From Crossiella equi (GTDB taxonomy: Bacteria; Actinomycetota; Actinomycetes; Mycobacteriales; Pseudonocardiaceae), in NCBI RefSeq assembly GCF_017876755.1, contig NZ_JAGIOO010000001.1, positions 6,619,786-6,683,785 of the forward strand: a DNA stretch of 64,000 nucleotides, given 5' to 3'. Below the pieces are notes generated by a model that saw nothing but the letters and a program-made list of their open reading frames with translations, was not told the origin of the DNA and ran no database searches. Position numbers and translations under genes: made by a program. This document shows, one piece after another, positions 1-64,000 of the stretch; within the stretch, counting starts at the first letter, position 1, and each line of letters begins with the position of its first letter.

Positions 1-671
1 GGCGGCGCAGGCGGGCCAACCGCTCGCTCGCGTTCCGCGGCACCCTGGCGGCGTTGTCCGGCGGCCTCGTGTTCTTCATCGGCGGTGATCCCGGCATCGA
101 GGTGTCGGAGATCGTCACCGGTTCGGTGGCCGTGCTCTCGGCGGCCGGCACGGTCAGCGCCGGGGTGAAGTCGATCAGACTGCACCGCACGCCGCTGCCC
201 GCTGCCGCGGCACCGCCGCCACCCCCGCTGCCGCCGCCCGGGTCCATGGCCCGGGAGCCGATGCAGCGGCTCGCCTCGGCCGAGATCAGCCTGGCCGAGG
301 TGCTGCGCCAGCTGTCCGCACCGCACGACGGCCTCGCGCCGCTGTCGATCGAGACGGTCGAGTACTCCCGCTACACCGCCGCCGAGGCCGCCTCGGCCGT
401 GCGCGCGGTGGCCCAGCAGCTGCGCGCGGTGGAGCTGGCGCGCGACTCGGCACCCCCAATGGAACGCGGTCACCTCTCCGACGAGGTCCGCAGGCTGCGC
501 AACGAGCTGGACGAGGGCGTCGACGGGTACTGCGGCCTGGTGGCCACCGCGGGCAAGGCGGTCGCCGCGAGCAGCAGCTCAGCGCCCCGCAAGGCCATCG
601 AGGACGCCACCGACCACCTCGCCGGTCTGGCCGCGGCCTTGCGCGAGCTCGCCGGTGGCGGGCGCCCCTGA
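1..671 (+). CDS. PspM-like envelope stress protein (5' truncated)
   Basis: The frame is open to the left edge, so the true start lies outside the window; a TTG at 54 is only an internal possibility. The visible protein starts with a basic stretch (RRRRANRS), then two hydrophobic segments (about residues 10-30 and 35-55 of the visible part), a proline-rich linker, and a long soluble alpha-helical C-terminal half rich in Ala, Glu and Arg. This layout resembles PspM of the actinobacterial phage-shock system (the Rv2743c type), a membrane partner of PspA. The family call rests on architecture and remembered sequence character, not on a catalytic motif. If it is right, a pspA gene should lie just left of the window. 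It could also be another two-TM coiled-coil membrane protein. Confidence 0.6.
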   Translation, partial: RRRRANRSLAFRGTLAALSGGLVFFIGGDPGIEVSEIVTGSVAVLSAAGTVSAGVKSIRLHRTPLPAAAAPPPPPLPPPGSMAREPMQRLASAEISLAEVLRQLSAPHDGLAPLSIETVEYSRYTAAEAASAVRAVAQQLRAVELARDSAPPMERGHLSDEVRRLRNELDEGVDGYCGLVATAGKAVAASSSSAPRKAIEDATDHLAGLAAALRELAGGGRP

Positions 672-845
672 GGTATCCGGACATCTCCCCAGACCTTCAC
701 GGGGAGTAGTTTTCTTTTGGGAAATGGCGGGACGGCAGGGAAATGTTTCGTACGAACGTGTGATTCAGGCGCGTCTGTTCGACCACTCCTTCTACGTCGC
801 GTGGCAATATCCCCCGCACGAACGGGAGCGCTGGGAGGGCAAACT

Positions 846-2273
846 GTGGCGCTGTGGACCCTGCACGGCGATGGCCGTCGGGTACAGGACGGTGCCATGG
901 TGGCGCCCAAGGAACGGCTCAACTGGTTCCTGACCGCCGGATTCGGTGCACAGCACTTCATGGTGATGTTCGGCGCGACGATGATCGTGCCGCTGCTCAC
1001 CGGATTCCCGGCCACCACCACCCTGTTCTTCACCGGTGTCGGCACGCTGGTCTTCCTGCTCGTCACCCGCAACCGGGTGCCGAGCTATCTCGGCGCCTCC
1101 TTCGCCTTCGTCGCCCCGTTGCAGGCCGCGCTCGGCCAGAGCATGCCGCTGTCGGTGCGCGTGGGCGCGGTGCTGGCGGTCGGGCTGCTGATGGTGGTCA
1201 TCGGCATCGCGGTCAAGGCGCTGGGCGCGCGGCTGCTGGAGTCGCTGATGCCGCCGGTGGTCACCGGCACGGTGGTCATCCTCATCGGCATCACGCTGGC
1301 GCCGAAGGCCGTGCAGAACGCGCTGAGCCAGTCGGGGCTGGCCGCGGTGACGCTGCTGGTGACGCTGTTCTGCGCCGTGGTGCTGCGCGGCATGCTGGCG
1401 CGCACGGCGGTGCTCATCGGCCTGGTCGTCGGCTGGGTGGTCGCGGGGTTCAACGGCGACATCAACCCGGTCCAGATGACCTTCGTCGACTCCCAGCCCT
1501 GGATCGGGCTGCCCGTGTTCAACGCCCCGGAGTTCCGGCCCTCACTGGTGCTCGCGGCGCTGCCCGCGCTGGTGGTCCTGGTGGCCGAGAACATCGGGCA
1601 CCTCAAGGTCATCGCGGCGGGCACCAACCGCGACCTGGACGGCAGCGCGGGCGACACGCTGATCGGCAACGGCCTGGCCACCACCCTGGCGGGCCTGGGC
1701 GGCGGCAACGGCACCACCACGTACGCGGAGAACATCGGCGTGATGACCGCGACCAAGGTGTACTCGACCGCGGCCTACGTGGTCGCGGCGGGCCTGGCCA
1801 TCGCGCTGTCCTTCTCCCCGAAGCTCGGCGCGCTGCTCAACACCGCCCCGCCGGGTGTCATCGCCGGTGCCAGCCTGGTGCTCTACGGCCTCATCGCCAT
1901 GGTCGGCTTCCGCATCTGGCTGGACGCCCGCATCGACCTCGCCAACCCGGTGACCTTCATGGTCGCGGGCACCGCCCTGATCGTGGGCATCGCCAACGTC
2001 AGCCTGAAGATCGGCGGCCTGGACCTGGGCCCGGTCGCCACCGGCACACTCCTGGTCCTGGTGCTGCACCCGCTGCTGAACTGGCTGCGCGGCCTCACCC
2101 ACGGCTACGGCAGGCGCCCGGCGCACACCCGCCCCCGGCCGAGGAGCACCGACGCCGCCCCCGGCACCACGCCCGCCCCCGGCGGCCTGGGCACCGCGTC
2201 CCGCGAGCCCGGCAGCGGTCCAGGGCGGCCGGACGGGGTCGCGGACAGCACCGGGTCGCACGGGCCGGTCTGA
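846..2273 (+). CDS. Uracil/xanthine permease, NCS2 family
   Basis: A 475-residue polytopic membrane protein of the nucleobase:cation symporter-2 (UraA/PbuX) family, which imports uracil or xanthine with protons. The motif GAQHFMVMFGATMIVPLL near the N-terminus and NGTTTYAENIGVMTATKVYS in the middle (the family's substrate and cation region) are diagnostic, and about 12-14 hydrophobic segments follow. I place the start at GTG 846: GGGAGG at 833-838 sits 7 bases upstream, and the resulting N-terminus (MALWTLHGDGR) is what I recall for actinobacterial relatives; ATG 897 is the alternative. The C-terminal tail of about 60 residues is rich in Pro, Gly and Arg and looks disordered. Substrate specificity cannot be read from the sequence. 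Confidence 0.9.
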   Translation: MALWTLHGDGRRVQDGAMVAPKERLNWFLTAGFGAQHFMVMFGATMIVPLLTGFPATTTLFFTGVGTLVFLLVTRNRVPSYLGASFAFVAPLQAALGQSMPLSVRVGAVLAVGLLMVVIGIAVKALGARLLESLMPPVVTGTVVILIGITLAPKAVQNALSQSGLAAVTLLVTLFCAVVLRGMLARTAVLIGLVVGWVVAGFNGDINPVQMTFVDSQPWIGLPVFNAPEFRPSLVLAALPALVVLVAENIGHLKVIAAGTNRDLDGSAGDTLIGNGLATTLAGLGGGNGTTTYAENIGVMTATKVYSTAAYVVAAGLAIALSFSPKLGALLNTAPPGVIAGASLVLYGLIAMVGFRIWLDARIDLANPVTFMVAGTALIVGIANVSLKIGGLDLGPVATGTLLVLVLHPLLNWLRGLTHGYGRRPAHTRPRPRSTDAAPGTTPAPGGLGTASREPGSGPGRPDGVADSTGSHGPV

Positions 2274-2300
2274 GGCCGCGGCACGTGCCGGAGGCCTTCG

Positions 2301-2316
2301 CGCTCGTCCGCGAGCG
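2301..2316. terminator. Short hairpin between convergent genes
   Basis: CGCTCG (2301-2306) and CGAGCG (2311-2316) form a perfect 6-bp stem with a 4-base loop between the permease stop and the 3' end of the Uma2 gene. There is no U-tract, so it is at best a weak intrinsic terminator. Confidence 0.3.
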
Positions 2317-2375
2317 GTCCGGCCGCGCCGCCGTCCAGGTGTAATGGGTGCCGAGTCCAACCGCTCCTTGCGGGG

Positions 2376-2957
2376 TCAGCGGCTGCGGAGCACCAGCTGG
2401 GCCGGGTCCAGGGTGACCGGGAAGGGACGGGAGACCGTGGTGGCGGTGTCCGCGAAGGCGGTGAGCGTGTGCGTGTACTGCCCGCGCCGCAGCTCCGAGA
2501 CGATGACGTGCGGGGAGCGTTCCAGCTCGACCCGCCAGTACACCGGGATCCCGGCCTCGGCGTAGATCATGGGTTTGATGATGCGGTCCTGCGGGTGCGT
2601 GGACGGGCTGACGATCTCGACCACGCAGAGCACCTCGGAGGCCGGGTAGCGGGACGGGTCGGTGTCGGCATAGGGGCCGTTGACCACCGCGATGTCCGGC
2701 ACGCTCAACCGGCCGCCCGGGATGACGACGTTGACCGCCTCCAGCACCTCGACGTCCAGCCCGGCCTCGTCGGCGGCGTCCTGCATCAGGTTGGCCAGGG
2801 CCCGGGAGGCCCGCTGGTGGCGCGTGCCCGGGGCAGGGCTCACCGTAAGGACCCCGGGGCTGAGGAGCTCGTAGCGGGCGTGGTCGCCGTTGTCGGGGAG
2901 GGCCTCGACGTCGTCGATGGTCCATGGGCCGACGTGCTGCGCGAGCGCGACACTCAC
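2376..2957 (-). CDS. Uma2 family (putative) endonuclease
   Basis: A 193-residue protein of the Uma2/DUF820 family, which has a PD-(D/E)XK nuclease-like fold and is expanded in actinomycetes and cyanobacteria. Family marks are the VPDIAVV strand carrying the candidate catalytic Asp, followed by EVLCVVEIVSPST with the candidate Glu, and YWRVELE near the C-terminus. The start is GTG 2957, with GGAGGGAGGGAG just upstream, and it overlaps the stop of the preceding glycosylase gene by 4 bp (GTGA), so translation is probably coupled. It is the last gene of a four-gene minus-strand operon. Its cellular role and substrate are unknown; the nuclease assignment is by family only. Confidence 0.85.
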   Translation of the reverse strand: MSVALAQHVGPWTIDDVEALPDNGDHARYELLSPGVLTVSPAPGTRHQRASRALANLMQDAADEAGLDVEVLEAVNVVIPGGRLSVPDIAVVNGPYADTDPSRYPASEVLCVVEIVSPSTHPQDRIIKPMIYAEAGIPVYWRVELERSPHVIVSELRRGQYTHTLTAFADTATTVSRPFPVTLDPAQLVLRSR

Positions 2958-3814
2958 GGGCTCCCTCCCTCCGCCTCGGAGTCGTCTCTCCGCTCCAGTG
3001 TGACACGTCCGGTGGCCTGCTGGGCAGGCCCGGACTGGCAGGTCGGACACCAGTAGGCCACCCTCGGCAGGCCGTGGCTGTCCTGCTCGCCGACACGCAC
3101 CCGGCCACCGCACCGCAGGCAGCCCCGGCGTCCGCGCTCGTACACCCAGTTCTTGCGTTCGCCCTCGTGACCGGTGGTGGTCCGCTCCGGGTGCATGCGG
3201 TTGCGCCACAGCAGGCGGCGGCACAGGCGCACCACGGCGCGCGCGTCCACCTCGCCGACCGGCGTCCACGGCGTGACGCCCAGCAGGAAGCACGCCTCGG
3301 TCTTGTAGATGTTGCCCACCCCGGCCAGTACGCGCTGGTCCAGCAGCGCGGTGCCGAGCTCGCGCGCGGGGTCGGCGGCCAGGCGGCGGACCGCCTCGTC
3401 CTCGGCCGCGGTGTCCCAGTCCTCGGCGAGCAGGTCCGGGCCGAGGTGCCCGACCAGGGTGTGCTCCTCGTCGCGGCGCACCAGCGCCAGGTCGTGCAGC
3501 CGGTAGCCCACCGCCACCCGCTCGGCGGTGGCCAGCACCGCGCGCACCTGGTGCGCCGGACCTCCCCGCCAGCGCTCCCCGGGGCGGTACAGGTGCCAGC
3601 TGCCGTCCATCCGGAAGTGCGTGTGCAGCGTGTACGCACCCGATATGCCGAAGAGCAGGTGCTTGCCGACCGAGCGCACCGAGTCCACGGTCTGACCGGT
3701 CAGGTCGGACTCGACCAGCGCCGGGTGGCGCAGTTCGGCCCGGGTGAGCACCTGACCGCGCAGCGCCGCGTCCAGGCGCCGGGCGGCCAGGTAGACGGTG
3801 TCACCCTCGGGCAC
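2954..3814 (-). CDS. nei: Nei/Fpg-family DNA glycosylase/AP lyase
   Basis: A 286-residue base-excision repair enzyme of the formamidopyrimidine-DNA glycosylase/endonuclease VIII family. After Met removal the N-terminal Pro2 would be the nucleophile and Glu3 the general acid (MPEGDT, the Nei-type rather than the MPELPE Fpg-type start). The C-terminus has a zinc finger: CLRC, then a second pair CPTC about 26 residues further on, the usual CxxC-n-CxxC arrangement. The helix-two-turn-helix lies between. Nei-type enzymes remove oxidised pyrimidines. The gene lies 29 bp downstream of the LysE gene and overlaps the Uma2 gene by 4 bp. Substrate preference (Nei1 or Nei2 type) is not resolved. Confidence 0.9.
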   Translation of the reverse strand: MPEGDTVYLAARRLDAALRGQVLTRAELRHPALVESDLTGQTVDSVRSVGKHLLFGISGAYTLHTHFRMDGSWHLYRPGERWRGGPAHQVRAVLATAERVAVGYRLHDLALVRRDEEHTLVGHLGPDLLAEDWDTAAEDEAVRRLAADPARELGTALLDQRVLAGVGNIYKTEACFLLGVTPWTPVGEVDARAVVRLCRRLLWRNRMHPERTTTGHEGERKNWVYERGRRGCLRCGGRVRVGEQDSHGLPRVAYWCPTCQSGPAQQATGRVTLERRDDSEAEGGSP

Positions 3815-3843
3815 GGTCGGCGCCCCTCACCGGACCGGCGCCA

Positions 3844-4503
3844 TCACTGGCTCTGGGCGGCCAGTCGCAGGCCCAGGCCGAGCAGGACGGTCGCGGTGAG
3901 CCGGTCCAGCCAGGTGCGCACCCGCCGCTGCCGCAGCCAGCGCCGCGCTGTACCGGCCACCCCGACCAGCACCAGCTGCCAGACCTGGCCGAGCCCGACG
4001 TGCACGAGCACCAGCACCACCGCCCAGCCCGCACCCGCCCCGGTGTCGGCGGCGGTCCCGGCGGGCAGGAACTGGGGCAGCAGGCTGAGGTAGAAGACGC
4101 CGACCTTGGGGTTGAGCAGGTTGGTGAGCAGACCGGTCCGCAACGCCGTCCAGGTGCTCACCACGGGCACGTCCGCCACCGGGGTGTCCACGGTGCCGGG
4201 CGCGGTGCCCCGGTCCCGCCACGACCGCCACAGCGCCGAACCGCCCAGCCACACGAGGTAGGCCGCACCGGCCAGGCGCAGCGCGTGGTAGCCGGCCTCG
4301 GAGGCGCGCAGCAGCGCGGTGATGCCCGCGACGCTGGCCGCGCCCCACACCACGCAGCCCAGCGTGATGCCCAGGCCCGAGGCCAGGCCCGCGCGGCGTC
4401 CGCCGGTGACGACCGCGCGCAGGACCAGCATGGTGTCCAGCCCCGGTGTGATGACCAGGAGCAGGGCCGCCGCGCAGTAGGCGAGGAGGAGCTCGGTGGT
4501 CAT
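3844..4503 (-). CDS. LysE/RhtB family amino-acid exporter
   Basis: A 219-residue membrane protein with about six hydrophobic segments and the family signature LLVITPGLDTMLVLRAV at residues 15-31, followed by GLASGLGITLGC. LysE/RhtB proteins export amino acids such as lysine, threonine or homoserine lactone derivatives; the substrate here cannot be told. The ATG at 4503 lies 7 bp after the ParA-type gene's stop, so the two are almost certainly co-transcribed. The length is normal for the family and the C-terminus is intact (ends in LRLAAQSQ). Confidence 0.9.
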   Translation of the reverse strand: MTTELLLAYCAAALLLVITPGLDTMLVLRAVVTGGRRAGLASGLGITLGCVVWGAASVAGITALLRASEAGYHALRLAGAAYLVWLGGSALWRSWRDRGTAPGTVDTPVADVPVVSTWTALRTGLLTNLLNPKVGVFYLSLLPQFLPAGTAADTGAGAGWAVVLVLVHVGLGQVWQLVLVGVAGTARRWLRQRRVRTWLDRLTATVLLGLGLRLAAQSQ

Positions 4504-4510
4504 CCCCGGC

Positions 4511-5395
4511 TCAGTCCACGTCCTGGTCGACCAGGACGCTCACCGGGGCGCGCTCCTCCTGCTCGGCGATCTCCGCGTCCAGCTCCCGGCGCTGGCGCGC
4601 GCTGGCACTGCGCGCCGAGCGCAGCACCCGGGCCAGCAGCAGGTTGAACGCGAGCGCGACCTCGCGGGCGCCCGGCGTGCCCCACTGGTGGATCGGCATG
4701 CACGCGCCCTGCGCCTGCTGCACGGCCAGGCGGTCCGGCAGGGCCACCGGCATGACCAGCGGCCCGAAGATCTCGCGCAGCTCGTCGATGCGGAACTGGT
4801 GCTCGTGGGAACGCGGCCGCACGCGGTTGACCACCACCCCCAGCGGCTGCAGCTCCGGGTTGTTCACCTCGCGCTCGGCCTGCACGGCCTCGAAGGCCCG
4901 TTGCACGCCGGAGACGGCGAATATCGTGGGCTCGGTGACCAGCAGCGCCCGGTCCGCCGCGACCAGCGCGGAACGGGTCAGCTGTCCGAGCGAGGGCGGG
5001 CAGTCCAGCAGGACCAGCTGGTAGGGCAGCTCGTCCTCGGCCATCAGCTCCTCGACCCGGTCAAGCACCGCACCCAGGCGGTTGAGCTGTTTGACAGTGG
5101 GGTTGGGCTGGTTGACCAGCTCGGCTTCCTCGGCGCCGACGAGGACGTCGACCTCCTCGCCCCACGCGCTGGGGGCGATCGCGGCCTTGACCGCGGTCTT
5201 CGTCGGGTTGTTCAGGACGTCGACGAGGGAGGACTCGGTCTCCTCCGGCTCCAGCGCGGATGTGGCGTTGCACTGGGGATCGAGGTCGATCACCAAGGTG
5301 CGGACACCACGCCGCATCGCCGCTGAGGCGAGCCCCAGCACCACCGTCGTCTTGCCGACCCCACCCTTGAGGCTCAACACCGCGACCGTATGCAC
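4511..5395 (-). CDS. ParA/MinD-family ATPase (orphan)
   Basis: A 294-residue P-loop ATPase of the ParA type: the deviant Walker A KGGVGKTT at residues 10-17, Walker A' LVIDLDPQCNATS at about 34-46, and Walker B LVLLDCPPSLG near residue 152. No ParB-like gene or parS-like repeat is adjacent, so this is an orphan ParA, which in actinomycetes can position other cargo; its cargo is unknown. The start is GTG 5395. TAGGCT (5407-5402 on this strand) ends six bases before the start codon and there is no Shine-Dalgarno, so the message is probably leaderless. It is the first gene of a four-gene operon with lysE, nei and uma2 genes. Confidence 0.85.
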   Translation of the reverse strand: MHTVAVLSLKGGVGKTTVVLGLASAAMRRGVRTLVIDLDPQCNATSALEPEETESSLVDVLNNPTKTAVKAAIAPSAWGEEVDVLVGAEEAELVNQPNPTVKQLNRLGAVLDRVEELMAEDELPYQLVLLDCPPSLGQLTRSALVAADRALLVTEPTIFAVSGVQRAFEAVQAEREVNNPELQPLGVVVNRVRPRSHEHQFRIDELREIFGPLVMPVALPDRLAVQQAQGACMPIHQWGTPGAREVALAFNLLLARVLRSARSASARQRRELDAEIAEQEERAPVSVLVDQDVD

Positions 5396-5476
5396 GAGTG
5401 CAGCCTACGGGTTTGTCGATTCAAGGTCTTGTAGCCCGTTTCGGGACTCCTGCGCCCAGCCGATTAGGGTGCGGCT
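5396..5476. promoter_or_regulatory. Divergent promoter region, probably leaderless both ways
   Basis: The 81-bp gap between two divergent genes has a -10-like TAGGCT (5407-5402, minus strand) six bases before the ParA GTG, and TAGGGT (5465-5470, plus strand) six bases before the methyltransferase ATG. Neither start has a Shine-Dalgarno. The spacing would put each transcription start on the first base of the start codon. No good -35 boxes are visible. Confidence 0.5.
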
Positions 5477-6199
5477 ATGCGATCCGACGCCGTGCACCGT
5501 GTGCTGGAGGCCGAGCTCGCCGCGGTCCGCGACCGGGGGGTGTCCGCCCCCCGCGTGCTGGACGTCGGCGGCGGCAGCGGCGTGTGGGCGGTGCCGCTGG
5601 CGGCGGCGGGCTGTGCGGTGACCGTGGTCGAACCGAGCCCGAACGCCCTGGCCACCCTCCAGCGCCGAGCCCAGGAAGCGGGCGTGGCCGAACGGGTGCG
5701 CGCGGTCCAGGGCGACGTGGACTTCCTGGGCGAGGTCGTGGAGCCGGGCGGCGCCGACCTGGTGCTCGGGCACGGGCTGCTGGAGGTCGTGGACGACGTG
5801 CGTGTGGCCACCGCGGCACTGGCCGCCGCGGCCGCCCCGGGCGGCGTGGTGTCGGTACTGGTCGCCAACCGCTACGCGGCCCTGGTGGGCCGTGCCCTGG
5901 CCGGACGCGTGCACGAGGCGCGCCGCCTGCTGGACGACCCGGCGGGCCGCGTCGGCCCCCAGGACCCGCTGCAGCGCCGCTTCGACGCCGACGGCCTGGA
6001 AGCCCTGCTCTCGGGCGCGGGCCTGAAGGTCGAGGTCCTCCAGGGCGACGGTGTGCTCGCCGACCTGGTCCCGGGCGCGGTGCTGGACGCCACCCCGGGC
6101 GCGGACGAGGCACTGGCCGAGCTCGAACTGGTCGCGGCCGCCCGCCCGCCGCTGCGCGACCTGGCCACGCGGCTGCACGCGGTCGGCCGCCGGGACTGA
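5477..6199 (+). CDS. Class I SAM-dependent methyltransferase
   Basis: A 240-residue Rossmann-fold methyltransferase. Motif I is VLDVGGGSGVWAVPLA at about residues 26-41, followed by an acidic strand (VTVVEPSPNAL) that binds the ribose of S-adenosylmethionine, and GADLVLGHGLLEVVDD in the motif IV region, a pattern seen in SmtA/UbiE-like enzymes. The substrate is not recognisable. It is divergent from the ParA operon and convergent with the sensor kinase gene, so it is probably monocistronic, with a likely leaderless mRNA. Confidence 0.8.
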   Translation: MRSDAVHRVLEAELAAVRDRGVSAPRVLDVGGGSGVWAVPLAAAGCAVTVVEPSPNALATLQRRAQEAGVAERVRAVQGDVDFLGEVVEPGGADLVLGHGLLEVVDDVRVATAALAAAAAPGGVVSVLVANRYAALVGRALAGRVHEARRLLDDPAGRVGPQDPLQRRFDADGLEALLSGAGLKVEVLQGDGVLADLVPGAVLDATPGADEALAELELVAAARPPLRDLATRLHAVGRRD

Positions 6200-6244
6200 C
6201 GACCGGTTCCGGCCGGCTCGCGCGGCGGAGCTCTGCCCGGCTGG

Positions 6245-7453
6245 CTAGTACGGCGTGTGCACCGCCGGGGGCGTGACGTGCACCCCGGCCCGGTACTTCG
6301 GCACCCGCACGCGCACCTTGGTGCCCGCGCCCACACCCGTCTCGATGACCAGGCCGTAGTCGTCGCCGTAGACCTGGCGCAGGCGTTCGTCGACGTTGGC
6401 CATGCCGATGCCCTCCGAGGGGGCGCCTTCGCCTGCCAGGATGCGGCGGAGGGTTTCCGGGTCCATGCCCGCGCCGTCGTCCTCGACGATGATCTCGGCC
6501 TCGGCGCCCGCGTCGCGGGCCAGGATGGTGACCCGGCCCGTCATGTCGTGGGCGGAGAGGCCGTGTTGGACCGCGTTCTCGACCAGGGGCTGGAGGCAGA
6601 GGAAGGGGACCGCCACCGGGAGGACCTCCGGGGCGACCTGGAAGGTGACCGCCAGGCGGTCACCGCTGCGGGCGATGGCCAGGGTCAGGTACTGGTGGAT
6701 CGCGCGCAGTTCGTCGGCCAGCGTCGTGAACTCGCCGTGCTTGCGGAAGGAGTGGCGGGTGAAGTCGGCGAAGTCCAGGAGCAGGTCCCGGGCCCGTTCC
6801 GGGTCGGTGCGGACGAACGCGGCGATCGTGGCCAGCGAGTTGTAGATGAAGTGCGGTGAGATCTGCGCGCGCAGCGCCTGCATCTCCGCCTCCACCAGCC
6901 TCGTGCGCGAGCGGTCCAGCTCGGCCAGTTCCAGCTGCGCGGACACCCAGTTCGCGACCTCCTTGGTCGCCCGCACCAGGATCGGCGGGCTGGTGTCGCT
7001 GTAGGCGATCAGCGTGCCCAGCACGTGCTCGTCGACCACCAGGGGCGCGACCACGGCGTGCCGCAGCGGGCAGCGCGAGTCGGCGCAGCGGGCCGAGCTG
7101 ACCTGGACCCGGCCCGAGCGCAGCGTCTCCGCGGCCTGGGTGAGCGCGCTGGAGGCGTGTGTCTCGCACTCCCCGGACCAGGCCAGCACCGACTCCTGGT
7201 CGGTCAGGCACAGCGCGGGGGTGCCGAGCAGGTCGCGCAGCCTGCGGATGGCCTTGCGCGCGGCCTCCGCGGTCAGCCCGGCCCGCAGCGGCGGCGCGGC
7301 CAGGGAGGCCGCGTGCAGGGTCTCGAACGTGGCGCGGTCGGTCGGGGTGCCGAAGTCGCGGTTGGCCCGGGAGCGCAGCACGATCACCAGCAGCGCCACG
7401 GTCAGCACGGCGAGCAGGAGCAGCAGCACGAGCAGCGCGGAGGTGCGGGTCAT
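6245..7453 (-). CDS. LytS-like sensor histidine kinase
   Basis: A 402-residue kinase with one N-terminal membrane anchor (about residues 5-27), a GAF-like sensor region (about 45-175), the His_kinase domain with the H-box QISPHFIYNSLATI (phospho-acceptor His201), and a HATPase domain with VENAVQHG, DDGAGM and GIGMANVDERL. The class is LytS/YehU, which partners LytTR regulators. The ATG at 7453 overlaps the symporter stop by 4 bp (ATGA), so it is translated with the symporter. The likely partner is the LytTR regulator encoded at 9680-10489. The GAF-like part contains two cysteine motifs (CADSRC), so redox or metal sensing is conceivable but unproven. Confidence 0.88.
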   Translation of the reverse strand: MTRTSALLVLLLLLAVLTVALLVIVLRSRANRDFGTPTDRATFETLHAASLAAPPLRAGLTAEAARKAIRRLRDLLGTPALCLTDQESVLAWSGECETHASSALTQAAETLRSGRVQVSSARCADSRCPLRHAVVAPLVVDEHVLGTLIAYSDTSPPILVRATKEVANWVSAQLELAELDRSRTRLVEAEMQALRAQISPHFIYNSLATIAAFVRTDPERARDLLLDFADFTRHSFRKHGEFTTLADELRAIHQYLTLAIARSGDRLAVTFQVAPEVLPVAVPFLCLQPLVENAVQHGLSAHDMTGRVTILARDAGAEAEIIVEDDGAGMDPETLRRILAGEGAPSEGIGMANVDERLRQVYGDDYGLVIETGVGAGTKVRVRVPKYRAGVHVTPPAVHTPY

Positions 7454-9162
7454 CGGCCAGTCGTTCCTTCCGGGGCGTGCAGCCGGGCCATGGTCGTGCC
7501 CACCGACGCGGGCACGCGCCGCCGGGTGGCCAGGGAGACCACGATCATCACCGCGAAGCCCAGCGGCACCGACCACGCGGCAGGCCAGGACAACAGCGTG
7601 GTGACGACGCCCGCACGCAGCTCACCCGAGATCGTGGCGACCACCGCGAGGAAGGCCAGCCCGCCCCCGGCGAGCAGCCCGGCCACCGCGCCCGCCGCGG
7701 TCAGGCCCCGCCACCAGATGCCGAGCACGAGCAGCGGGCAGAAGGAGGAGGCGGCCACCGCGAAGGCCAGGCCGACCGAGCTCGCCACCGGCAGGTCCGT
7801 GCCCAGCAGCGCCAAGCCGATCGGGACCACGGTGGCCAGTACCGCCGAGATGCGGAACCCGCGCAGCCCCCGGCCCCGGAACACGTCCTGGGACAGCACG
7901 CCCGCCACCGACATGGCCAGCCCGGAGGAGGTGGACAGGAACGCGGCGAACGCGCCCCCGGCGACCAGCGCGCCCAGCAGCTCCCCGGCGAAACCGCCGA
8001 TGAGCCGGTTCGGCAGCACCAGCACCAGCGCGTCGGTGGCCCCGGTCATCAGCAGCTCCGGCGCGTACAGGCGGCCCAGCACGCCGAACACCGTCGGGAA
8101 CAGGTAGAAGACGCCGAGCAGGCCGAGCACCACGAGCGTGGTGCGCCGGGCCGCCCGGCCGGTGGGGTTGGTGTAGAAGCGGACCAGCACGTGCGGTAGG
8201 CCCATGGTGCCCAGGAACGTGGCCACGATCAGCGAGTACGTGACGTAGAGCGGGTAGTCGTCGCGGCCGCCGGAGAGCGGGCTGGCCCACTCGTCGCCGG
8301 TGAGCTGCCGGGCCGCGCGCAGGTGCGGCACCGCCGCGCCCGCCGGGAACACCACGCGGGTGTCACGGCCGTAGCCGTGCTCGCCAGCGGTAAGGACCAG
8401 CTCGCCATCTTGGTGCTGACGCCCGTCGATCTCGCCGGTCACCCGCACCAGCACCGCCTCCTGGTTCACCGCGGTGACCGGGCTCTGGACGGTCACGGTG
8501 GTCTCGTGGGTGAACTGCGCGGGGCGGGCCGCGTCGACCACCGGCGCCCCGTCGCGCTGCCAGACCAGGATGAGCAGGATCGCGGGCACCGCGATGGCGG
8601 TGAGCTTGAGCCAGTAGTGGAAGGCCTGCACGAAGGTGATGCTGCGCATGCCGCCGGAGGCCAGGTTCAGCGTGACCACCACGGCCACCACCGCGCCGCC
8701 CACCCAGACCGGCGCGTTGGTGAGCGTGTTCAACGTCAGGCCCGCGCCCTGCAGCTGCGGCAGCAGGTACAGCCAGCCGATGCCGACCACCAGCAGGCTG
8801 GCCACCCGGCGCACCGCGCGGGACTCCAGGCGGTTCTCCGCGAAGTCCGGCAGCGTGTACGCGCCCGAGCGGCGCAGCGGCGCGGCCACCAGCGCGAGCA
8901 TGATCAGGTACCCGGCGGTGTAGCCGACCGGGAACCACAGCATGTCCGCGCCGAAGCTGAGGATCAGCCCGGCCACGCCGAGGAAGCTGGCCGCGGACAG
9001 GTACTCGCCGCTGATCGCCGAGGCGTTCCACCACGGGCCGACGGTGCGGGAGGCGACGTAGAAGTCGGAGGTGGTGCGCGAGACGCGGAGGCCGTAAGCA
9101 CCGATCAGGATCGTCGCCACTGTCACCACGGCCACCGCGACGAGCCCGGAGACCGCGTTCAC
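7450..9162 (-). CDS. Sodium:solute symporter, cation/acetate type
   Basis: A 570-residue transporter of the solute:sodium symporter family, closest in layout to ActP and corynebacterial MctC, which import acetate, propionate and pyruvate. Marks are the TSDFYVASRTVGPWWNA region near the N-terminus, ISGEYLSAASFLG, and MGLPHVLVRFYTNPTGRAAR. A large extra-membrane insert of about 120 residues (roughly 205-330) interrupts the core, as in actinobacterial members. The start is GTG 9162, with GGGGGAG upstream and a 4-bp overlap with the DUF485 stop. Together with DUF485 and the LytS-like kinase it forms one operon. Confidence 0.9.
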   Translation of the reverse strand: MNAVSGLVAVAVVTVATILIGAYGLRVSRTTSDFYVASRTVGPWWNASAISGEYLSAASFLGVAGLILSFGADMLWFPVGYTAGYLIMLALVAAPLRRSGAYTLPDFAENRLESRAVRRVASLLVVGIGWLYLLPQLQGAGLTLNTLTNAPVWVGGAVVAVVVTLNLASGGMRSITFVQAFHYWLKLTAIAVPAILLILVWQRDGAPVVDAARPAQFTHETTVTVQSPVTAVNQEAVLVRVTGEIDGRQHQDGELVLTAGEHGYGRDTRVVFPAGAAVPHLRAARQLTGDEWASPLSGGRDDYPLYVTYSLIVATFLGTMGLPHVLVRFYTNPTGRAARRTTLVVLGLLGVFYLFPTVFGVLGRLYAPELLMTGATDALVLVLPNRLIGGFAGELLGALVAGGAFAAFLSTSSGLAMSVAGVLSQDVFRGRGLRGFRISAVLATVVPIGLALLGTDLPVASSVGLAFAVAASSFCPLLVLGIWWRGLTAAGAVAGLLAGGGLAFLAVVATISGELRAGVVTTLLSWPAAWSVPLGFAVMIVVSLATRRRVPASVGTTMARLHAPEGTTGR

Positions 9163-9536
9163 CGGTGCTCCCCCGAACCGATGAAGTCCTGGTAGGCGCG
9201 CTCGATGCGTTCCGAGCCGCGCACGTACAGCCAGCCGATGAGCAGCAGCACCGGGTACACCCCGCCGCCGAGCACCAGCCACGGCACGCGCACGCCGAGC
9301 ACCGTCGCCGCGCCCGCCGAGGGCACCAGGTGGAACAGCAGCGGCAGCGCGCCCAGCGGCACACCGACCGCGAAGCAGACCGCCAGCCCGGCGATGAGCT
9401 GGCGGCGGATGAGCGCGCGCAGCGACACCTCGTCGAGGGTGGCCTGGTCGTCGCGGCGGGTGCGGGCGGCCCGGTACGGCCGGGCGGACCGGGTGTGCGG
9501 ACCGGTCACCACCTCCCGCCGGGGTGGCTCGCTCAC
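9159..9536 (-). CDS. DUF485 domain membrane protein
   Basis: A 125-residue protein with two hydrophobic segments (about residues 47-70 and 80-102), preceded by a basic N-terminus and followed by YQDFIGSGEHR. DUF485 proteins (YjcH type) are encoded directly before ActP/MctC-type carboxylate symporters and are thought to be accessory subunits. The start is GTG 9536, and its stop overlaps the symporter GTG by 4 bp. It is the first gene of the three-gene operon, 143 bp downstream of the LytTR regulator gene. Confidence 0.88.
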   Translation of the reverse strand: MSEPPRREVVTGPHTRSARPYRAARTRRDDQATLDEVSLRALIRRQLIAGLAVCFAVGVPLGALPLLFHLVPSAGAATVLGVRVPWLVLGGGVYPVLLLIGWLYVRGSERIERAYQDFIGSGEHR

Positions 9537-9597
9537 ACGTCGTCCTCTCGCCAGAGACTGACCCGGGTGGATGATCTCGTGGTGCCACGACGTCGAG

Positions 9598-9647
9598 CGT
9601 GACCCAGGTCACGGCCGAGTCTAGGGTTCGCGGATATCAAGGCTCAA
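9598..9647 (-). promoter_or_regulatory. Acetate-symporter promoter with CRP/GlxR-type site
   Basis: Minus-strand -35 TTGAGC (9647-9642), 18-bp spacer, -10 TAGACT (9623-9618). Immediately downstream, covering the expected transcription start, is the perfect palindrome CGTGACCCAGGTCACG (9598-9613), which fits the GTGA-N6-TCAC pattern bound by CRP/GlxR-family cAMP receptors. The position suggests repression or roadblock rather than class I/II activation. Confidence 0.55.
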
Positions 9648-9679
9648 CGGGCCGAGGGAGACCGCCGGACCGCGGCCGC

Positions 9680-10489
9680 TCACCGTGGTGGCTGCCGGTC
9701 CGGCCGGGCCTGCCGTACGAGCAGGTCGCGCAGCTCCCGGGCGTGCCTGCGGCTTACCGGCAGCACCGTCTCGCCCACCCGCACGCTCAGCTGCCCGGTG
9801 TCCAGGCGCAGCTCGTCCACGAAGCGCAGCGCCACCAGGTGGCTGCGGTGCACGCGCACGAACCCGGCCGTCCGCCAGCGCTCCTCCAGCTGCCCGAGCG
9901 AGGCGCGGATCAGGTGCGTGTCCTGGCCGGTGTGCAGGCGGGCGTAGTCGCCGCAGGCCTGCGCGTAGTGCACGTCGGCCAGCCGCACGAACCGGGTCAG
10001 CCCGCCCAGCTCGACCGGGATGACCTCGTCCGGCGGCTCCTGGGTCACCGGGTGCGCGCCGTTGGCGGGGGCGGACTGGGCGGCCGGGGCCGAGGGGCCG
10101 GTCCGTTCCGCGCGCACCCGCTCGGCGACCCGGCGCACCGCCTCGGCCAGGCGGGCGGCGCGGATGGGCTTGAGCACGTAGTCCACGGCCTTGAGCTCGA
10201 AGGCCTCGACCGCGAAGTCCTCGTAGGCGGTGACGAACACGACCAGCGGCGGCGTGCTGAACCGGGTGAGCAGCCGGGCCAGCTCCAGGCCGTCCAGTCC
10301 GGGCATGTGGATGTCGAGGAAGACCGCGTCCAGGGTGCCGCCGTCCTTGGCCACCCGGTCGATGTGGCGCAGGGCCTCCATCGCGCCGTCCGCGCCGTCG
10401 GCCTGGCCGACGCGCCCGTCGGCGCGCAGCATGTGCAGCAGCTCCTCCAGCAGCGGAGCCTCGTCGTCGACCGCCAGCACGCGTAGCAC
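9680..10489 (-). CDS. LytTR-family response regulator
   Basis: A 269-residue two-component regulator. The receiver domain (about 1-125) has the acidic pocket DDE (residues 8-10), the phospho-acceptor in VFLDIHMPGLDG, and a conserved Lys in VLKPIR. A Pro/Ala linker is followed by a LytTR DNA-binding domain (about 165-262: VELGGLTRFVRLADVHYAQACG, then GFVRVHRSHLVAL). The start is GTG 10489. It probably pairs with the LytS-like kinase two genes downstream and controls the intervening symporter promoter. It lies 30 bp after the FAD oxidoreductase gene, so those two may be co-transcribed. Confidence 0.9.
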   Translation of the reverse strand: MLRVLAVDDEAPLLEELLHMLRADGRVGQADGADGAMEALRHIDRVAKDGGTLDAVFLDIHMPGLDGLELARLLTRFSTPPLVVFVTAYEDFAVEAFELKAVDYVLKPIRAARLAEAVRRVAERVRAERTGPSAPAAQSAPANGAHPVTQEPPDEVIPVELGGLTRFVRLADVHYAQACGDYARLHTGQDTHLIRASLGQLEERWRTAGFVRVHRSHLVALRFVDELRLDTGQLSVRVGETVLPVSRRHARELRDLLVRQARPDRQPPR

Positions 10490-10519
10490 CTTCGGTACTG
10501 TAGCGACCTGATCGAACGG

Positions 10520-11785
10520 TCAGCAGCGGGCGGCCGCCACCGTGCCGCTCCCCGTCCGCGTGCGGGCCGGGGCGAAGTGGCGGCGCACCAGGTCCTGGGC
10601 GTAGCCCAGCACGCATTCCACCAGCTCGAAGGCGCCCAGTGCGCCCAGGTGGTAGGTGCGGCGCTGACCCTGCAACGCCTCGAGCTCGTCCAGCGCGCCC
10701 CCGGCCAGGTCCTCGCTGCCGAAGTGTGGCAGCGTGCGCCAGCGGCGTTGCAGGTGCAGCCGTTCCAGGCGCCCGCCCCAGGAGGCCACGTCGGCGCGCA
10801 GCCGGTCGGCGATCGCCGGGCCGTCCAGGCCGGGACCGCCGTAGGCGTGGCAGGCGAGCACGTCGCTGTCCGGGTGGTGGCGCTGGAAGCCCACGCAGCC
10901 GCCGGTGCCGCCGGGCACCACGGTCTGCGCGCCCTCGGGCAGTCCGCGCACGGTGGCCAGGGTGGTGACCAGGTCGAGGTGGCGCACCCGGGCGGCGAGC
11001 GCGCGCTCGGCCTCGGTGGCGTCCAGCACCGGCAGTACCTCGGGCAGGCCCGTGGCCACCACCAGGTCCTCGACCAGCAGCGGCTCGCCGTCCACGAGCA
11101 GCCGCACGCCGTCCCGCTCCCGGCGCACGCCGTCCACGCGGGCGCCCAGGCGCACGTCCGGCAGCTCCTCCGCGACCCGCCGCCAGAGCGCGCCGAAGCC
11201 CCCGCACACCGCTCGTATACAACCCGCATACTCCTGGTGCACCATCAGCTCGGCGTACTTGACCAGGTACAACGCGGGCAGGTCGAGGTGCAGGTGGCCG
11301 AAGCCTGCCGTGCCCAGCGCCTCGCCGAGCGCGGTCAGCCGGAACTCGGTGAGCCAGCGCCGGGCCGGGGTGGCCAGGGCGCGGGCGGAGTGCGCGAGCC
11401 CCGGTTCGGCGATGCGCGGGAACAGCTCCTCGCGCACGCGGCGGTAGCGGGCCAGGGCCTCGTGGCACATCGGCGCGGGCAGCACCGGCCGGGACTGGCC
11501 GGTGGCCGGGTCGAGCGCCAGGGGCGGGCCGAGCTCGTGCGTGGTCAGGCCGAGCTGCTCCACCAGGGCCTGCACGCGGTGGTGCGCGGGGGAGTAGGTG
11601 TGCGCGGCCAGGTCGTGCTCGTACCCGTCCACTTCCGCCGAGGCGCACTGCCCGCCGACGCTGGTGCGGGCTTCCAGCACCACCACCCGGTGGCCGAGCC
11701 GGTGCAGCTCCCGTGCCGCGGCGAGGCCGCTGGCGCCCGCGCCGAGCACGGCGATCGATCGCGCGTGGACGTCGTCTGACAGCAT
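10520..11785 (-). CDS. FAD-dependent amine-oxidase-like oxidoreductase
   Basis: A 421-residue flavoprotein with an N-terminal dinucleotide fold SIAVLGAGASGLAAARELHRLGHRVVVLEAR (residues about 10-40), followed by SVGGQC, and a second FAD contact region near VEDLVVATGLPEVLPVLDA. The layout is that of the flavin amine oxidase/protoporphyrinogen oxidase superfamily, but the C-terminal signature is weak and the substrate is unknown. The start is ATG 11785 with GAGGAAG ahead of it; an upstream TTG at 11869 is less likely. It is upstream of the LytTR regulator on the same strand. Confidence 0.75.
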   Translation of the reverse strand: MLSDDVHARSIAVLGAGASGLAAARELHRLGHRVVVLEARTSVGGQCASAEVDGYEHDLAAHTYSPAHHRVQALVEQLGLTTHELGPPLALDPATGQSRPVLPAPMCHEALARYRRVREELFPRIAEPGLAHSARALATPARRWLTEFRLTALGEALGTAGFGHLHLDLPALYLVKYAELMVHQEYAGCIRAVCGGFGALWRRVAEELPDVRLGARVDGVRRERDGVRLLVDGEPLLVEDLVVATGLPEVLPVLDATEAERALAARVRHLDLVTTLATVRGLPEGAQTVVPGGTGGCVGFQRHHPDSDVLACHAYGGPGLDGPAIADRLRADVASWGGRLERLHLQRRWRTLPHFGSEDLAGGALDELEALQGQRRTYHLGALGAFELVECVLGYAQDLVRRHFAPARTRTGSGTVAAARC

Positions 11786-12427
11786 CGCTTCCTCAGGGGT
11801 GGCCGGACGCGGTGAACGGGACGAACTCGGCGTAATCGCCTCGCGCCAGCATGGCGGAAAAGAGAGCAACCACTCCAGTGCATCACTCGAACGGGTGACT
11901 TGAAATTCTGATGGCCTGGGGCACGCGACGGCCGTGTCCCGTAATTGCCAACTTCTGTCCGAACGTTGCCGCAGGTGGAGAAGGTTTCGTAGGGTTCGGA
12001 TCAGTGTGGTGATCGGATTCCGTCAGTTGTCGCCGCGTGTGCCGGTAAACGGTCAAACCGACCGCTCAGCGGCAATTCCCGGCCATTCGTCGTTGCTTTC
12101 CGTCATAACCGCGCCGCTGCCCGGAAGATGGTGGGGCGTTCGCTATCGTCCTGAATCCGCTCCCCGCTCCTCCGGCGCCACCGGGTCTCCCATCGTCCCG
12201 GCGCGCTGCCGAGGTCCCGTCTCCCGTGCGGGAGGGGCGAGCGGTTCCAGGCCGTCGCCCGCCCTCCCATTGACAGTGCCGGGGGGCGGGCGGCGGCGCA
12301 CTCTGGGCGGAGGGGGGAACACCGAGGTGTGGACCGCGTTTTTCACTCCGGCCGCACGCCGCACACTCCGAGACGCCGCACGTGGCAGGATCGGCGTGTC
12401 CGGACCGCTGCGGGGAGGAGGCCGATC
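11786..12427. other. Intergenic region, 642 bp
   Basis: Separates two divergent genes. Apart from the GGAAC/CGTT promoter-like element listed separately, and TTGACA at 12270-12275 without a matching -10, I see no gene or RNA here. The part at 11890-12120 is less GC-rich than its surroundings, as promoter regions often are. Open frames across it have no ribosome binding sites or recognisable protein character. Confidence 0.6.
12316..12340 (+). promoter_or_regulatory. ECF-sigma-like promoter for the GGDEF gene
   Basis: GGAAC (12316-12320) and CGTT (12337-12340) are separated by 16 bases, the arrangement of ECF sigma factor (SigE/SigR-like) promoters. The start codon lies 87 bases downstream. 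The match is short and could be chance in GC-rich DNA. Confidence 0.35.
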
Positions 12428-13927
12428 GTGTCGATGGACGCGGCAGCCGTATCCGACGCGGCCGCCCCGGACCGCATGCGCGAGCTCATCCGCGAGGGTG
12501 CGCTCAGCGAGGCGATCGCGCTCGCGGACGCCGTCATCGCCCGTGCGTCCGAACCCGCGGTGGTGGGGCGGTCGCTGCTCATGAAGCTGGGCTGCCTGAT
12601 GATGGACGGCCATCGGCTGGAAGCCGTCTCCGTCGCCGACCAGGCCTTCGACGTGGTGCTGGCCAGCGGCGACCCCGCGTTGCAGGGCGAGCTGTACGCG
12701 CTGGCCGCCTACGTCGCCTTCAGCGAGGGCTCGGTCGACCGCTGCGTGCGACACCTGGTGCGCGGCTCGCGCACGATGGAGCTGGTCACCCGGGCCGACC
12801 AGATCGCCGCGGACGCCTGGGCCGACCTGGCCATCACCTACTCCATCGCCGGGTTCCACAACCAGGCGATGCTGGCCTCGGTGCGCGCCCGCAACACCGC
12901 GGCCGCCGCCGGGCTGCCGCCGGAGGAGTACCTGACGCCGGAGATCCCGCTGCGTTGCGCGGTCTCCCTGGACCACCGGGGCGACGAGGACGCCGCGCGG
13001 GACATGCTGCGCGCCGCCGTGGCCATGGCCCAGCAGTGCCCGCCCGGCCGGGAGCTGCGGCCCGCCGACCACCCGTTCTACCGCTACGCCGCCGCGCGCC
13101 TGGCCGCGCTGGGCGAGCCGGTCGAGCTGTGCCTGCCCGAGGTCAGCCTGGAGGGCCACGAGGCCGCCGACCTGGGCGCGCTGGCCCTGGTGTGCGACGC
13201 GATCGTGGCCGGACGACCGCTGGACGCGCTCGCCCGGCTGGACAGCCTGAGCCTGGTGGCCAACACGCTGGGCGCGGCCGAGCCGTTCCGGCTGCGCGCG
13301 CTGGCCTGCGCCGCCGCCGGGGACCACCGCGCCGCGCACGCCGCCGACCGGCAGGCCTTCCGGCTGGCCGCCGAGCACCCCTCGCGCCTGGTCGACCGGT
13401 TCATCGAGGGTGTGGGCGCGCGGCTGGACCACGAGGACCTGCGCCGCGCGGTCGGCCGCTACGCCGCCGAGGCGCTGACCGACCCGCTCACCGGCCTGCC
13501 CAACCGGCGGCACCTGGAGCAGCGGCTGGCCATGATCGCCGAGCAGCGGGGCACCGCGGCCATCGGCGTGATCGACCTGGACGGGTTCAAGACGGTCAAC
13601 ACGGTGCACGGGCACGTCTCCGGCGACCTGGTGCTGGAGCGGGTCGCGGCCATCCTGTCCCGCACCGTGCGCCGGGGCGACTTCGTGGCCCGGTACGGCG
13701 GGGACGAGTTCGTCGCCCTGCTGCCGGACACCACGGTCGGCGAGGCGATGGAGATCGGGGCCCGGCTGGCCGCGGCGGTGGACGAGGAGGACTGGGAGGC
13801 CCTGGTGGCGGGCACCCCGATCTCGGTCACCATCGGCTGGGCCGACCTGGCGCACCCCGCGGATCTGCCGACCGCGCTCGCCGAGGCCGACCGGGCCATG
13901 CTGGAGCTGAAGGGCGCCCGCCGCTGA
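12428..13927 (+). CDS. Diguanylate cyclase (GGDEF) with TPR-like N-terminus
   Basis: A 499-residue predicted cyclic-di-GMP synthase. The C-terminal domain (about 345-495) carries DPLTGLPNRRHLEQRL and the active site RYGGDEFVALLP, an intact GGDEF. Five residues before it is RRGD, an RxxD product-inhibition site. The N-terminal 340 residues are alpha-helical and Ala/Leu-rich (for example ALSEAIALADAVIARA), like TPR-type sensor modules of actinomycete GGDEF proteins; there is no membrane segment. The start is GTG 12428 after GGGGAGGAGG. An ECF-like promoter motif lies upstream. It may be transcribed with the methyltransferase gene 34 bp downstream. Confidence 0.9.
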   Translation: MSMDAAAVSDAAAPDRMRELIREGALSEAIALADAVIARASEPAVVGRSLLMKLGCLMMDGHRLEAVSVADQAFDVVLASGDPALQGELYALAAYVAFSEGSVDRCVRHLVRGSRTMELVTRADQIAADAWADLAITYSIAGFHNQAMLASVRARNTAAAAGLPPEEYLTPEIPLRCAVSLDHRGDEDAARDMLRAAVAMAQQCPPGRELRPADHPFYRYAAARLAALGEPVELCLPEVSLEGHEAADLGALALVCDAIVAGRPLDALARLDSLSLVANTLGAAEPFRLRALACAAAGDHRAAHAADRQAFRLAAEHPSRLVDRFIEGVGARLDHEDLRRAVGRYAAEALTDPLTGLPNRRHLEQRLAMIAEQRGTAAIGVIDLDGFKTVNTVHGHVSGDLVLERVAAILSRTVRRGDFVARYGGDEFVALLPDTTVGEAMEIGARLAAAVDEEDWEALVAGTPISVTIGWADLAHPADLPTALAEADRAMLELKGARR

Positions 13928-13961
13928 TCCAGGCGCCCACGCGCACGCAGGGGAGCCGTCG

Positions 13962-15215
13962 TTGCCTGGACCACCGCCCGAACCAGCACCCGGACCGCCG
14001 CCGGGACCAGTGCCGAGACCGCCGTCCAGGCCAGCGCCCGGGCGGTCCTCCGCCGCACCGCCGGTACCGCGCAGCCACGCCGAGCACGTCGCCGACATGC
14101 GCGCGCACAGCCAGGCCGGGGAGGCCGTGCTGGCCGCGTTCGCCCAGGTGGACCGGGGTGACTTCGTGCCCGACCGGGTGTGGTGCTCGGTGCGCGGGAA
14201 CCTGCCCGTCGCCCTGGACCGGCGCGTGGACGGCGAGCTGTGGCGGGAGGCGGTGTACGGCGACACCGTCGTGGTCACCCAGTTCGACGACGGGCGCACC
14301 CGGTGGCCGGAGGTCGGCCGGGTCGCCACCAGCAGCGCCTCGCAGCCCCGGCTGGTGGTGGACATGCTGGCGCACCTGGACCTCGCCCCGGGCATGCGGG
14401 TGCTGGAGGTCGGTGCGGGCACCGGGTACAACGCCGCGCTGCTGGCCGCGTTGACCGGGCCGGGCACGGTGACCACGGTCGAGCTGGACCCGGTGCTGGC
14501 CGAGCTCGCCGAGGCGAACCTGAGGCGGGCGGGCGCGGACGTCGAGGTGGTGTGCGGGGACGGTGCGCTCGGGGTGCCCGCACGGGCGCCGTTCGACCGC
14601 GTGGTGGCCACCGTCGCGGTGGTCGGCGACGGGCTGCCGTACGCCTGGGCCGAGCAGACCCGGCCGGGCGGCGTCATCCTCACCCCGTGGGGCACCGCCT
14701 ACGACAACGGCGTGCTGCTGCACCTGGTGGTGCGCCCGGACGGCTCGGCCAGCGGGCCGGTGGTCGGCGGGGTGGCGTTCATGCAGCTGCGCGCCCAGCG
14801 CCTGCCCGTCACCGACTCCGCCGAGCTCGTACACAACTTGTATGCAAGGCGTGCGCGAGGCAGCGAGGTACCGCCCGACGAGGTCGCGCTGGGCGAGGGC
14901 GTGTTCGCCATCGGCGTACGGCTGCCGGACGTGCGCTGCGAGGTCACCTGGACCGGCCGCTACGACCACGAGGTGCTGCTGGCCGACCCGGCCAGCGGGT
15001 CGGGCGCGCTGGCCGAGGTGCGCGACGGCGTGGTCGAGGTCCGCGAGACCGGCCCCCGCGCGCTGTGGGCGGAGGCCGAGGCGGCGCACGCCTGGTGGGT
15101 GGCACGCGGCCGCCCCGGCCTGCACCGCTTCGGCGTCACGCTCACCCGCGAGGGCCACCGGGTGTGGCTGGACACCGAGGCCGAGGTGGTCAGCCCCGGG
15201 CCGCCGCGGCGGTGA
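13962..15215 (+). CDS. Protein-L-isoaspartate methyltransferase-like protein
   Basis: A 417-residue protein of the PCMT family. HAEHVADMRAHSQAGEAVLAAFAQVDRGDFVPD and SSASQPRLVVDMLAHLDLAPGMRVLEVGAGTGYNAALLAAL (SAM motif I) are typical of the actinomycete subgroup found as peptide-maturation or antibiotic-cluster methyltransferases. The catalytic domain ends near residue 260; about 150 further residues (YDHEVLLADPASGSGALAEV and onward) form the extension usual in that subgroup. The first 38 residues are mostly Pro and Ala and look disordered. The TTG start at 13962 follows GGGGAG; an internal ATG at 14098 is possible. True repair activity or a modified-peptide role cannot be separated here. No lanthipeptide genes are adjacent. 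Its 3' end overlaps folD by 26 bp. Confidence 0.75.
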   Translation: MPGPPPEPAPGPPPGPVPRPPSRPAPGRSSAAPPVPRSHAEHVADMRAHSQAGEAVLAAFAQVDRGDFVPDRVWCSVRGNLPVALDRRVDGELWREAVYGDTVVVTQFDDGRTRWPEVGRVATSSASQPRLVVDMLAHLDLAPGMRVLEVGAGTGYNAALLAALTGPGTVTTVELDPVLAELAEANLRRAGADVEVVCGDGALGVPARAPFDRVVATVAVVGDGLPYAWAEQTRPGGVILTPWGTAYDNGVLLHLVVRPDGSASGPVVGGVAFMQLRAQRLPVTDSAELVHNLYARRARGSEVPPDEVALGEGVFAIGVRLPDVRCEVTWTGRYDHEVLLADPASGSGALAEVRDGVVEVRETGPRALWAEAEAAHAWWVARGRPGLHRFGVTLTREGHRVWLDTEAEVVSPGPPRR

Positions 15216-16029
15216 CGGTCTGCTCCAACAGCACCGCGATCGTCATCGGCCCCACCCCGCCCGGCACCGGCGTGATCAGGCCGGCCCGCTGCCGGGCCTC
15301 CTCGAAGGCCACATCGCCGACGTTGCCCGGGTTGTAACCGGCGTCCACCACGACCGCCCCTGACTTGACCCACTCCCCGCGCACCAGTTCGGGCCTGCCC
15401 ACGGCGGCCACCACCACGTCCGCCTCGCGCACCACCTCGGCCAGGCGCTCGGTGCGCGAGTGGCAGACGGTGACCGTGGCGTCCTGGGCGAGCAGCAGCG
15501 CGGCGACCGGCTTGCCCAGGATCGGGCTGCGGCCGATGACCACCGCGCGGCGTCCGGCCAGCTTCACGTCGTACTCGGCGAGCAGCCGCAGGATGCCCGC
15601 CGGGGTGCACGAGGCGAAGCCGGGCAGCCCGAAGGACATCGCGCCGAAGGAGGCGACGGTGACCCCGTCCACGTCCTTGCCGGGCGCGATGGCCTCGAAG
15701 GCCGCGCGCTCGTCCAGGTGCCCGGGCACCGGGTGCTGCAACAGGATGCCGTCCACACCGGGGTCGGCCGACAGCTCGCCGAGCACGTCCAGCAGCCGCT
15801 GCTGCGTGGTGTCGGCGGGCAGGGCCACGTGCCGGGACTCGATCCCGGCCTTGCGGCAGCGGTTCTGCTTCATGCGCACGTACGTGGCCGAGGCCGGTTC
15901 CTCGCCCACCAGCACCGTGGCCAGGCAGGGCCGGCGGCCGGTGGTGCGGAACAGCTCCTCGGCCCGGGCGCTCGCCTCCGCGACGATCCGGGCGGCGGGT
16001 TCGACCCCGCTCAGCAGTGACGCGACCAT
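15190..16029 (-). CDS. folD: Methylenetetrahydrofolate dehydrogenase/cyclohydrolase
   Basis: A 279-residue bifunctional folate enzyme that interconverts 5,10-methylene-, methenyl- and 10-formyl-tetrahydrofolate. The signature ATVLVGEEPASATYVRMKQNRCRKAGI holds the catalytic Lys (in YVRMKQ), LLQHPVPGHLDE and KDVDGVT follow, and the NADP-binding VVIGRSPILGKPVAALLL and PVPGGVGPMTIAVLLEQT end the domain. The start is ATG 16029 with GGAGG at proper distance. A perfect inverted repeat lies 18 bp upstream of the start. The gene follows the conservon on the same strand after a 120-bp gap and overlaps the convergent methyltransferase. Confidence 0.95.
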   Translation of the reverse strand: MVASLLSGVEPAARIVAEASARAEELFRTTGRRPCLATVLVGEEPASATYVRMKQNRCRKAGIESRHVALPADTTQQRLLDVLGELSADPGVDGILLQHPVPGHLDERAAFEAIAPGKDVDGVTVASFGAMSFGLPGFASCTPAGILRLLAEYDVKLAGRRAVVIGRSPILGKPVAALLLAQDATVTVCHSRTERLAEVVREADVVVAAVGRPELVRGEWVKSGAVVVDAGYNPGNVGDVAFEEARQRAGLITPVPGGVGPMTIAVLLEQTVTAAAARG

Positions 16030-16047
16030 CCGCACCTCCAGGCTCGG

Positions 16048-16068
16048 CTCAAGCCCAGTTGGCTTGAG
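16048..16068 (-). promoter_or_regulatory. Inverted repeat before folD
   Basis: CTCAAGCC (16048-16055), five bases, GGCTTGAG (16061-16068): a perfect 8-bp inverted repeat ending 18 bases before the folD ATG. CTCAAG...CTTGAG arms recall MerR-type operators, but it could equally be an RNA hairpin in the leader or the terminator of the conservon. Confidence 0.45.
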
Positions 16069-16149
16069 GTGCCCAGGCGCGCGGCGGGATCGGCGGGCCG
16101 CTCCCCGGTGGTACTCCACCCTCAGCGCCAGTCACGGCCCGCCACCACT

Positions 16150-16761
16150 CTAACGCGCCAGCTCCGCCTGCTCGGCGTGCATCCGGCGCAGCAGCACCTG
16201 CTCGATCAGCGAGACCAGCACGCCCTTGACCGAGCCGCGCGCCCGGGCGTCGCAGGTGACGATCGGCACCGTCTCGTCGATGCCCAGCGCCTCGCGCACC
16301 TCGTCCATGGCGAAGCGCCGCGCGCCCTCGAACTCGTTGACCGCGAGCAGGAACGGGACGCCCTTCTCCTCGAAGTAGTCCACCGCCGGATAGCAGTCCT
16401 CGATGCGCTGCGTGTCGGCCAGGATCACCCCGCCGAGCGCGCCCTCCACCAGGTCGTCCCACAGGAAGGAGAAGCGCTCCTGGCCGGGCGTGCCGAACAG
16501 GTAGAGCACCAGGCTGCGGTCCAGGGAGACGCGGCCGAAGTCGAAGGCCACGGTCGTGGTGGTCTTGTCCGGCCGCCCGGTGGCGTCGTCCACGCCGACC
16601 GACACCTCGGTCATCGCGGCCTCGGTCTCCAGTGGCTCGATCTCGGAGATCGCGCCGATGAAGGTCGTCTTGCCGACCCCGAACCCGCCGCTCACGATGA
16701 TCTTCACCGCGGACGGGATGGCGGCCTGCCCGTCGTGGTCAGAGTGCCCGGACAAGGTCAC
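16150..16761 (-). CDS. Conservon small GTPase (CvnD type)
   Basis: A 203-residue Ras-like GTP-binding protein, fourth member of the actinomycete conservon. Walker A is GGFGVGKTT (about residues 25-33), the DxxG-like switch region is LFGTPGQERFSFLW, and AVNEFEG stands in for the NKxD guanine-binding loop. Conservon GTPases are membrane-associated partners of the kinase and Roadblock proteins and act in a G-protein-like signalling complex. The start is GTG 16761, overlapping the DUF742 gene's end by 23 bp. It is the last gene of the four-gene operon. Confidence 0.92.
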   Translation of the reverse strand: MTLSGHSDHDGQAAIPSAVKIIVSGGFGVGKTTFIGAISEIEPLETEAAMTEVSVGVDDATGRPDKTTTTVAFDFGRVSLDRSLVLYLFGTPGQERFSFLWDDLVEGALGGVILADTQRIEDCYPAVDYFEEKGVPFLLAVNEFEGARRFAMDEVREALGIDETVPIVTCDARARGSVKGVLVSLIEQVLLRRMHAEQAELAR

Positions 16762-17182
16762 GGATCCTTTCGAGTACGGGGACCGGCAGCTCGGCGCGCG
16801 CCTTCACGGACAGCAGGCCACCGGTGACGAGGTCGGCGACGAGCACCTGCGCCACACCGACCGGCACGGTCAGCAGCGCGGCGACCTCGGCCACCGACCG
16901 GGGAGTCTGGCAGAGCTCGACGATCCGCCGCCGCTCGAACGCCAGGGGCGCGGACAGCGCGGCGGGCAGCGCGCCCACCATGGTGTCCAGGCGCACACCG
17001 TCGTGTAAGGGGCGGGTACGACCGCCGGTCATGATGAACGGCCGGACGAAGGTGTCCTCGACCTCGTTGACCTCCCGCGGCGGCGCCTCCGGCGACGGGT
17101 GGCTGGGGACCGGGTCGAACCAGGACCTCGGGGTGGCCGCCGGGATCATCCGGGGGTCGGGCAGCCGGGGACCGTCACTCAC
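16739..17182 (-). CDS. Conservon DUF742 protein (CvnC type)
   Basis: A 147-residue protein with the DUF742 core: RPFIMTGGRTRPL (about 47-59), DTMV, RRRIVELCQTPRSVAEVAALLTVPVGVAQVLVADLVTGGLL, the last part resembling a winged-helix. It is the third gene of a conservon. The start GTG 17182 overlaps the Roadblock stop by 4 bp (GTGA). The N-terminal 45 residues are proline-rich. Confidence 0.92.
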   Translation of the reverse strand: MSDGPRLPDPRMIPAATPRSWFDPVPSHPSPEAPPREVNEVEDTFVRPFIMTGGRTRPLHDGVRLDTMVGALPAALSAPLAFERRRIVELCQTPRSVAEVAALLTVPVGVAQVLVADLVTGGLLSVKARAELPVPVLERIRDLVRAL

Positions 17183-17604
17183 CGCGGCAGGGCCTTCCGC
17201 AGCTCGCTGATCAGCAGCGGCGTCAGCATCCCGCCCGCGCGTTCGGCCAGCACGGCGATCTCGTAGCCGACCAGGCCGACGTCGCAGCCCGCCTCGGCGA
17301 GCACACCGATGCAGCTGCCGTCGGCGATGGCCGAGACAAGCAGGAAGCCGCGCTCCATCTCGATCATGATCAGCTTGAGGCCGTCGAAGTCGTAGCTGCG
17401 CGACGCGCTGCGCGCCAGGCTGGTCAGCCCGGACACCACCACCGCGAGCCGGTCCGCGGCGGCGCGGTCCAGGCCGTTGGACATGGCGATGAGCAGGCCG
17501 TCGGAGGACACGCACACGGCGTCGCGCACCCCGTCGGTGTCGCGGACGAAGTTGACGAGCAGCCAGTTGAACGTATGCCCGTTCGGGTGCAGTTCAACGG
17601 TCAC
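17179..17604 (-). CDS. Conservon Roadblock/LC7 protein (CvnB type)
   Basis: A 141-residue Roadblock/LC7 (MglB-like) protein: NWLLVNFVRDTDGVRDAVCVSSDGLLIAMS, then ADRLAVVVSGLTSLARSA and MERGFLLVSAIADGSCIGVLAEAGCDVGLVGYEIAVL. Such proteins dimerise and regulate the cognate small GTPase. It starts at GTG 17604, overlapping the kinase stop by 4 bp, and its own stop overlaps the DUF742 start by 4 bp, so the operon is tightly coupled. Confidence 0.94.
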   Translation of the reverse strand: MTVELHPNGHTFNWLLVNFVRDTDGVRDAVCVSSDGLLIAMSNGLDRAAADRLAVVVSGLTSLARSASRSYDFDGLKLIMIEMERGFLLVSAIADGSCIGVLAEAGCDVGLVGYEIAVLAERAGGMLTPLLISELRKALPR

Positions 17605-20189
17605 CGGGGGTCCTCCTCAGGGAGTCGGGGGTGGGACGGGGACGTGCGCGCCCCCGCCTCGGCGGGTGTGTCCGCGTCGACCAGGCCGCGTTGCCCGCGC
17701 CGGTGCCCGTTGCGGAAGGCGGACAGCATGGAGCGCACGTCGCCGGGGTCGCGCGCCTCCACGGGCGGGCGGTCGTCGGTGGGGCGGGGCCGGGGCGCGG
17801 GTTCGGCACGGGCCGGGCCCCGGTTCTTGGGCACGCGCTTGAGCAGGCCGTTCTTGGTGCGCGCACCGGGGGTGGCCTCGGGCCGGGCGGGTGCCGTCGC
17901 CGCGGCGGCCGCGCCGGTTGTCGTGACCGCCGGTGGGGCGGGCATCGGGGCCGGGGCCGTCGCCGGAGCGGGTGCGGTGGCCGGGCTGGGCGGGGTGACC
18001 GGACCGGGGGCAGCGGCCGTCACCGGGGCAGGTGCGGTGGCCGGGGCAGGTGCGGTGGCCGGAGCGATCGGTGCGGGCGCCGTCGCCGGGAGTGCCGGAG
18101 CCACCGGAGCCGCAGCGGGCGGTGCCGGGACCGCCGCGGGTGCCACTGCCGCGGGTGCCGGGCGCACGGCCTCGGGCTCCGGCGCGGCCGCCGTGCCGGG
18201 GACGGCGGGACGCCGTTCGGACGGGTCGGCGAGCACCGGACCGGGCAGCGTGATCCGCGCGGTGATGCCGGTGGCGGGGGAGTCGGCGAGCTCGACCGTC
18301 GCGGACAGCCGCCGCGCCAGGCGGCCCACCACGTAGTGGCCCAGGAACCGGGTCGGCGCGACCAGGAAGTTCTCCTCGCCGCGCAGGCGGGCGTTCGCCT
18401 TGGCCAGCGCCTCGGCGGGCATGCCGACCCCGTGGTCGATGATCGCCAGCAGGTAGCGGTCGCCGACCTTGCGGCCGTAGATCTCGACCTCCAGGTCCGG
18501 CGGGGAGAAGGACAGGCCGTTCTCGATCAGCTCGGCCAGCAGGTGCGCGACCTCGGTGACCACCGCGCCCGCGATGTGCACCTCGTCCATGCGGCGCAGC
18601 ACGACCCGGCGGTAGTCCTCGACCTCCGACAGCGCGGCGCGGATGACGTCGGTGATCGGCAGCGGCGCGGCCCACCGGCGCGGGTTGGACTGGCCGACCA
18701 GCACCAGCAGGCTCTCCGCGTTGCGGCGCATGCGGGTGGCCAGGTGGTCCAGCTCGAACAGGTTGGCCAGCGTGGTCGGGTTCAGCTCCTCCTGCTCGAA
18801 CTCGCTGATGAAGCCGAGCTGCCTGCGCACCAGGTTCTGGTTGCGGCGGCCCAGGTTGGCCAGCGACTCGCTAGTGTTGCGACGCAGCACCGCCTGCTCG
18901 GAGGCGAGGCTGAACGCGGTGTCCTGCACGCGGTCCAGGGCCTGCGCCACCGAGCGGATCTCCGTGGTCGACCGCTCGGGCACGGCCACCTTCGGCGGCG
19001 GTTGCGCGTACTCGGCGCCCTCTCCGGTGGCCGCCTGCACCCGGGCCACGGCCTCGGGCAGCCGGTGCCGGGCCATGTCGTCGGCCTCTCGCACCAGCGC
19101 CGCCAGCGGGCCGATGATCGAGCGCGTCGCGCCGAACACCAGCGCCACCTGCAGCGCCACCGCGGCCGCGGCCAGCGCCAGGTAGGCGATGAGCTGCCAG
19201 GTCGCCGACGCCGCCAGGCTCGCCGCGACCGCGCGGATGTCCTCGCCGACCGACTGCTGCACCCCGCGCATGTCGTCGACGAGCTCGGTCATCACCGACC
19301 ACCAGGTCTGCGGGTCCACGCGGCTGGGCAGCGCGCCCGCCGCACCGCCGACCGCGACGCTCTCGTAACTGGCGGCCTCGGTCGCCGCCCCTGACCGCAG
19401 CGCCTCGTCCAACCGGCTGCGCTGGTCCTGGGTGGCCGAGCGGGCGAACAGGGCCAGCGAGTTCTGCTTGCTCGCCCGGATCTCGCTGAAGTGCACGTAC
19501 TCCTGCTGCTGGCGGAACCGGTTGGCCGCGAACACGCCGTTGAGGAAGCCGCGCTCCTGCGCGGTGGCCTCCTTGGCCTCGCCCAGCGCGATCAGCGCCT
19601 GCACGCCGTGCCGGATCACCTTGTCCACCGACTCGCTCAGGCCCAGCTCGGACCGGGCCAGCTGCGTGATGTTGTCGGTGTAGTAGGTGAACGTGACGTC
19701 CCGTTCGGCCCGGCCGCCGTCCACGCCACCGCGCACCTGCGCGACCCCGCCCAGGCGGCCGAGCTCCGTGCGGAGGTCCGCCGCGCCGGGCAGCTCGCTC
19801 TCGGTGCTCTGCCGGTTCAGCCGCGACAGCACGCCGTCGGTGCGCGCCCGCTGCGCGTCCACCTGCGGCCGGTACCGGGACTCGCCGCCCAGCAGGCCGT
19901 TGGTCAGACCGCGTTCGCGCTGCAGCTCGTGGATGAGGTCCTGCACGCCGAGCGCGAGTGAGACCGACTCGGCGGTGTTGTTGGCCTGCCGCTGCTGCCG
20001 CACCACGTCCACCACGACGATCGCCAGCAGCGCCAGCACGATGGCCAGGGAGACGGTGAGGACGCGGGCGAGCTTGGCCCGGATGGAGCGCGGCCGCAGG
20101 AACGCGGAGACGAGCTCGGTGGAACGGGGTGTTTCGGTGACCTCGTCCTGCTGGGGTGCGGCGGTGACCGAGCGGTGACGAGCGCCCAC
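17601..20189 (-). CDS. Conservon histidine kinase with nitrate/nitrite-sensing-type sensor
   Basis: An 862-residue membrane sensor. After a first TM (about residues 42-65) comes a helical extracellular region with LIHELQRERGLTNGLLGG and QERGFLNGVFAANRF, the signature of the NIT (nitrate/nitrite-sensing) domain, then a second TM (WQLIAYLALAAAAVALQVALVFG), a HAMP-like linker and a kinase core (RRNTSESLANLGRRNQNLVRRQLGFI; ATPase motifs LIENGLSFSPP and DHGVGM). The last 190 residues are a Pro/Ala repeat tail (PATAPAPATAPAP type). The start is GTG 20189 just after GGAGG. First gene of the conservon. It is divergent from nitrate-assimilation genes, which supports a nitrate/nitrite signal, by inference only. 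Confidence 0.9.
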   Translation of the reverse strand: MGARHRSVTAAPQQDEVTETPRSTELVSAFLRPRSIRAKLARVLTVSLAIVLALLAIVVVDVVRQQRQANNTAESVSLALGVQDLIHELQRERGLTNGLLGGESRYRPQVDAQRARTDGVLSRLNRQSTESELPGAADLRTELGRLGGVAQVRGGVDGGRAERDVTFTYYTDNITQLARSELGLSESVDKVIRHGVQALIALGEAKEATAQERGFLNGVFAANRFRQQQEYVHFSEIRASKQNSLALFARSATQDQRSRLDEALRSGAATEAASYESVAVGGAAGALPSRVDPQTWWSVMTELVDDMRGVQQSVGEDIRAVAASLAASATWQLIAYLALAAAAVALQVALVFGATRSIIGPLAALVREADDMARHRLPEAVARVQAATGEGAEYAQPPPKVAVPERSTTEIRSVAQALDRVQDTAFSLASEQAVLRRNTSESLANLGRRNQNLVRRQLGFISEFEQEELNPTTLANLFELDHLATRMRRNAESLLVLVGQSNPRRWAAPLPITDVIRAALSEVEDYRRVVLRRMDEVHIAGAVVTEVAHLLAELIENGLSFSPPDLEVEIYGRKVGDRYLLAIIDHGVGMPAEALAKANARLRGEENFLVAPTRFLGHYVVGRLARRLSATVELADSPATGITARITLPGPVLADPSERRPAVPGTAAAPEPEAVRPAPAAVAPAAVPAPPAAAPVAPALPATAPAPIAPATAPAPATAPAPVTAAAPGPVTPPSPATAPAPATAPAPMPAPPAVTTTGAAAAATAPARPEATPGARTKNGLLKRVPKNRGPARAEPAPRPRPTDDRPPVEARDPGDVRSMLSAFRNGHRRGQRGLVDADTPAEAGARTSPSHPRLPEEDPR

Positions 20190-20606
20190 CAAACCTCCGA
20201 TCCGTGGAATTCGACAGGCCGTTTCGCTCGAGTCATTGGCGTGCGGCCGCCTGCACGCTCTCAGCTTTGACCTAGGACGACAATACGACAACCGGGTGAA
20301 TCACGCGCGTTGTCACCAAGCGTGACCGAAGATCGCTGACCAATCGATCAGCTGGCCTGATTCCACCTCTTTGAAGGCGCTGACCAGGTGTTATGAACGC
20401 CCGGAAAACCCATCCCATGGGTGTTACAGCTCATCTCGTGAACTTATACACTGATTTCATACGGGTAACGAAGTGGCATTTGCGCACTTGAGCCTGATCT
20501 TTGTGCGCTAAGCGCCCTTTCTGCTAAGAAGCTGGCGTTCCATTGCGTCCCGGGCGGTCCTGGGAATTCCGCCGCCGTCCGAAGTCCGTCGCTGGAGGCG
20601 AAGAGC
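20190..20606. promoter_or_regulatory. Shared control region of conservon and nitrate genes
   Basis: A 417-bp divergent intergenic region, distinctly less GC-rich at 20280-20540. It holds an inverted repeat GTCAC-caagc-GTGAC (20312-20326) and a GlnR-like half site, GTTAC-N6-GAAAT on the minus strand (20469-20454). No further gene is seen. The downstream oxidoreductase has a clear GGAGG before its ATG. Confidence 0.4.
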
Positions 20607-22097
20607 ATGAGCCCGCGGCAGGTCGTCGTGGCCGGGTACGGCATGGCCGGGGCGCGGCTGGCGGAGGAGGTGCGCCGCCGGGAGCCCGACCCCGGGCAGC
20701 TCGCGCTCACCGTCCTCGGCGCCGAGTCCGAACCGGCCTACAACCGCGTGCTGCTCTCCGGCGTGCTGGCCGGGCGGCTGCCCGGAGTGGGCGTTCACCT
20801 GCAGGAACCCGACTGGGCCCAGCGCAGTGGCGTCGACCTGCGCCTGGGCGTGGCGGCCACCGGCCTGGACCGGGCACGGCGTGAGGTGACCCTCGCCGAC
20901 GGCTCGGCCGTGCGCTACGACGCGCTCGTGCTCGCCACCGGCGCCCGCCCGTGGCTGCCGCCGACCCCCGGTCTGTGCGGCCCGGACGGTGCCCCCGCGC
21001 CGGGCGTGCGGTGCTTCCGGACCGTGGAGGACTGCGCTCAGATCGTTGAAGCGGCCCGTCCCGGCGCGCCCGTCGCGGTGCTCGGCGGCGGACTGCTCGG
21101 GCTGGAGGCGGCCCGGGGCCTGGCGGGCCGGGGAAGCCTGGTCACGGTCGTGCACCCGGTCGCACACCTCATGGAACGCCAGCTCGACCCGGTCGCGGGC
21201 GCGATCCTGGCCGGGGTGCTGGCCGAGCTCGGCATCGAGTTCCGGCTCGGCGTGACCGCGACCGCCTACCGCCCTGGTGACGGACTGTCACTGTCAGATG
21301 GTCGACACGTGCCCGCCGACCTCGTCGTGGTGGCCGCGGGCGCGCTGCCGGACACCGCGCTCGCCGAGGCGGCCGGGCTCGCCTGCGACCGGGGCGTGCT
21401 CGTGGACGACGCCCTGCGCACCGACGACCCGCGTGTGCACGCCATCGGCGACTGCGCCCGCCACCCCGGCACCCTCGGCGGGTTCGTGCAGCCAGCCTGG
21501 GAACAGGCGGCGGTGCTGGCCGACCTGCTCACCGGCGCCAACCCGGCCGCGCGCTACCGGGGCACCCCGGCCGTGACACGCCTGAAGGTGCGCGAGGTCG
21601 ACCTGGCCGCCCTGGGCGAGGCGCACCTGGAGCGGGACGACCCGGGGGTGGAGGTCCTGCGCCTGGAGGACTCCGCCCGGGGCCGCTACTGCAAGCTCGT
21701 GCTGCGCGGCGACCGCGTGGCGGGCGCGATCCTGCTCGGCACGCCGGACGCCGCCGCCCGCATCACCCAGCTCTACGACCGCGGCGACCCGGTGCCCACC
21801 GACCGCCTGGCCCTGCTGCTGGGCCGCGCGCTGCCCGAGGACGCGCCAGCGGCCGCGCACTCGGCCGACCTGCCACCCACCGCGGTGGTCTGCCGTTGCA
21901 ACACCGTCACCAAGCAGACCCTGGTGCGGGCCTGGCAGGACGGTGCGCGCGACGTGCCCGCCCTGGCCGGGGCCACCCGGGCCACCACCGGCTGCGGTGG
22001 CTGCACCGAGCAGGTGCGAGACCTGGCCGCCCGGCTGGCCGAGGCGGCGGAGGCCGCCGCCCAGGACCCCCACGCCGTTGCGGCGCAACGGCTCTGA
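20607..22097 (+). CDS. NasB-like FAD/[2Fe-2S] oxidoreductase
   Basis: A 496-residue flavoprotein resembling the electron-transfer subunit of assimilatory nitrate reductase or the N-terminal half of NirB. The FAD fold starts with VVVAGYGMAGARLAEEV (about 6-22) and SEPAYNRVLLSGVLAG, the NAD fold with VAVLGGGLLGLEAARGLAGRG (about 155-175), VHAIGDCARHPG marks the second FAD site, and the C-terminus is a BFD-like domain with CRCN and TTGCGGC, four cysteines for a [2Fe-2S] cluster. It precedes a NarK-type transporter by 30 bp. The catalytic nitrate reductase is not in the window. Confidence 0.85.
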   Translation: MSPRQVVVAGYGMAGARLAEEVRRREPDPGQLALTVLGAESEPAYNRVLLSGVLAGRLPGVGVHLQEPDWAQRSGVDLRLGVAATGLDRARREVTLADGSAVRYDALVLATGARPWLPPTPGLCGPDGAPAPGVRCFRTVEDCAQIVEAARPGAPVAVLGGGLLGLEAARGLAGRGSLVTVVHPVAHLMERQLDPVAGAILAGVLAELGIEFRLGVTATAYRPGDGLSLSDGRHVPADLVVVAAGALPDTALAEAAGLACDRGVLVDDALRTDDPRVHAIGDCARHPGTLGGFVQPAWEQAAVLADLLTGANPAARYRGTPAVTRLKVREVDLAALGEAHLERDDPGVEVLRLEDSARGRYCKLVLRGDRVAGAILLGTPDAAARITQLYDRGDPVPTDRLALLLGRALPEDAPAAAHSADLPPTAVVCRCNTVTKQTLVRAWQDGARDVPALAGATRATTGCGGCTEQVRDLAARLAEAAEAAAQDPHAVAAQRL

Positions 22098-22127
22098 CCC
22101 TCACAAGACAAGGCGGTTCGTGCGATC

Positions 22128-23456
22128 ATGAGCGTGCAGACCACTGTTCGCCGCGGCCGGTGGATCGACCACTGGGAACCCGAGAACCCGGAGTTCTGGG
22201 CGAGCACCGGCCGGAAGGTGGCCAACCGGAACCTGGTGTTCTCCATCCTGGCCGAACACCTGGGCTTCTCCGTGTGGCTGCTGTGGAGCGCGGTGACCGT
22301 GTTCCTGCCCCAGGCCGGGTTCGCCTTCTCGGTCGACCAGCTCTTCTGGCTGGTGGCGCTGCCGAACCTGGTCGGCTCGGTGCTGCGCCTGCCCTACACC
22401 TTCGCGGTCGCCGCCTTCGGCGGTCGCATGTGGACGGTGGTCAGCGCGTTCCTGTTGCTGGTGCCCACAGGGCTGCTCGCGTGGTGCGTCTCCGACCCGT
22501 CGACGCCCTACTGGATGTTCGTGGTCGCGGCCGTCACCGCGGGCCTGGGCGGCGGCAACTTCGCCTCGTCCATGGCCAACATCTCCTTCTTCTACCCCGA
22601 CTCCCGCAAGGGCTTCGCGCTCGGCCTCAACGCCGCGGGCGGCAACATCGGCGTGGCCGTGGTACAGCTCGTGGTGCCGCTGGTGATCTCCGCGGGCACC
22701 GGTGTGCACCTGGCCTACGCGGGCCTGCTGTGGATGCCGTTCGTGATCGTCGCGGGCGTGTGCGCGCTGTTCTTCATGGACTCACTGACCCAGGCGCGCT
22801 CGGACTTCAGCTCGTACGCGGCCTCCACGCGCAACCGCCACACCTGGGTGATGTCCTTCCTCTACATCGGCACCTTCGGCTCCTTCATCGGGTACTCGGC
22901 GGCGCTGCCGCTGCTGATCAACTCGACCTTCCCGGAGTCGAAGGCCGGGTACTTCGCCTTCCTCGGCGCGCTCGTCGGCTCGGCGTCCCGCCCGCTGGGC
23001 GGCTGGCTGGCCGACCGCTGGGGCGGCGGCCGCGTGACGCTGTGGACGTTCCTGTCCATGGGCCTGGGCGTGGCGGGCGTCGTGCAGGGCCTGACGCTGC
23101 ACGACTTCTGGCTGTTCCTGCTCTCCTTCCTGTGGCTGTTCGTGACCTCGGGCGTGGGCAACGGCTCGACGTTCCGGATGATCCCGGCGATCTTCAAGAA
23201 CCAGGTCGGGGACGCGGTGTCGGCCAAGCGCCAGTCGGCCGCGGTGATGGGGATCGCGGGCGCGGTCGGGGCCGTCGGGGGCTTCCTGATCACGCGCGCG
23301 TTCGCGATGTCGGTGACGGCGTACGGCTCGCTCGTGCCCGCGTTCCTGGCGTTCCTGGCCTTCTACGGGGTCTGCCTGGCGGTCACCTGGTGGTACTACC
23401 TGCGGCGGCGTGTGCTGGCCGTCCGCCTCCCGAGCCTGGCGCACGCCGGGGTGTGA
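22128..23456 (+). CDS. NarK/NasA-type nitrate/nitrite transporter (MFS)
   Basis: A 442-residue major facilitator protein of the nitrate/nitrite porter family. Diagnostic are the nitrate-signature motifs AGLGGGNFASSMANISFFYP (near residue 145) and GAVGAVGGFL near residue 385, the conserved Arg-containing LRLPYTFAV in TM2, and about 12 hydrophobic segments. The start is ATG 22128. It is 30 bp downstream of the NasB-like gene and probably in the same operon. Direction of transport (nitrate uptake or nitrite export) is not determinable, but the assimilatory neighbour favours uptake. Confidence 0.92.
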   Translation: MSVQTTVRRGRWIDHWEPENPEFWASTGRKVANRNLVFSILAEHLGFSVWLLWSAVTVFLPQAGFAFSVDQLFWLVALPNLVGSVLRLPYTFAVAAFGGRMWTVVSAFLLLVPTGLLAWCVSDPSTPYWMFVVAAVTAGLGGGNFASSMANISFFYPDSRKGFALGLNAAGGNIGVAVVQLVVPLVISAGTGVHLAYAGLLWMPFVIVAGVCALFFMDSLTQARSDFSSYAASTRNRHTWVMSFLYIGTFGSFIGYSAALPLLINSTFPESKAGYFAFLGALVGSASRPLGGWLADRWGGGRVTLWTFLSMGLGVAGVVQGLTLHDFWLFLLSFLWLFVTSGVGNGSTFRMIPAIFKNQVGDAVSAKRQSAAVMGIAGAVGAVGGFLITRAFAMSVTAYGSLVPAFLAFLAFYGVCLAVTWWYYLRRRVLAVRLPSLAHAGV

Positions 23457-23542
23457 CCACGCGCCGCGACCGGGCCCACCGCGCCGGGCCCGGTCGCGGC
23501 GCGAGGCTGTCGGTGCCCGCCGCTACACTCCGGACCAGATGC

Positions 23543-23558
23543 TCGAACACACGTTCGG
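23543..23558 (+). promoter_or_regulatory. LexA (SOS) box upstream of dinB
   Basis: TCGAACACACGTTCGG matches the actinobacterial SOS box TCGAAC-N4-GTTCGA with one mismatch at the last base. It lies 30 bp before the dinB ATG and just downstream of a -10-like TACACT (23524-23529). Confidence 0.8.
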
Positions 23559-23588
23559 GCAGGTCGGGTGGTGTGAACAGGGGGCGGC

Positions 23589-24872
23589 ATGGGCAGGAGC
23601 GGCGACCTGCCGCGCGGCCTGGTCGAACGGTACAAGGCGCGCGACGGCGTCTGGCCCGACGACACCGGCTGCCCGATCCTGCACGTGGACATGGACGCCT
23701 TCTACGCCTCGGCCGAGATCCGCGAGCGGCCCGAGCTCAAGGACGTCCCGGTCGTGGTGGGCGGCACCGGCAACCGGGGCGTGGTGTCCTCGGCCAACTA
23801 CCTGGCGCGCACGTTCGGGGTGCGCTCGGCCATGCCCACCACCCGGGCGCGGGCGCTGTGCCCGAAGGCGGTGTTCATCCCGCCCAACTTCGAGCTGTAC
23901 CAGTCGGTCTCGGCCGGGGTGATGGCGATCTTCCGCGAGTTCACCCCGTTGGTCGAACCGCTGAGCCTGGACGAGGCGTTCCTGGACGTGCGCGGCGCGC
24001 TGCGACGGCTGCGGATGACGCCCGGGCGCATCGGCGAGGAGATCCGGGCGCGCGTCGAGGAGGCGCACCAGGTCACCTGCTCGGTGGGCGTGGGACCCAC
24101 CAAGTTCGTCGCCAAGCTCGCTTCCGGACTGTGCAAACCGGACGGCATGCTCGTGGTGCCCAAGGACGAGGTGCTGCCGTTCCTGCGGCCGCTGCCGGTC
24201 TCGGCACTGTGGGGCGTGGGCAAGCGCACCGAGGAGAAGCTCGTCGGCCGGGGCCTGCACACGGTGGCCGACCTGGCCGCGATGCCGCTGCCGCGCCTGC
24301 GCAAGATCGTCGGCGTGACCCAGGCCGACCACCTGCACACCCTGGCCCAGGGCCACGACAGCCGGGCGGTGGTGCCGGAGTCACCGGAGAAGTCGATCGG
24401 CGCGGAGGAGACCTTCGAGGTCGACCACCACGACCACGAGGTCCTCCGCCGCGAGCTGCTGCGCCTGTCCGAACGCACCGCCACCTCCCTGCGCGGCCGG
24501 GGCCTGCGCGGCCGCACGGTGTCGATCAAGGTGCGCTACGCGGACTTCAGCACCATCACGCGCTCGCGCACCCTGCCCCTGCCCACCGACGTCACGCAGG
24601 AGATCTACCGCACCGCCTGCGATCTGCTGGCCAACCAGACCCCGCCGGGCGCGATCCGACTCATCGGAGTCCGGGTCGAGCAGCTCGACGACCACGGCGG
24701 CGCGGGCGACCAGCTCACCTTCGACGAGCCTGAACGCGGCTGGCGGGAGGCCGACCAGGCCGCCGACGCGGCCCGCGCCCGGTTCGGGGGCGCGGCGGTG
24801 AAGCCCGCCTCGCTGCTGGGCAACGCGCCGGAACGGGCCGACGTCACGCGGCCGAGGATGGCACGCGGCTGA
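23589..24872 (+). CDS. dinB: DNA polymerase IV (Y-family)
   Basis: A 427-residue translesion polymerase. Catalytic acidic residues are in HVDMDAFYAS (Asp34, Asp36) and SLDEAFLD (Asp128, Glu129). SVGVGPTKFVAKLAS is the palm motif, the helix-hairpin-helix follows, and the little-finger domain runs from about 265 to 370. QLTFDEPE near residue 375 is a plausible beta-clamp-binding peptide. The start is ATG 23589 after GGGGGCGG. An SOS box lies 30 bp upstream, so expression should be LexA-controlled, with LexA itself encoded in this window. Confidence 0.95.
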   Translation: MGRSGDLPRGLVERYKARDGVWPDDTGCPILHVDMDAFYASAEIRERPELKDVPVVVGGTGNRGVVSSANYLARTFGVRSAMPTTRARALCPKAVFIPPNFELYQSVSAGVMAIFREFTPLVEPLSLDEAFLDVRGALRRLRMTPGRIGEEIRARVEEAHQVTCSVGVGPTKFVAKLASGLCKPDGMLVVPKDEVLPFLRPLPVSALWGVGKRTEEKLVGRGLHTVADLAAMPLPRLRKIVGVTQADHLHTLAQGHDSRAVVPESPEKSIGAEETFEVDHHDHEVLRRELLRLSERTATSLRGRGLRGRTVSIKVRYADFSTITRSRTLPLPTDVTQEIYRTACDLLANQTPPGAIRLIGVRVEQLDDHGGAGDQLTFDEPERGWREADQAADAARARFGGAAVKPASLLGNAPERADVTRPRMARG

Positions 24873-25152
24873 AAATCCGGTCAGCGCACGCGACCGGCGA
24901 CTCAGGACCCGCTGCCGCGACTTGCGACCGGCGGCCCACGTCGCAGCAGTCGGCGCCACGCCGCCCGCTGCCTGAGGTCTGCGGTTCACTGCCTGCGGCC
25001 CACCGCTCGCGGCCCACGGATCGCGACGGTGGCCAGGGCCGTGGCTGTCGGCGACACGCAACCCGTGGGGCCGCGCCGAGACTGCCAGCGGGCGGCCGAG
25101 GCAGTGGCCGGACTTGGCGCCAAGGGCGGAGCCACCCGTCTGCGGCGGCGCA
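24873..25152. other. Intergenic region with degenerate GC-rich repeats
   Basis: About 280 bp between convergent genes. A 6-bp stem (CCGGTC 24877-24882, GACCGG 24892-24897) right after the dinB stop may be a weak terminator. The remainder is made of imperfect repeats of gcggcccac-like units (24930-25020). No convincing coding frame. Confidence 0.5.
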
Positions 25153-25170
25153 TGACTGAAAATTCAGTCA
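25153..25170. repeat. Palindrome at the end of the usp gene
   Basis: TGACTGAAAATTCAGTCA: 8-bp arms around a 2-base centre. It overlaps the usp stop codon (25166-25164). It matches the palindrome at 26100-26117 at 17 of 18 positions. Confidence 0.8.
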
Positions 25171-26054
25171 GGCTTCGCCGACCGCACCACGGCCACCGGG
25201 ACCGCCGCGTAGTGCACCACCGCGTGGCTCACCGAGCCCAGCAGCAGGCGCCGGACCGCGCCTCGGCCGTGGCTGCCGACGACGAGCAGGGAGGCGTTGG
25301 CGCCCTGTTCGAGGAGCGCGTCGACCGGTTTCTCCGTGGTCACCACCTCGGTGACGGTGAGTTCCGGGTGCTGGTCGCGGTGGGGTTGCAGCCAGCCGCG
25401 CAGCAGCGCCTTGCCTTCCTCCCGCAGGATCTCGGGGTCGAAGTCCCAGGCGCGGATCGGGGCCAAGGCGTCCAGGGGCAGGTCGCTCCAGGCGTGGACG
25501 GCGACCAGGCGGTGTTGGTGCCGGGCGGCGAAGTCGACGGCGAAGTCCAGGGCCGCCGCGCTCGTGGTGGAGCCGTCCACGCCGACCACCACCGGGCCCG
25601 CGTCCAGGCCGGGTGGGGTGCGGAGGACCACCACCGGGCAGTCGAGAGTGCGGACCAGGGTGGAGGCGATCGAGCCCAGGCGGATGCCGGTGGCGGCCGA
25701 GCGGCCCGCCGCGCCCAGGACCAGGAGCTCGGCGTCGTGGGTGTGTTCGGCCAGGACGTCCAGGGGGTCGCCCGGGACGAAGTCGCCGTGCACGTCCAGG
25801 CTCGGGAAGGCCGTTCGGCAGCGTGCCACCAGCTCCTGGAGGCCCTGGTGGGCCCAGTCGTACACCGGGTCCGGTTTGACGCCGGGCTCCGTGGTGGCGT
25901 ACGCCGGGGAGGTGACTTCGTGGGCCCAGACCAAGCGGAGCGGGAGGCCGCGGTGGACCGCTTCGGTGGCTGCCCAGTGGGCCGCGGTCCGGCTCGGCGG
26001 GGAGCCGTCGACACCGGCCACGACCCGTCTGGGGAACTGTGTGTCGGTCGCCAT
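25164..26054 (-). CDS. Universal stress protein, tandem UspA domains
   Basis: A 296-residue protein with two UspA domains (about 8-145 and 155-292). The second ends in the ATP-binding motif GSHGRGAVRRLLLGSVSHAVVHYAAVPVAVV, which fits G-2x-G-9x-G(S/T); the first has LGAAGRSAATGIRLGSIASTLVRTLDCPVVVL. Such proteins bind ATP and respond to stress or starvation. The ATG at 26054 has no Shine-Dalgarno; GTG 26069/26066 in the same frame are alternatives. It is divergent from the agmatine deiminase gene and bracketed by two near-identical palindromes. Confidence 0.9.
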   Translation of the reverse strand: MATDTQFPRRVVAGVDGSPPSRTAAHWAATEAVHRGLPLRLVWAHEVTSPAYATTEPGVKPDPVYDWAHQGLQELVARCRTAFPSLDVHGDFVPGDPLDVLAEHTHDAELLVLGAAGRSAATGIRLGSIASTLVRTLDCPVVVLRTPPGLDAGPVVVGVDGSTTSAAALDFAVDFAARHQHRLVAVHAWSDLPLDALAPIRAWDFDPEILREEGKALLRGWLQPHRDQHPELTVTEVVTTEKPVDALLEQGANASLLVVGSHGRGAVRRLLLGSVSHAVVHYAAVPVAVVRSAKPD

Positions 26055-26098
26055 GTCAAGGAGTACCACCGCCCAGTGCTGGACAAACGGCAATCTGT

Positions 26099-26127
26099 TT
26101 GACTGAAATTTCAGTCAGTGCGAGCAT
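26099..26127 (+). promoter_or_regulatory. Agmatine deiminase promoter with palindromic operator
   Basis: TGACTGAAATTTCAGTCA (26100-26117) is a perfect 18-bp palindrome. A -35 TTGACT (26099-26104) lies in its left half; 17 bases on is the -10-like GAGCAT (26122-26127), 7 bases before the ATG at 26134, consistent with a leaderless message. A repressor bound here would block the -35. The obvious candidate is the TetR regulator of the same operon. Confidence 0.6.
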
Positions 26128-26133
26128 GGCGGT

Positions 26134-27150
26134 ATGCCGCCGAACTGGACCATGCCCGCCGAGTCCGACCCGCATGCCCGGACGTACCTGGCCTGGCCCG
26201 CGCACACCTCGATCCACGGCCGGTACCTCGGCGAGGTCCGGGACGCCGTCGCCCGGATCGTGTGCGCGGTCGCCGAGCACGAACCGGTGACGTTGCTGGC
26301 GCGTCCCGAGCAGGCCGCCGAGGCGGCGCGGGCGGTCGGGGGTGCGGCGGAGGTGCTGCCGGTGCCCGTGGACGACCTGTGGGTGCGCGACCACGGGCCG
26401 GTGTTCGTGACCCGGTCGGGTGAGGTCGCGGGGGTGGACTTCGGGTTCAACGGCTGGGGCGGCAAGCAGGACCCGCACGGCGACGACCACCTGGCCGCGC
26501 GTCGGCTGCTGGCACAGCTCGGGCTGCCCCGGCACGCCGCCGGGATCGTGGCCGAGGGCGGGTCGCTGGAGGTCGACGGCGAGGGCACACTGCTGGCCAC
26601 GGAGAGCTCCCTGCTCAACGACAACCGCAACCGGGGGCTGGACCGCGCCGCGGTCGAAGCCGAGCTGGGAGCCCGGCTCGGGGTCGAGAAGGTGGTGTGG
26701 CTGGCCGGGGTGCGCGGTGCGGACGTCACCGACTGCCACGTGGACGCGCTGGCCCGGTTCGCCGCGCCCGGCGTGGTCTTCGTCAACGAGCCCGCGCCCG
26801 GCTCGTCCGCCGACGTGTGGGCCGGAGTCGCCGCGCAGGCCCGGGAGGCCCTGGCCGAGGCCGTGGACGCGCGCGGCAGGCGGCTGGTGGTGGTCCCACT
26901 GCCCGAGCCGGACCTCGGGCTGATCCGGGGGCACGGGGAGTTCGTGGCCAGCTACCTCAACTACTACGTGGCCAACGGGGCGGTGTTCGCACCGCAGTTC
27001 GGCGACCGCCGTGCCGATGACCGCGCCCGGGGGCTGCTCGCCGAGCATCACCCCGATCGGGTGGTGGTGCAGCTGGACATCGACCCGATCGCGTACTCCG
27101 GCGGCGGCATCCACTGCGCCACCCAGCAGCGGCCGGGGGTGGCGGCATGA
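26134..27150 (+). CDS. aguA: Agmatine deiminase
   Basis: A 338-residue enzyme of the agmatine/peptidyl-arginine deiminase family, hydrolysing agmatine to N-carbamoylputrescine and ammonia in polyamine or arginine catabolism. Seen are the N-terminal PAESDPHARTYLAWP, the substrate motif DDLWVRDHGPVFV, GFNGWGGKQ, EGGSLEVDGEGTLLATESSLLNDNRN, the catalytic DCHVDALARF and the nucleophile Cys328 in GGGIHCATQQ. Length is slightly under the usual 345-370. The stop overlaps the tetR ATG by 4 bp. The start at ATG 26134 lacks an SD, fitting a leaderless transcript. Confidence 0.92.
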   Translation: MPPNWTMPAESDPHARTYLAWPAHTSIHGRYLGEVRDAVARIVCAVAEHEPVTLLARPEQAAEAARAVGGAAEVLPVPVDDLWVRDHGPVFVTRSGEVAGVDFGFNGWGGKQDPHGDDHLAARRLLAQLGLPRHAAGIVAEGGSLEVDGEGTLLATESSLLNDNRNRGLDRAAVEAELGARLGVEKVVWLAGVRGADVTDCHVDALARFAAPGVVFVNEPAPGSSADVWAGVAAQAREALAEAVDARGRRLVVVPLPEPDLGLIRGHGEFVASYLNYYVANGAVFAPQFGDRRADDRARGLLAEHHPDRVVVQLDIDPIAYSGGGIHCATQQRPGVAA

Positions 27151-27773
27151 GCCCCGCGCCCGCGCCGGACCGCCGGGAGGCTCTGGTGGCCGCGGCCTGC
27201 CGCATGATCGCGCGCACCGGCGTGCGCGGCCTGCGCGTGGAGGAGGTGGCCAGGGAGGCCGGGGCCTCCACCGCGCTGATCTACTACCACTTCCGCAACC
27301 GGGCCGGGCTGCTCGGCGCGGTGATGGACCACGTGGACGAGCAGGCGGTCGCCTACACCTCGGTGACCGCGTCCGGCACCGGGCGCGAGCTGCTGGCCGC
27401 GGTGCTGCTGGCGGAGTTCCAGGACCGCAAGAAGGTGCGGGAGAACTCGGCGGTGTGGGGGGAGCTGCGGGCGGCGTCGGTGTTCGACAAGGCGGTGCGG
27501 GAGATGATCGGCCGGGCCACCGCGCGCTGGCACGAGGACGTCGCGCTGCTGGTGCGGGCCGGGCAGACCGACGGCAGCGTGCCCGCGGACCTGGATCCGG
27601 AGGCGGCCGCGGTCCGGCTGACCGCGCTCGTGGAGGGGCTGAGCACGCGCTGGCTGGCCCGGCTGCTGCCCACCGGCGCGGCCCACCGGGCGGTGCTGGC
27701 GGCGATCGCGGCCGAATGCCGGGACGGGCTTGCGCCGGTCGCCGGAACCCCCGGCGCTGGGCCGACCGTGTGA
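27147..27773 (+). CDS. TetR-family regulator
   Basis: A 208-residue repressor. The N-terminal helix-turn-helix reads AACRMIARTGVRGLRVEEVAREAGASTALIYYHFRNRAGLLGAVMDHV (about 16-63), canonical TetR. The C-terminal ligand domain starts near residue 75 and is intact, with weak similarity to BetI-type proteins. It overlaps agmatine deiminase by 4 bp (ATGA), so the two are translationally coupled. Likely it represses its own operon through the palindrome at 26100-26117, responding to agmatine or a related amine; this is inference. Confidence 0.9.
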   Translation: MSPAPAPDRREALVAAACRMIARTGVRGLRVEEVAREAGASTALIYYHFRNRAGLLGAVMDHVDEQAVAYTSVTASGTGRELLAAVLLAEFQDRKKVRENSAVWGELRAASVFDKAVREMIGRATARWHEDVALLVRAGQTDGSVPADLDPEAAAVRLTALVEGLSTRWLARLLPTGAAHRAVLAAIAAECRDGLAPVAGTPGAGPTV

Positions 27774-28103
27774 CAAGCGGATCACCTGCCTGGCGACCCC
27801 GGCTGCCCTCGGTCAGGGAGGGCCGGGACACCGCCTGGGGCCGCCCGGCCGATGATCGTCCGCAACGGCCGTCGGAGTGGGGTGAACGCCTGGGAACATC
27901 ATTCTGAACGGTGTTCAGTCACCCTTGGCTACTACCCCGAGCGGATGACGTAGGAGACACCACGGTCTCGACTCCATGGACCGGGTAGTCTGGGCGTCGC
28001 ACGAATCGTATTCTCGAAGTGACGCCCCACGCGGGGCGCCCGCCGGGTCCGGCGGAACCGCTGAAGCCCGGCGCCCGCTACAAGCTGTGCCGGAGGAGGA
28101 GCC
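27774..28103. other. Intergenic region, 330 bp
   Basis: Contains the inverted repeat CTGAAC-ggt-GTTCAG (27904-27918), a possible small operator, and -10-like TAGTCT (27987-27992) before the DUF3040 gene, which has GGAGGAGG ahead of its ATG. No gene is seen. Confidence 0.5.
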
Positions 28104-28511
28104 ATGCCACTCTCCGAGCACGAGCAGCGACTGCTCGACCAGATCGAGCGCGCGCTCTACGCCGAGGACCCCAAGTTCGCTTCGACCGTGCGCGGCGCAC
28201 GGCTGAAGCGGCCGTCTCGACGGCGGCGCCTGCAGGGCCTTGCGGTGTTCGTGGTGGGCCTGTTGCTGCTCGTTGTTGGTGTGATCTTGCCCTGGTTGCG
28301 ACCTGCCGACATCCCGGTGCTCAGCGTCATCGGCTTCCTGCTGATGTTCGTCGGCGCCGTGTGGGGCCTGTCGGCCACGGGGAAGTCAGACCCCGCCGCC
28401 GAAGAGGGGGGCTCTCCGCAACAGCGGTCGGCGACTCCTCGGCGGAGCTCGTTCTCACAGCGGATGGAAGAACGCTTCCGCCGCCGGTTCGACGACGGTG
28501 ATCAACACTGA
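28104..28511 (+). CDS. DUF3040 membrane protein
   Basis: A 135-residue actinobacterial protein. The N-terminal MPLSEHEQRLLDQIERALYAEDPKFAS is the hallmark of DUF3040, followed by a basic patch (KRPSRRRR), two TM segments (about 45-65 and 72-92) and a charged cytoplasmic tail. Relatives (Rv2169c in mycobacteria) lie near mraZ, and that neighbourhood is retained here. The function is unknown. GGAGGAGG precedes the ATG. Confidence 0.93.
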   Translation: MPLSEHEQRLLDQIERALYAEDPKFASTVRGARLKRPSRRRRLQGLAVFVVGLLLLVVGVILPWLRPADIPVLSVIGFLLMFVGAVWGLSATGKSDPAAEEGGSPQQRSATPRRSSFSQRMEERFRRRFDDGDQH

Positions 28512-28541
28512 TCGCGGCCGCCACCAGTTGAAGACAGGCGC

Positions 28542-28593
28542 CCCAGCGGGGTGTCAGCTCCCTCGGCAACCGGGGAGCTGACACCCCGCTGGG
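28542..28593. terminator. Bidirectional terminator, 21-bp stem
   Basis: Left arm 28542-28562, 10-base loop, right arm 28573-28593, perfectly complementary over 21 bp. It ends at the base next to the NACHT stop codon (28596-28594) and lies 30 bp after the DUF3040 stop, so it can end both convergent transcripts. Confidence 0.85.
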
Positions 28594-31500
28594 TCATGCC
28601 CGTGAGTAGGGCCAGGGGTCCTGGGGGCTCTGCCGCTGCCACGCGGCCTCGGCCCGGCGCGCGAGGTCGGGGCGGGCCTGGGCGAGGTCGGCCCAGACGG
28701 TCGGCTCGAAGTCGGTGAGCTGGTCGGGGTCTGGGAGCGCCTCCAGTTCGGTCAGCTTGACCAGCACCTCCAGCAGTGGGGGCGTCGGGTCACTGGCCAG
28801 GAGTTCGGCAAGCATCGGAGTCAGCGCGCTGCCCACCGCCAGATCCGTGACGGGGTCACGGCCGAGCAGCGCCAGCGCGTGGTGGAGGGCTCGTTCCTCC
28901 ATCTCGTGCCAGCGAGGGGTCATCTGGCTCAGGCCCCGGACGAACAGGTTCATCGCCTCGACGCCGTGGTTCGGGTTGGCCCGGTGGTCGGCGCCGAGCA
29001 GGGTGAGCACGTGGTCCAGCCGGACCAGCTCGCTGAGCTCCGGGTGTGTGGGGTGGGTGGCCGCCCGGATGTAGTCGTCGTAGGCGCTGCCGCGTACCTG
29101 CGCGGCATCCGGTCTGCTGGTCAGCGTCAGCAGGTCCAGGAGGGTTCGTTCGCGTTCGCCCGCGGACCGTGTCGTCTCCGGCAGGTGCTCCAGCAGCGGT
29201 TCCAGGATGTGCAGGTACAGGTCCTCGAAGCCGCACTGGAGGTGGGTGTGGCGGCGCAGCTCCTCCAGGGACGGCCACGGTTCCGGCCAGTGCGCGGGGA
29301 CCGGGGGAGGGGTGGCGAGGTGGCCCAGGGCCAGGGCGATGTCGTGCGGCTTGCGTTCCAGGGTGAGCTGGTCGGCCAGGCCGGTCCACTCCTCGGCGGT
29401 CAGCTGGCCGCGCCACAGCAGGACGTCGCCGCGCCAGTGCCGCACGACGTCGTCGACCTCGCCGTACAGCTCGCTGCCGTGCACCCAGTGCTTCAGGACC
29501 ACCAGCAGGAGCAGGAGGTTCGCGCGGTAGAGGCCGTGGCGGGCCGGGGCCGTGCGGACCTGGGGCTGGTAGTCGGTGGCGGTGCGGTGCGGGTGGGGCA
29601 GCAGGGCGGTGCGGTAGAGGCGGAGCACCAGGGCGGTCAGCTGCTCGCGGTGCTCCGGGGTGGCGGCCTGCCGGAACTCGGTGAGGAAGGTCAGGACCGG
29701 GACGCGGTTGCTCAGCGGGGTCTGGGAGAGCAGGGCGTGCAGGAAGCCGTCGTCCAGGGGCGTGGTGGCGAACGGGTTGGCGGCGGTCGCGGCGGCGAGG
29801 GCGTTCAGGGCGGTCAGCGCCTGCCAGGTGAAGCGGGCGACCAGGTACTCGCCGAAGGTGGCGTGCAGGAACTCGTAGGTGCGCAGGCGGTCGTCGTCGC
29901 GGTGGGCTTCCGCGCGGTGGATGAAGAAGAAGCGACCCAGCGTGCTTTCCGCTTGGCCCAGTGGTGAGCGCGAACCGGTGCGCGGGGTGGCCCGCACACC
30001 CAGCAGGGCGGTCAAGTCCGCGTCCAGGTCCGGCTCGGTGATCCACTGCTGGCCCCGGTTGAACATGCCGAAGGCGACCACGGACAGGCGGCGCAGCTCG
30101 TGTTCGACCGCGGCGGCCAGGTCCTTGTCCGGGAGTCCCGCGTGGGTTTTGCGGACCTCGCGTTCGGCGAAGCGGTGCAGCAGGCGTTCGTACAGTTCGC
30201 CCTCGGCCAGGTCCGCCTCGTCCAGGGTGCCGCCGTCGGCCACGTACAGGGTCAGCATCAGCAGCAGGAGCGGCTGGCTTGCCAGGTCGGGGTGGCGGAG
30301 GGCCACCTCCGGGGTGAGCGGGGCGTCCCAGGCGGTCAGCCAGCGGGTGGTGCGGGGCGGGTCGAAGGGTTCCAGGCGCAGGGCCACGCTGCCGTCCGGG
30401 ACGCGGGCGCGGTCGGCCACCGAGGTGCGCGTGGTGACCAGGACCGCGACCGGGCGGCCCTGTTCCGCCTCGCGCTGCTGGAAGGCGCGCACGCGGTCCA
30501 GGTAGTCGCTCTGGCTCACGCCCGTGGCCTGGAGGAGCTCGTCGAAGCCGTCCAGGAGGACCACCGGGAGGGCGTCACCCGCCGAGCGGGACAGGTCCGG
30601 CCAGTCCAGGCGGTAGCCCGTGCGCTGGCGGATGGCCTGTTCGACCTGGGTCTGCACGTCGCTCTCCGCCGCCACCTCGCGCAGCGGGACGCGGACCGGG
30701 AGGAAGTCCGTCGGCGGGAGGCGGGCCGCCAGCACGTGCGTGAGCATCGACTTGCCCGAGCCCGGCTGGCCCAGCACCAGGAGCGGGCCGCGCGTTGCCT
30801 GCGGGGAGGTGAGGTGGCCGAGGAGGAAGGCCTCGACGTCCTCGCGGACCGGGATCTCCTCCCACCACGGCTCCTGGCTCAGCGCCGCGCCCGGGCCAAT
30901 GCCCTGGACGCGGTAGCGCGGGGCGACGTAGGCCTCGTGCAGGGCCGGGATGCGGAAGCCCGCCGGGACCTCGCCCGGTTCGATGACCGGGACGTCCAGC
31001 CGGGCCTGGTAGCCGCGGGCCAGGTCGGCGCGGCGGTCGTCCGGGGCCCGGCCGGTGGCGATCGCGACCAGCTGGGTCTGGAGGTCGGCCAGGCCCGTGC
31101 GGACCAGGTGCTGGGTGGCTGAATGTTCATTCAGTCCGGACCAGAACGCGAGCTCCGGGCAGTCCACGGCCAGCTGGCGGAACAGCTCCTGGTAGCGGGT
31201 CAGCGCGTGTCCGACGAGCTGGCGCGTGGCCTGGATGAAGAGATCCCGGCGGCGTTCGTCCCACCGGTCCCACACCGCGAGCCCGCTGACGAACTTCAGC
31301 AGTTCCGTGCACAGGTCGCTGTAGTGGGCGGAGAGGGCCTGGAGGTTGTCGGCGTACGGGCGTTGCGGGGCTGGCAACGGCACGTCGGCGTCGAGCAGGC
31401 TGCTGACCAGGGCCCTAGTCCGCAGCTTCGGGTCCAGGACCTCCTCGGGATCCGGGCGGAAGTCCAGCTCCCGGAACGCCTCGACGAAGGCCAGCGTCAC

Positions 31501-31761
31501 GAGCACCGCGTGCGCCGCCGCCAGCCGCTGCGTGCGGTCGAAGCGGCGCAGGCCCCGCACCCGGTCGGACAGGCCGTTCACCAGGTCGTGGCCGTGCTTG
31601 ACCAGGTCCGCTTTCGCGTCGAACCAGCCCAGCACCTCGTCGGCGAACGGGGCCGTGCCCAGCATGGCGGTGCTGGTGAGGCGGTCCAGCCAGGTGACCG
31701 CCCTGCTCTCCTTGCCGCCCAGCAGGCGGACGGCGTCGGCGTAGGTCAGGGCCCGCAGCAT
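28594..31761 (-). CDS. NACHT-domain NTPase (bacterial NLR-like)
   Basis: A 1055-residue STAND-class ATPase. Residues 1-260 are helical, starting LTYADAVRLLGG, and fit the actinomycete NACHT N-terminal helical domains (NNH7 type, from memory). The NACHT core has Walker A GQPGSGKS (331-338), Walker B LPVVLLDGFDELL with Asp404, Asp407 and Glu408, then VLVTTRT. Near residue 660 FLHATFGEYLVARF matches the (F)LHxxFxEYLxA motif that closes many NLR ATPase modules. The last 390 residues are alpha-helical without an obvious nuclease or TIR domain. Bacterial NACHT proteins of this kind include antiphage effectors. ATG 31761 follows an AGGA and lies 15 bp after the tgpA stop, so it is the fourth gene of the moxR operon. 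Confidence 0.88.
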   Translation of the reverse strand: MLRALTYADAVRLLGGKESRAVTWLDRLTSTAMLGTAPFADEVLGWFDAKADLVKHGHDLVNGLSDRVRGLRRFDRTQRLAAAHAVLVTLAFVEAFRELDFRPDPEEVLDPKLRTRALVSSLLDADVPLPAPQRPYADNLQALSAHYSDLCTELLKFVSGLAVWDRWDERRRDLFIQATRQLVGHALTRYQELFRQLAVDCPELAFWSGLNEHSATQHLVRTGLADLQTQLVAIATGRAPDDRRADLARGYQARLDVPVIEPGEVPAGFRIPALHEAYVAPRYRVQGIGPGAALSQEPWWEEIPVREDVEAFLLGHLTSPQATRGPLLVLGQPGSGKSMLTHVLAARLPPTDFLPVRVPLREVAAESDVQTQVEQAIRQRTGYRLDWPDLSRSAGDALPVVLLDGFDELLQATGVSQSDYLDRVRAFQQREAEQGRPVAVLVTTRTSVADRARVPDGSVALRLEPFDPPRTTRWLTAWDAPLTPEVALRHPDLASQPLLLLMLTLYVADGGTLDEADLAEGELYERLLHRFAEREVRKTHAGLPDKDLAAAVEHELRRLSVVAFGMFNRGQQWITEPDLDADLTALLGVRATPRTGSRSPLGQAESTLGRFFFIHRAEAHRDDDRLRTYEFLHATFGEYLVARFTWQALTALNALAAATAANPFATTPLDDGFLHALLSQTPLSNRVPVLTFLTEFRQAATPEHREQLTALVLRLYRTALLPHPHRTATDYQPQVRTAPARHGLYRANLLLLLVVLKHWVHGSELYGEVDDVVRHWRGDVLLWRGQLTAEEWTGLADQLTLERKPHDIALALGHLATPPPVPAHWPEPWPSLEELRRHTHLQCGFEDLYLHILEPLLEHLPETTRSAGERERTLLDLLTLTSRPDAAQVRGSAYDDYIRAATHPTHPELSELVRLDHVLTLLGADHRANPNHGVEAMNLFVRGLSQMTPRWHEMEERALHHALALLGRDPVTDLAVGSALTPMLAELLASDPTPPLLEVLVKLTELEALPDPDQLTDFEPTVWADLAQARPDLARRAEAAWQRQSPQDPWPYSRA

Positions 31762-31776
31762 CGCGAATCCTGTCCG

Positions 31777-34242
31777 TCAGCGGGCCGTGCGCAGCACCGA
31801 CGGCGGGAACAGCCTGGACCGCCAGCTCAGCGGGGCGCTCGCGCTCATGCTCGCCAGCACCTGCCGGATGGCGGTGAACAGCTCCGGTTCGGCCTCAGTG
31901 TCGCCGCCGTACCAGGAGCGCTCGACCGCGCCGATGATCGTGCGCAGTCCGTTCTGGCCCTGTTCGTCGAGCTTGTGCTCGCGCACCAGCTTGCGTGCCG
32001 CCGCCCGCACCGTCTCGGTGCCCGCCACCGCCGCGCCCCGGTCCCGGGAGGCCGCCATGAGCTCCTGCCAGGCCGCGCCCGCGGCGTCCGGGCCGCCCAG
32101 GGCCACCGCGTGCAGGCGGCGGTCCCGGAGGTAGCGGCGCAGCCAGGACGGCACGGCCAGCGCGCAGCCCGCCACCACGGCCAGCAGCACCAGCAACCAC
32201 AGCACCGGGTGCAGCACGAACCACAGGGGCAGCAGCAGGGCCGTCGTACCGGTCACCGCCGCCACCGCCCACCACAGCTCCGGGGGCTCCTTGCCGCCCG
32301 GCGCGGCCGCGGCGGTCTCGCGCTCCCGGCGCCGGGCCACCGTCACCGCCGTGCCCCGGGCCACCGCGCCCAGCGCCAGCAGGGCCAGCGGACCGGTGAA
32401 GAACCACACCCAGATCGGGATCAGCGAGTCCGCGCGCGGGTCTTCGGTGTTCGTGCCGCCCGCGTCCGCCGGACGGCTCGAGGTGGTCGGCGCCTGGCTC
32501 GGCTGCGTGCTGGACGGGGTCGGCGTGGCCGCGCCGGAGGTGGTGTCCTGCTGCGGCTGCTCGTACGGGTTCTCGGTGCCCCGGTCGTCCGGGAACGGGG
32601 TCGGGTCGAACGGGACCCAGCCCAGGCCGTTGAAGAAGACCTCGACCCAGGCGTGCGCGTCGTTGGTGGTGATCGACTGGTAGTTGCCGTTGGCGTAGCC
32701 GCTGGTGAAGCCGACCGCGACGCGGCTGGGCACGTTCACCGCGCGCAGCATGGCCGCCATCGAGGAGGCGAACTGCTCGCAGAAGCCGGTCTTGCCGTTG
32801 AACAGGAAGTCCACCAGCGGGTCGCCCTGGCCGGTGCCCTCGGTGGCCAGCCGGTACCGGAAGCCGCCGTCCTTGTGCAGCCAGTTCCGGATCGCCATGG
32901 TCCGGTCGTAGTCGGTGCGCGCGTTGCGGGTGAGGTCCTGGGCCAGGGTCCGCACCCGCTGGTCCACGGTCGCCTCGTAGTACTTGGTGCCGATCAGCGA
33001 CTCGACGGTCTGCCTCGGCGCCTGCGCGGCCCGCATGCTCTCCGCGGACGGGTTGGGCAGGATCCCGACCTGGCGGTACGGTCCGGCGCGCTGCTCGGTC
33101 CGCGCGTGCACGATGCCCGCGCTGGGCGAGTAGCTCCAGGCGTCCTCGATCTTGGAGAACTGCGTCGGCAGGCCGTAGACCGGCAGCCAGTAGTCCTTGT
33201 ACCCGACCGGCTCGATCTGCACGTCCAGCGGCGTGCCCTCGGCGGCCAGGCGGTTGAGGTCGGTGCCCAGCGGCAGCGGCAGCAGGTCGGCGGTGCTGGC
33301 CGCGTCCAGCGTGCCGTCCGGGCCGAAGCCCTTCGCCGGGTCGTACTGGCTCAGCGTCACCGCGCGCAGGTACGGCATGGACTTCGGCAGGTTGCGCACC
33401 CGGAACAGCTCGACGATGTTCGAGCGGTTCAGCAGGCCGCGCAGGTTGGCCATGGTGCTCAGGCCGATCGTGCCCGTGTCGCTGTCCCCGCCGGGCAGGC
33501 GGCCCGCCGTGCCGACCACGGTGAACACCGCGCCCGCGAGCAGCGCGACCACCACCGACGAGGCGGCGATGCCCGCGGCGGCCGGAGCCGAACCGTCGCC
33601 GGAGCGCAGCTCGGGCAGCCCGAGCCGCCCGCGCCAGAGCCGGTGGCGCTGGCGTTCGTCGACCACCAGCAGCAGTGCGAACCCGGCCGCGCCGATCGCG
33701 AAGGCCCACCAGGGCAGCAGGTCGTCGGCCAGCGAGGCGGGCACCGCGAACACGCACAGCAGCACCAGGCCGGAGGCGGCGGGCGCGGCGGCGGCCACCG
33801 CGAGGGTGTCCACCACGATCGCCACCATGCCCAGCGCCACGCACACCAGGCACAGGATCGCCGCGCTCGCGCTGACCGGCGGTATCCCGGTCTTGACCTG
33901 TTCCATGGCCTGGCGCAGCACGGAGACCAGGTCGGTCAGCGCGGCCGGGCCGGGCAGCACGACCAGGATGCCGCTGCGGGTGAACACGGCGGTGAGGAAG
34001 CACAGCAGGCCGACGAACTGGCCGAGCGCGACCAGCGGCGTGGGCGTGCGCACGGTGCGCAGCGCGATGCCGGTGCCCGCGATGACCGCGATGGTCACCG
34101 CGACGAACACCAGCCAGCGCACACCGCCGATCACCCCGGACAGCGAGGTCGCCGCGGCCAGCACGGCCAGCCCCGCGGCGCACGGCACCACCGGCCCGGT
34201 CCAGCCGACCGGTGCGGCCACCGCCCTCCGCCTGTTCACCAT
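31777..34242 (-). CDS. TgpA-like transglutaminase, DUF3488 membrane protein
   Basis: An 821-residue membrane enzyme. About seven TM segments occupy the first 210 residues (DUF3488), then an extracytoplasmic region with a transglutaminase-like core: GKTGFCEQFASSMAAMLRAVNVPSRVAVGF with the catalytic Cys, TTNDAHAWVEVFF with the His, and WVPFDPTPF with the Asp. A Ser/Thr/Pro linker, another TM (SLIPIWVWFFTGPLALLALGAV) and a cytoplasmic tail follow (DUF4129-like). The family is encoded with MoxR and DUF58 proteins. Start is ATG 34242 after GGAG; GTG 34269 is possible. It precedes the NACHT gene by 15 bp. Confidence 0.9.
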   Translation of the reverse strand: MVNRRRAVAAPVGWTGPVVPCAAGLAVLAAATSLSGVIGGVRWLVFVAVTIAVIAGTGIALRTVRTPTPLVALGQFVGLLCFLTAVFTRSGILVVLPGPAALTDLVSVLRQAMEQVKTGIPPVSASAAILCLVCVALGMVAIVVDTLAVAAAAPAASGLVLLCVFAVPASLADDLLPWWAFAIGAAGFALLLVVDERQRHRLWRGRLGLPELRSGDGSAPAAAGIAASSVVVALLAGAVFTVVGTAGRLPGGDSDTGTIGLSTMANLRGLLNRSNIVELFRVRNLPKSMPYLRAVTLSQYDPAKGFGPDGTLDAASTADLLPLPLGTDLNRLAAEGTPLDVQIEPVGYKDYWLPVYGLPTQFSKIEDAWSYSPSAGIVHARTEQRAGPYRQVGILPNPSAESMRAAQAPRQTVESLIGTKYYEATVDQRVRTLAQDLTRNARTDYDRTMAIRNWLHKDGGFRYRLATEGTGQGDPLVDFLFNGKTGFCEQFASSMAAMLRAVNVPSRVAVGFTSGYANGNYQSITTNDAHAWVEVFFNGLGWVPFDPTPFPDDRGTENPYEQPQQDTTSGAATPTPSSTQPSQAPTTSSRPADAGGTNTEDPRADSLIPIWVWFFTGPLALLALGAVARGTAVTVARRRERETAAAAPGGKEPPELWWAVAAVTGTTALLLPLWFVLHPVLWLLVLLAVVAGCALAVPSWLRRYLRDRRLHAVALGGPDAAGAAWQELMAASRDRGAAVAGTETVRAAARKLVREHKLDEQGQNGLRTIIGAVERSWYGGDTEAEPELFTAIRQVLASMSASAPLSWRSRLFPPSVLRTAR

Positions 34243-34279
34243 CACGCTCCGTTCAGCATCGCCGGGCACGGCCCGGGGT

Positions 34280-35551
34280 TCACCACGGGCCGGCGCCCGC
34301 CACGTGCCCGCCGGGCATCCGCTCCGGCACGGTGTTGCACAGCAGCGACCACACCGCGGCCATGCCCTGCTCGGGGCGGGCCACCACCGCGCCCCAGCCC
34401 GCCGAGGTCAGCAGCCGCACCGCGTCCTGCGCGTCGTGGCCGCGCTCCTCCCGGGCACTGGCCCAGCCGTCCACGTCCAGCAGCACCGCCAGGCTGCGCA
34501 CCCCGCGCGGGCGGAAGCGCACCAGCTCGGCGACCGCGCCGGGGCTGACATCACCCAGCACGGCGATCATCTCCCGGCCCGCGCCCGGGTCGCCCGCGAG
34601 CGCGAGCTCCGAGCGGTGCGCCGGGTGCAGCGCGGCCAGGGCGTCCAGCACCGGCACGTCCGACAGGCCCGCCGAGGCCGAACCGCCCGCGAGCAGCACA
34701 CCCTCCTCAGTGGTCAGTCGCACGTGCTGGCCGTGGCGGTGCAGGTGCAGGCAGATGCTCGCGGCCAGCGACACCGCCCACTCCAGGCTCGCCGTCGGGC
34801 CGGTGCCGCGGTGCGCGGCCGCGCGGGTGTCCAGCAGCACCGAGATGCCGCCGTGCCAGGGGCTCTCCTCCACGCGCACCATCAGCTCGTCGCGGCGCGC
34901 GGTGGACTTCCAGTGCACCTTGCGCAGGTCGTCGCCGTGGCGGTACTGGCGGATGATCGCGTCGTCCTCGCCCTGGCCCGCGCGCAGCCGCACCGCGCCG
35001 TCGTCACCGGAGCCCATGCCCGAGCCCGACGGCAGACCGCGCAGCGCCACCACCTTCGGCACCACGACCAGCCTGCTGCGCCCGCCGAGCTCGCGCTCGA
35101 ACTCGGCCAGCCCGAACGGGTCGGTGACCCGGGCGCGCAGCGGGCCCAGCTGGTGCACGCCCCGCATCACCGGCTGCAGCGGGTACCGCAGCACCGCCGC
35201 GCCGCGCCGGGGCAGGCGCTCCACCACGAACCGGGGCTTGTTGCCCAGCGCGTAGGGCACGCCGTCCTCCAGCATCAGCCCGCCCGAGGGCAGGCGGCCC
35301 TGCGACCGGACCTCCAGGCGCACCTCGGAGGTGGTGCCGACCGGCACGCGGTCGGGCAGCAGGTGCCGCAGTGCGGCCAGGCCGATGCGCGAGTTGGCCG
35401 CCATGACCGCGGCGATGACGGGCAGCGCGACCACGAACACCGCGATGCGCAGCAGGTCGCGCTCGTCCAGCAGCAGCCCGCAGAGCGCGGCGGCCAGTCC
35501 GGCGGCGAGGAGACAGCGGCCCCGTGTGGTCAGACCGGCCAGCGCGCCCAT
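34280..35551 (-). CDS. DUF58 domain protein
   Basis: A 423-residue protein with two N-terminal TM segments (about 12-28 and 33-52) and the DUF58 core RQYRHGDDLRKVHWKSTARRDELMVRVEE (near residue 210-238), the family signature, in a von Willebrand A-like fold. DUF58 proteins work with MoxR AAA+ ATPases, probably as substrates or adaptors. The gene starts 4 bp after the moxR stop. Confidence 0.93.
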   Translation of the reverse strand: MGALAGLTTRGRCLLAAGLAAALCGLLLDERDLLRIAVFVVALPVIAAVMAANSRIGLAALRHLLPDRVPVGTTSEVRLEVRSQGRLPSGGLMLEDGVPYALGNKPRFVVERLPRRGAAVLRYPLQPVMRGVHQLGPLRARVTDPFGLAEFERELGGRSRLVVVPKVVALRGLPSGSGMGSGDDGAVRLRAGQGEDDAIIRQYRHGDDLRKVHWKSTARRDELMVRVEESPWHGGISVLLDTRAAAHRGTGPTASLEWAVSLAASICLHLHRHGQHVRLTTEEGVLLAGGSASAGLSDVPVLDALAALHPAHRSELALAGDPGAGREMIAVLGDVSPGAVAELVRFRPRGVRSLAVLLDVDGWASAREERGHDAQDAVRLLTSAGWGAVVARPEQGMAAVWSLLCNTVPERMPGGHVAGAGPW

Positions 35552-35555
35552 GGCC

Positions 35556-36629
35556 TCACCTGGCTCCGCGCAGGCCCGCGTGCCACTGCTGGCTCTGCCC
35601 GGTGCTCGGGCCCTGCGGCACCGGCACGCGCTGCACGAGGCCGCGCACCAGGTCGGCGGGGGAGCGGCGGGCGGCCTGGGCCTCCGCGGTCAGCACCAGG
35701 CGGTGCGCCAGCACCGGCACGGCCACCGCGTGCACGTCGTCGGGCACCACGAACTGCCGCCCGGACAGCGCGGCCTGCGCGCGGGCCGCCCGCACCAGGT
35801 GCAGCGTGGACCGCGGCGAGGCGCCCAGGCGCAGCTCAGGCAGGCGGCGCGTGGCCGAGACCAGCTCGACGGTGTAACGCCGGATCTCCGGGGACAGATG
35901 AACCTGGCGGACGGTCGCGACCAGCTGGCGCACCCGTTCGGCGTCGGAGACGGGTTGGAGATCGGCGAGGGGGTCGTGGCCGGCGTGTTCGTCCACCATG
36001 GCCAGCTCGGCCTGCGGGTCGGGGTAGCCGATGGAGACGCGGGCGGTGAAGCGGTCGCGCTGCGCCTCGGGCAGGGCGTAGGTGCCCTCCATCTCGACCG
36101 GGTTCTGGGTGGCGATGACCATGAACGGCGAGTCCAGCTCGTAGCTGCGGCCGTCGACGGTGACCTGGTGCTCCTCCATGCACTCCAGGAGGGCGGACTG
36201 GGTCTTCGGCGAGGCGCGGTTGATCTCGTCGCCGACCACGATGTTCGCGAACACCGGGCCGGGGCGGAACTCGAACTCGCTGTTCTGGCGGTTGAAGATG
36301 GACACGCCGGTGATGTCGGAGGGCAGCAGGTCCGGTGTGAACTGGATGCGGCTGACCGTGCAGTCGATCGAGCGGGCCAGCGCCTTGGCCAGCGAGGTCT
36401 TGCCCACGCCGGGCACGTCCTCGACGAGCAGGTGGCCCTCGGCGAGCAGGGTCACCAGGGCGATCCGCACGACCTCGGGCTTGCCGACGAGCACGCGTTC
36501 CACGTTGGCCGCGATGCGGGAGGCGGTGGCGTGCAGCTCCGACAGCCCGCCCGAGTGTTGACCCGTGGTGTTCCCGTCCTCACCGAACTGGTGGCCGGGT
36601 AGCGCGGCGGGCTGGGTACTGGGCGTCAC
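35556..36629 (-). CDS. MoxR-family AAA+ ATPase
   Basis: A 357-residue AAA+ ATPase: Walker A GVGKTS (about 74-79), Walker B VVGDEINRASPKTQSALLECMEE (DEINRA 134-139), sensor region FMVIATQNPVEMEGTYALPEAQRDRF, and the C-terminal lid domain. MoxR proteins act as chaperones for metal or cofactor insertion, or in cell-envelope stress, usually with DUF58 proteins. The start is GTG 36629, after AGGAGG. It leads the four-gene operon moxR-DUF58-tgpA-NACHT, divergent from mraZ. Confidence 0.94.
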   Translation of the reverse strand: MTPSTQPAALPGHQFGEDGNTTGQHSGGLSELHATASRIAANVERVLVGKPEVVRIALVTLLAEGHLLVEDVPGVGKTSLAKALARSIDCTVSRIQFTPDLLPSDITGVSIFNRQNSEFEFRPGPVFANIVVGDEINRASPKTQSALLECMEEHQVTVDGRSYELDSPFMVIATQNPVEMEGTYALPEAQRDRFTARVSIGYPDPQAELAMVDEHAGHDPLADLQPVSDAERVRQLVATVRQVHLSPEIRRYTVELVSATRRLPELRLGASPRSTLHLVRAARAQAALSGRQFVVPDDVHAVAVPVLAHRLVLTAEAQAARRSPADLVRGLVQRVPVPQGPSTGQSQQWHAGLRGAR

Positions 36630-37045
36630 TCGTCCTCCTGCTGAGACTTTGCGGCAGCCTGCCACGCAGTGTGTCAAAACCGGGCTAAGCGAGACAGCGG
36701 CCGGGGACAGTCTTACCGCACGGCGCAGTGCCACTCATCGTCCCCCACTTCTGCCCACGGTGGACGGACGATGGGCCAACTGGTTGCCCTTTCGGGCGAT
36801 CTTCGCGCACGGCCGGTGATCGGAGGGGGCGTTCCGGCGCGAAATCGCGGGGGTCTCCGGGCAGGTCCCCCCACCGGCACCCACCGAGCCCCACCGCCTT
36901 CTTCCTGCGGAAACGTCGACACGCCCGGGCGATCCGGGGCCCGTTTCGCGTTGACTGTGGGGGAAAGTGGGGTACTGTGGCGGCCGGTGGGGCAAACGGG
37001 GGCCCCGCTGCCGGTCCCGTCGGGTCGGTTGGGAGGTGCGGTGCC
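36630..37045. promoter_or_regulatory. moxR/mraZ divergent control region
   Basis: A 416-bp intergenic region. The last 100 bp hold the mraZ promoter and MraZ repeats listed separately. I could not identify a clear moxR promoter; the region 36660-36760 is the likely place. No gene is seen, although several frames are open because of high GC. Confidence 0.5.
36950..37002 (+). promoter_or_regulatory. mraZ promoter overlapped by MraZ-type direct repeats
   Basis: -35 TTGACT (36950-36955), 17-bp spacer, -10 TACTGT (36973-36978). G-rich pentamers recur every 10-11 bp across and beyond it: TGGGG 36957, TGGGG 36968, TGGCG 36978, TGGGG 36988, GGGGG 36998 (first base given). TGGGN repeats spaced by five bases are the known MraZ operator in E. 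coli, so self-repression is expected. Confidence 0.7.
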
Positions 37046-37477
37046 GTGTTCCTCGGTACGCACAGCCCAAAACTCGACGACAAGGGTCGGCTCACCCTGC
37101 CGGCGAAGTTCCGGGACGCACTCGCGGGGGGTCTGATGCTCACCAAGGGCCAGGACCACTGCCTGTTCGTCTTCCCGCGAGCGGAGTTCGAGCAGATGGC
37201 GCGGAAGGTGGCGGAGGCGCCGTTCACCAACGAGGCCGTCCGCGCGTACCAGCGCTACCTGTTCGCCGGCACGGACGAACAGCGCCCTGACTCGCAGGGG
37301 CGGATCTCGATCACGCCGGAGCTCCGGCGCTACGCGTCGTTGACCAAGGAGTGCGTGGTCATCGGTGCGATCAACCGGCTGGAGATCTGGGACTCCGCCG
37401 CGTGGCAGCGCTACCTCGACGAACACGAGGACAGCTACGCGCAGGCACGCGAGGAGGTGCTCCCGGGCGTTTTCTAA
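37046..37477 (+). CDS. mraZ: Transcriptional regulator MraZ
   Basis: A 143-residue AbrB-like DNA-binding protein, two MraZ repeats: [25 protein letters not shown] (residues 2-26) and [24 protein letters not shown] (about 75-98), the typical DxxGR(L/I)xxP motif twice. MraZ oligomerises to a ring and binds direct repeats upstream of its own gene. The start GTG 37046 follows GGGAGG. First gene of the division and cell wall cluster; 204 bp separate it from rsmH. Confidence 0.96.
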
Positions 37478-37558
37478 GGGACGCGTCTTCTCCGGCCTCG
37501 GACGATCTCGATGAGGCAGTCCGGATGCGGCGAGGCCTCGGTCCGCTCGGCTTTCGAC

Positions 37559-37584
37559 CCTGGTGCACCTTCCCCGGCACCAGG
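37559..37584 (+). promoter_or_regulatory. Hairpin between mraZ and rsmH
   Basis: CCTGGTGC (37559-37566) and GCACCAGG (37577-37584) form a perfect 8-bp stem with a 10-base loop in the 204-bp mraZ-rsmH gap. It has no U-tract. It may be an attenuator or RNA processing element, or simply separate mraZ from the rest of the operon. Confidence 0.4.
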
Positions 37585-37681
37585 TGCGACGGGCGGGCGG
37601 GGACCTGGCGGCATCCGGGAGACGAAGTAGAAGAGCACCTGCTTGTCGTGCATGGGCGGGTAAGAGAGGTAGTGACCGCCG

Positions 37682-38638
37682 ATGACGGGGCAGCCGCAGC
37701 ACGTGTCGGTCCTGTTGGACCGGACGTTGGAGCTGCTCGCTCCCGCCCTGGAGGGCCCGGACGCCGTGGTGGTCGACGCCACCCTCGGCCTGGGCGGGCA
37801 CTCCGAGGCCCTGCTCGCCGCGCACCCGCGGCTCACGCTGGTCGGACTCGACCGCGACACCCTGGCGCTCAAGCTCGCCGGGGACCGGCTCGCCCGGTAC
37901 GCAAGTCGTACACACCTGGTGCACGCGGTGTATGACGAGCTGCCCGAGGTGCTGCTGGACCTGGGCATCCCGCGCGTGCACGGCATCCTGTTCGACTGCG
38001 GCGTGTCCTCCTTCCAGCTGGACGCGGTGGAGCGCGGGTTCGCCTACAGCAAGGACGCGCCGCTGGACATGCGGATGGACCCGGACGGCCCGCTGACCGC
38101 CGCGGACATCCTCAACACCTACTCCCACGGCGACCTGGCGCGGATCCTGCGCGACTACGGCGAGGAGCGCTTCGCGGGCAAGATCGCCTCCGCGGTCCTG
38201 CGCGAGCGCGAGAAGGAACCGTTCACCACCAGCGGCCGCCTGGTCGAGCTGCTGTACGCGACCGTGCCCGCGGCCACCCGCCGCACCGGCGGCCACCCGG
38301 GCAAGCGCACCTTCCAGGCGCTGCGCATCGAGGTCAACGCCGAGCTGGACGTGCTGCGCCGCGCCATCCCGGGCGCGGTCGGCGCGCTGCGCCTGGGCGG
38401 GCGGATCGCGGTGATGTCGTTCCAGTCGCTGGAGGACAAGATCGTGAAGAAGGCGCTCGCCGAGCGCGCCACCTCGACCACCCCGCACGGGCTGCCGGTC
38501 GAGCTGCCGGGCCACGGGCCGGAGCTGAAGCTGCTCACGCGCGGCTCCGAACAGGCGAGCGAGGAGGAGGTGGCGGTCAACCCGAGGGCCGCCTCGGTGC
38601 GGCTGCGTGCCGCCGAGCGCATCAGGGAGGCGACATGA
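37682..38638 (+). CDS. rsmH: 16S rRNA (cytosine-1402-N4)-methyltransferase
   Basis: A 318-residue enzyme (formerly MraW) that methylates N4 of C1402 in 16S r[35 protein letters not shown] (SAM motif I), GLDRDTLAL and the C-terminal [18 protein letters not shown] and [16 protein letters not shown] are typical. In the motif usually written (D)LGVSS the sequence is [14 protein letters not shown], so Leu is replaced by Cys. The ATG at 37682 has only a distant GAGAGG. Its stop overlaps the ftsL ATG by 4 bp. Confidence 0.96.
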
Positions 38639-39372
38639 CCGCCCCAGCCCGCCAGACCCCGCCGGAGCTCCCGGACCACGCCTCCCCGGCGAAGTCCGGT
38701 GACCGCTCGCGCACCGGCGCGGCCTCCCGCGCCTACGCCCGTCGCGAACAGCGCAAGGACCGCTGGCTGCGGCCGGTGCAGGAGCGCGCGGCCGCGACCG
38801 GCTTCCGCGCGCCGTTCGTGCTGATGGTGATGTCGCTGCTGGGCATCGGCCTGGTCACCTCGCTGTGGCTGACCACGGTCGCCGCCGCCGACTCGGTGGA
38901 GCTGGAGCGGATCAAGCGCGAGACGCGCGCCAAGGCCGAGCAGGTCGAGATCCTCAAGCGCGAGGTCGCCACCAAGGAGTCCCCGGCCGAGCTGGACCGC
39001 AAGGCCAAGGAGATGGGCCTGGTGCCCGCGACCGACCCGGCGATGCTCGTGCAGCAGCCGGACGGCAGCTGGAAGCTCATCGGCGACCCGAAGGCGGCCA
39101 AGGGCGCGCCGCCGCGGCAGAACCCGCCCGCCAACCCCCCGGCCAGCCCGCCCGCGAACCAGAACCCGCCCGGCAACCAGAACCCGCCCGCGGGCGAGGG
39201 CCAGAACAACCAGGGCGGCCAGAACAACCAGGGCCAGCAGAACAACCAGGGCCAGCCGCCCGAGGGGCAGAACGCCCCGCCCGCGGGCGGCCAGCCGGAC
39301 AACGGCGGGCAGCCCCAGCCGCCCGGTGACACCCCGCCGCCCGCGGGCGGCCAGCCTGGAGGCAACCCCTGA
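38635..39372 (+). CDS. ftsL: FtsL-like septum protein
   Basis: A 245-residue bitopic membrane protein in the FtsL position. A basic cytoplasmic region (1-58), one TM (about 60-85, [25 protein letters not shown]) and a coiled coil with heptad Leu/Ile ([28 protein letters not shown]) are followed by [21 protein letters not shown], typical of actinobacterial FtsL/DivIC. The last 95 residues are low-complexity Pro/Gly/Asn/Gln ([17 protein letters not shown]), longer than I would expect. It should link FtsQ/DivIC-type partners to FtsW-FtsI. It overlaps rsmH and ftsI genes. Confidence 0.88.
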
Positions 39373-41288
39373 TGCAGCGCTCGCGCACGAACCGGCCGGT
39401 CCGCGCGCGGTCGGTCCGAGGGGCCCGCACCAACCGCGCGCAGGGCGGCTTCGGCAACCACCGCGCCCGGGCCGTGGTCGGCCGCATCCTCCTGGTCATC
39501 GCGCTGGTCGCGGCCGGGGTGAAGCTGATCGAGGTGCAGGTGATCAACGCCGCCGAGCTGTCGGCGGCCTCGCGCAAGCAGCGCACCACGTCCCTGGACC
39601 TGCCCGGCTCCCGCGGCTCGATCACCGACCGCAACGGCAAGCTGCTGGCCTTCAGCAGCCAGTCCGCCGCCCTGTACGCGCTGCCACAGCGCATCACGCA
39701 GCTCTGGGACGCCGACCACGAGCGCGCCAAGACCAGCGGTGGCAAGCCGGTGCCCAACGGCGAGGAGCGCAAGAAGGCCATCGCGGCCAAGATGAAGCAG
39801 GTCCTCGGGGACCAGATCGACGAGAACGAGGTCCTCAAGAAGCTGCAGAGCGACGCCAAGTACGTCGTGCTGGCCACCGGTGTCGAACCGGGCAAGGCCC
39901 GCGACATCAACAAGGCGGTCAACGACGTCGGTGTCGAGCGGCGCGAGGAGCGGCAGTACCCGGGCGGCGCGCTGGCCTCCGACATCATCGGCTTCGCGAA
40001 CTGGCGCCTGGAGGAGAAGCCGAACCGGCTGGGCGGCCTGATGGGCCTGGAGGGCATGCGCAACAACGTGCTCACCGGCAAGAACGGGCAACGCGTCGTC
40101 GACACCTGGGCCAACAACGACGAGGCGGTCATCCCCGGCAGCGAGCGCGAGCTGGTGCCGCCGACCCCGGGCTCGGACCTCGAGCTGACCATCGACGCGG
40201 ACGTGCAGTACCGGCTGCAGGAGATGCTGGTCGACTACGCCCAGCGCGCCAAGGCCCGCAGCGCCTCCGCGGTGGTCCTGGACGTCAAGACCGGCGAGGT
40301 CGTGGCCATCGCCGACGACAAGCCGTTCGACCTGAACAACTTCAAGGACTCCACCCCGGCCCAGCACAACCTGCAGGCGGTGACCTCCCCGTTCGAGCCC
40401 GGCTCGGTGAACAAGATCGTCACCGCCGCGGCGGGCATCGAGTACGGCCTGGTCGAGCCGACCACCGTGCTCAACGTGCCTGGCACCAAGTCCTACCCCG
40501 GGTACGTGGTCTCCGACGCCTGGGACCACGGCGTGCTCCGGATGTCCTTCGCCGGGGTGCTCGGCAAGTCCTCCAACGTGGGCACGCTGATGGTGGCGGA
40601 CCAGATCGGCCCGGACCGCTACGCGGACATGCTCAACCGCTTCGGCCTCGGCCAGCTGACCGGCGTCGGGCTGCCCGGTGAGTCCCGCGGCCAGCTGCCC
40701 GCGCGCAACCAGTGGTCCGGCTCGACCTTCGGCAACCTGCCGATCGGCCAGGGCCTGTCCATGACCGTGCTGCAGATGGCCGGGATGTACCAGGCGATCG
40801 CGAACGACGGCAAGCGCATCCCGCCGCGGATCCTGCGCGCGGAGGTCGGCCCGAACAAGGACCGCCGCGTGGAGAAGCAGCCGGACGCCGTGCAGGTGGT
40901 CTCACCGCAGACCGCGAAGACCGTGCGCGAGATGATGCGCGCGGTGGCGCAGCACGTGCCGGGCAAGCCGAACCTGAGCGGCACCGGCCCGGAGGCCGCC
41001 CTGCAGGGCTACCAGATCTCCGGCAAGACCGGCACCGCGCAGCAGATCGACCCGCGCACCAAGCGGTACTCGCAGGACCTGTACTGGATCACCTTCGCCG
41101 GGATCCTGCCCGCGGACAACCCGCGCTACGTGGTGGGGCTGATGCTGGACCAGCCGCAGCGCGGCCTGCCGGAGAGCCGGTCGGCGGCACCGCTGTTCCA
41201 CGACATCGCCTCGTACCTGGTGCAGAAGTACCAGATCCCGGTGTCCAACCCGACCGAGAGCCCGATCCAGGAACTGATCGTGCCCTGA
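39372..41288 (+). CDS. ftsI: Septal penicillin-binding protein 3/FtsI (class B PBP)
   Basis: A 638-residue class B peptidoglycan transpeptidase. Arg-rich cytoplasmic start, one TM (about 37-60), the non-catalytic dimerisation domain (RGSITDRNGKLLAFS), and the transpeptidase domain with SxxK (Ser345-Val-Asn-Lys348 in PFEPGSVNKIV), SxN (Ser400-Ser-Asn402) and KTG (Lys552-Thr-Gly). No PASTA domains. It starts at ATG 39372, sharing one base with the ftsL stop (TGATG). Normally murE, murF and mraY would follow; here a terminator and lexA follow instead. Confidence 0.95.
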   Translation: MQRSRTNRPVRARSVRGARTNRAQGGFGNHRARAVVGRILLVIALVAAGVKLIEVQVINAAELSAASRKQRTTSLDLPGSRGSITDRNGKLLAFSSQSAALYALPQRITQLWDADHERAKTSGGKPVPNGEERKKAIAAKMKQVLGDQIDENEVLKKLQSDAKYVVLATGVEPGKARDINKAVNDVGVERREERQYPGGALASDIIGFANWRLEEKPNRLGGLMGLEGMRNNVLTGKNGQRVVDTWANNDEAVIPGSERELVPPTPGSDLELTIDADVQYRLQEMLVDYAQRAKARSASAVVLDVKTGEVVAIADDKPFDLNNFKDSTPAQHNLQAVTSPFEPGSVNKIVTAAAGIEYGLVEPTTVLNVPGTKSYPGYVVSDAWDHGVLRMSFAGVLGKSSNVGTLMVADQIGPDRYADMLNRFGLGQLTGVGLPGESRGQLPARNQWSGSTFGNLPIGQGLSMTVLQMAGMYQAIANDGKRIPPRILRAEVGPNKDRRVEKQPDAVQVVSPQTAKTVREMMRAVAQHVPGKPNLSGTGPEAALQGYQISGKTGTAQQIDPRTKRYSQDLYWITFAGILPADNPRYVVGLMLDQPQRGLPESRSAAPLFHDIASYLVQKYQIPVSNPTESPIQELIVP

Positions 41289-41297
41289 GAGACAACT

Positions 41298-41329
41298 CGT
41301 GCCCTGACTGAAGTTCCAGTCAGGGCACG
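41298..41329. terminator. Bidirectional terminator between ftsI and lexA
   Basis: Perfect 13-bp stem: left arm 41298-41310, six-base loop 41311-41316, right arm 41317-41329. It starts 9 bases after the ftsI stop and lies 25 bases beyond the convergent lexA stop. Its apical part, TGACTG-N6-CAGTCA, shares its sequence with the palindromes near the usp gene. Confidence 0.85.
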
Positions 41330-41354
41330 AAGAGCCTGTGCTGTTCAGAGCCGG

Positions 41355-42101
41355 TCAGAGGCGGCGCAGCACCGCCACCACCTTGCCCAGGATCTTGGCC
41401 TCGTCGCCGAGGATGGGCTCATAGGCGGGGTTGTGCGGCATCAGCCACACGTGCCCGTCACGCCGCTTGAACGTCTTGACCGTGGCCTCGCCGTCGATCA
41501 TGGCGGCGACCACGTCGCCGTTCTCGGCGTCGGGCTGCTGGCGCACCGCCACCCAGTCGCCGTTGGTGATCGCGGCGTCGACCATGGAGTCGCCGACGAC
41601 CTTGAGCAGGAACAGCGAGCCCTCGCCGACCAGCTCCTTGGGCAGCGGGAAGACCTCCTCCACCGACTCCTCCGCCAGGATCGGGCCACCGGCGGCGATG
41701 CGGCCGACCACCGGGACGTAGGTGGGGCTCGGCCGGTCGAACTCCGGCTCCTCCTCGCCCTCGGGCGAGCGCACGCCGTAGGCGCGCGGGCGGTTGGCGT
41801 CGCGGCGCAGGTAGCCCTTGCGTTCCAGCGCGCGCAGCTGGTGGGCCACCGAGCTGGTGGAGTTGAGCCCGACCGCCTCACCGATCTCGCGGATGCTGGG
41901 CGGGTAGCCGAAGCGCTCCAGCCAGTCCTTGATGACCTCGAGCACCTTGCTCTGCCGCGGTGTGAGACCGGCCAGCTCCGCGCCTTCGGAGACCGGCTCG
42001 GGTAGCACGTGCACCTCGGCGCGGCGGCCCTCGGCGGTCTCAGCCGCCGCCGGTGCCGCACCGGCCGTAGGAACAGGCTCCTTGGTCGTCTCGCGTGCCA
42101 C
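41355..42101 (-). CDS. lexA: SOS repressor LexA
   Basis: A 248-residue repressor/protease. The winged helix is [56 protein letters not shown] (about 46-101). The autocleavage site is Ala137-Gly138 in GRIAAGG, the catalytic Ser172 is in GDSMVDAAI and Lys209 in EATVKTFKR. An extra N-terminal segment of about 40 residues is common in actinobacteria. The start is GTG 42101 after GGAGG. SOS boxes are in the intergenic region shared with the divergent LysM gene. Confidence 0.96.
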
Positions 42102-42184
42102 GGTCGTGCCTCCGCATCGCAGGTGAAATCAGGCGCATCGCAGGTGAACTCAGGTTCGAACGGTAGTCGGGCGGCGGGCGGAGA

Positions 42185-42200
42185 TCAAACGGGTGTTCGA
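42185..42200 (-). promoter_or_regulatory. SOS box, lexA side
   Basis: TCAAACGGGTGTTCGA: SOS box TCGAAC-N4-GTTCGA with one mismatch in the left arm, 84 bp upstream of the lexA start. Likely LexA autoregulation. Confidence 0.7.
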
Positions 42201-42264
42201 AAGACACGCCGCAAATGCTTCAAATCGCGTCGCCGTGGTGGTAGACATTCGCACGGACGTTCGA

Positions 42265-42280
42265 TCGAACACCCGTTCGA
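42265..42280 (+). promoter_or_regulatory. SOS box, LysM-gene side
   Basis: TCGAACACCCGTTCGA is a perfect match to the actinobacterial SOS box, 43 bp upstream of the LysM protein's ATG. Confidence 0.88.
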
Positions 42281-42322
42281 TCGGCGTTCGGACAGAGATC
42301 CGGTCGCGTGGATGGAGTTGTC

Positions 42323-42820
42323 ATGACTGCGCTCGCACACACCGAAACCGCGGAGCGGCAGGCCGGATCGGGCCATGTGCCCACGCAGGTGGCGTTGCAG
42401 CGGCGGAGCACCCGCGTGCGCCGCGCCGTCGACCACACCCGCCCCCAGGGGCGGCCCGACGCCGAGCCGGCCGTGGGAGCGGGCGGCCGGGTCATCGCCA
42501 GCTGCGGCGCGTCCCGCCGCACCGGCTGGCTGGGCATGGTGGTGGTCGCCGTGCTGACCGCGCTGGTGGTGCTGGGTCTGGGCATGCTGGCGGAGCTGAG
42601 GTTCTCCTCGGTCACCGGGCCGCTGCCCGCCAAGACCATGCTGACCGAGCTCGGTGCGGGCGAGACCCTGACCGACCTGGCCCGGCGGATCGCGCCGGAG
42701 CACGAGCCGGCCGAGGTGGTCGCGCGCATCCACGAGCTCAACTCCTCGCTGTCCAACGGCCCGCACGCGGGTCAGCCGCTGTGGGTGCCGGACCTGGACG
42801 CGCCGTCGGCGCGGCCCTGA
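42323..42820 (+). CDS. SOS-induced LysM protein, Rv2719c/ChiZ-like
   Basis: A 165-residue bitopic protein: basic cytoplasmic region (1-68), one TM (about 69-90, LGMVVVAVLTALVVLGLGML) and an extracytoplasmic LysM-like domain (MLTELGAGETLTDLARRIAPEHEPAEVVARIHELNSSL, ending in PLWVPDL). Position (divergent from lexA) and size match mycobacterial Rv2719c, a DNA-damage-induced cell wall hydrolase that delays division. I use ATG 42323 (GGAG five bases upstream); GTG 42308 is possible. Strongly predicted LexA target. Whether this protein hydrolyses anything is unproven. Confidence 0.85.
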   Translation: MTALAHTETAERQAGSGHVPTQVALQRRSTRVRRAVDHTRPQGRPDAEPAVGAGGRVIASCGASRRTGWLGMVVVAVLTALVVLGLGMLAELRFSSVTGPLPAKTMLTELGAGETLTDLARRIAPEHEPAEVVARIHELNSSLSNGPHAGQPLWVPDLDAPSARP

Positions 42821-42837
42821 CGCTTCCCGGCGGGTGC

Positions 42838-42870
42838 GGGGGCGGTCGAGAGGGCTTCTCGGCCGTCCCC
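42838..42870 (+). terminator. Terminator after the LysM gene
   Basis: Arms 42838-42851 and 42857-42870 pair over 14 bp with two G-U wobbles and a five-base loop, starting 17 bases after the stop codon. Confidence 0.7.
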
Positions 42871-43095
42871 GTCGTCGTGTGCCGACCCCGTCCTCGTTGG
42901 TGGGCCGGGCCGCCGCGATACCCTCGCCGAGGCCTCCGGTGGGATGTTCTCCCGGACCACCGTCCGGCCGGTCACGGAGCCGGACCGCGTGCTCGCCGCC
43001 CGCGAACACCGCAGCTCCCCGAGGGGCCGCTGTCACCTGTTGGCGTGAACCAGCGCGCGCGGGTGAAACGCGTGTGTTGCGATGCGCGGGTCAAC

Positions 43096-43143
43096 TTGCT
43101 TCCGCCGTCCGCGCGGCCTAGGTTCTACCCCTACATCTAGTAG
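43096..43143 (+). promoter_or_regulatory. nrdR-nrdJ promoter with NrdR box
   Basis: -35 TTGCTT (43096-43101), 17-bp spacer, -10 TAGGTT (43119-43124). The expected start point falls in CTACATCTAG (43131-43140), which fits the NrdR box core C-w-A-t-A-T-a-T-w-G at 8 of 10 positions including the fixed C/A/AT/T/G. Only one box is clear, whereas NrdR usually binds two. The rest of the 391-bp gap between the LysM gene and nrdR has no gene. Confidence 0.6.
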
Positions 43144-43211
43144 TTGCCCCCGCGTCGTCATCCCACTTGTTGGGGTTTCGACCGGTGTGGTGTGGGGAAG
43201 GGGCGAGGGCT

Positions 43212-43697
43212 GTGCGGTGTCCGTTCTGTCGACACTCGGACTCCCGGGTGGTGGACTCCCGTGAGGTCGACGAGGGGCAGGTCATCCGTCGCCGCCGTTC
43301 CTGTTCCCAGTGCAGCCGACGGTTCACCACGGTCGAGGAGGCCGTGCTGGCCGTCGTCAAGCGTTCCGGCGTCACCGAGCCCTTCAGCCGGGAGAAGGTG
43401 GCGCGTGGCGTGAGCCGGGCGTGCCAGGGCCGCCCGGTCAACGAGGACGAGCTGGCGCTGCTGGCACAGCAGGTGGAGGAGGCGATCCGCTCCACCGGCG
43501 TCGCCGAGGTGCCCAGCCACGAGGTGGGCCTGGCCATCCTTGGTCCGCTCCGTGAGCTGGACGAGGTGGCCTACCTGCGGTTCGCCAGCGTCTACCGGTC
43601 CTTCTCCTCGGTGGAGGACTTCGAGAAGGAAATCCTCGACCTCCGCACGGCCAAGGCGCCGGCCGCGGAGGACGAGCAGGCCGAAAGCAAGGGATGA
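43212..43697 (+). CDS. nrdR: Ribonucleotide reductase repressor NrdR
   Basis: A 161-residue repressor. N-terminal zinc ribbon [42 protein letters not shown] (CxxC at 3-6 and 31-34), then the ATP-cone domain ([24 protein letters not shown], ending near 138). It senses dATP/ATP and represses reductase genes, here its own operon with nrdJ. The start GTG 43212 follows GGGGAAGGGGCGAGG. Confidence 0.96.
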
Positions 43698-43867
43698 CCA
43701 GCCAGGAGCAGCGCCCGAGCAGGCGCGCCAAGAGCGGAGCGGCCGCGACTACCCGGGGTGCGGGGAAGAAGAGCGCGGCGAAGAGCAGTCTTGCCGGACC
43801 GAAGCGGACGGGGTCACCGGACGGGGCCGGACGTACGGCAGCAGCGAGCGAGGGAGAGCAGAAGGTC

Positions 43868-46699
<2,832 letters not shown>

Positions 46700-46712
46700 C
46701 CGGTAGCCCGTG

Positions 46713-46745
46713 ACGGGGTGCCCACCGACCTGGTGGGCACCCCGT
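46713..46745 (+). terminator. Terminator after nrdJ
   Basis: Perfect 14-bp stem: arms 46713-46726 and 46732-46745 with a five-base loop, 13 bases after the nrdJ stop, followed by TCGCTTG. Confidence 0.85.
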
Positions 46746-46858
46746 TCGCTTGTGCCCGGGGGCTGTCCCCACCAGAGACGGTGCCGCGCACCGGATGGAT
46801 CACGGGCGACGGCGCGCGCAGGCTGAGCACGTCCGCTCACCGTGTGAAGGGAAACCCC

Positions 46859-47677
46859 GTGCCCAGCCTCAAGTCCGCCGTCCTCGCCGCGACCGGTGCC
46901 GTCCTCGCCGCCGTCCTGCTGCCCGGCACCGCCCAGGCGATCGTGAACGGCGAGGACGCCCCGCGCGCCTACTCGTTCCTGGCCTCGATCCCGCAGACCG
47001 TGACCGACGAGAGCACCGGGAAGATCTACCGGGGCGTGTGCGGGGCCTCGCTCGTCCACCCGGGCTGGGTGCTGACCGCCGCGCACTGCGTCAACGCGGA
47101 CCTGGGCGTCCGGCCCGACGGCACCGTGCGCATCGGCAGCGCGCGCCGGGGTTCCGGGGGCGCCGTCCGGGGCATCGCGCGGGTCGTGCCGCACCCGGAC
47201 TACGTGCAGAACATGGACGGCACGGCACCCAACCGCGACGACGTGGCCCTGGTCCGCCTCGACCGCCCGGTCGCCCAGACCCCGGTCCGCATCGCCGACC
47301 GTCCCGCCGGGCCCGGCACCCCGACCCGGCTGCTCGGCTTCGGTACCACCGTCGACACCTACGACCTCGGTGCCGCGCGGTTCCCGGACCGGCTCCAGCA
47401 GCTGGCCACCCGGCTGGGCGCGGCGGCGGAGTGCGCGCCGGGCTACGCCGGGCCCACGCGGCTGTGCACGGTCAGCCCGGACCCGGCGGCGATGGCCTGC
47501 ATCGGCGACTCCGGCGGACCGCAGCTCCAGCGCGGCCGGGGCGGCCGGTGGGAGCTGGTCGGCGTCACCTCGGGTCCGGGCACCCGGCGCCCGGCCTGCG
47601 CCGGTGGTCCCGGGCTCTACACCAACGCCGCCGCCTACGTTCACTGGATCCGGGCGACGATTGCCACGATGGGCTGA
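46859..47677 (+). CDS. Secreted trypsin-like serine protease (S1)
   Basis: A 272-residue exported protease. Signal peptide about residues 1-23 (SAVLAATGAVLAAVLLPGTAQA), followed by IVNGEDAPRAYSF, which is the mature-type N-terminus almost directly after the signal, so there is little propeptide. The triad is TAAHC (His), RDDVALVRL (Asp) and CIGDSGGPQ (Ser); the usual Gln before Gly-Asp-Ser is Ile. The start is GTG 46859, after AAGGGAAA. The gene is monocistronic between the nrdJ terminator and an SDR gene 47 bp downstream. Confidence 0.9.
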   Translation: MPSLKSAVLAATGAVLAAVLLPGTAQAIVNGEDAPRAYSFLASIPQTVTDESTGKIYRGVCGASLVHPGWVLTAAHCVNADLGVRPDGTVRIGSARRGSGGAVRGIARVVPHPDYVQNMDGTAPNRDDVALVRLDRPVAQTPVRIADRPAGPGTPTRLLGFGTTVDTYDLGAARFPDRLQQLATRLGAAAECAPGYAGPTRLCTVSPDPAAMACIGDSGGPQLQRGRGGRWELVGVTSGPGTRRPACAGGPGLYTNAAAYVHWIRATIATMG

Positions 47678-47685
47678 ACTCGGAC

Positions 47686-47716
47686 TTGACCTTGACGTTG
47701 GCGGCAACGTTCGAGC
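47686..47716 (+). promoter_or_regulatory. Candidate MerR operator/promoter for the SDR gene
   Basis: TTGACC (47686-47691) followed 19 bases later by TCGAGC (47711-47716), with the inverted repeat ACGTTG-gcgg-CAACGT (47695-47710) filling the spacer. An over-long spacer holding a dyad is the hallmark of MerR-activated promoters, and the second gene of the operon encodes a MerR protein. Confidence 0.5.
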
Positions 47717-47724
47717 CTGGACCC

Positions 47725-48468
47725 ATGCACACCACGCACCACACGCGCCGCACCGTCGTCGTCACCGGCGCGGGCACCGGCATCGGCCGCGCCACCGCCC
47801 GCCTGTTCGCCACCCGGGGCGCCCGGGTGCTCGCGGTCGGCCGCCGGGCACACGTGCTCGCCGAGACCGCCGACGGCCACCCCGGCATCGAGCCGCTCGC
47901 CCTGGACATCACCGAGCCCGGGGCGCCGCGGGAGATCGTCCGGGCGGTGGGCGAGCGGCTGGACGTGCTGGTCAACAACGCGGGCGTGGTGCGCTCGGGC
48001 GCGCTCGGCGACATCAAGGCCGAGGACGCCGACACGCAGCTGGCCACCAACCTCCTCGCCCCGCTCCACCTCACCCAGGCCGCACTGCCCGTGCTCGGAC
48101 CCGGCTCGGTGGTGGTCAACGTCAGCACCGCGATCGGCCAGCGGGCCTGGCCCGGCAACTCCGTCTACGCCGCCACCAAGGCCGCCCTGGACTCCTTCAC
48201 CCGCTGCTGGGCGGTGGAGCTGGCGCCGCGCGGGGTGCGCGTGGTCGCGGTCGGACCGGGCGCGATCGACACCCCGATCGGCGACCACCAGGGCCTGTCC
48301 CCGGAGCGGAAGGCCCAGGTCCGGGAGTGGCAGCTGGCGCGCACGCCCCTGCGCCGCATCGGCACCCCGGAGGAGGTGGCCTGGGTGGTCGCGGGCCTGT
48401 CCGCCCCGGAGGCGGGCTTCGTGACCGGTGCGGTGGTACCGGTGGACGGAGGCGCGGTCGTGGGGTGA
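47725..48468 (+). CDS. Short-chain dehydrogenase/reductase
   Basis: A 247-residue classical SDR. NADP-binding VVVTGAGTGIGRATARLFA (about 11-29) with RR after the second strand suggesting NADPH; structural NNAG (in VLVNNAGVV); catalytic Ser in VNVSTAIG and YxxxK in VYAATKAAL. The C-terminus GFVTGAVVPVDGG is typical. The substrate is unknown. It starts at ATG 47725 close to the predicted promoter and is followed after 25 bp by a merR gene. Confidence 0.92.
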   Translation: MHTTHHTRRTVVVTGAGTGIGRATARLFATRGARVLAVGRRAHVLAETADGHPGIEPLALDITEPGAPREIVRAVGERLDVLVNNAGVVRSGALGDIKAEDADTQLATNLLAPLHLTQAALPVLGPGSVVVNVSTAIGQRAWPGNSVYAATKAALDSFTRCWAVELAPRGVRVVAVGPGAIDTPIGDHQGLSPERKAQVREWQLARTPLRRIGTPEEVAWVVAGLSAPEAGFVTGAVVPVDGGAVVG

Positions 48469-48493
48469 CATCCTCGCGCGGAGGAGGTGCCCG

Positions 48494-48898
48494 GTGCGGA
48501 TCGGTGAACTGGCGCGCCGCACCGGCACCACCCCGCGTGCGCTGCGCCACTACGAGCAGTCCGGACTGCTGACCTCAACCCGCGGCCCGAACGGGTACCG
48601 GGACTACCCGGAGTCAGCGGTCACGCGGGTCCGCAACATCGCCTACTTCCTCGCGGCGGGCCTGACCCTGGACGATGTGCGGGCCTTCGACAGCTGCCTG
48701 GACGGCGACGTGCGCACCGCACCCCCGTCTCCGGCCGGACTGGCGATCGCCCGCGCCCGCCTGGCTGTGCTCAACGACCGCATCGCCGCCCAGACCGCGG
48801 CCCGGGACCGTCTCGCCACCTCCCTGGCCCTCCTGGCATCGGACCCCGGTCCGACCCCGGGATCCGGCCCGCCGTCCGATGTGGCGGACACCGGCTGA
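48494..48898 (+). CDS. MerR-family regulator
   Basis: A 134-residue MerR regulator: MRIGELARRTGTTPRALRHYEQSGLLTSTRGPNGYRDYPESAVTRVRNIAYFLAAGLTLDDV (helix-turn-helix plus wing, 1-62), then a coiled-coil dimer helix (about 80-115). No effector domain and only one Cys (in FDSCLDG), so metal sensing is unlikely. The start is GTG 48494 after GGAGGAGG. It should control the SDR operon through the dyad at 47695-47710. Confidence 0.9.
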   Translation: MRIGELARRTGTTPRALRHYEQSGLLTSTRGPNGYRDYPESAVTRVRNIAYFLAAGLTLDDVRAFDSCLDGDVRTAPPSPAGLAIARARLAVLNDRIAAQTAARDRLATSLALLASDPGPTPGSGPPSDVADTG

Positions 48899-48914
48899 CC
48901 AGCACACTCCGGAC

Positions 48915-50459
48915 GTGATCAGACGTCCCCGCCACCTCGTGGTGGCTGTCGCGCTCGCCCTGGGGTGGGCGCCCGCGCTGTCGGCGGTGGTGGCCGGTGC
49001 CGCCGTCGCCAGCCCGCTGCCGCCCGTGGCCCGCTCGGTCCCAACCCCAACCCCAACCCCAACCCCGGTCTCGGTCGCCGACCCGGACCCCGAACCCACC
49101 CCGGCGGCCATCGACGCCCTCGTCCGCGAACACCTCGACACCACCGGCCTGCCCGGCGCGGCCGTCGCCGTCACCCGGGGCACGCGGGTGCTGCACGCCG
49201 CCGGGTACGGCCGCACCGCCGACGGCCAGCCGGTCACCGCGCACACGCCGATGGCGGTCGCCTCGCTCAGCAAGTCGATCACCGCGCTGGCCGTGCTGCG
49301 GCTCGTCGAGGCCGGTCGGGTGCGCCTGGACCACCCGGTCCGCGAGTACCTGCCCGAGTTCACCATGGCCGACCCCCGGGCGGACGCCATCACCGTCCGG
49401 CAGCTGCTCGACCAGACCTCAGGGCTGTCCGACACCACCTTCCCCAGCTTCAGCAGAACGCGCCCGAACAGCCTGGCCGAGTCCGTCGCCGGGTTGCGCG
49501 GCGCGCGCCTGGCCGCCGATCCCGGGACACGCTGGGAGTACTACAACGTCAACGCCCAGGTCGCCGCCCGGCTGGTCGAGGTGGTCAGCGGCCAGGGGTT
49601 CGCCGACCACCTCCGCGCGCACGTGTTCGGTCCGCTCGGCATGGCCGACAGCAGCGCCGTGGACACCGAGGACGACCTGCCGCCATCGGCCGCGGGGCAT
49701 CTCAAGCTGTTCGACCACGCGGTCGCCCTCCCCGAACCGCCCGGGTTCGGCGGCGGCTCCGGCGGGGTGCTCAGTTCCGCGCACGACCTCGCCGCCTGGC
49801 TCATCGCCCAGAACAACGGCGGCCGCGGCGCCAACGGCACCGCTGTGCTGAGCCCCGAGCTCATCGCCGTCTCGCACACGCCGTCCCCGCCCGCCCGCGA
49901 CTACGCCCTCGGCTGGACGGTCGGCCGCACCCCGGCCGGAGCGACCCGCATCGCGCACGGCGGCGACCTGTTCACCGCCACCGCCTACCAGGCCCTGCTC
50001 CCGGACTCCGGCTACGGCATCGCCGTCCTGGCCAACACCGGCACCGCCTACGGCGAGGCCCCCGCCCTGGCCGGTCGCCTGCTGGCCCTGCTGGAAAACC
50101 GCCCGGTCCCGGCACCCACCTCACCCGGCGTCCTGGTCGACTGGGTCGTGCTCGGGCTCGCGGTGCTCGTGCTGCTGCTCGCGGTGCGGGGCGTGCGCCG
50201 CGCCCGTCGCTGGGCCGAGGCGCGCACCGGCGTCCTGGGCACCGCCCTCCGCCTGCTCCCGCACACTCTGCCGGTGCTGTTCCCGCTGACCGTGCACCAC
50301 GTGGTCAGCGTGCTCTACCGGGGCCGCGACGTGACCTGGCTCCAGGTGCACTACCTGTATGCCAGCGGCATGCTGCTCGTATACATCTTGTGTGCGGCTT
50401 GTACAACGATCTTGGCGGCCCGGCTCACCGCGCTAGTCCGGCTTCGTAGCCCGCGATGA
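48915..50459 (+). CDS. Secreted beta-lactamase-fold serine hydrolase with C-terminal membrane domain
   Basis: A 514-residue protein of the class C beta-lactamase/DD-peptidase-like family. Signal peptide (about 1-32), a PTPTPTPTP linker encoded by four CCAACC repeats (49041-49064), then the hydrolase domain with SxxK in ASLSKSITA, YxN in YYNVNAQ and HGG in RIAHGGDLF. After residue 390 come three or four TM segments (VDWVVLGLAVLVLLLAVRG onward), anchoring it with the catalytic domain outside. Natural substrate unknown. The start is GTG 48915; its 3' end overlaps the response regulator gene by 35 bp, antisense. Confidence 0.85.
   Translation: MIRRPRHLVVAVALALGWAPALSAVVAGAAVASPLPPVARSVPTPTPTPTPVSVADPDPEPTPAAIDALVREHLDTTGLPGAAVAVTRGTRVLHAAGYGRTADGQPVTAHTPMAVASLSKSITALAVLRLVEAGRVRLDHPVREYLPEFTMADPRADAITVRQLLDQTSGLSDTTFPSFSRTRPNSLAESVAGLRGARLAADPGTRWEYYNVNAQVAARLVEVVSGQGFADHLRAHVFGPLGMADSSAVDTEDDLPPSAAGHLKLFDHAVALPEPPGFGGGSGGVLSSAHDLAAWLIAQNNGGRGANGTAVLSPELIAVSHTPSPPARDYALGWTVGRTPAGATRIAHGGDLFTATAYQALLPDSGYGIAVLANTGTAYGEAPALAGRLLALLENRPVPAPTSPGVLVDWVVLGLAVLVLLLAVRGVRRARRWAEARTGVLGTALRLLPHTLPVLFPLTVHHVVSVLYRGRDVTWLQVHYLYASGMLLVYILCAACTTILAARLTALVRLRSPR
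49041..49064 (+). repeat. Hexanucleotide repeat in coding sequence
   Basis: Four copies of CCAACC, encoding a Pro-Thr linker. Copy changes would keep the reading frame, so only linker length would vary. Confidence 0.8.
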
Positions 50460-51081
50460 CGAGCTGGGCGCGGTCCCGGGCCCCGAGCTTGGCCATCAGC
50501 CGGCCGATGTGGGTCTTCACCGTGCCGCGGCTCAGGTGCAGGTGCTCCTGGATCTCGGTGTTGGACAGCCCCTGGGTGATCAGCACCAGCACCTCGCGCT
50601 CCCGCCCGGTGACGCCGTCCAGCGCGCGCACCGGGCGGCCGGGGGCGGGCGCGGAACGGGTGAACTCGGCGATCAGCCGCCGTGTGACGCTCGGCGCGAG
50701 CAGCGACTCCCCGCCCGCGACCACCCGGATCGCCTCCAGCAACCGCCCGGGCGGGGTGTCCTTGAGCAGGAACCCGCTGGCCCCGGCGCGCAGCGCGCGG
50801 AAGACGTAGTCGTCGAGGTCGAACGTGGTCAGCACCAGCACCCGGGGTGCCCCGGGCCGGGCGGTGATCCGGGCGGTCGCCGCCACCCCGTCCAGCACGG
50901 GCATCCGGATGTCCATGAGCACGAGGTCCACGTCCCCGCGCGCGGCCAGCTCGACGGCCTCCTGCCCGTTCGCCGCCTCCCCGGTGACGATCATGCCGGG
51001 CGTGGCGTCCAGGAGCAGCCGCAGCGTCCCGCGCAGCAGCACCTCGTCGTCGGCGAGCACCACCCGCACCGGCTCAGCCAC
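50425..51081 (-). CDS. NarL-type response regulator
   Basis: A 218-residue regulator: receiver domain (DDE at about 10-12, phospho-acceptor Asp in LVLMDIRMPVLDG, LKD in FLLKDTPPGRLLEAI) and LuxR-type helix-turn-helix (VTGREREVLVLITQGLSNTEIQEHLHLSRGTVKTHIGRLMAKLG). Start GTG 51081 overlaps the kinase gene's stop by 8 bp, so it pairs with that kinase. The target is unknown. Confidence 0.93.
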   Translation of the reverse strand: MAEPVRVVLADDEVLLRGTLRLLLDATPGMIVTGEAANGQEAVELAARGDVDLVLMDIRMPVLDGVAATARITARPGAPRVLVLTTFDLDDYVFRALRAGASGFLLKDTPPGRLLEAIRVVAGGESLLAPSVTRRLIAEFTRSAPAPGRPVRALDGVTGREREVLVLITQGLSNTEIQEHLHLSRGTVKTHIGRLMAKLGARDRAQLVIAGYEAGLAR

Positions 51082-52336
51082 CGGCGGCCTCCCCGAACGG
51101 AAGCCGCGCCCGCACCTGGAAACCCCCGCCGAGCCGGGGTCCCGCGGCCACGGACCCGCCGTGCAGGGCGGCCCGCTCCCGCATGCCGACCAGCCCGAAC
51201 CCCTGGCCACCCGGCCCGGAGCCGCCACCGTCGTCAGCCACCTCGACCACGACCTCACCCCCGGCCACCTCGACCGACACCCGGCACCGGGCGGCCCCGG
51301 CGTGCCGCAGCACATTGGTCAACGCCTCCTGCACGATCCGCTGCACCGACACCCGCACCGCCGCCGGAACCCCGTCCAGGCCATCGCCGACAACCTCGAC
51401 CTCCAGCCCGGCGACGCGGGCGTCCTGGACGAGTCGCGCCAGGTCAACGGCCTCCGGTACGGCGTCGCCAGGATCACGCAGCGAGCCCAGCACGGAACGC
51501 ACGTCCGCGAGGGCCCGCCTGCTGATCTCCTCGATCTCCGCGAGCGCCACCCGCTCCTGACCAGGCTGGCGGTCCGCGAGGTGGATCGCTACGGAGGCGC
51601 GCAACGCGATGAGGCTGAGGTTGTGGCCGACCACGTCGTGGATGTCCCGCGCGATCCGCAACCGCTCCGCGACCACGGCCCGCTCCTCCCGCAACGCGGT
51701 CACCACCGCCGCGTGCGCCCGCCGCCCGTGCACCACCCGCGCGAGGGCCCACGCCCCCGACAACACCACCCACCCGTAGACGAAGGAGCTGCCGGGCGTC
51801 GACCCGAACGACTCGACCCCCGGCACCCCGGGCGGCCCGGTCAGCACCGCCACCACCCCGGCAGCGCTGAACGCCCCGATCACCAGGGCAAGCACGCCCC
51901 CGGCCACCCGGGCCGAAGCCTGCACACAACCTGTGTACAACGCGTATGCCACGGCGAACACGAGCACATCGGCGCTGACCCCGACCGCGATCCCCGCGGC
52001 ACCGACGCCGAGCACCACCGCCAGCACGGCGATCGGCCAACGACGCCGAACCGCGAGCGGCAGCCCCACCAGCGCGGCCAGCGCCCAGATCCAGACCGGG
52101 GGCAACGCGGACGCGGCGCCGGGCCCGACCGTGCCGCGCAACCCGGCCGCGGTCACCACCGCCAGGGCGGCCAACCCGTCCAGGACAAGCAGTGTGCGCG
52201 GGCCGAGCCGGGGATTCCAGGACACGCGGGGACGGTAACCGGCCCCCGAACCGCCCGCATCGGACCCAGGTCCGACGCCGACGCCGACGCCGCCGCCACC
52301 CGCCGGTCCGCGGCGGAAGCCGTGCGGCACTCGCAT
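51074..52336 (-). CDS. NarL-partner sensor histidine kinase (HisKA_3)
   Basis: A 420-residue kinase. Residues 1-36 are Gly/Val low complexity, encoded partly by GACGCC repeats near 52270; four or five TM segments follow (about 45-190). The HisKA_3 helix is RLRIARDIHDVVGHNLSLIALRASVAI, with His in RDIHD as the phospho-acceptor, and the ATPase has VQEALTNVLRHAGA and GFGLVGMRERAALHGG. No recognisable extracellular sensor domain. Start: ATG 52336 with AAGGA; GTG 52225 is possible and would remove the Gly-rich stretch. Confidence 0.88.
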   Translation of the reverse strand: MRVPHGFRRGPAGGGGVGVGVGPGSDAGGSGAGYRPRVSWNPRLGPRTLLVLDGLAALAVVTAAGLRGTVGPGAASALPPVWIWALAALVGLPLAVRRRWPIAVLAVVLGVGAAGIAVGVSADVLVFAVAYALYTGCVQASARVAGGVLALVIGAFSAAGVVAVLTGPPGVPGVESFGSTPGSSFVYGWVVLSGAWALARVVHGRRAHAAVVTALREERAVVAERLRIARDIHDVVGHNLSLIALRASVAIHLADRQPGQERVALAEIEEISRRALADVRSVLGSLRDPGDAVPEAVDLARLVQDARVAGLEVEVVGDGLDGVPAAVRVSVQRIVQEALTNVLRHAGAARCRVSVEVAGGEVVVEVADDGGGSGPGGQGFGLVGMRERAALHGGSVAAGPRLGGGFQVRARLPFGEAAGG

Positions 52337-52448
52337 CCGTTCCTTGGCGCCGGATCCCGGGCGCAGCCGGGTAACCCTCCTCACCCGCGCCGTCGTCACA
52401 ACCGGCGGCCCGTGCTCGTCCTGTGGGTGAGCGATGAGGAGGTTCGTG

Positions 52449-53228
52449 ATGGGTGTGGTTCTGGTGACCGGGGGCAGCGGCACGCTCGGGCGTGCGGTGG
52501 TGCGGGCCCTGCTGCGGGACGGGCACGAGGTGCGGGTGACCAGCCGCGGCGAGCGGCGGGCGGGCACCGATCCCCGGATCGGCTGGCACGCCGTGGACTA
52601 CGCCACGGGTGCGGGGCTGGCCGAGGCGCTGGCCGGGGTGGACGCGGTGGTGCACGCCGCCACCGGGCTCAGCGGGAAGAAGGACGTGGCGCTCACCGAC
52701 ACCGTGGTCAAGGCCGCCCGGCGCGCGGGTTCACCCCACCTGGTCTACATCTCCATCGTCGGGGTGGATCGTGTGCCGTTCCCGTACTACCGCGGCAAGC
52801 TCGCGGCCGAGCGGGTGGTCAGCGAGTCCGGGCTGCCGTGGACCGTGCTGCGCACCACCCAGTTCCACGACCTGGTGCTGCGGGTGGTCGGTGTCCTGGC
52901 CAAGTCGCCCGTGGTGTTCGTGCCCAAGGGGGTCCCGGTGCAGCCGGTGGAGGTCACCGAGGTCGCCGACCGGCTGGCCGCCCTCGCCGCGGCGCCGCCC
53001 AGCGGGTACGCGGCGGAGCTCGGCGGGCCGGAAACGCGTCCGGTGGCCGATTTCCTCCGTGTTTATCTGGAGAGGACCGGGCGCAGGTGTCGAATCGTCC
53101 TACCGTTCGCGCTTCCCGGCAAGGTCTTCGCCGCCTTCCGGGACGGTGGTCACCTTTCCCCGGAACACGCCGAGGGTTCGGTGACTTTTGGTGACTACCT
53201 CAGCGCAAACGTTCCAGGGCGGAGCTGA
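52449..53228 (+). CDS. Atypical SDR, NmrA-like NAD(P)-binding protein
   Basis: A 259-residue Rossmann protein: VVLVTGGSGTLGRAVVRALLRDGHEVRVTSR (about 2-32) is the extended/atypical SDR glycine motif; VVHAATGLSG and LVYISIVGVDRVPFPYYRGKLAAERVVSESGLPWTVLRTTQF are typical of NmrA/YtfG-like proteins. There is YYRGK in place of the classical YxxxK. Function (redox sensing or a quinone/NADPH reductase) is unknown. AGGAGG lies 6 bases before ATG 52449; it is divergent from the kinase and overlaps the DUF4239 gene's end by 29 bp. Confidence 0.85.
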   Translation: MGVVLVTGGSGTLGRAVVRALLRDGHEVRVTSRGERRAGTDPRIGWHAVDYATGAGLAEALAGVDAVVHAATGLSGKKDVALTDTVVKAARRAGSPHLVYISIVGVDRVPFPYYRGKLAAERVVSESGLPWTVLRTTQFHDLVLRVVGVLAKSPVVFVPKGVPVQPVEVTEVADRLAALAAAPPSGYAAELGGPETRPVADFLRVYLERTGRRCRIVLPFALPGKVFAAFRDGGHLSPEHAEGSVTFGDYLSANVPGRS

Positions 53229-53958
53229 AAGCGTCCGGCGGAACCTTCGCGCCACCGCTGAACGGATTCTCCAACTGATAGATGGCGAACAGCAGGAGGG
53301 TGAGTGTGGCGGTCAATGTCACGACGATTACGAGGTGTGAGACAATCCTCGGTCCGCCGAAGAGGAATGGGAACAAAGCGGACAGCGCGGATCCGAGAAT
53401 GAGTGCGAACCACATGACGGTGTTCACTCCGCCGCCCGCCGCGTCCAGCCGGGCCTGCCGCGCCTGGTAGGCCTCCCAGGCTTGGTTGGCCGCCTCGGTC
53501 TTGCGGTTCTCGAGCCAGTGGCCCTCGGCCGGGGTCTCGGCGATGACCTTGCGCAGGTCGTCGAGCTTCTGCCAGCCCGCCTCCTCGATCTCCTGCTCCT
53601 CGCGCAGCCTGGGCCACTCCTCGTTGAGCACGGTCGCGGTGTACGACCTGGTCAGCTCAAGGATCTGGCCCCGCTGCGGGTCGGCGAAGGAGGTCGCGGC
53701 CCAGTTGACCGCGACTATCGCGTTGGCCTCCCGGGTGGAGTCCTCCGCCACGGCGTTGGCCGTGTCCAGCAACGAGATCAGCACGAATGCGGTGACCACC
53801 GCGTGCAGACCGCCGACAATCGTGAATACCAATCCGGCGGACTCGTTGTTGCTCAGTCTGGCCTCGTCGGAACCGAATCGCCGGAAGAGCGCGGCGAGTG
53901 CTCCGACAACGAGGGCCACGCCGAGCACCCAGATCAGGCCCATGACGTAGATGTTCAA
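53200..53958 (-). CDS. DUF4239 membrane protein
   Basis: A 252-residue protein: TM1 about 5-25 (GLIWVLGVALVVGALAALF), TM2 about 45-65 (GLVFTIVGGLHAVVTAFVLISLL), a helical cytoplasmic loop with conserved EANAIVAVNWAATSF, and two C-terminal TMs (WFALILGSALSALFPFLFG and LVIVVTLTATLTLLLFAIYQLENPF). The four-TM topology and the YQLENPF end fit DUF4239 (bestrophin-like). TTG 53958 is preceded by AAAGGAG five bases upstream and gives the natural N-terminus. Possible channel; not established. Confidence 0.85.
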   Translation of the reverse strand: MNIYVMGLIWVLGVALVVGALAALFRRFGSDEARLSNNESAGLVFTIVGGLHAVVTAFVLISLLDTANAVAEDSTREANAIVAVNWAATSFADPQRGQILELTRSYTATVLNEEWPRLREEQEIEEAGWQKLDDLRKVIAETPAEGHWLENRKTEAANQAWEAYQARQARLDAAGGGVNTVMWFALILGSALSALFPFLFGGPRIVSHLVIVVTLTATLTLLLFAIYQLENPFSGGAKVPPDAFSSALERLR

Positions 53959-54089
53959 TTCGGCTCCTTTCTGGTCCGGGATTACATCACGGTCTACAGT
54001 GGGGAGTACAGTCCGGGGGCATCGCAGTGCGGTGACGACTTGACGTCGTGTACAGAGTGAATCAGCGCGATACTGGAGGGAGTACCCGA

Positions 54090-55277
54090 TTGTTGTATTC
54101 AGTTGCTCCATCTCGGTGGTCGCGCCATGTTGTTGCGCTGTGCAGCACTTCGTTCCTGTTGTTCCTGAGCAGTGGCGGAATGCTGCCCACCGAGGCCGAA
54201 GCGGCCAGCGTGTGCAGCGCTTACCAGGTCAGAGCCACCTCGCACGGCGGGCTTTCGACCCTCCTTCGGGTGGACCTGCCTTCGGGGCAACCCACGCGTG
54301 CGCCGCAACCGCTCGGGGTCGCCGTTAACTCAATCGGGTACGCCCAGCCCCAAGGGCTGATCTACGGCATCGCCTCTCGGGGGAGTGGCGGCACTTTCCG
54401 TGACGGGGGTCACGTAGTCGCCATCGACATGGCGGGCAAGCTGACCGACCTCGGTCCGGTCAAGCGCACCGGCCCGGTCCCGGTGCCGTGGAGCGGTCTG
54501 GTCGACGCGCGCGCGGGCGCGGTTGTCGGCACCCGCCTGTACGTGCGCGAGTGGGAGAAGCTGTACGCGATCGACATCGACCCGCGCAGCCCGAACTACC
54601 TCGCCCTGGTCCACTCGGTGCGCCTGGACTGGCACTGGCTCGGCGAGGACGTCGACGACTTCGCCTACAACCCGGCCGACGGCAAGCTCTACGGGATCTC
54701 CAACACCGGTCACGGTCACGGCACACTGGTCACCATCGACCCGGTCTCCGGCAAGGTGAAGAAGGTCCGGGTGCTCCAGCAGCTGCCCGGCTCCGAGACC
54801 TACGGCGCGGTTGTGCTCGACCCCGCCGACGGCGGCCTGTGGGTGCTCAACAACGAGCACCGGCGCGCCAGCCGCCTGTACCGCATCCAGCTGGGCAGCA
54901 ACGAGGTCACCGAGGTGGCCACCGGGCCGAAGCTGGTCTCGACCGACGGCGCCGGGTGTTTGAGGTCCGCGCCGCCGCCGGTCACGCCGCCGCCCGTCTC
55001 GCCCCCGCCGAAGCCGCCGCCACCCCCGGCGCCGCCGCCGTCCACGACGACCACGACCACCCCGCCACCGCCGCCCGCGGTGCTCCCGGTGCCGCCCCCG
55101 CCCGTGGTGCAGCCGCCACCGCCGCCCAAGCCCCGGCCGCGCACGCCCGACGCGAAGGTCGCGGCGCGGGCGGAGGAGCAGAAGCTGGTCCGGGACCAGC
55201 GGCGGTGGACCGTGGCCACCGCCGCGATGATCATCTTCGGTGGCGGCGCGGCCGCGCGTGTGGTGCGCAGCCGGTAG
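54090..55277 (+). CDS. Surface-anchored DUF6923-like beta-propeller protein
   Basis: A 395-residue exported protein. A signal peptide ends near AEAAS (about residue 35-40), then a globular domain (about 40-290) with repeated strands (QPQGLIYGIAS, DVDDFAYNPADGKLYGISNTGHGHGTLVTIDPVSGKV, LDPADGGLWVLNNEHRRASRLYRI), resembling DUF6923/NHL-type propellers. A polyproline region (about 295-350) and a short charged coil precede a C-terminal TM (WTVATAAMIIFGGGAAARVV) and a basic tail: a wall-spanning, membrane-anchored layout. GGAGGG precedes TTG 54090; GTG 54048 and 54057 are alternatives. Function unknown. Confidence 0.75.
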   Translation: MLYSVAPSRWSRHVVALCSTSFLLFLSSGGMLPTEAEAASVCSAYQVRATSHGGLSTLLRVDLPSGQPTRAPQPLGVAVNSIGYAQPQGLIYGIASRGSGGTFRDGGHVVAIDMAGKLTDLGPVKRTGPVPVPWSGLVDARAGAVVGTRLYVREWEKLYAIDIDPRSPNYLALVHSVRLDWHWLGEDVDDFAYNPADGKLYGISNTGHGHGTLVTIDPVSGKVKKVRVLQQLPGSETYGAVVLDPADGGLWVLNNEHRRASRLYRIQLGSNEVTEVATGPKLVSTDGAGCLRSAPPPVTPPPVSPPPKPPPPPAPPPSTTTTTTPPPPPAVLPVPPPPVVQPPPPPKPRPRTPDAKVAARAEEQKLVRDQRRWTVATAAMIIFGGGAAARVVRSR

Positions 55278-55319
55278 GACCGGCCGGAAAAGGGGGCGCG
55301 GTACGGGCGGGCGGAGCGC

Positions 55320-55458
55320 TACTGTCCACCCGTGCCGCACCGTGCGGCGCGGTGAGCTGCGAAAGGAGGCATCGAGATGTACACCCGAATCCCGGCGCCT
55401 CCCCGGACCGCCTGACCGGTCCGCGGTGAGCGCCTCCCCGCCTCGGAGGCAACCGCAC
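55320..55458 (+). promoter_or_regulatory. Leader region with paired SD/anti-SD hairpins
   Basis: -10-like TACTGT at 55320-55325. A GCCGCA/TGCGGC hairpin (55334-55348) follows. SD1 GGAGGC (55365-55370) serves a leader ORF; a copy of GCCTCC inside that ORF (55396-55401) can pair with SD1, and a second copy (55432-55437) pairs with SD2 GGAGGC (55445-55450), the binding site of the acetyltransferase gene. A third stem, CGGACCG/CGGTCCG (55403-55409/55416-55422), spans the leader ORF stop. The layout suggests translational attenuation. Confidence 0.5.
55377..55415 (+). CDS. Leader peptide, 12 residues
   Basis: ATG at 55377, stop TGA 55413-55415; the peptide is MYTRIPAPPRTA. AAAGGAGG ends 7 bases before the ATG, a stronger site than that of the acetyltransferase gene, whose start is 43 bp beyond the stop. 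The Pro-Ala-Pro-Pro-Arg run is of a kind that slows ribosomes. It is too short for gene finders. Expression is inferred from the SD and position only. Confidence 0.5.
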   Translation: MYTRIPAPPRTA

Positions 55459-56379
55459 ATGCAGTTCCACACCACCACCGCACTCGACGACGACCCCGTC
55501 CTGTTCGGCTGGACCACCACCGCGCAGTTCCGTGAACGCCACGCCCTCGGCCAGTACCGGCCGGAGTGGACGTGGGTCGCCCAGGACGGCGAGCGCGTGC
55601 TCGCCCGAGCCCGGTGGTGGGGGTTCGCGCACGGCGAACACCCCCTCTCCCTCGACTACCTGCACCTGCACCCGGACGTCGCCGACCCGGCCGCGCTCGC
55701 CGGTGACCTGATCGCCGCCGCGCACGCCGGGTTCCGCGCCCGGGGCATGACCGAGCTGCCCGACTACCACCTCAAGCTGCCCCTGGGCTGGCGCGAGGAC
55801 CCGGCGGCCGTGGCCGCGGTGGCGGTGCGCCGTGCGGCCGCCGCCAGGGCCGGGCTCACCGACGAGAACGAGCGCCTGCGCTTCGAGTGGACGCCCGAGG
55901 CCGGGGTGCCGAATACAACCAGCCGGTTGGTTTTCCGGCCGGAGCCCGACGACGACGTGGTGCTCCCGGTCTTCCGCGCGCTCGTCGAGGGCAGTCTGGA
56001 CGTGGCCACCCGGCGCGGGGTGGCCGCCTCGGGTGCGGAAGCCCTGGCCCGGGACGACCTGGCGTTCTACCGGGACGAGATGCCCGCGCCGCGCGAGTGG
56101 TGGCGGCTGGCCTACGCCGGGGACGAGCTCGTCGGGCTGGCCATCCCCTCGCGCAACCCGCACAACGCGGTCGTCGGCTATCTCGGCGTGCTGCCCGAGC
56201 ACCGGGGCAACGGGTACATCCACGAGGTGCTCGCGCACATCACCCGCCACCACGCCGAGCTGGGGGTGCCGAGGGTGCTCGCGGACACCGACACCGTGAA
56301 CCGCCCGATGGCCGCGGCGTTCGAGCGCGGGGGCTATCGCAACATCGAGATGCGCCTGGTGCTCAGCGCGCCGGTGTAG
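55459..56379 (+). CDS. GNAT-family acetyltransferase
   Basis: A 306-residue protein with a C-terminal GNAT domain: ELVGLAIPSRNPHNAVVGYLGVLPEHRGNGYIHEVLAHITRHHAE holds the acetyl-CoA loop (HRGNGY, the Q/RxxGxG/A type), followed by VLADTDTVNRPMAAAFERGGYRNI. The first half (about 1-150) looks like a degenerate second GNAT fold (ALGQYRPEWTWVAQDGERVLARARWWG), as in two-domain acetyltransferases of the mycothiol-synthase or aminoglycoside type. The substrate is unknown. It has a distant SD (GGAGG, about 9 bases) that is predicted to be sequestered in a hairpin. The 3' end overlaps the DUF2293 gene by 17 bp. Confidence 0.85.
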   Translation: MQFHTTTALDDDPVLFGWTTTAQFRERHALGQYRPEWTWVAQDGERVLARARWWGFAHGEHPLSLDYLHLHPDVADPAALAGDLIAAAHAGFRARGMTELPDYHLKLPLGWREDPAAVAAVAVRRAAAARAGLTDENERLRFEWTPEAGVPNTTSRLVFRPEPDDDVVLPVFRALVEGSLDVATRRGVAASGAEALARDDLAFYRDEMPAPREWWRLAYAGDELVGLAIPSRNPHNAVVGYLGVLPEHRGNGYIHEVLAHITRHHAELGVPRVLADTDTVNRPMAAAFERGGYRNIEMRLVLSAPV

Positions 56380-57418
56380 CCCAGCGGGCCAGCACGGCGT
56401 CGATGCCGTCGCGGATACGCTCGCGCGCCACCAGCCGGGGCACACCCGCCATCAGCATCGCGTCGTAGTCGGTGTCCAGGTGGCGCACCGAGGCGATCAC
56501 CGCGCGCCGGGTGGCGCCCTCGTCGAGGGCCCGCCCGGCCGCGGAGCGCCCGACCCGGCCGCTGCCGCGCACGGCCGCGTGCCCGGCGATGGCCTCGGCG
56601 CGCTCGGCCGGGCAGCCCGGGAACAGCCGCCGGATCTCCTGCGCCAGCCTGCCCTGGAACACCACGTCCTGCTCCTCGCGGCGCACCGCGTCCCGGTCCC
56701 GCCTGCGCGCCCGCACGTCGGCGTCGGCCAGGCAGGACTCCTCGGCGGTGACGAGCGCGGCCTCCTCGACCAGCAGGCCCAGGCGATCGAAGCGCTTGCG
56801 CCGCGCGTTGAAGCGCTGCACCACGGCGGCCAGGCCGCTGGCCTTCTTCGCCCGCCGGGTCAGCGTGGCGTCCCCGGCGGGCAGGAACACCAGGTGGTCC
56901 AGGTCGGCGCACTCCAGACAGTACGGCGCCTTGTCCTCCACGAACTGGTACGTGTCGGTCTCCCCGCAGTCCGCGCACCGCCAGCCCGGTTCGGCGCGCA
57001 GGACCACCAGATCGGGTGCCGCGTTCTGCTTGCGGGTCAGCCGTTCGCGTTGTGCCGCGGTCAGGTCGGCCGCCACGAAGTGGGTGCGGAAGGCTTCCTC
57101 ACCACCCGCCGGGGTGAACCGCAGCGGCCGCCGGTCCCGGGTCGCCGCCGCGTACTCCGCCTGCTCGGCCGCCAGCCCCTGGGCCCGCGCCCAGTCCGCG
57201 AGGTGCCGCAGCGCGCCGCGCACCCGCTCGTCCGGTACGTCCATCGCCGCGGTGAGGTGCCCGACCCGGCCCTGCTCCCAGTCCGCGACGCGCTTGTCGG
57301 TCAGCCAGCCGAGTCGCGTGAAGACCAGCACGGGGGAGACGAACTTCTTCTTCGCCAGCACCTGCGCGGCGGCCTCGGTGACCCGGCGCTCCAGCTTCGA
57401 CCCAGCGGTAGTGACCAC
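56363..57418 (-). CDS. DUF2293 domain protein
   Basis: A 351-residue protein. GWRCADCGETDTYQFVEDKAPYCLECADLDHLVFLPAGDATLTRRAKKAS contains two CxxC pairs (a zinc ribbon, about 147-170), then a basic helical region; the C-terminal DUF2293 domain includes LFPGCPAERAEAIAGHAAVRGSGRVGRSAAGR and ASVRHLDTDYDAMLMAGVPRLVARERI. Nucleic acid binding is plausible from the ribbon and basic segments. Function unknown. Start GTG 57418. Confidence 0.85.
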   Translation of the reverse strand: MVTTAGSKLERRVTEAAAQVLAKKKFVSPVLVFTRLGWLTDKRVADWEQGRVGHLTAAMDVPDERVRGALRHLADWARAQGLAAEQAEYAAATRDRRPLRFTPAGGEEAFRTHFVAADLTAAQRERLTRKQNAAPDLVVLRAEPGWRCADCGETDTYQFVEDKAPYCLECADLDHLVFLPAGDATLTRRAKKASGLAAVVQRFNARRKRFDRLGLLVEEAALVTAEESCLADADVRARRRDRDAVRREEQDVVFQGRLAQEIRRLFPGCPAERAEAIAGHAAVRGSGRVGRSAAGRALDEGATRRAVIASVRHLDTDYDAMLMAGVPRLVARERIRDGIDAVLARWATPAR

Positions 57419-57448
57419 CCGCCCAGTCTCGCCGACCGCCCGCCGGGC

Positions 57449-57853
57449 TCAGCGCGCGGGCACGGTCGCCACGACCTCGACCTCCAGCAGCGCCTCCGGC
57501 CGGAACAGCTTCGCCACCTGCACGGTGGTGCTGGTCGGCGCGGGCGCGGGGAACAGCCGTCGGCGCACCTCGCCGTAGGCGGGCAGGTCGGCCATGTCGG
57601 TGAGGTAGGTGCGGATGTTGATGATGTCGGTGAGCGCGGCCCCGTGCGCGGCGAGCAGCGCGCCGATCCCGGCGAAGACGTTCTCCGCCTGCGCCCGCAT
57701 GTCCCGGTTGGCCATCGGCGCACCGTTCTCGTCCACCGCGATCTGGCCGGACAGTACGAGCAGCGCGCCGGTGCCGAGCTCGATCCGGGCCACCTGCGAG
57801 TAACTGGCGAACGGGGCGGGAGCCCCTGGCGGGTTGTCCAACGTGGTCTGCAT
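57449..57853 (-). CDS. RidA-family protein
   Basis: A 134-residue YjgF/YER057c/UK114 protein: LLVLSGQIAVDENG, QAENVFAGIGALLAAHGAALTDIINIRTYLTD (with the conserved Arg that binds the carboxylate), and KLFRPEALLEVEVVATVP with the conserved Glu near the end. RidA hydrolyses reactive enamine/imine intermediates; this one belongs to a variant subgroup. Start ATG 57853. It is divergent from a decayed WYL regulator, its probable former regulator. Confidence 0.92.
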   Translation of the reverse strand: MQTTLDNPPGAPAPFASYSQVARIELGTGALLVLSGQIAVDENGAPMANRDMRAQAENVFAGIGALLAAHGAALTDIINIRTYLTDMADLPAYGEVRRRLFPAPAPTSTTVQVAKLFRPEALLEVEVVATVPAR

Positions 57854-57946
57854 GGCCGCCACGCTAGGCAGCACCGTGCTATGCGACCAGCGAATCCTGA
57901 GCACTGCTGGCATGCGGTGTGCGCATGTCGAAGGGAGGTGCCCGCC

Positions 57947-58515
57947 ATGCGCGCCGGTCGGCTGCTGTCCGCCCTGTTGCCGCTCCAGGCCCGGGTCCGG
58001 ATGCCCGCGAGCGAGCTCGTGGCGGAGCTGAAGCCTGCTCGCCGCGCTGCCGCCGGACCCGCGGGACCGCGCGGAGGTGTTGCGGGACCTGTTCCGCGTG
58101 GACCCGCCCGGTTGGTTCCGCCGCGCCGACCACACCCCGAACCTGACGGCGCTCGCGGCCGGGGTGTGGGAGCGGCGCCGGATCGCGATCCGCCACCGGC
58201 GCCGACTGGAAACGGAGCTCGTCCGCCGGGAGCTCGAACCCCTTGGTGTGGTGCTGGAATCCGGACTTTGGTACCTCGTCGCCCGCCCAGGCGGTGGCGC
58301 GCACGGCCGGACCGCCCGACGAGCGCGGGTGGGTGCGTGCGGAGATACCGGTGGAGCAGGTCGCCGTGGCGCACGACGACCTGCTCAAGCTCGGTGCTGA
58401 AGTCGAGGTGCTCGCGCCCGCGGAGCTACGGGCCCGCCTGGCGGACTCCGTGCGTGCGCTCGCGGCGGCGTACCTCGGTGACGATCAACCTGCGGCCGTG
58501 TCCCAGCCCTGGTGA
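57947..58515 (+). pseudogene. Decayed YafY/WYL-type transcriptional regulator
   Basis: Pieces of one WYL regulator lie in order in three frames. Frame 1 starts at ATG 57947 after GGGAGG: MRAGRLLSALLPLQARVRMPASELVAEL, the HTH_11 start. Near 58030 it jumps, after losing roughly a hundred residues, to SLLAALPPDPRDRAEVLRDLFRVDPPGWFRRADHTPNLTAL and REL EPLGVVLESGLWYLVAR. Near 58300 a second jump leads to ERGWVRAEIPVEQVAVAHDDLLKLGAEVEVL up to the stop at 58513-58515. Both junctions are deletions with frame change, so no functional protein is expected unless the assembly is wrong. Residue losses are estimated from family memory. Confidence 0.75.
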
Positions 58516-58822
58516 AGCAAGATGGGTGAACTCCTTTCCGTAGACGACAACATGAGGCGACCTGGGGTGAGGGGCCCGTAGGAGCGGTCGCGCGGGACAC
58601 GAACGCCGGACGGGAGAGCACACCGGTCCACTGTGGACGCCAGCCAACGGCGTACAGCGGTGACGGTGGCGGAAAGCGCTGGAGTCGTGGGACTCAGCCA
58701 GGAGCGAACACCGGCTGCCCACTCGGAGCCGGTCAACGGCTCGGGCGGGAACCGCCCTTCCACATCAGCTGCATGGGACGATCATCCCGGACTCCGCGCG
58801 CTTTCCGCAAGCGGCTTTGTGC
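58516..58822. other. Intergenic region, 307 bp
   Basis: Between the regulator remnant and the DJ-1 gene's 3' end. Frames are open on both strands (for example 58485-58763 minus) but lack ribosome binding sites and family resemblance. I see no RNA gene or repeat. Confidence 0.55.
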
Positions 58823-59518
58823 CTAGCCGAGCAGCTTCGCGGCCAGCTCCGGGTGGTCGCCCAGTGCTTCCTTGACCCACATCTCGTGCCACCTCATCCC
58901 CTCGGACAGGTCCACAGTGGACCAGTCGATGGGGCCGTGCGGCGGCTGCGGGTCGTACTCGATGACGGTCTGCACGAAGCGTGCGACCTCCTCCCCGGCC
59001 AGCCGGTCGACCACGTGCAGAGCCGCGTCGATGCCAGCGGCCACGCCGGCCGCGGTGATGAACGGCCCGTCCTCGACCCAGCGCTCCGCCACCGGGGTGG
59101 CGCCGAACTTGCGCAGCACCTCGCGCACCGCCCAGTGCGTGGTGGCGCGGCGGCCCTCCAGCAGCCCGGCCGCGCCCAGCACCAGCGAGCCGGTGCACAC
59201 CGACAGCACGAGCTCGGCCTTGGCCGCGGCCGTGCGCAGGTAGGCGAGCACGGTCTCGTCGGCCATGGCGCGGTAGGTCGGGGTGCCGCCGCCCGGCACC
59301 AGCAGCGCGAACGGTTCGGGCACCTCGGCGAAGGTGTGCGAGGCGGTCAGGCGCAGCGGCAGGTCGGTGGGCAGCGGGTCCGTGGTGTGCGAGACGGTCA
59401 CCGAGCGGTAGGGCAGCCCATTCGCGGCCAGCGCGTTGATGACCTGGAGCGGCCCGATGAGGTCGAGCGGGGTGAGGCCGGGGTAGAGGACGAAGGCGAT
59501 CGTGCGTACGTCGGTCAT
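58823..59518 (-). CDS. DJ-1/PfpI family protein (isonitrile hydratase-like)
   Basis: A 231-residue DJ-1/PfpI protein: IAFVLYPGLTPLDLIGPLQVIN at the N-terminus, LLVPGGGTPTYR, the nucleophile-elbow Cys in LVLSVCTGSLVLGAAGLLEGRRATTHW, and FITAAGVAAGIDAALHVVDRLAG. This pattern is that of the InhA (isonitrile hydratase)/ThiJ subgroup. The substrate is unknown. Divergent (95 bp) from a GlxA-type AraC regulator with the same fold, which probably controls it. Confidence 0.9.
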   Translation of the reverse strand: MTDVRTIAFVLYPGLTPLDLIGPLQVINALAANGLPYRSVTVSHTTDPLPTDLPLRLTASHTFAEVPEPFALLVPGGGTPTYRAMADETVLAYLRTAAAKAELVLSVCTGSLVLGAAGLLEGRRATTHWAVREVLRKFGATPVAERWVEDGPFITAAGVAAGIDAALHVVDRLAGEEVARFVQTVIEYDPQPPHGPIDWSTVDLSEGMRWHEMWVKEALGDHPELAAKLLG

Positions 59519-59613
59519 GCCCCCAGCCTGGCGACGGGCTCACCTGGTCGGTGGGCCGATGTCCGGAATCCTGCGAACCGCGTCCAACGGACTTCACCCG
59601 TTACGGTGGAGCG

Positions 59614-60588
59614 GTGACCGATGTTCGCCGGGTCGTGGTAATCGCCTACGACGGAGCCGAGATGCTCGACATCGCCTGCCCCACGGACGTGCTGGACGCG
59701 GCGAACCGGCTGCGCGTCTCGCCGCAGTACGAGATCCGGTTGGCCAGCCTGGGCGGACGGCCGGTGCGCTGCGCCAACGGCTACACCCTCGCCGCGCAGC
59801 TGCGGCTGGAGCACGTCACCGGGCCGCTGGACACCGTGGTCGTGGTGGGCGGGTGGAGCTACCGGGAACGCGCCGCCGACCAGGCCTTCATCGCGCAGCT
59901 GCGCCGGGTGGCCGGGCTGAGCCGCCGGGTCGCCTCGGTCTGCGTGGGCGCCATGCTGCTGGCCGAGGCCGGGCTGCTGGACGGTCGGCGGGCCACCACG
60001 CACTGGTACTTCGCCGAGGACATGGCGCGGGAGTACCCGGCGGTCGCGGTCGACCCGGCGCCGCTGTACATCAAGGACGGCCCGGTCTACACCTCGGCGG
60101 GCGTGACCAGTGGCCTGGACCTGACGCTCGCGCTGGTCGAGGAGGACCACGGCGCGCAGGCGGCGCGCACGATCGCCCGGCACCTGGTGACCTACCTGCA
60201 GCGGCCGGGCAACCAGGCGCAGGTGAGCGTGTACGTGGCGGGGCCGCCGCCGGAGCACGCCGTGGTGCGGGAGCTGGTGAACCACATCGAGAGCAACCTG
60301 GCGGGCGAGCTCGGCACCCCGGAGCTGGCGCGGCGGGCAGGGCTGAGCACGCGGCACCTGGCGCGGTTGTTCGAGACGCAGGTCGGGGCGACGCCGTCGC
60401 GGTACGTGCGGGGGGCGCGGACGCGGGCGGCCGCGCGGTTGCTGGAGACCACCGGGCTGCCGCTGGCCGCGGTGGCGGCCCGGTGCGGGTTCAGCAGCAC
60501 CGAGACGCTGCGGCAGGCGTTCCTGGACCACTTCCACGTGGCGCCGTCGGCGTACCGGGCGGCGCAGCGGCGGGCCGCGGCCGGGTGA
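59614..60588 (+). CDS. GlxA-type AraC-family regulator with DJ-1 domain
   Basis: A 324-residue regulator: DJ-1/PfpI-like domain (about 1-190: VVVIAYDGAEMLDIACPTDVLDAANRL, VASVCVGAMLLAEAGLLDGRRATTHW) and C-terminal AraC DNA-binding domain (about 222-318: ELVNHIESNLAGELGTPELARRAGLSTRHLARLFETQVGATPSRYVRGARTRAAARLL, CGFSSTETLRQAF). GTG 59614 with GGAG close by. It shares a promoter region with a divergent DJ-1 enzyme and overlaps the next gene's start by 4 bp (GTGA at 60585-60588). Confidence 0.92.
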   Translation: MTDVRRVVVIAYDGAEMLDIACPTDVLDAANRLRVSPQYEIRLASLGGRPVRCANGYTLAAQLRLEHVTGPLDTVVVVGGWSYRERAADQAFIAQLRRVAGLSRRVASVCVGAMLLAEAGLLDGRRATTHWYFAEDMAREYPAVAVDPAPLYIKDGPVYTSAGVTSGLDLTLALVEEDHGAQAARTIARHLVTYLQRPGNQAQVSVYVAGPPPEHAVVRELVNHIESNLAGELGTPELARRAGLSTRHLARLFETQVGATPSRYVRGARTRAAARLLETTGLPLAAVAARCGFSSTETLRQAFLDHFHVAPSAYRAAQRRAAAG

Positions 60589-61304
60589 GCCCCCCTCCGG
60601 ACCACGCCCGGAAACCCTTGCCCGCCAAAGCTCACCCACCCCGCCGTCAAGCCGCACCCCCGAACCCTGTGGACAAGCAGGCCCTTGTGGACAACCCGCC
60701 GTTCCTGCCCCGCCCCCGCCTCCCCGCCTTCCGGATCACGGCAGCATGGGCCTGCGTCCTCACGGGAATGGTGGTGCAACCGATGCTCAGCACCTGGGTC
60801 TGGTACCTCTCGCTGCCGCTGCTCTGCGGTGTGTGGCTGGCGGTCGTCATCGGCACGGCGGCCGTGCTGCCGCGGCGCCTCGCGCTGACCCTGCTGCCGG
60901 GTGCGGTGGCGGGCTGCCTCGTGCTGGTGGCCGCGGTGCCGCGCACACCGTGGTCGCCTTTACGGGGGCAGACGGTGTTCGTGGCCAACCACGGTCTGCT
61001 CACCGGCATCGCGCGGGCCGCCCGCGCGGGTGAGCTCGGCACCGTCGCGGGCTGGCCTCGCAACGGTGCCGAGCTGTTCCTGCCCGACGCGGGGATGCCC
61101 GCGACCGGCCGGGTGCGGGTGGTGGGCGTCGACGGTGCGGGGGCGCCGGCGCTCTTCCTGCCCGCGGTGGTGGCGGCGCCGGGCACTGGTGATTTCGGGT
61201 GGGCGCACGTCAGCGTGGGTAATCTCGCGAATATTCACGCGGACGGCTCAGGTCGGGCCGTTCGGCCAGTTCAGGCGCTGGGGGGAGGGGTGGTGGTGGG
61301 TTGA
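60585..61304 (+). CDS. Hypothetical membrane protein
   Basis: A 239-residue protein I do not recognise. A Pro-rich cytoplasmic start (1-48) is followed by three hydrophobic segments (about 50-65 ITAAWACVLTGMVVQPM, 68-90 WVWYLSLPLLCGVWLAVVIGTAAVL, 94-112 LALTLLPGAVAGCLVLVAAV) and a soluble domain (about 115-239) containing TVFVANHGLLTGIARAARAGELGTVAGWP and GAPALFLPAVVAAPGTGDFGWAHVS. The GTG overlaps the AraC gene stop by 4 bp; GTG 60669 is an alternative. Coding is supported by codon phase and neighbour coupling. Confidence 0.65.
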   Translation: MSPPPDHARKPLPAKAHPPRRQAAPPNPVDKQALVDNPPFLPRPRLPAFRITAAWACVLTGMVVQPMLSTWVWYLSLPLLCGVWLAVVIGTAAVLPRRLALTLLPGAVAGCLVLVAAVPRTPWSPLRGQTVFVANHGLLTGIARAARAGELGTVAGWPRNGAELFLPDAGMPATGRVRVVGVDGAGAPALFLPAVVAAPGTGDFGWAHVSVGNLANIHADGSGRAVRPVQALGGGVVVG

Positions 61305-61403
61305 GCGGTGACCGTGCGGAACCCACCGTTAAGGGCGCTGCGCGTTCCCCGGTCCGCCGTTAGCCTGAAGCGGGTCGGCCGGTGTCGATCGAAGGGTGTG
61401 ACC

Positions 61404-61835
61404 ATGCGGATCGCGGATGTCCTGCGCACCAAGGGTTCCTCGGTGGCCACCGTGGGGCCTGGCAGTACCGTCACCGAACTGCTCGAGAAGCTCGCCGAGC
61501 ACAACGTCGGTGCGCTCGTCGTGGCCGGGCCGGACGGTGCCGTGGTGGGCATCGTGTCCGAGCGCGACGTCGTCCGTCGTCTGCGGGACCGCGGTGCCGG
61601 GGTGCTGCACGGCACGGTTGGCGAGATCATGACCACCACCGTGGTCACCTGCACGCCGGAGGACACGGTGGACAACCTCACGGTGCTGATGACCGAACGC
61701 CGCATCCGCCACGTGCCGGTCCTCGTGGACGGGCGGCTGACCGGGATCGTGAGCATCGGTGACGTGGTGAAGTCCCGCATCAGCCAGCTCGAGGAGGACC
61801 ACGAGCACCTGCAGGCCTACATCGCACAGGGCTGA
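61404..61835 (+). CDS. CBS-domain pair protein
   Basis: A 143-residue protein of two CBS motifs: MRIADVLRTKGSSVATVGPGSTVTELLEKLAEHNVGALVVAGPDGAVVGIVSERDVVRRL (CBS1) and VGEIMTTTVVTCTPEDTVDNLTVLMTERRIRHVPVLVDGRLTGIVSIGDVVKSRI (CBS2). The pair binds adenine nucleotides such as AMP, ATP or SAM in a cleft and acts as an energy sensor. No fused effector. ATG 61404 with GAAGG upstream; -10-like TTAGCCT near 61360. Confidence 0.93.
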   Translation: MRIADVLRTKGSSVATVGPGSTVTELLEKLAEHNVGALVVAGPDGAVVGIVSERDVVRRLRDRGAGVLHGTVGEIMTTTVVTCTPEDTVDNLTVLMTERRIRHVPVLVDGRLTGIVSIGDVVKSRISQLEEDHEHLQAYIAQG

Positions 61836-61968
61836 CCCGGGGCCTGCCGTCCCGGTGGGCGGAGCACCGGCGCGGTGACGCCCGGCTGGGCAGACATGCC
61901 CGTCCGGAATGGGTGCCATGATCTTCTGTCGGTGGCGCCCGGTTGGGTGGCGACCTAGCGTTCCCGGC

Positions 61969-62820
61969 ATGGCAAGAATCGCTTTCCTGGGACTCGGTCG
62001 CATGGGTGCGCTCATGGCGGGTCGGCTGCTGGCGGCCGGGCACGAGCTCACCGTCTGGAACCGCACCGCGGCCAAGGCCGAGCCGCTCGTCCACGCCGGG
62101 GCCAAGCTCGCCGAGCGGCCCGCGGACGCGGTCTCCGCCGCCGAGGTGGTCATCACCATGCTCGCCGACGGCCGCTCGGTGAACGAGGTCATCTTCGGCA
62201 CCGGCGCGGCGGCGGGCAGCCTCGCGCCCGGGGCCGTGGTGGTGGAGATGTCCACGTCCGGGCCCGGCGCGGTGCGCGACCTGCGGGCGCGCATGCCCGA
62301 GGGCACCACGCTGGTCGACGCGCCGGTCAAGGGCACCCTCGACGCGGCTGAGGCGGGCACGCTGGCGATCTTCGTCGGGGGCACCGAGGAGGAGTTCGAC
62401 CGGGTGCGCGAGGTCCTCGAGGTCCTGGGCAACCCGAAGCGGGTCGGGGACGCCGGGGCCGGCGCGGCCCTGAAGCTCGTGATCAACTCGATCACCGCCT
62501 CGGTCCCGGTGCTGGTCGGCGAGGTCATGGCCCTGGCCGACGGCATGGGCGTGGACCCGGCCACCGCCTGGGACGAGCTCAGCCGCACCGCGGTGGGCGG
62601 CATGGCCGTGCGCATGCGGGAGCAGAACGAGCAGGAGGGCCTGCCCGTCACCTTCTCACTGGCCCTGGCGGAGAAGGACCTGCGGCTGGCCGTGGAGGCC
62701 GGGGCCGGGCCGGGCGGCATGATCGACACCGCCCGCCGGGAGCTGGCCGAGGCCGCCGAGGCCGGGCTGGCGGAGCGGGACTTCAGCGCGGTGGTCGCCC
62801 ACCTGCGGGGCCAGGCCTGA
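61969..62820 (+). CDS. NAD(P)-dependent beta-hydroxyacid dehydrogenase family protein
   Basis: A 283-residue member of the 3-hydroxyisobutyrate/6-phosphogluconate dehydrogenase family: IAFLGLGRMGALMAGRLLAAGHELTVWNRT (about 4-33, NADP-type because of NRT), the substrate motif VDAPVKGTLDAAEAGTLAIFVGG (usually DAPVSGG) and the catalytic Lys in GAALKLVINS. Imine reductases share this fold; the substrate is open. ATG 61969 has no SD; TAGCGT (61956-61961) ends 7 bases before it, indicating a leaderless mRNA. Confidence 0.9.
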   Translation: MARIAFLGLGRMGALMAGRLLAAGHELTVWNRTAAKAEPLVHAGAKLAERPADAVSAAEVVITMLADGRSVNEVIFGTGAAAGSLAPGAVVVEMSTSGPGAVRDLRARMPEGTTLVDAPVKGTLDAAEAGTLAIFVGGTEEEFDRVREVLEVLGNPKRVGDAGAGAALKLVINSITASVPVLVGEVMALADGMGVDPATAWDELSRTAVGGMAVRMREQNEQEGLPVTFSLALAEKDLRLAVEAGAGPGGMIDTARRELAEAAEAGLAERDFSAVVAHLRGQA

Positions 62821-63372
62821 CGGATTCTGGACACGGCCGGATTCCGGACACGGCGGTCGCACGCAACCGCGGCCGCCGGGCCAGCCCGCCGGGGCAACCC
62901 GGGATGTCGCCAAGCCCAGCCACACGACCTCCGTGTCAATCCACACGACCGCCGTGTCAATCCACACGACCGCCGGGGCGAGCGGCATGGCCGCCGGGAC
63001 GGATTCGCAAGGCCGCCGGGCCAGCCCGCACGGTGGCTGGGTTGATCCGCACGGCTGCTGGGCTCGTCCGCGCGGCCACCGGGCTGAACCGAATGGCGGT
63101 CAGGGCTGTCCGCACCACGGCCAGGCCCGACCACGTCGGCGCCAAGCCCAGCCGCACGGCCGAGTCCCGGCCCGACGGCGTTGCCGGGATGGGCGGTGTC
63201 GTCGTGGCAGTCGGCATGGAGTGCGCGGGCGGTGGGTTGTGCGGTCGAGCCAGCCGAAATGCGGTGCGCAGGGGTCGGGTCGCGTGCCCGCGCCAGCCGG
63301 GATGACGTTGTGCCGGTAGCGGCGTGTGCCACCGGGGTGGTGGTGCCAAGGCGGTCCGTGCGGCCGGGGCGG
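62821..63372. repeat. Non-coding region with 21-bp minisatellite
   Basis: 552 bp between convergent genes. Degenerate 21-bp units run from about 62920 to 63140; clear examples are ccacacgaccgccgtgtcaat (two near-perfect copies from 62921) and gcc/gtg/gct-led units from about 63010 such as gtggctgggttgatccgcacg. The units keep frame over 21 bases, so open frames here (62904-63305 plus; 62957-63709 minus) are by-products. No gene is supported. Confidence 0.65.
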
Positions 63373-64000
63373 TCAGTTCGGGCTGTGCTTCTGGGCGAAC
63401 TCCGTCAGCGGTACCGGGACCGCGCGCAGGGTGCGGAGGATCTCCGCTTCGCGGGTCAGCATGCGGCGGACCAGGCGCAGGCGGCGGACCGGGCAGGTCT
63501 CTTCCAGGAGGCGTTGCTGGTCTTCCAGGGTGAGCATGCAGTCGGCGGCCAGTTCGTGGGAGAGAGAGGAGAAGTCCGCGCTCACCGCCGGCTCCTTCCA
63601 GTCCTCCTGGCGCCAGGCCGTGGTGCAGTAGCGGCGGTGGGCCGCTCGGGCCGCGTCGGCCAGGACCGTGGGTTTCGGGCCCAGGGCCGGTTCGGAGTCC
63701 GGCATCCACTCGACCTGGCCCACGAGGTAGGGGGCGCTGGTGCGGTCGACCTCCAGCAAGCGGAAGCGGCGCTGGCCCCGGACGACGATGTCGAAGCGGC
63801 TGTCCTCCAGTCTGCGCACCTCGCGCAGCAGGGCCGTGCAGCCCACGTCGTGCACCGCGTCGAGGTTGTCCTCGCCGACCTCCCAGCCCTGTTTGACCGC
63901 GACCACGCCGAAGCTTCGGCCCGGCACGGCGCCGGTCACCAGGTCGACCATCAGCTGCCGGTAGCGCGGTTCGAAGATGTGCAGCGGCAGCGAGGCGCCC
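63373..64000 (-). CDS. LON-domain (PUA-like) protein, 5' truncated by window
   Basis: At least 209 residues; the frame is open to the right edge, so the start is outside. Visible from the edge are LPLHIFEPRYRQLMVDL and GRSFGVVAVKQGWEVG, then DVGCTALLREVRRLEDSRFDIVVRGQRRFRLLEVDR, the signature of the Lon protease N-terminal (LON substrate-binding) domain. The protein ends about 190 residues later without AAA+ or protease domains, so it is a stand-alone LON-domain protein of about 220-230 residues, common in actinobacteria, with unknown substrate. Confidence 0.9.
   Translation of the reverse strand, partial: GASLPLHIFEPRYRQLMVDLVTGAVPGRSFGVVAVKQGWEVGEDNLDAVHDVGCTALLREVRRLEDSRFDIVVRGQRRFRLLEVDRTSAPYLVGQVEWMPDSEPALGPKPTVLADAARAAHRRYCTTAWRQEDWKEPAVSADFSSLSHELAADCMLTLEDQQRLLEETCPVRRLRLVRRMLTREAEILRTLRAVPVPLTEFAQKHSPN

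Follow-up and report, generated by a model that had tools for sequence, protein, structure and literature searches.

The window analyzed here, 64,000 nucleotides from the 9.44-Mb single-contig genome of Crossiella equi, contains a complete conservon, an actinobacterial G-protein system, on the minus strand at positions 16150–20189 in the order cvnA-B-C-D. The gene cvnA (17601–20189, minus strand) begins with a GTG start codon and encodes a sensor kinase-like protein of 862 amino acids according to gene call and Pfam. It is followed on the same strand by cvnB (17179–17604), encoding a Roadblock/LC7 protein (PF03259, E 1e-20), cvnC (16739–17182), encoding a DUF742 protein (PF05331, E 7.8e-24), and cvnD (16150–16761), encoding a small GTPase recognized by the ATP/GTP-binding domain PF03029 (E 9.7e-26) and a weak Ras match. 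In the gene calls, the end of each gene overlaps the start of the next one. The conservon named in the initial annotation is thereby borne out, with all four genes found by Pfam in this order. The interval given for the system, 17601–23456, covers the kinase, the nasB-like gene and narK and leaves out cvnB to cvnD at 16150–17604.

The conservon lies head to head with two genes on the plus strand. The nearer one (20607–22097) encodes a nasB-like FAD/NAD(P)H oxidoreductase with a BFD [2Fe-2S] domain (Pyr_redox_2, Fer2_BFD), and its product resembles the N-terminal half of NirB. It is followed by narK (22128–23456), encoding a nitrate/nitrite transporter of the MFS type, which is matched by the NarU and NarK models, though with scores short of the curated cut-offs (TIGR00886: 305.8 vs. 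311.7 bits). The start codons of the kinase and of the nasB-like gene are separated by exactly 417 bp, as had been described. The gene names, nasB among them, are those in common use, and the letters differ in the Amycolatopsis scheme. The nasB-narK pair represents a partial second copy. The genome contains a fuller nas locus at a distance of about 0.73 Mb, where narK and nasB were identified by search and nasA, nirB, and nirD by eye from the gene calls. The two nasB copies are 69% identical. No nasA adjoins the pair in the window, unlike the nasA-nasB-narK arrangement found in five loci of a second genus described below.

On the other side of the conservon, a copy of folD (15190–16119, minus strand) sits between cvnD and a PCMT gene, headed by a ZMP/ZTP riboswitch (Rfam RF01750, 63 bits; 16064–16145, minus strand). 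The folD copy and its riboswitch were considered as a part of the system and rejected, since folD is missing from the four other genomes of the genus at an E-value of 1e-60.

Within CvnA, a NIT sensory domain spans amino acids 84–318 (19236–19940, minus strand; PF08376, E 2.2e-47) with a score of 162.9 bits vs. a curated cut-off of 24.9. Hydrophobic segments are present on both sides of it (amino acids 44–63 and 333–352), and the NIT domain is therefore predicted to sit outside the membrane. The HATPase_c domain (18243–18557, minus strand; PF02518, E 6e-08) displays N and G boxes, a conserved His is found at amino acid 482, and the protein ends in a Pro/Ala-rich tail. Besides NIT and HATPase_c, the Pfam scan of CvnA returned only a sub-threshold HAMP domain (E up to 0.01).

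The family was then represented by 200 genomes, which were searched with the sensor region (297 amino acids) as query. Here, 21 genomes matched at an E-value of 1e-25 or better, and the neighborhood of the kinase was read in all of them. The kinase is head to head with nitrate genes in eight of the 21, which belong to two genera. These are three Crossiella genomes (genus g1; G000, G001, and G002), in which it faces nasB-narK, and five genomes of the genus g31 (G034, G071, G137, G153, and G169), in which it faces nasA-nasB-narK, as identified by BLAST and a Pfam scan of one nasA and one nasB. Linkage in relatives, the absence of which had been named as an argument against the proposal, is thus present. 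For the other 13 kinases no nitrate gene was seen nearby; among these, G106 does not allow a judgement, as its contig stops at the kinase start, and in G015 about 3.4 kb of contig remain beyond the kinase. A related kinase from another family of the order (G030) is unlinked to nitrate genes. Since the listing of the 200 genomes mostly shows genomes with matches, g31 genomes devoid of the kinase may exist. In a plasmid collection, 117 records contain some match to the kinase and none of these covers 80% of it.

The strength of this association was estimated in 24 chosen genomes, comprising the 21 with the kinase together with G003, G004, and G030, which contain 139 NIT domains and 30 narK genes. 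A narK is found at a distance of up to 10 kb from eight NIT domains, exactly the eight head-to-head ones; for the remaining 131, there is none within 20 kb. Around 0.37 NIT-narK pairs would be expected at random vs. the eight found, where the eight pairs stem from two lineages and are not independent, and the genomes had been selected for presence of the kinase. In four of the five g31 genomes, no narK other than the linked one was found. The pairing is real, is conserved in both genera and stands out as unusual among NIT kinases.

All eight linked kinases, including the one in the window, have retained the conserved His and intact ATPase boxes, and the N and G boxes are kept in each of them together with a LDHLATRMRR motif. 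The kinase of G169 contains an in-frame stop within its C-terminal tail. Four g31 genomes (G071, G137, G153, and G169; loci L142, L144, L143, and L140) encode a second NIT protein at a distance of 21–26 kb from the linked narK.

A comparison of the five Crossiella genomes revealed that the arrangement is present or absent as a whole. G003 and G004 lack an ortholog of the kinase (best E 2e-7 and 5e-7), and the second nasB and narK are missing as well, so that all six genes of the block are jointly absent. Here, PCMT and dinB, which flank the block elsewhere, adjoin each other with 0.4–0.7 kb between the homologous flanks. The 5.7 kb that were read past narK in G002 did not reveal a dinB. All five genomes possess another locus with narK next to nirB and with nasB near, and in the four of these canonical nas loci that were read as DNA a nasA-like gene was seen by eye before nasB. 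In the trees of NarK and NasB, the block copies and the canonical copies of Crossiella form separate, well-supported groups, which suggests that the two sets of copies had diverged by the time the sampled species separated. The line leading to G003 and G004 would then probably have lost the whole block together.

The linkage in the two genera has a more complicated history. In the kinase tree the g1 and g31 kinases are not joined, and the latter group with unlinked kinases of the genera g39 and g8. The linkage requires three changes on this tree, of which the starred branches force at least two. For NarK, the g31 copies branch as the sister group of all Crossiella proteins taken together, block and canonical (95/97), and for NasB they stand apart from all others. 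A single origin of the linkage does not emerge from these trees, with three changes in the kinase tree and with neither the NarK nor the NasB tree joining the Crossiella block copies with those of g31. The association with nas genes may have arisen twice, the alternative being one origin followed by losses. In the genus g39, four NIT kinases of the same subfamily (L146–L149) have no cvnB, cvnC, or cvnD neighbors in the gene calls, and in one of these genomes (G158, L146) the NIT kinase lies beside what by eye looks like a large regulator.

For the NIT domain itself, a structural model was obtained with AlphaFold2 from 38 aligned NIT domains (mean pLDDT 91). Among the solved structures, the model is closest to NasR from Klebsiella oxytoca (4akk_B; Z 29.6, rmsd 3.3, 271 residues aligned), the next chain reaching a Z of 10.4. 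In a Foldseek search with the model, nothing but the two NasR chains reached an E-value of 0.001 or lower, and a sequence search alone matches 4akk weakly (E 0.11). The model thus predicts a NasR-type helical fold for the NIT domain of CvnA. The initial annotation had pointed to the stretches RERGL and QERGFLNG as a NIT pattern; both are present in the kinase and align with the helix-1 and helix-5 segments of NasR. The helix-1 motif QRER (Q-x-x-R; 19911–19922, minus strand) aligns with QCER of NasR, and the helix-5 motif AQER (19551–19562, minus strand) with GQER, in which QER corresponds to Q174-E175-R176 of NasR (numbering of PMC7496416). These three residues lie on helix 5 of NasR, E175 and R176 have been predicted in the nitrate pocket, and RNA binding is lost in the E175A variant (PMC7496416). 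The nitrate-binding residues have been described as a G-x-x-R motif, of which NasR keeps both arginines, while one glycine is replaced by glutamine (PMC8199190).

The occurrence of these motifs was surveyed in 59 rows, corresponding to 57 different NIT domains with two held twice. The rows were taken from the 139 domains listed in the 24 genomes (32 of them) and from family searches, partly in other genomes (27 rows). All eight linked kinases contain QRER on helix 1 and QER on helix 5, and accordingly both arginines. Helix 5 reads GQER, identical to NasR, in the five g31 kinases and AQER in the three from Crossiella, where an Ala replaces the Gly of NasR and g31. Among the unlinked domains, the helix-5 QER occurs in six of 49 different domains (8 of 51 rows). 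The helix-1 QxxR was rejected as a marker because it is nearly universal in the domains surveyed, being found in 47 of the 51 unlinked rows, where two rows do not contain this stretch. The NIT domains of the two linked genera are only 51–53% identical to each other.

The presence of a NIT domain as such was rejected as evidence for nitrate sensing. The genome of the window encodes four NIT proteins, all in conservon-like settings, three with the genes A to D and one (at 8.6 Mb) with a Roadblock neighbor only, and for three of the four no narK lies nearby. Most CvnA proteins contain a NIT domain, and specialists consider that many of these domains might well sense something other than nitrate (PMC13343842). 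Given this frequency, the domain alone proves little, and it is the pairing with nitrate genes that counts as evidence.

The divergent region of 417 bp (20190–20606) displays several conserved blocks in an alignment of G000, G001, and G002, in which it measures 417, 418, and 417 bp, respectively. No 9-mer, allowing one mismatch, is common to all eight linked divergent regions. In the window, a GlnR-box-like pair, GTTAC-n6-GAAAT, is located at 20454–20469 on the minus strand with a possible third site, ATAAG (together 20443–20469), and all three Crossiella copies have retained the pair. It resembles the reported GlnR box consensus gTnAc-n6-GaAAc, known from the family member Amycolatopsis mediterranei, in which GlnR controls the nas operon (PMC10704036). 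The score of the Crossiella pair was matched by 0–1 of 200 shuffles, and the three-site score is above most shuffles in G001 and G002 (4 and 5 of 100), the best array of G000 lying elsewhere (37 of 100). Four-site arrays in Crossiella are no better than shuffles (42–61 of 100). In g31, the best pair does not exceed shuffles in four of five regions (102–152 of 200), and a four-site array upstream of nasA, reached by 0–2 of 100 shuffles, is present in four of five; in the fifth region (G034) the best array is found elsewhere (10 of 100).

All of these GlnR scores are crude, and the array score with its period of 11 bp was devised after the g31 alignment had been seen. Among other nas promoters, one of six stood out by the pair score and none of six by the array score. 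In a control of the pair score with eight other upstream regions, the region upstream of a paralogous kinase (L045) reached 14.0 (9 of 200). In a control of the array score with 25 regions, one three-site array upstream of another kinase (L043) was reached by 2 of 100 shuffles, and no four-site array was better than 6 of 100. Since hardly any other nas promoter stood out and some unrelated control regions also had high scores, the candidate sites are only a lead, hinting at a second control of the linked loci by GlnR.

In its architecture the system resembles the conservons 1 to 6 of Streptomyces coelicolor, which have the A-B-C-D order, a NIT domain between membrane segments, HATPase, Roadblock, a DUF742-type CvnC, and a GTPase (PMC8510531, PMC13343842). 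Different from these, the operon described here is divergent from nas genes, and this in two genera. Among the titles and abstract beginnings listed from the open-licence literature, no paper was found that ties a conservon to nitrate genes. With NasR (NIT and ANTAR antiterminator, PDB 4AKK) CvnA shares the predicted NIT fold, the helix-1 QxxR and the helix-5 QER. NasR, a one-component protein that binds RNA, has no membrane segments. In contrast, the NIT domain of CvnA is placed between membrane segments in a kinase with a G-protein operon, and Crossiella has an Ala for the Gly of NasR before QER. The targets of NasR are nitrate assimilation genes (PMC7496416). The kinases NarX and NarQ likewise have a membrane-bound helical nitrate sensor in front of the kinase domain; CvnA, however, contains neither a NarX/NarQ-type sensor nor such a dimerization domain by Pfam, and cvnB-D follow instead of a response regulator. 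The nas operon of A. mediterranei is a nitrate assimilation operon of the same family with GlnR sites upstream, whereas the Crossiella pair is devoid of nasA and nirBD, and the description of the Amycolatopsis operon consulted here mentions no conservon (PMC10704036).

The leading explanation of these observations is that the conservon is dedicated to nitrate/nitrite assimilation and senses nitrate or nitrite, for which the odds are about even (probability around 0.48). In analogy to the proposal for NasR, extracellular nitrate or nitrite would occupy a site between helices 1 and 5 of the CvnA NIT domain and thereby change the kinase activity. CvnA would then act, presumably with phosphotransfer, through CvnB as a GAP-like and CvnC as a GEF-like protein, which set the nucleotide state of CvnD. 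In turn, CvnD would alter the expression, or the activity, of the divergent nasB-narK pair, so that control would run from the conservon to the nitrate genes, probably added onto the control by GlnR under nitrogen limitation. For other conservons, CvnB has been reported to be a GAP and CvnC a likely GEF, a GTPase cycle controlled by CvnB and CvnC has been reported for the Mfp system, and CvnA8 autophosphorylates on the conserved His, where the phosphorylation target and the DNA-binding effector of Cvn8 are called unknown (PMC13343842).

A candidate for such an output is encoded in g31. In all five loci (L140–L144) a protein of about 950 amino acids starts 9–14 bp after cvnD, and the one that was Pfam-scanned contains BTAD, NB-ARC, and TPR domains, similar to AfsR/SARP proteins. 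This protein may be an effector that links CvnD to DNA. In the Crossiella block, no regulator or DNA-binding protein was recognized besides cvnA-D.

The sensor for the adjacent operon suggested in the initial annotation thus stays an inference. It gains from the linkage in eight of 21 genomes, the predicted NasR-type fold and the helix-5 QER, and it loses from the commonness of NIT domains, from the NIT domain of PA4520, which bound neither nitrate nor nitrite (PMC6381276), from the 13 of 21 kinases without a seen link (G106 being unjudgeable) and from a second nas copy that is dispensable in two sister species. Several of these points would also fit a functional pairing with another input, such as an envelope, redox, anion, or small-molecule cue, in which case the nitrogen control of the nas genes would come from GlnR and perhaps NnaR. 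PA4520 and the presence of NIT in most CvnA proteins argue in this direction, as do the GlnR-like pair in all three Crossiella regions, the four-site array in four of five g31 regions and the GlnR control of the A. mediterranei operon; GlnR-like sites would even offer a sufficient regulator, which weakens the nitrate reading. Such an input is nevertheless rather unlikely, since it would make the helix-5 QER in all linked kinases, rare among the others surveyed, a coincidence, and the GlnR scores are crude.

Clearly less probable is that conservon and nitrate genes are neighbors without a regulatory link, which came to share a divergent region by chance in two lineages and move or vanish as one block. 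The eight of 139 NIT domains found near narK vs. 0.37 expected, the same divergent orientation in both genera despite different nas sets (nasB-narK or nasA-nasB-narK) and the conserved blocks in the Crossiella region all oppose it. Nevertheless, a chance history would be in line with linked kinases that do not form one clade, with the two Crossiella genomes that keep a nas locus without the conservon, with the missing link in 13 of 21 homologues and with the lack of a common 9-mer. Furthermore, the flux through NarK or the redox state of NasB might gate CvnA, while CvnD acts on unrelated genes. Transporter-coupled sensing is known elsewhere, and nasB and narK are the genes common to both linked types. 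CvnA, however, has a full sensory domain itself, and this explanation, with its hypothetical interaction, is very improbable.

If nitrate or nitrite sensing is correct, the system could be the first conservon for which both a ligand and a fitting target can be named, in which an extracytoplasmic NasR-type receptor signals through a Ras-like G protein to nitrate assimilation, with the AfsR/SARP-like factor of the same operon as output in g31 and possibly two origins. As a whole, this proposal is tentative and the odds are somewhat against it. S. coelicolor has 13 conservons, and the inputs of conservons are poorly understood (PMC13343842). The pairing owes its value to the specific ligand and target that it suggests for such systems, and its recurrence in a second genus makes nitrate a good, testable candidate signal for conservons. 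It leads to a concrete question with one ligand class, one sensor domain and one shared promoter region. The g31 operon in addition offers a candidate for the DNA-binding step called unknown for Cvn8 (PMC13343842), and, if true, a full path from ligand via kinase and G protein to DNA would be present in this genus.

Two further features were observed. The block NasB proteins of G001 (L038, 7107–9047) and G002 (L039, 10697–12610) have a Pro/Ala-rich tail of about 140–150 amino acids, which is absent from the copy in the window. Farther downstream in the window, an mraW RNA motif (RF01746; 37517–37626, plus strand) is located upstream of a gene identified by eye as rsmH/mraW-like.
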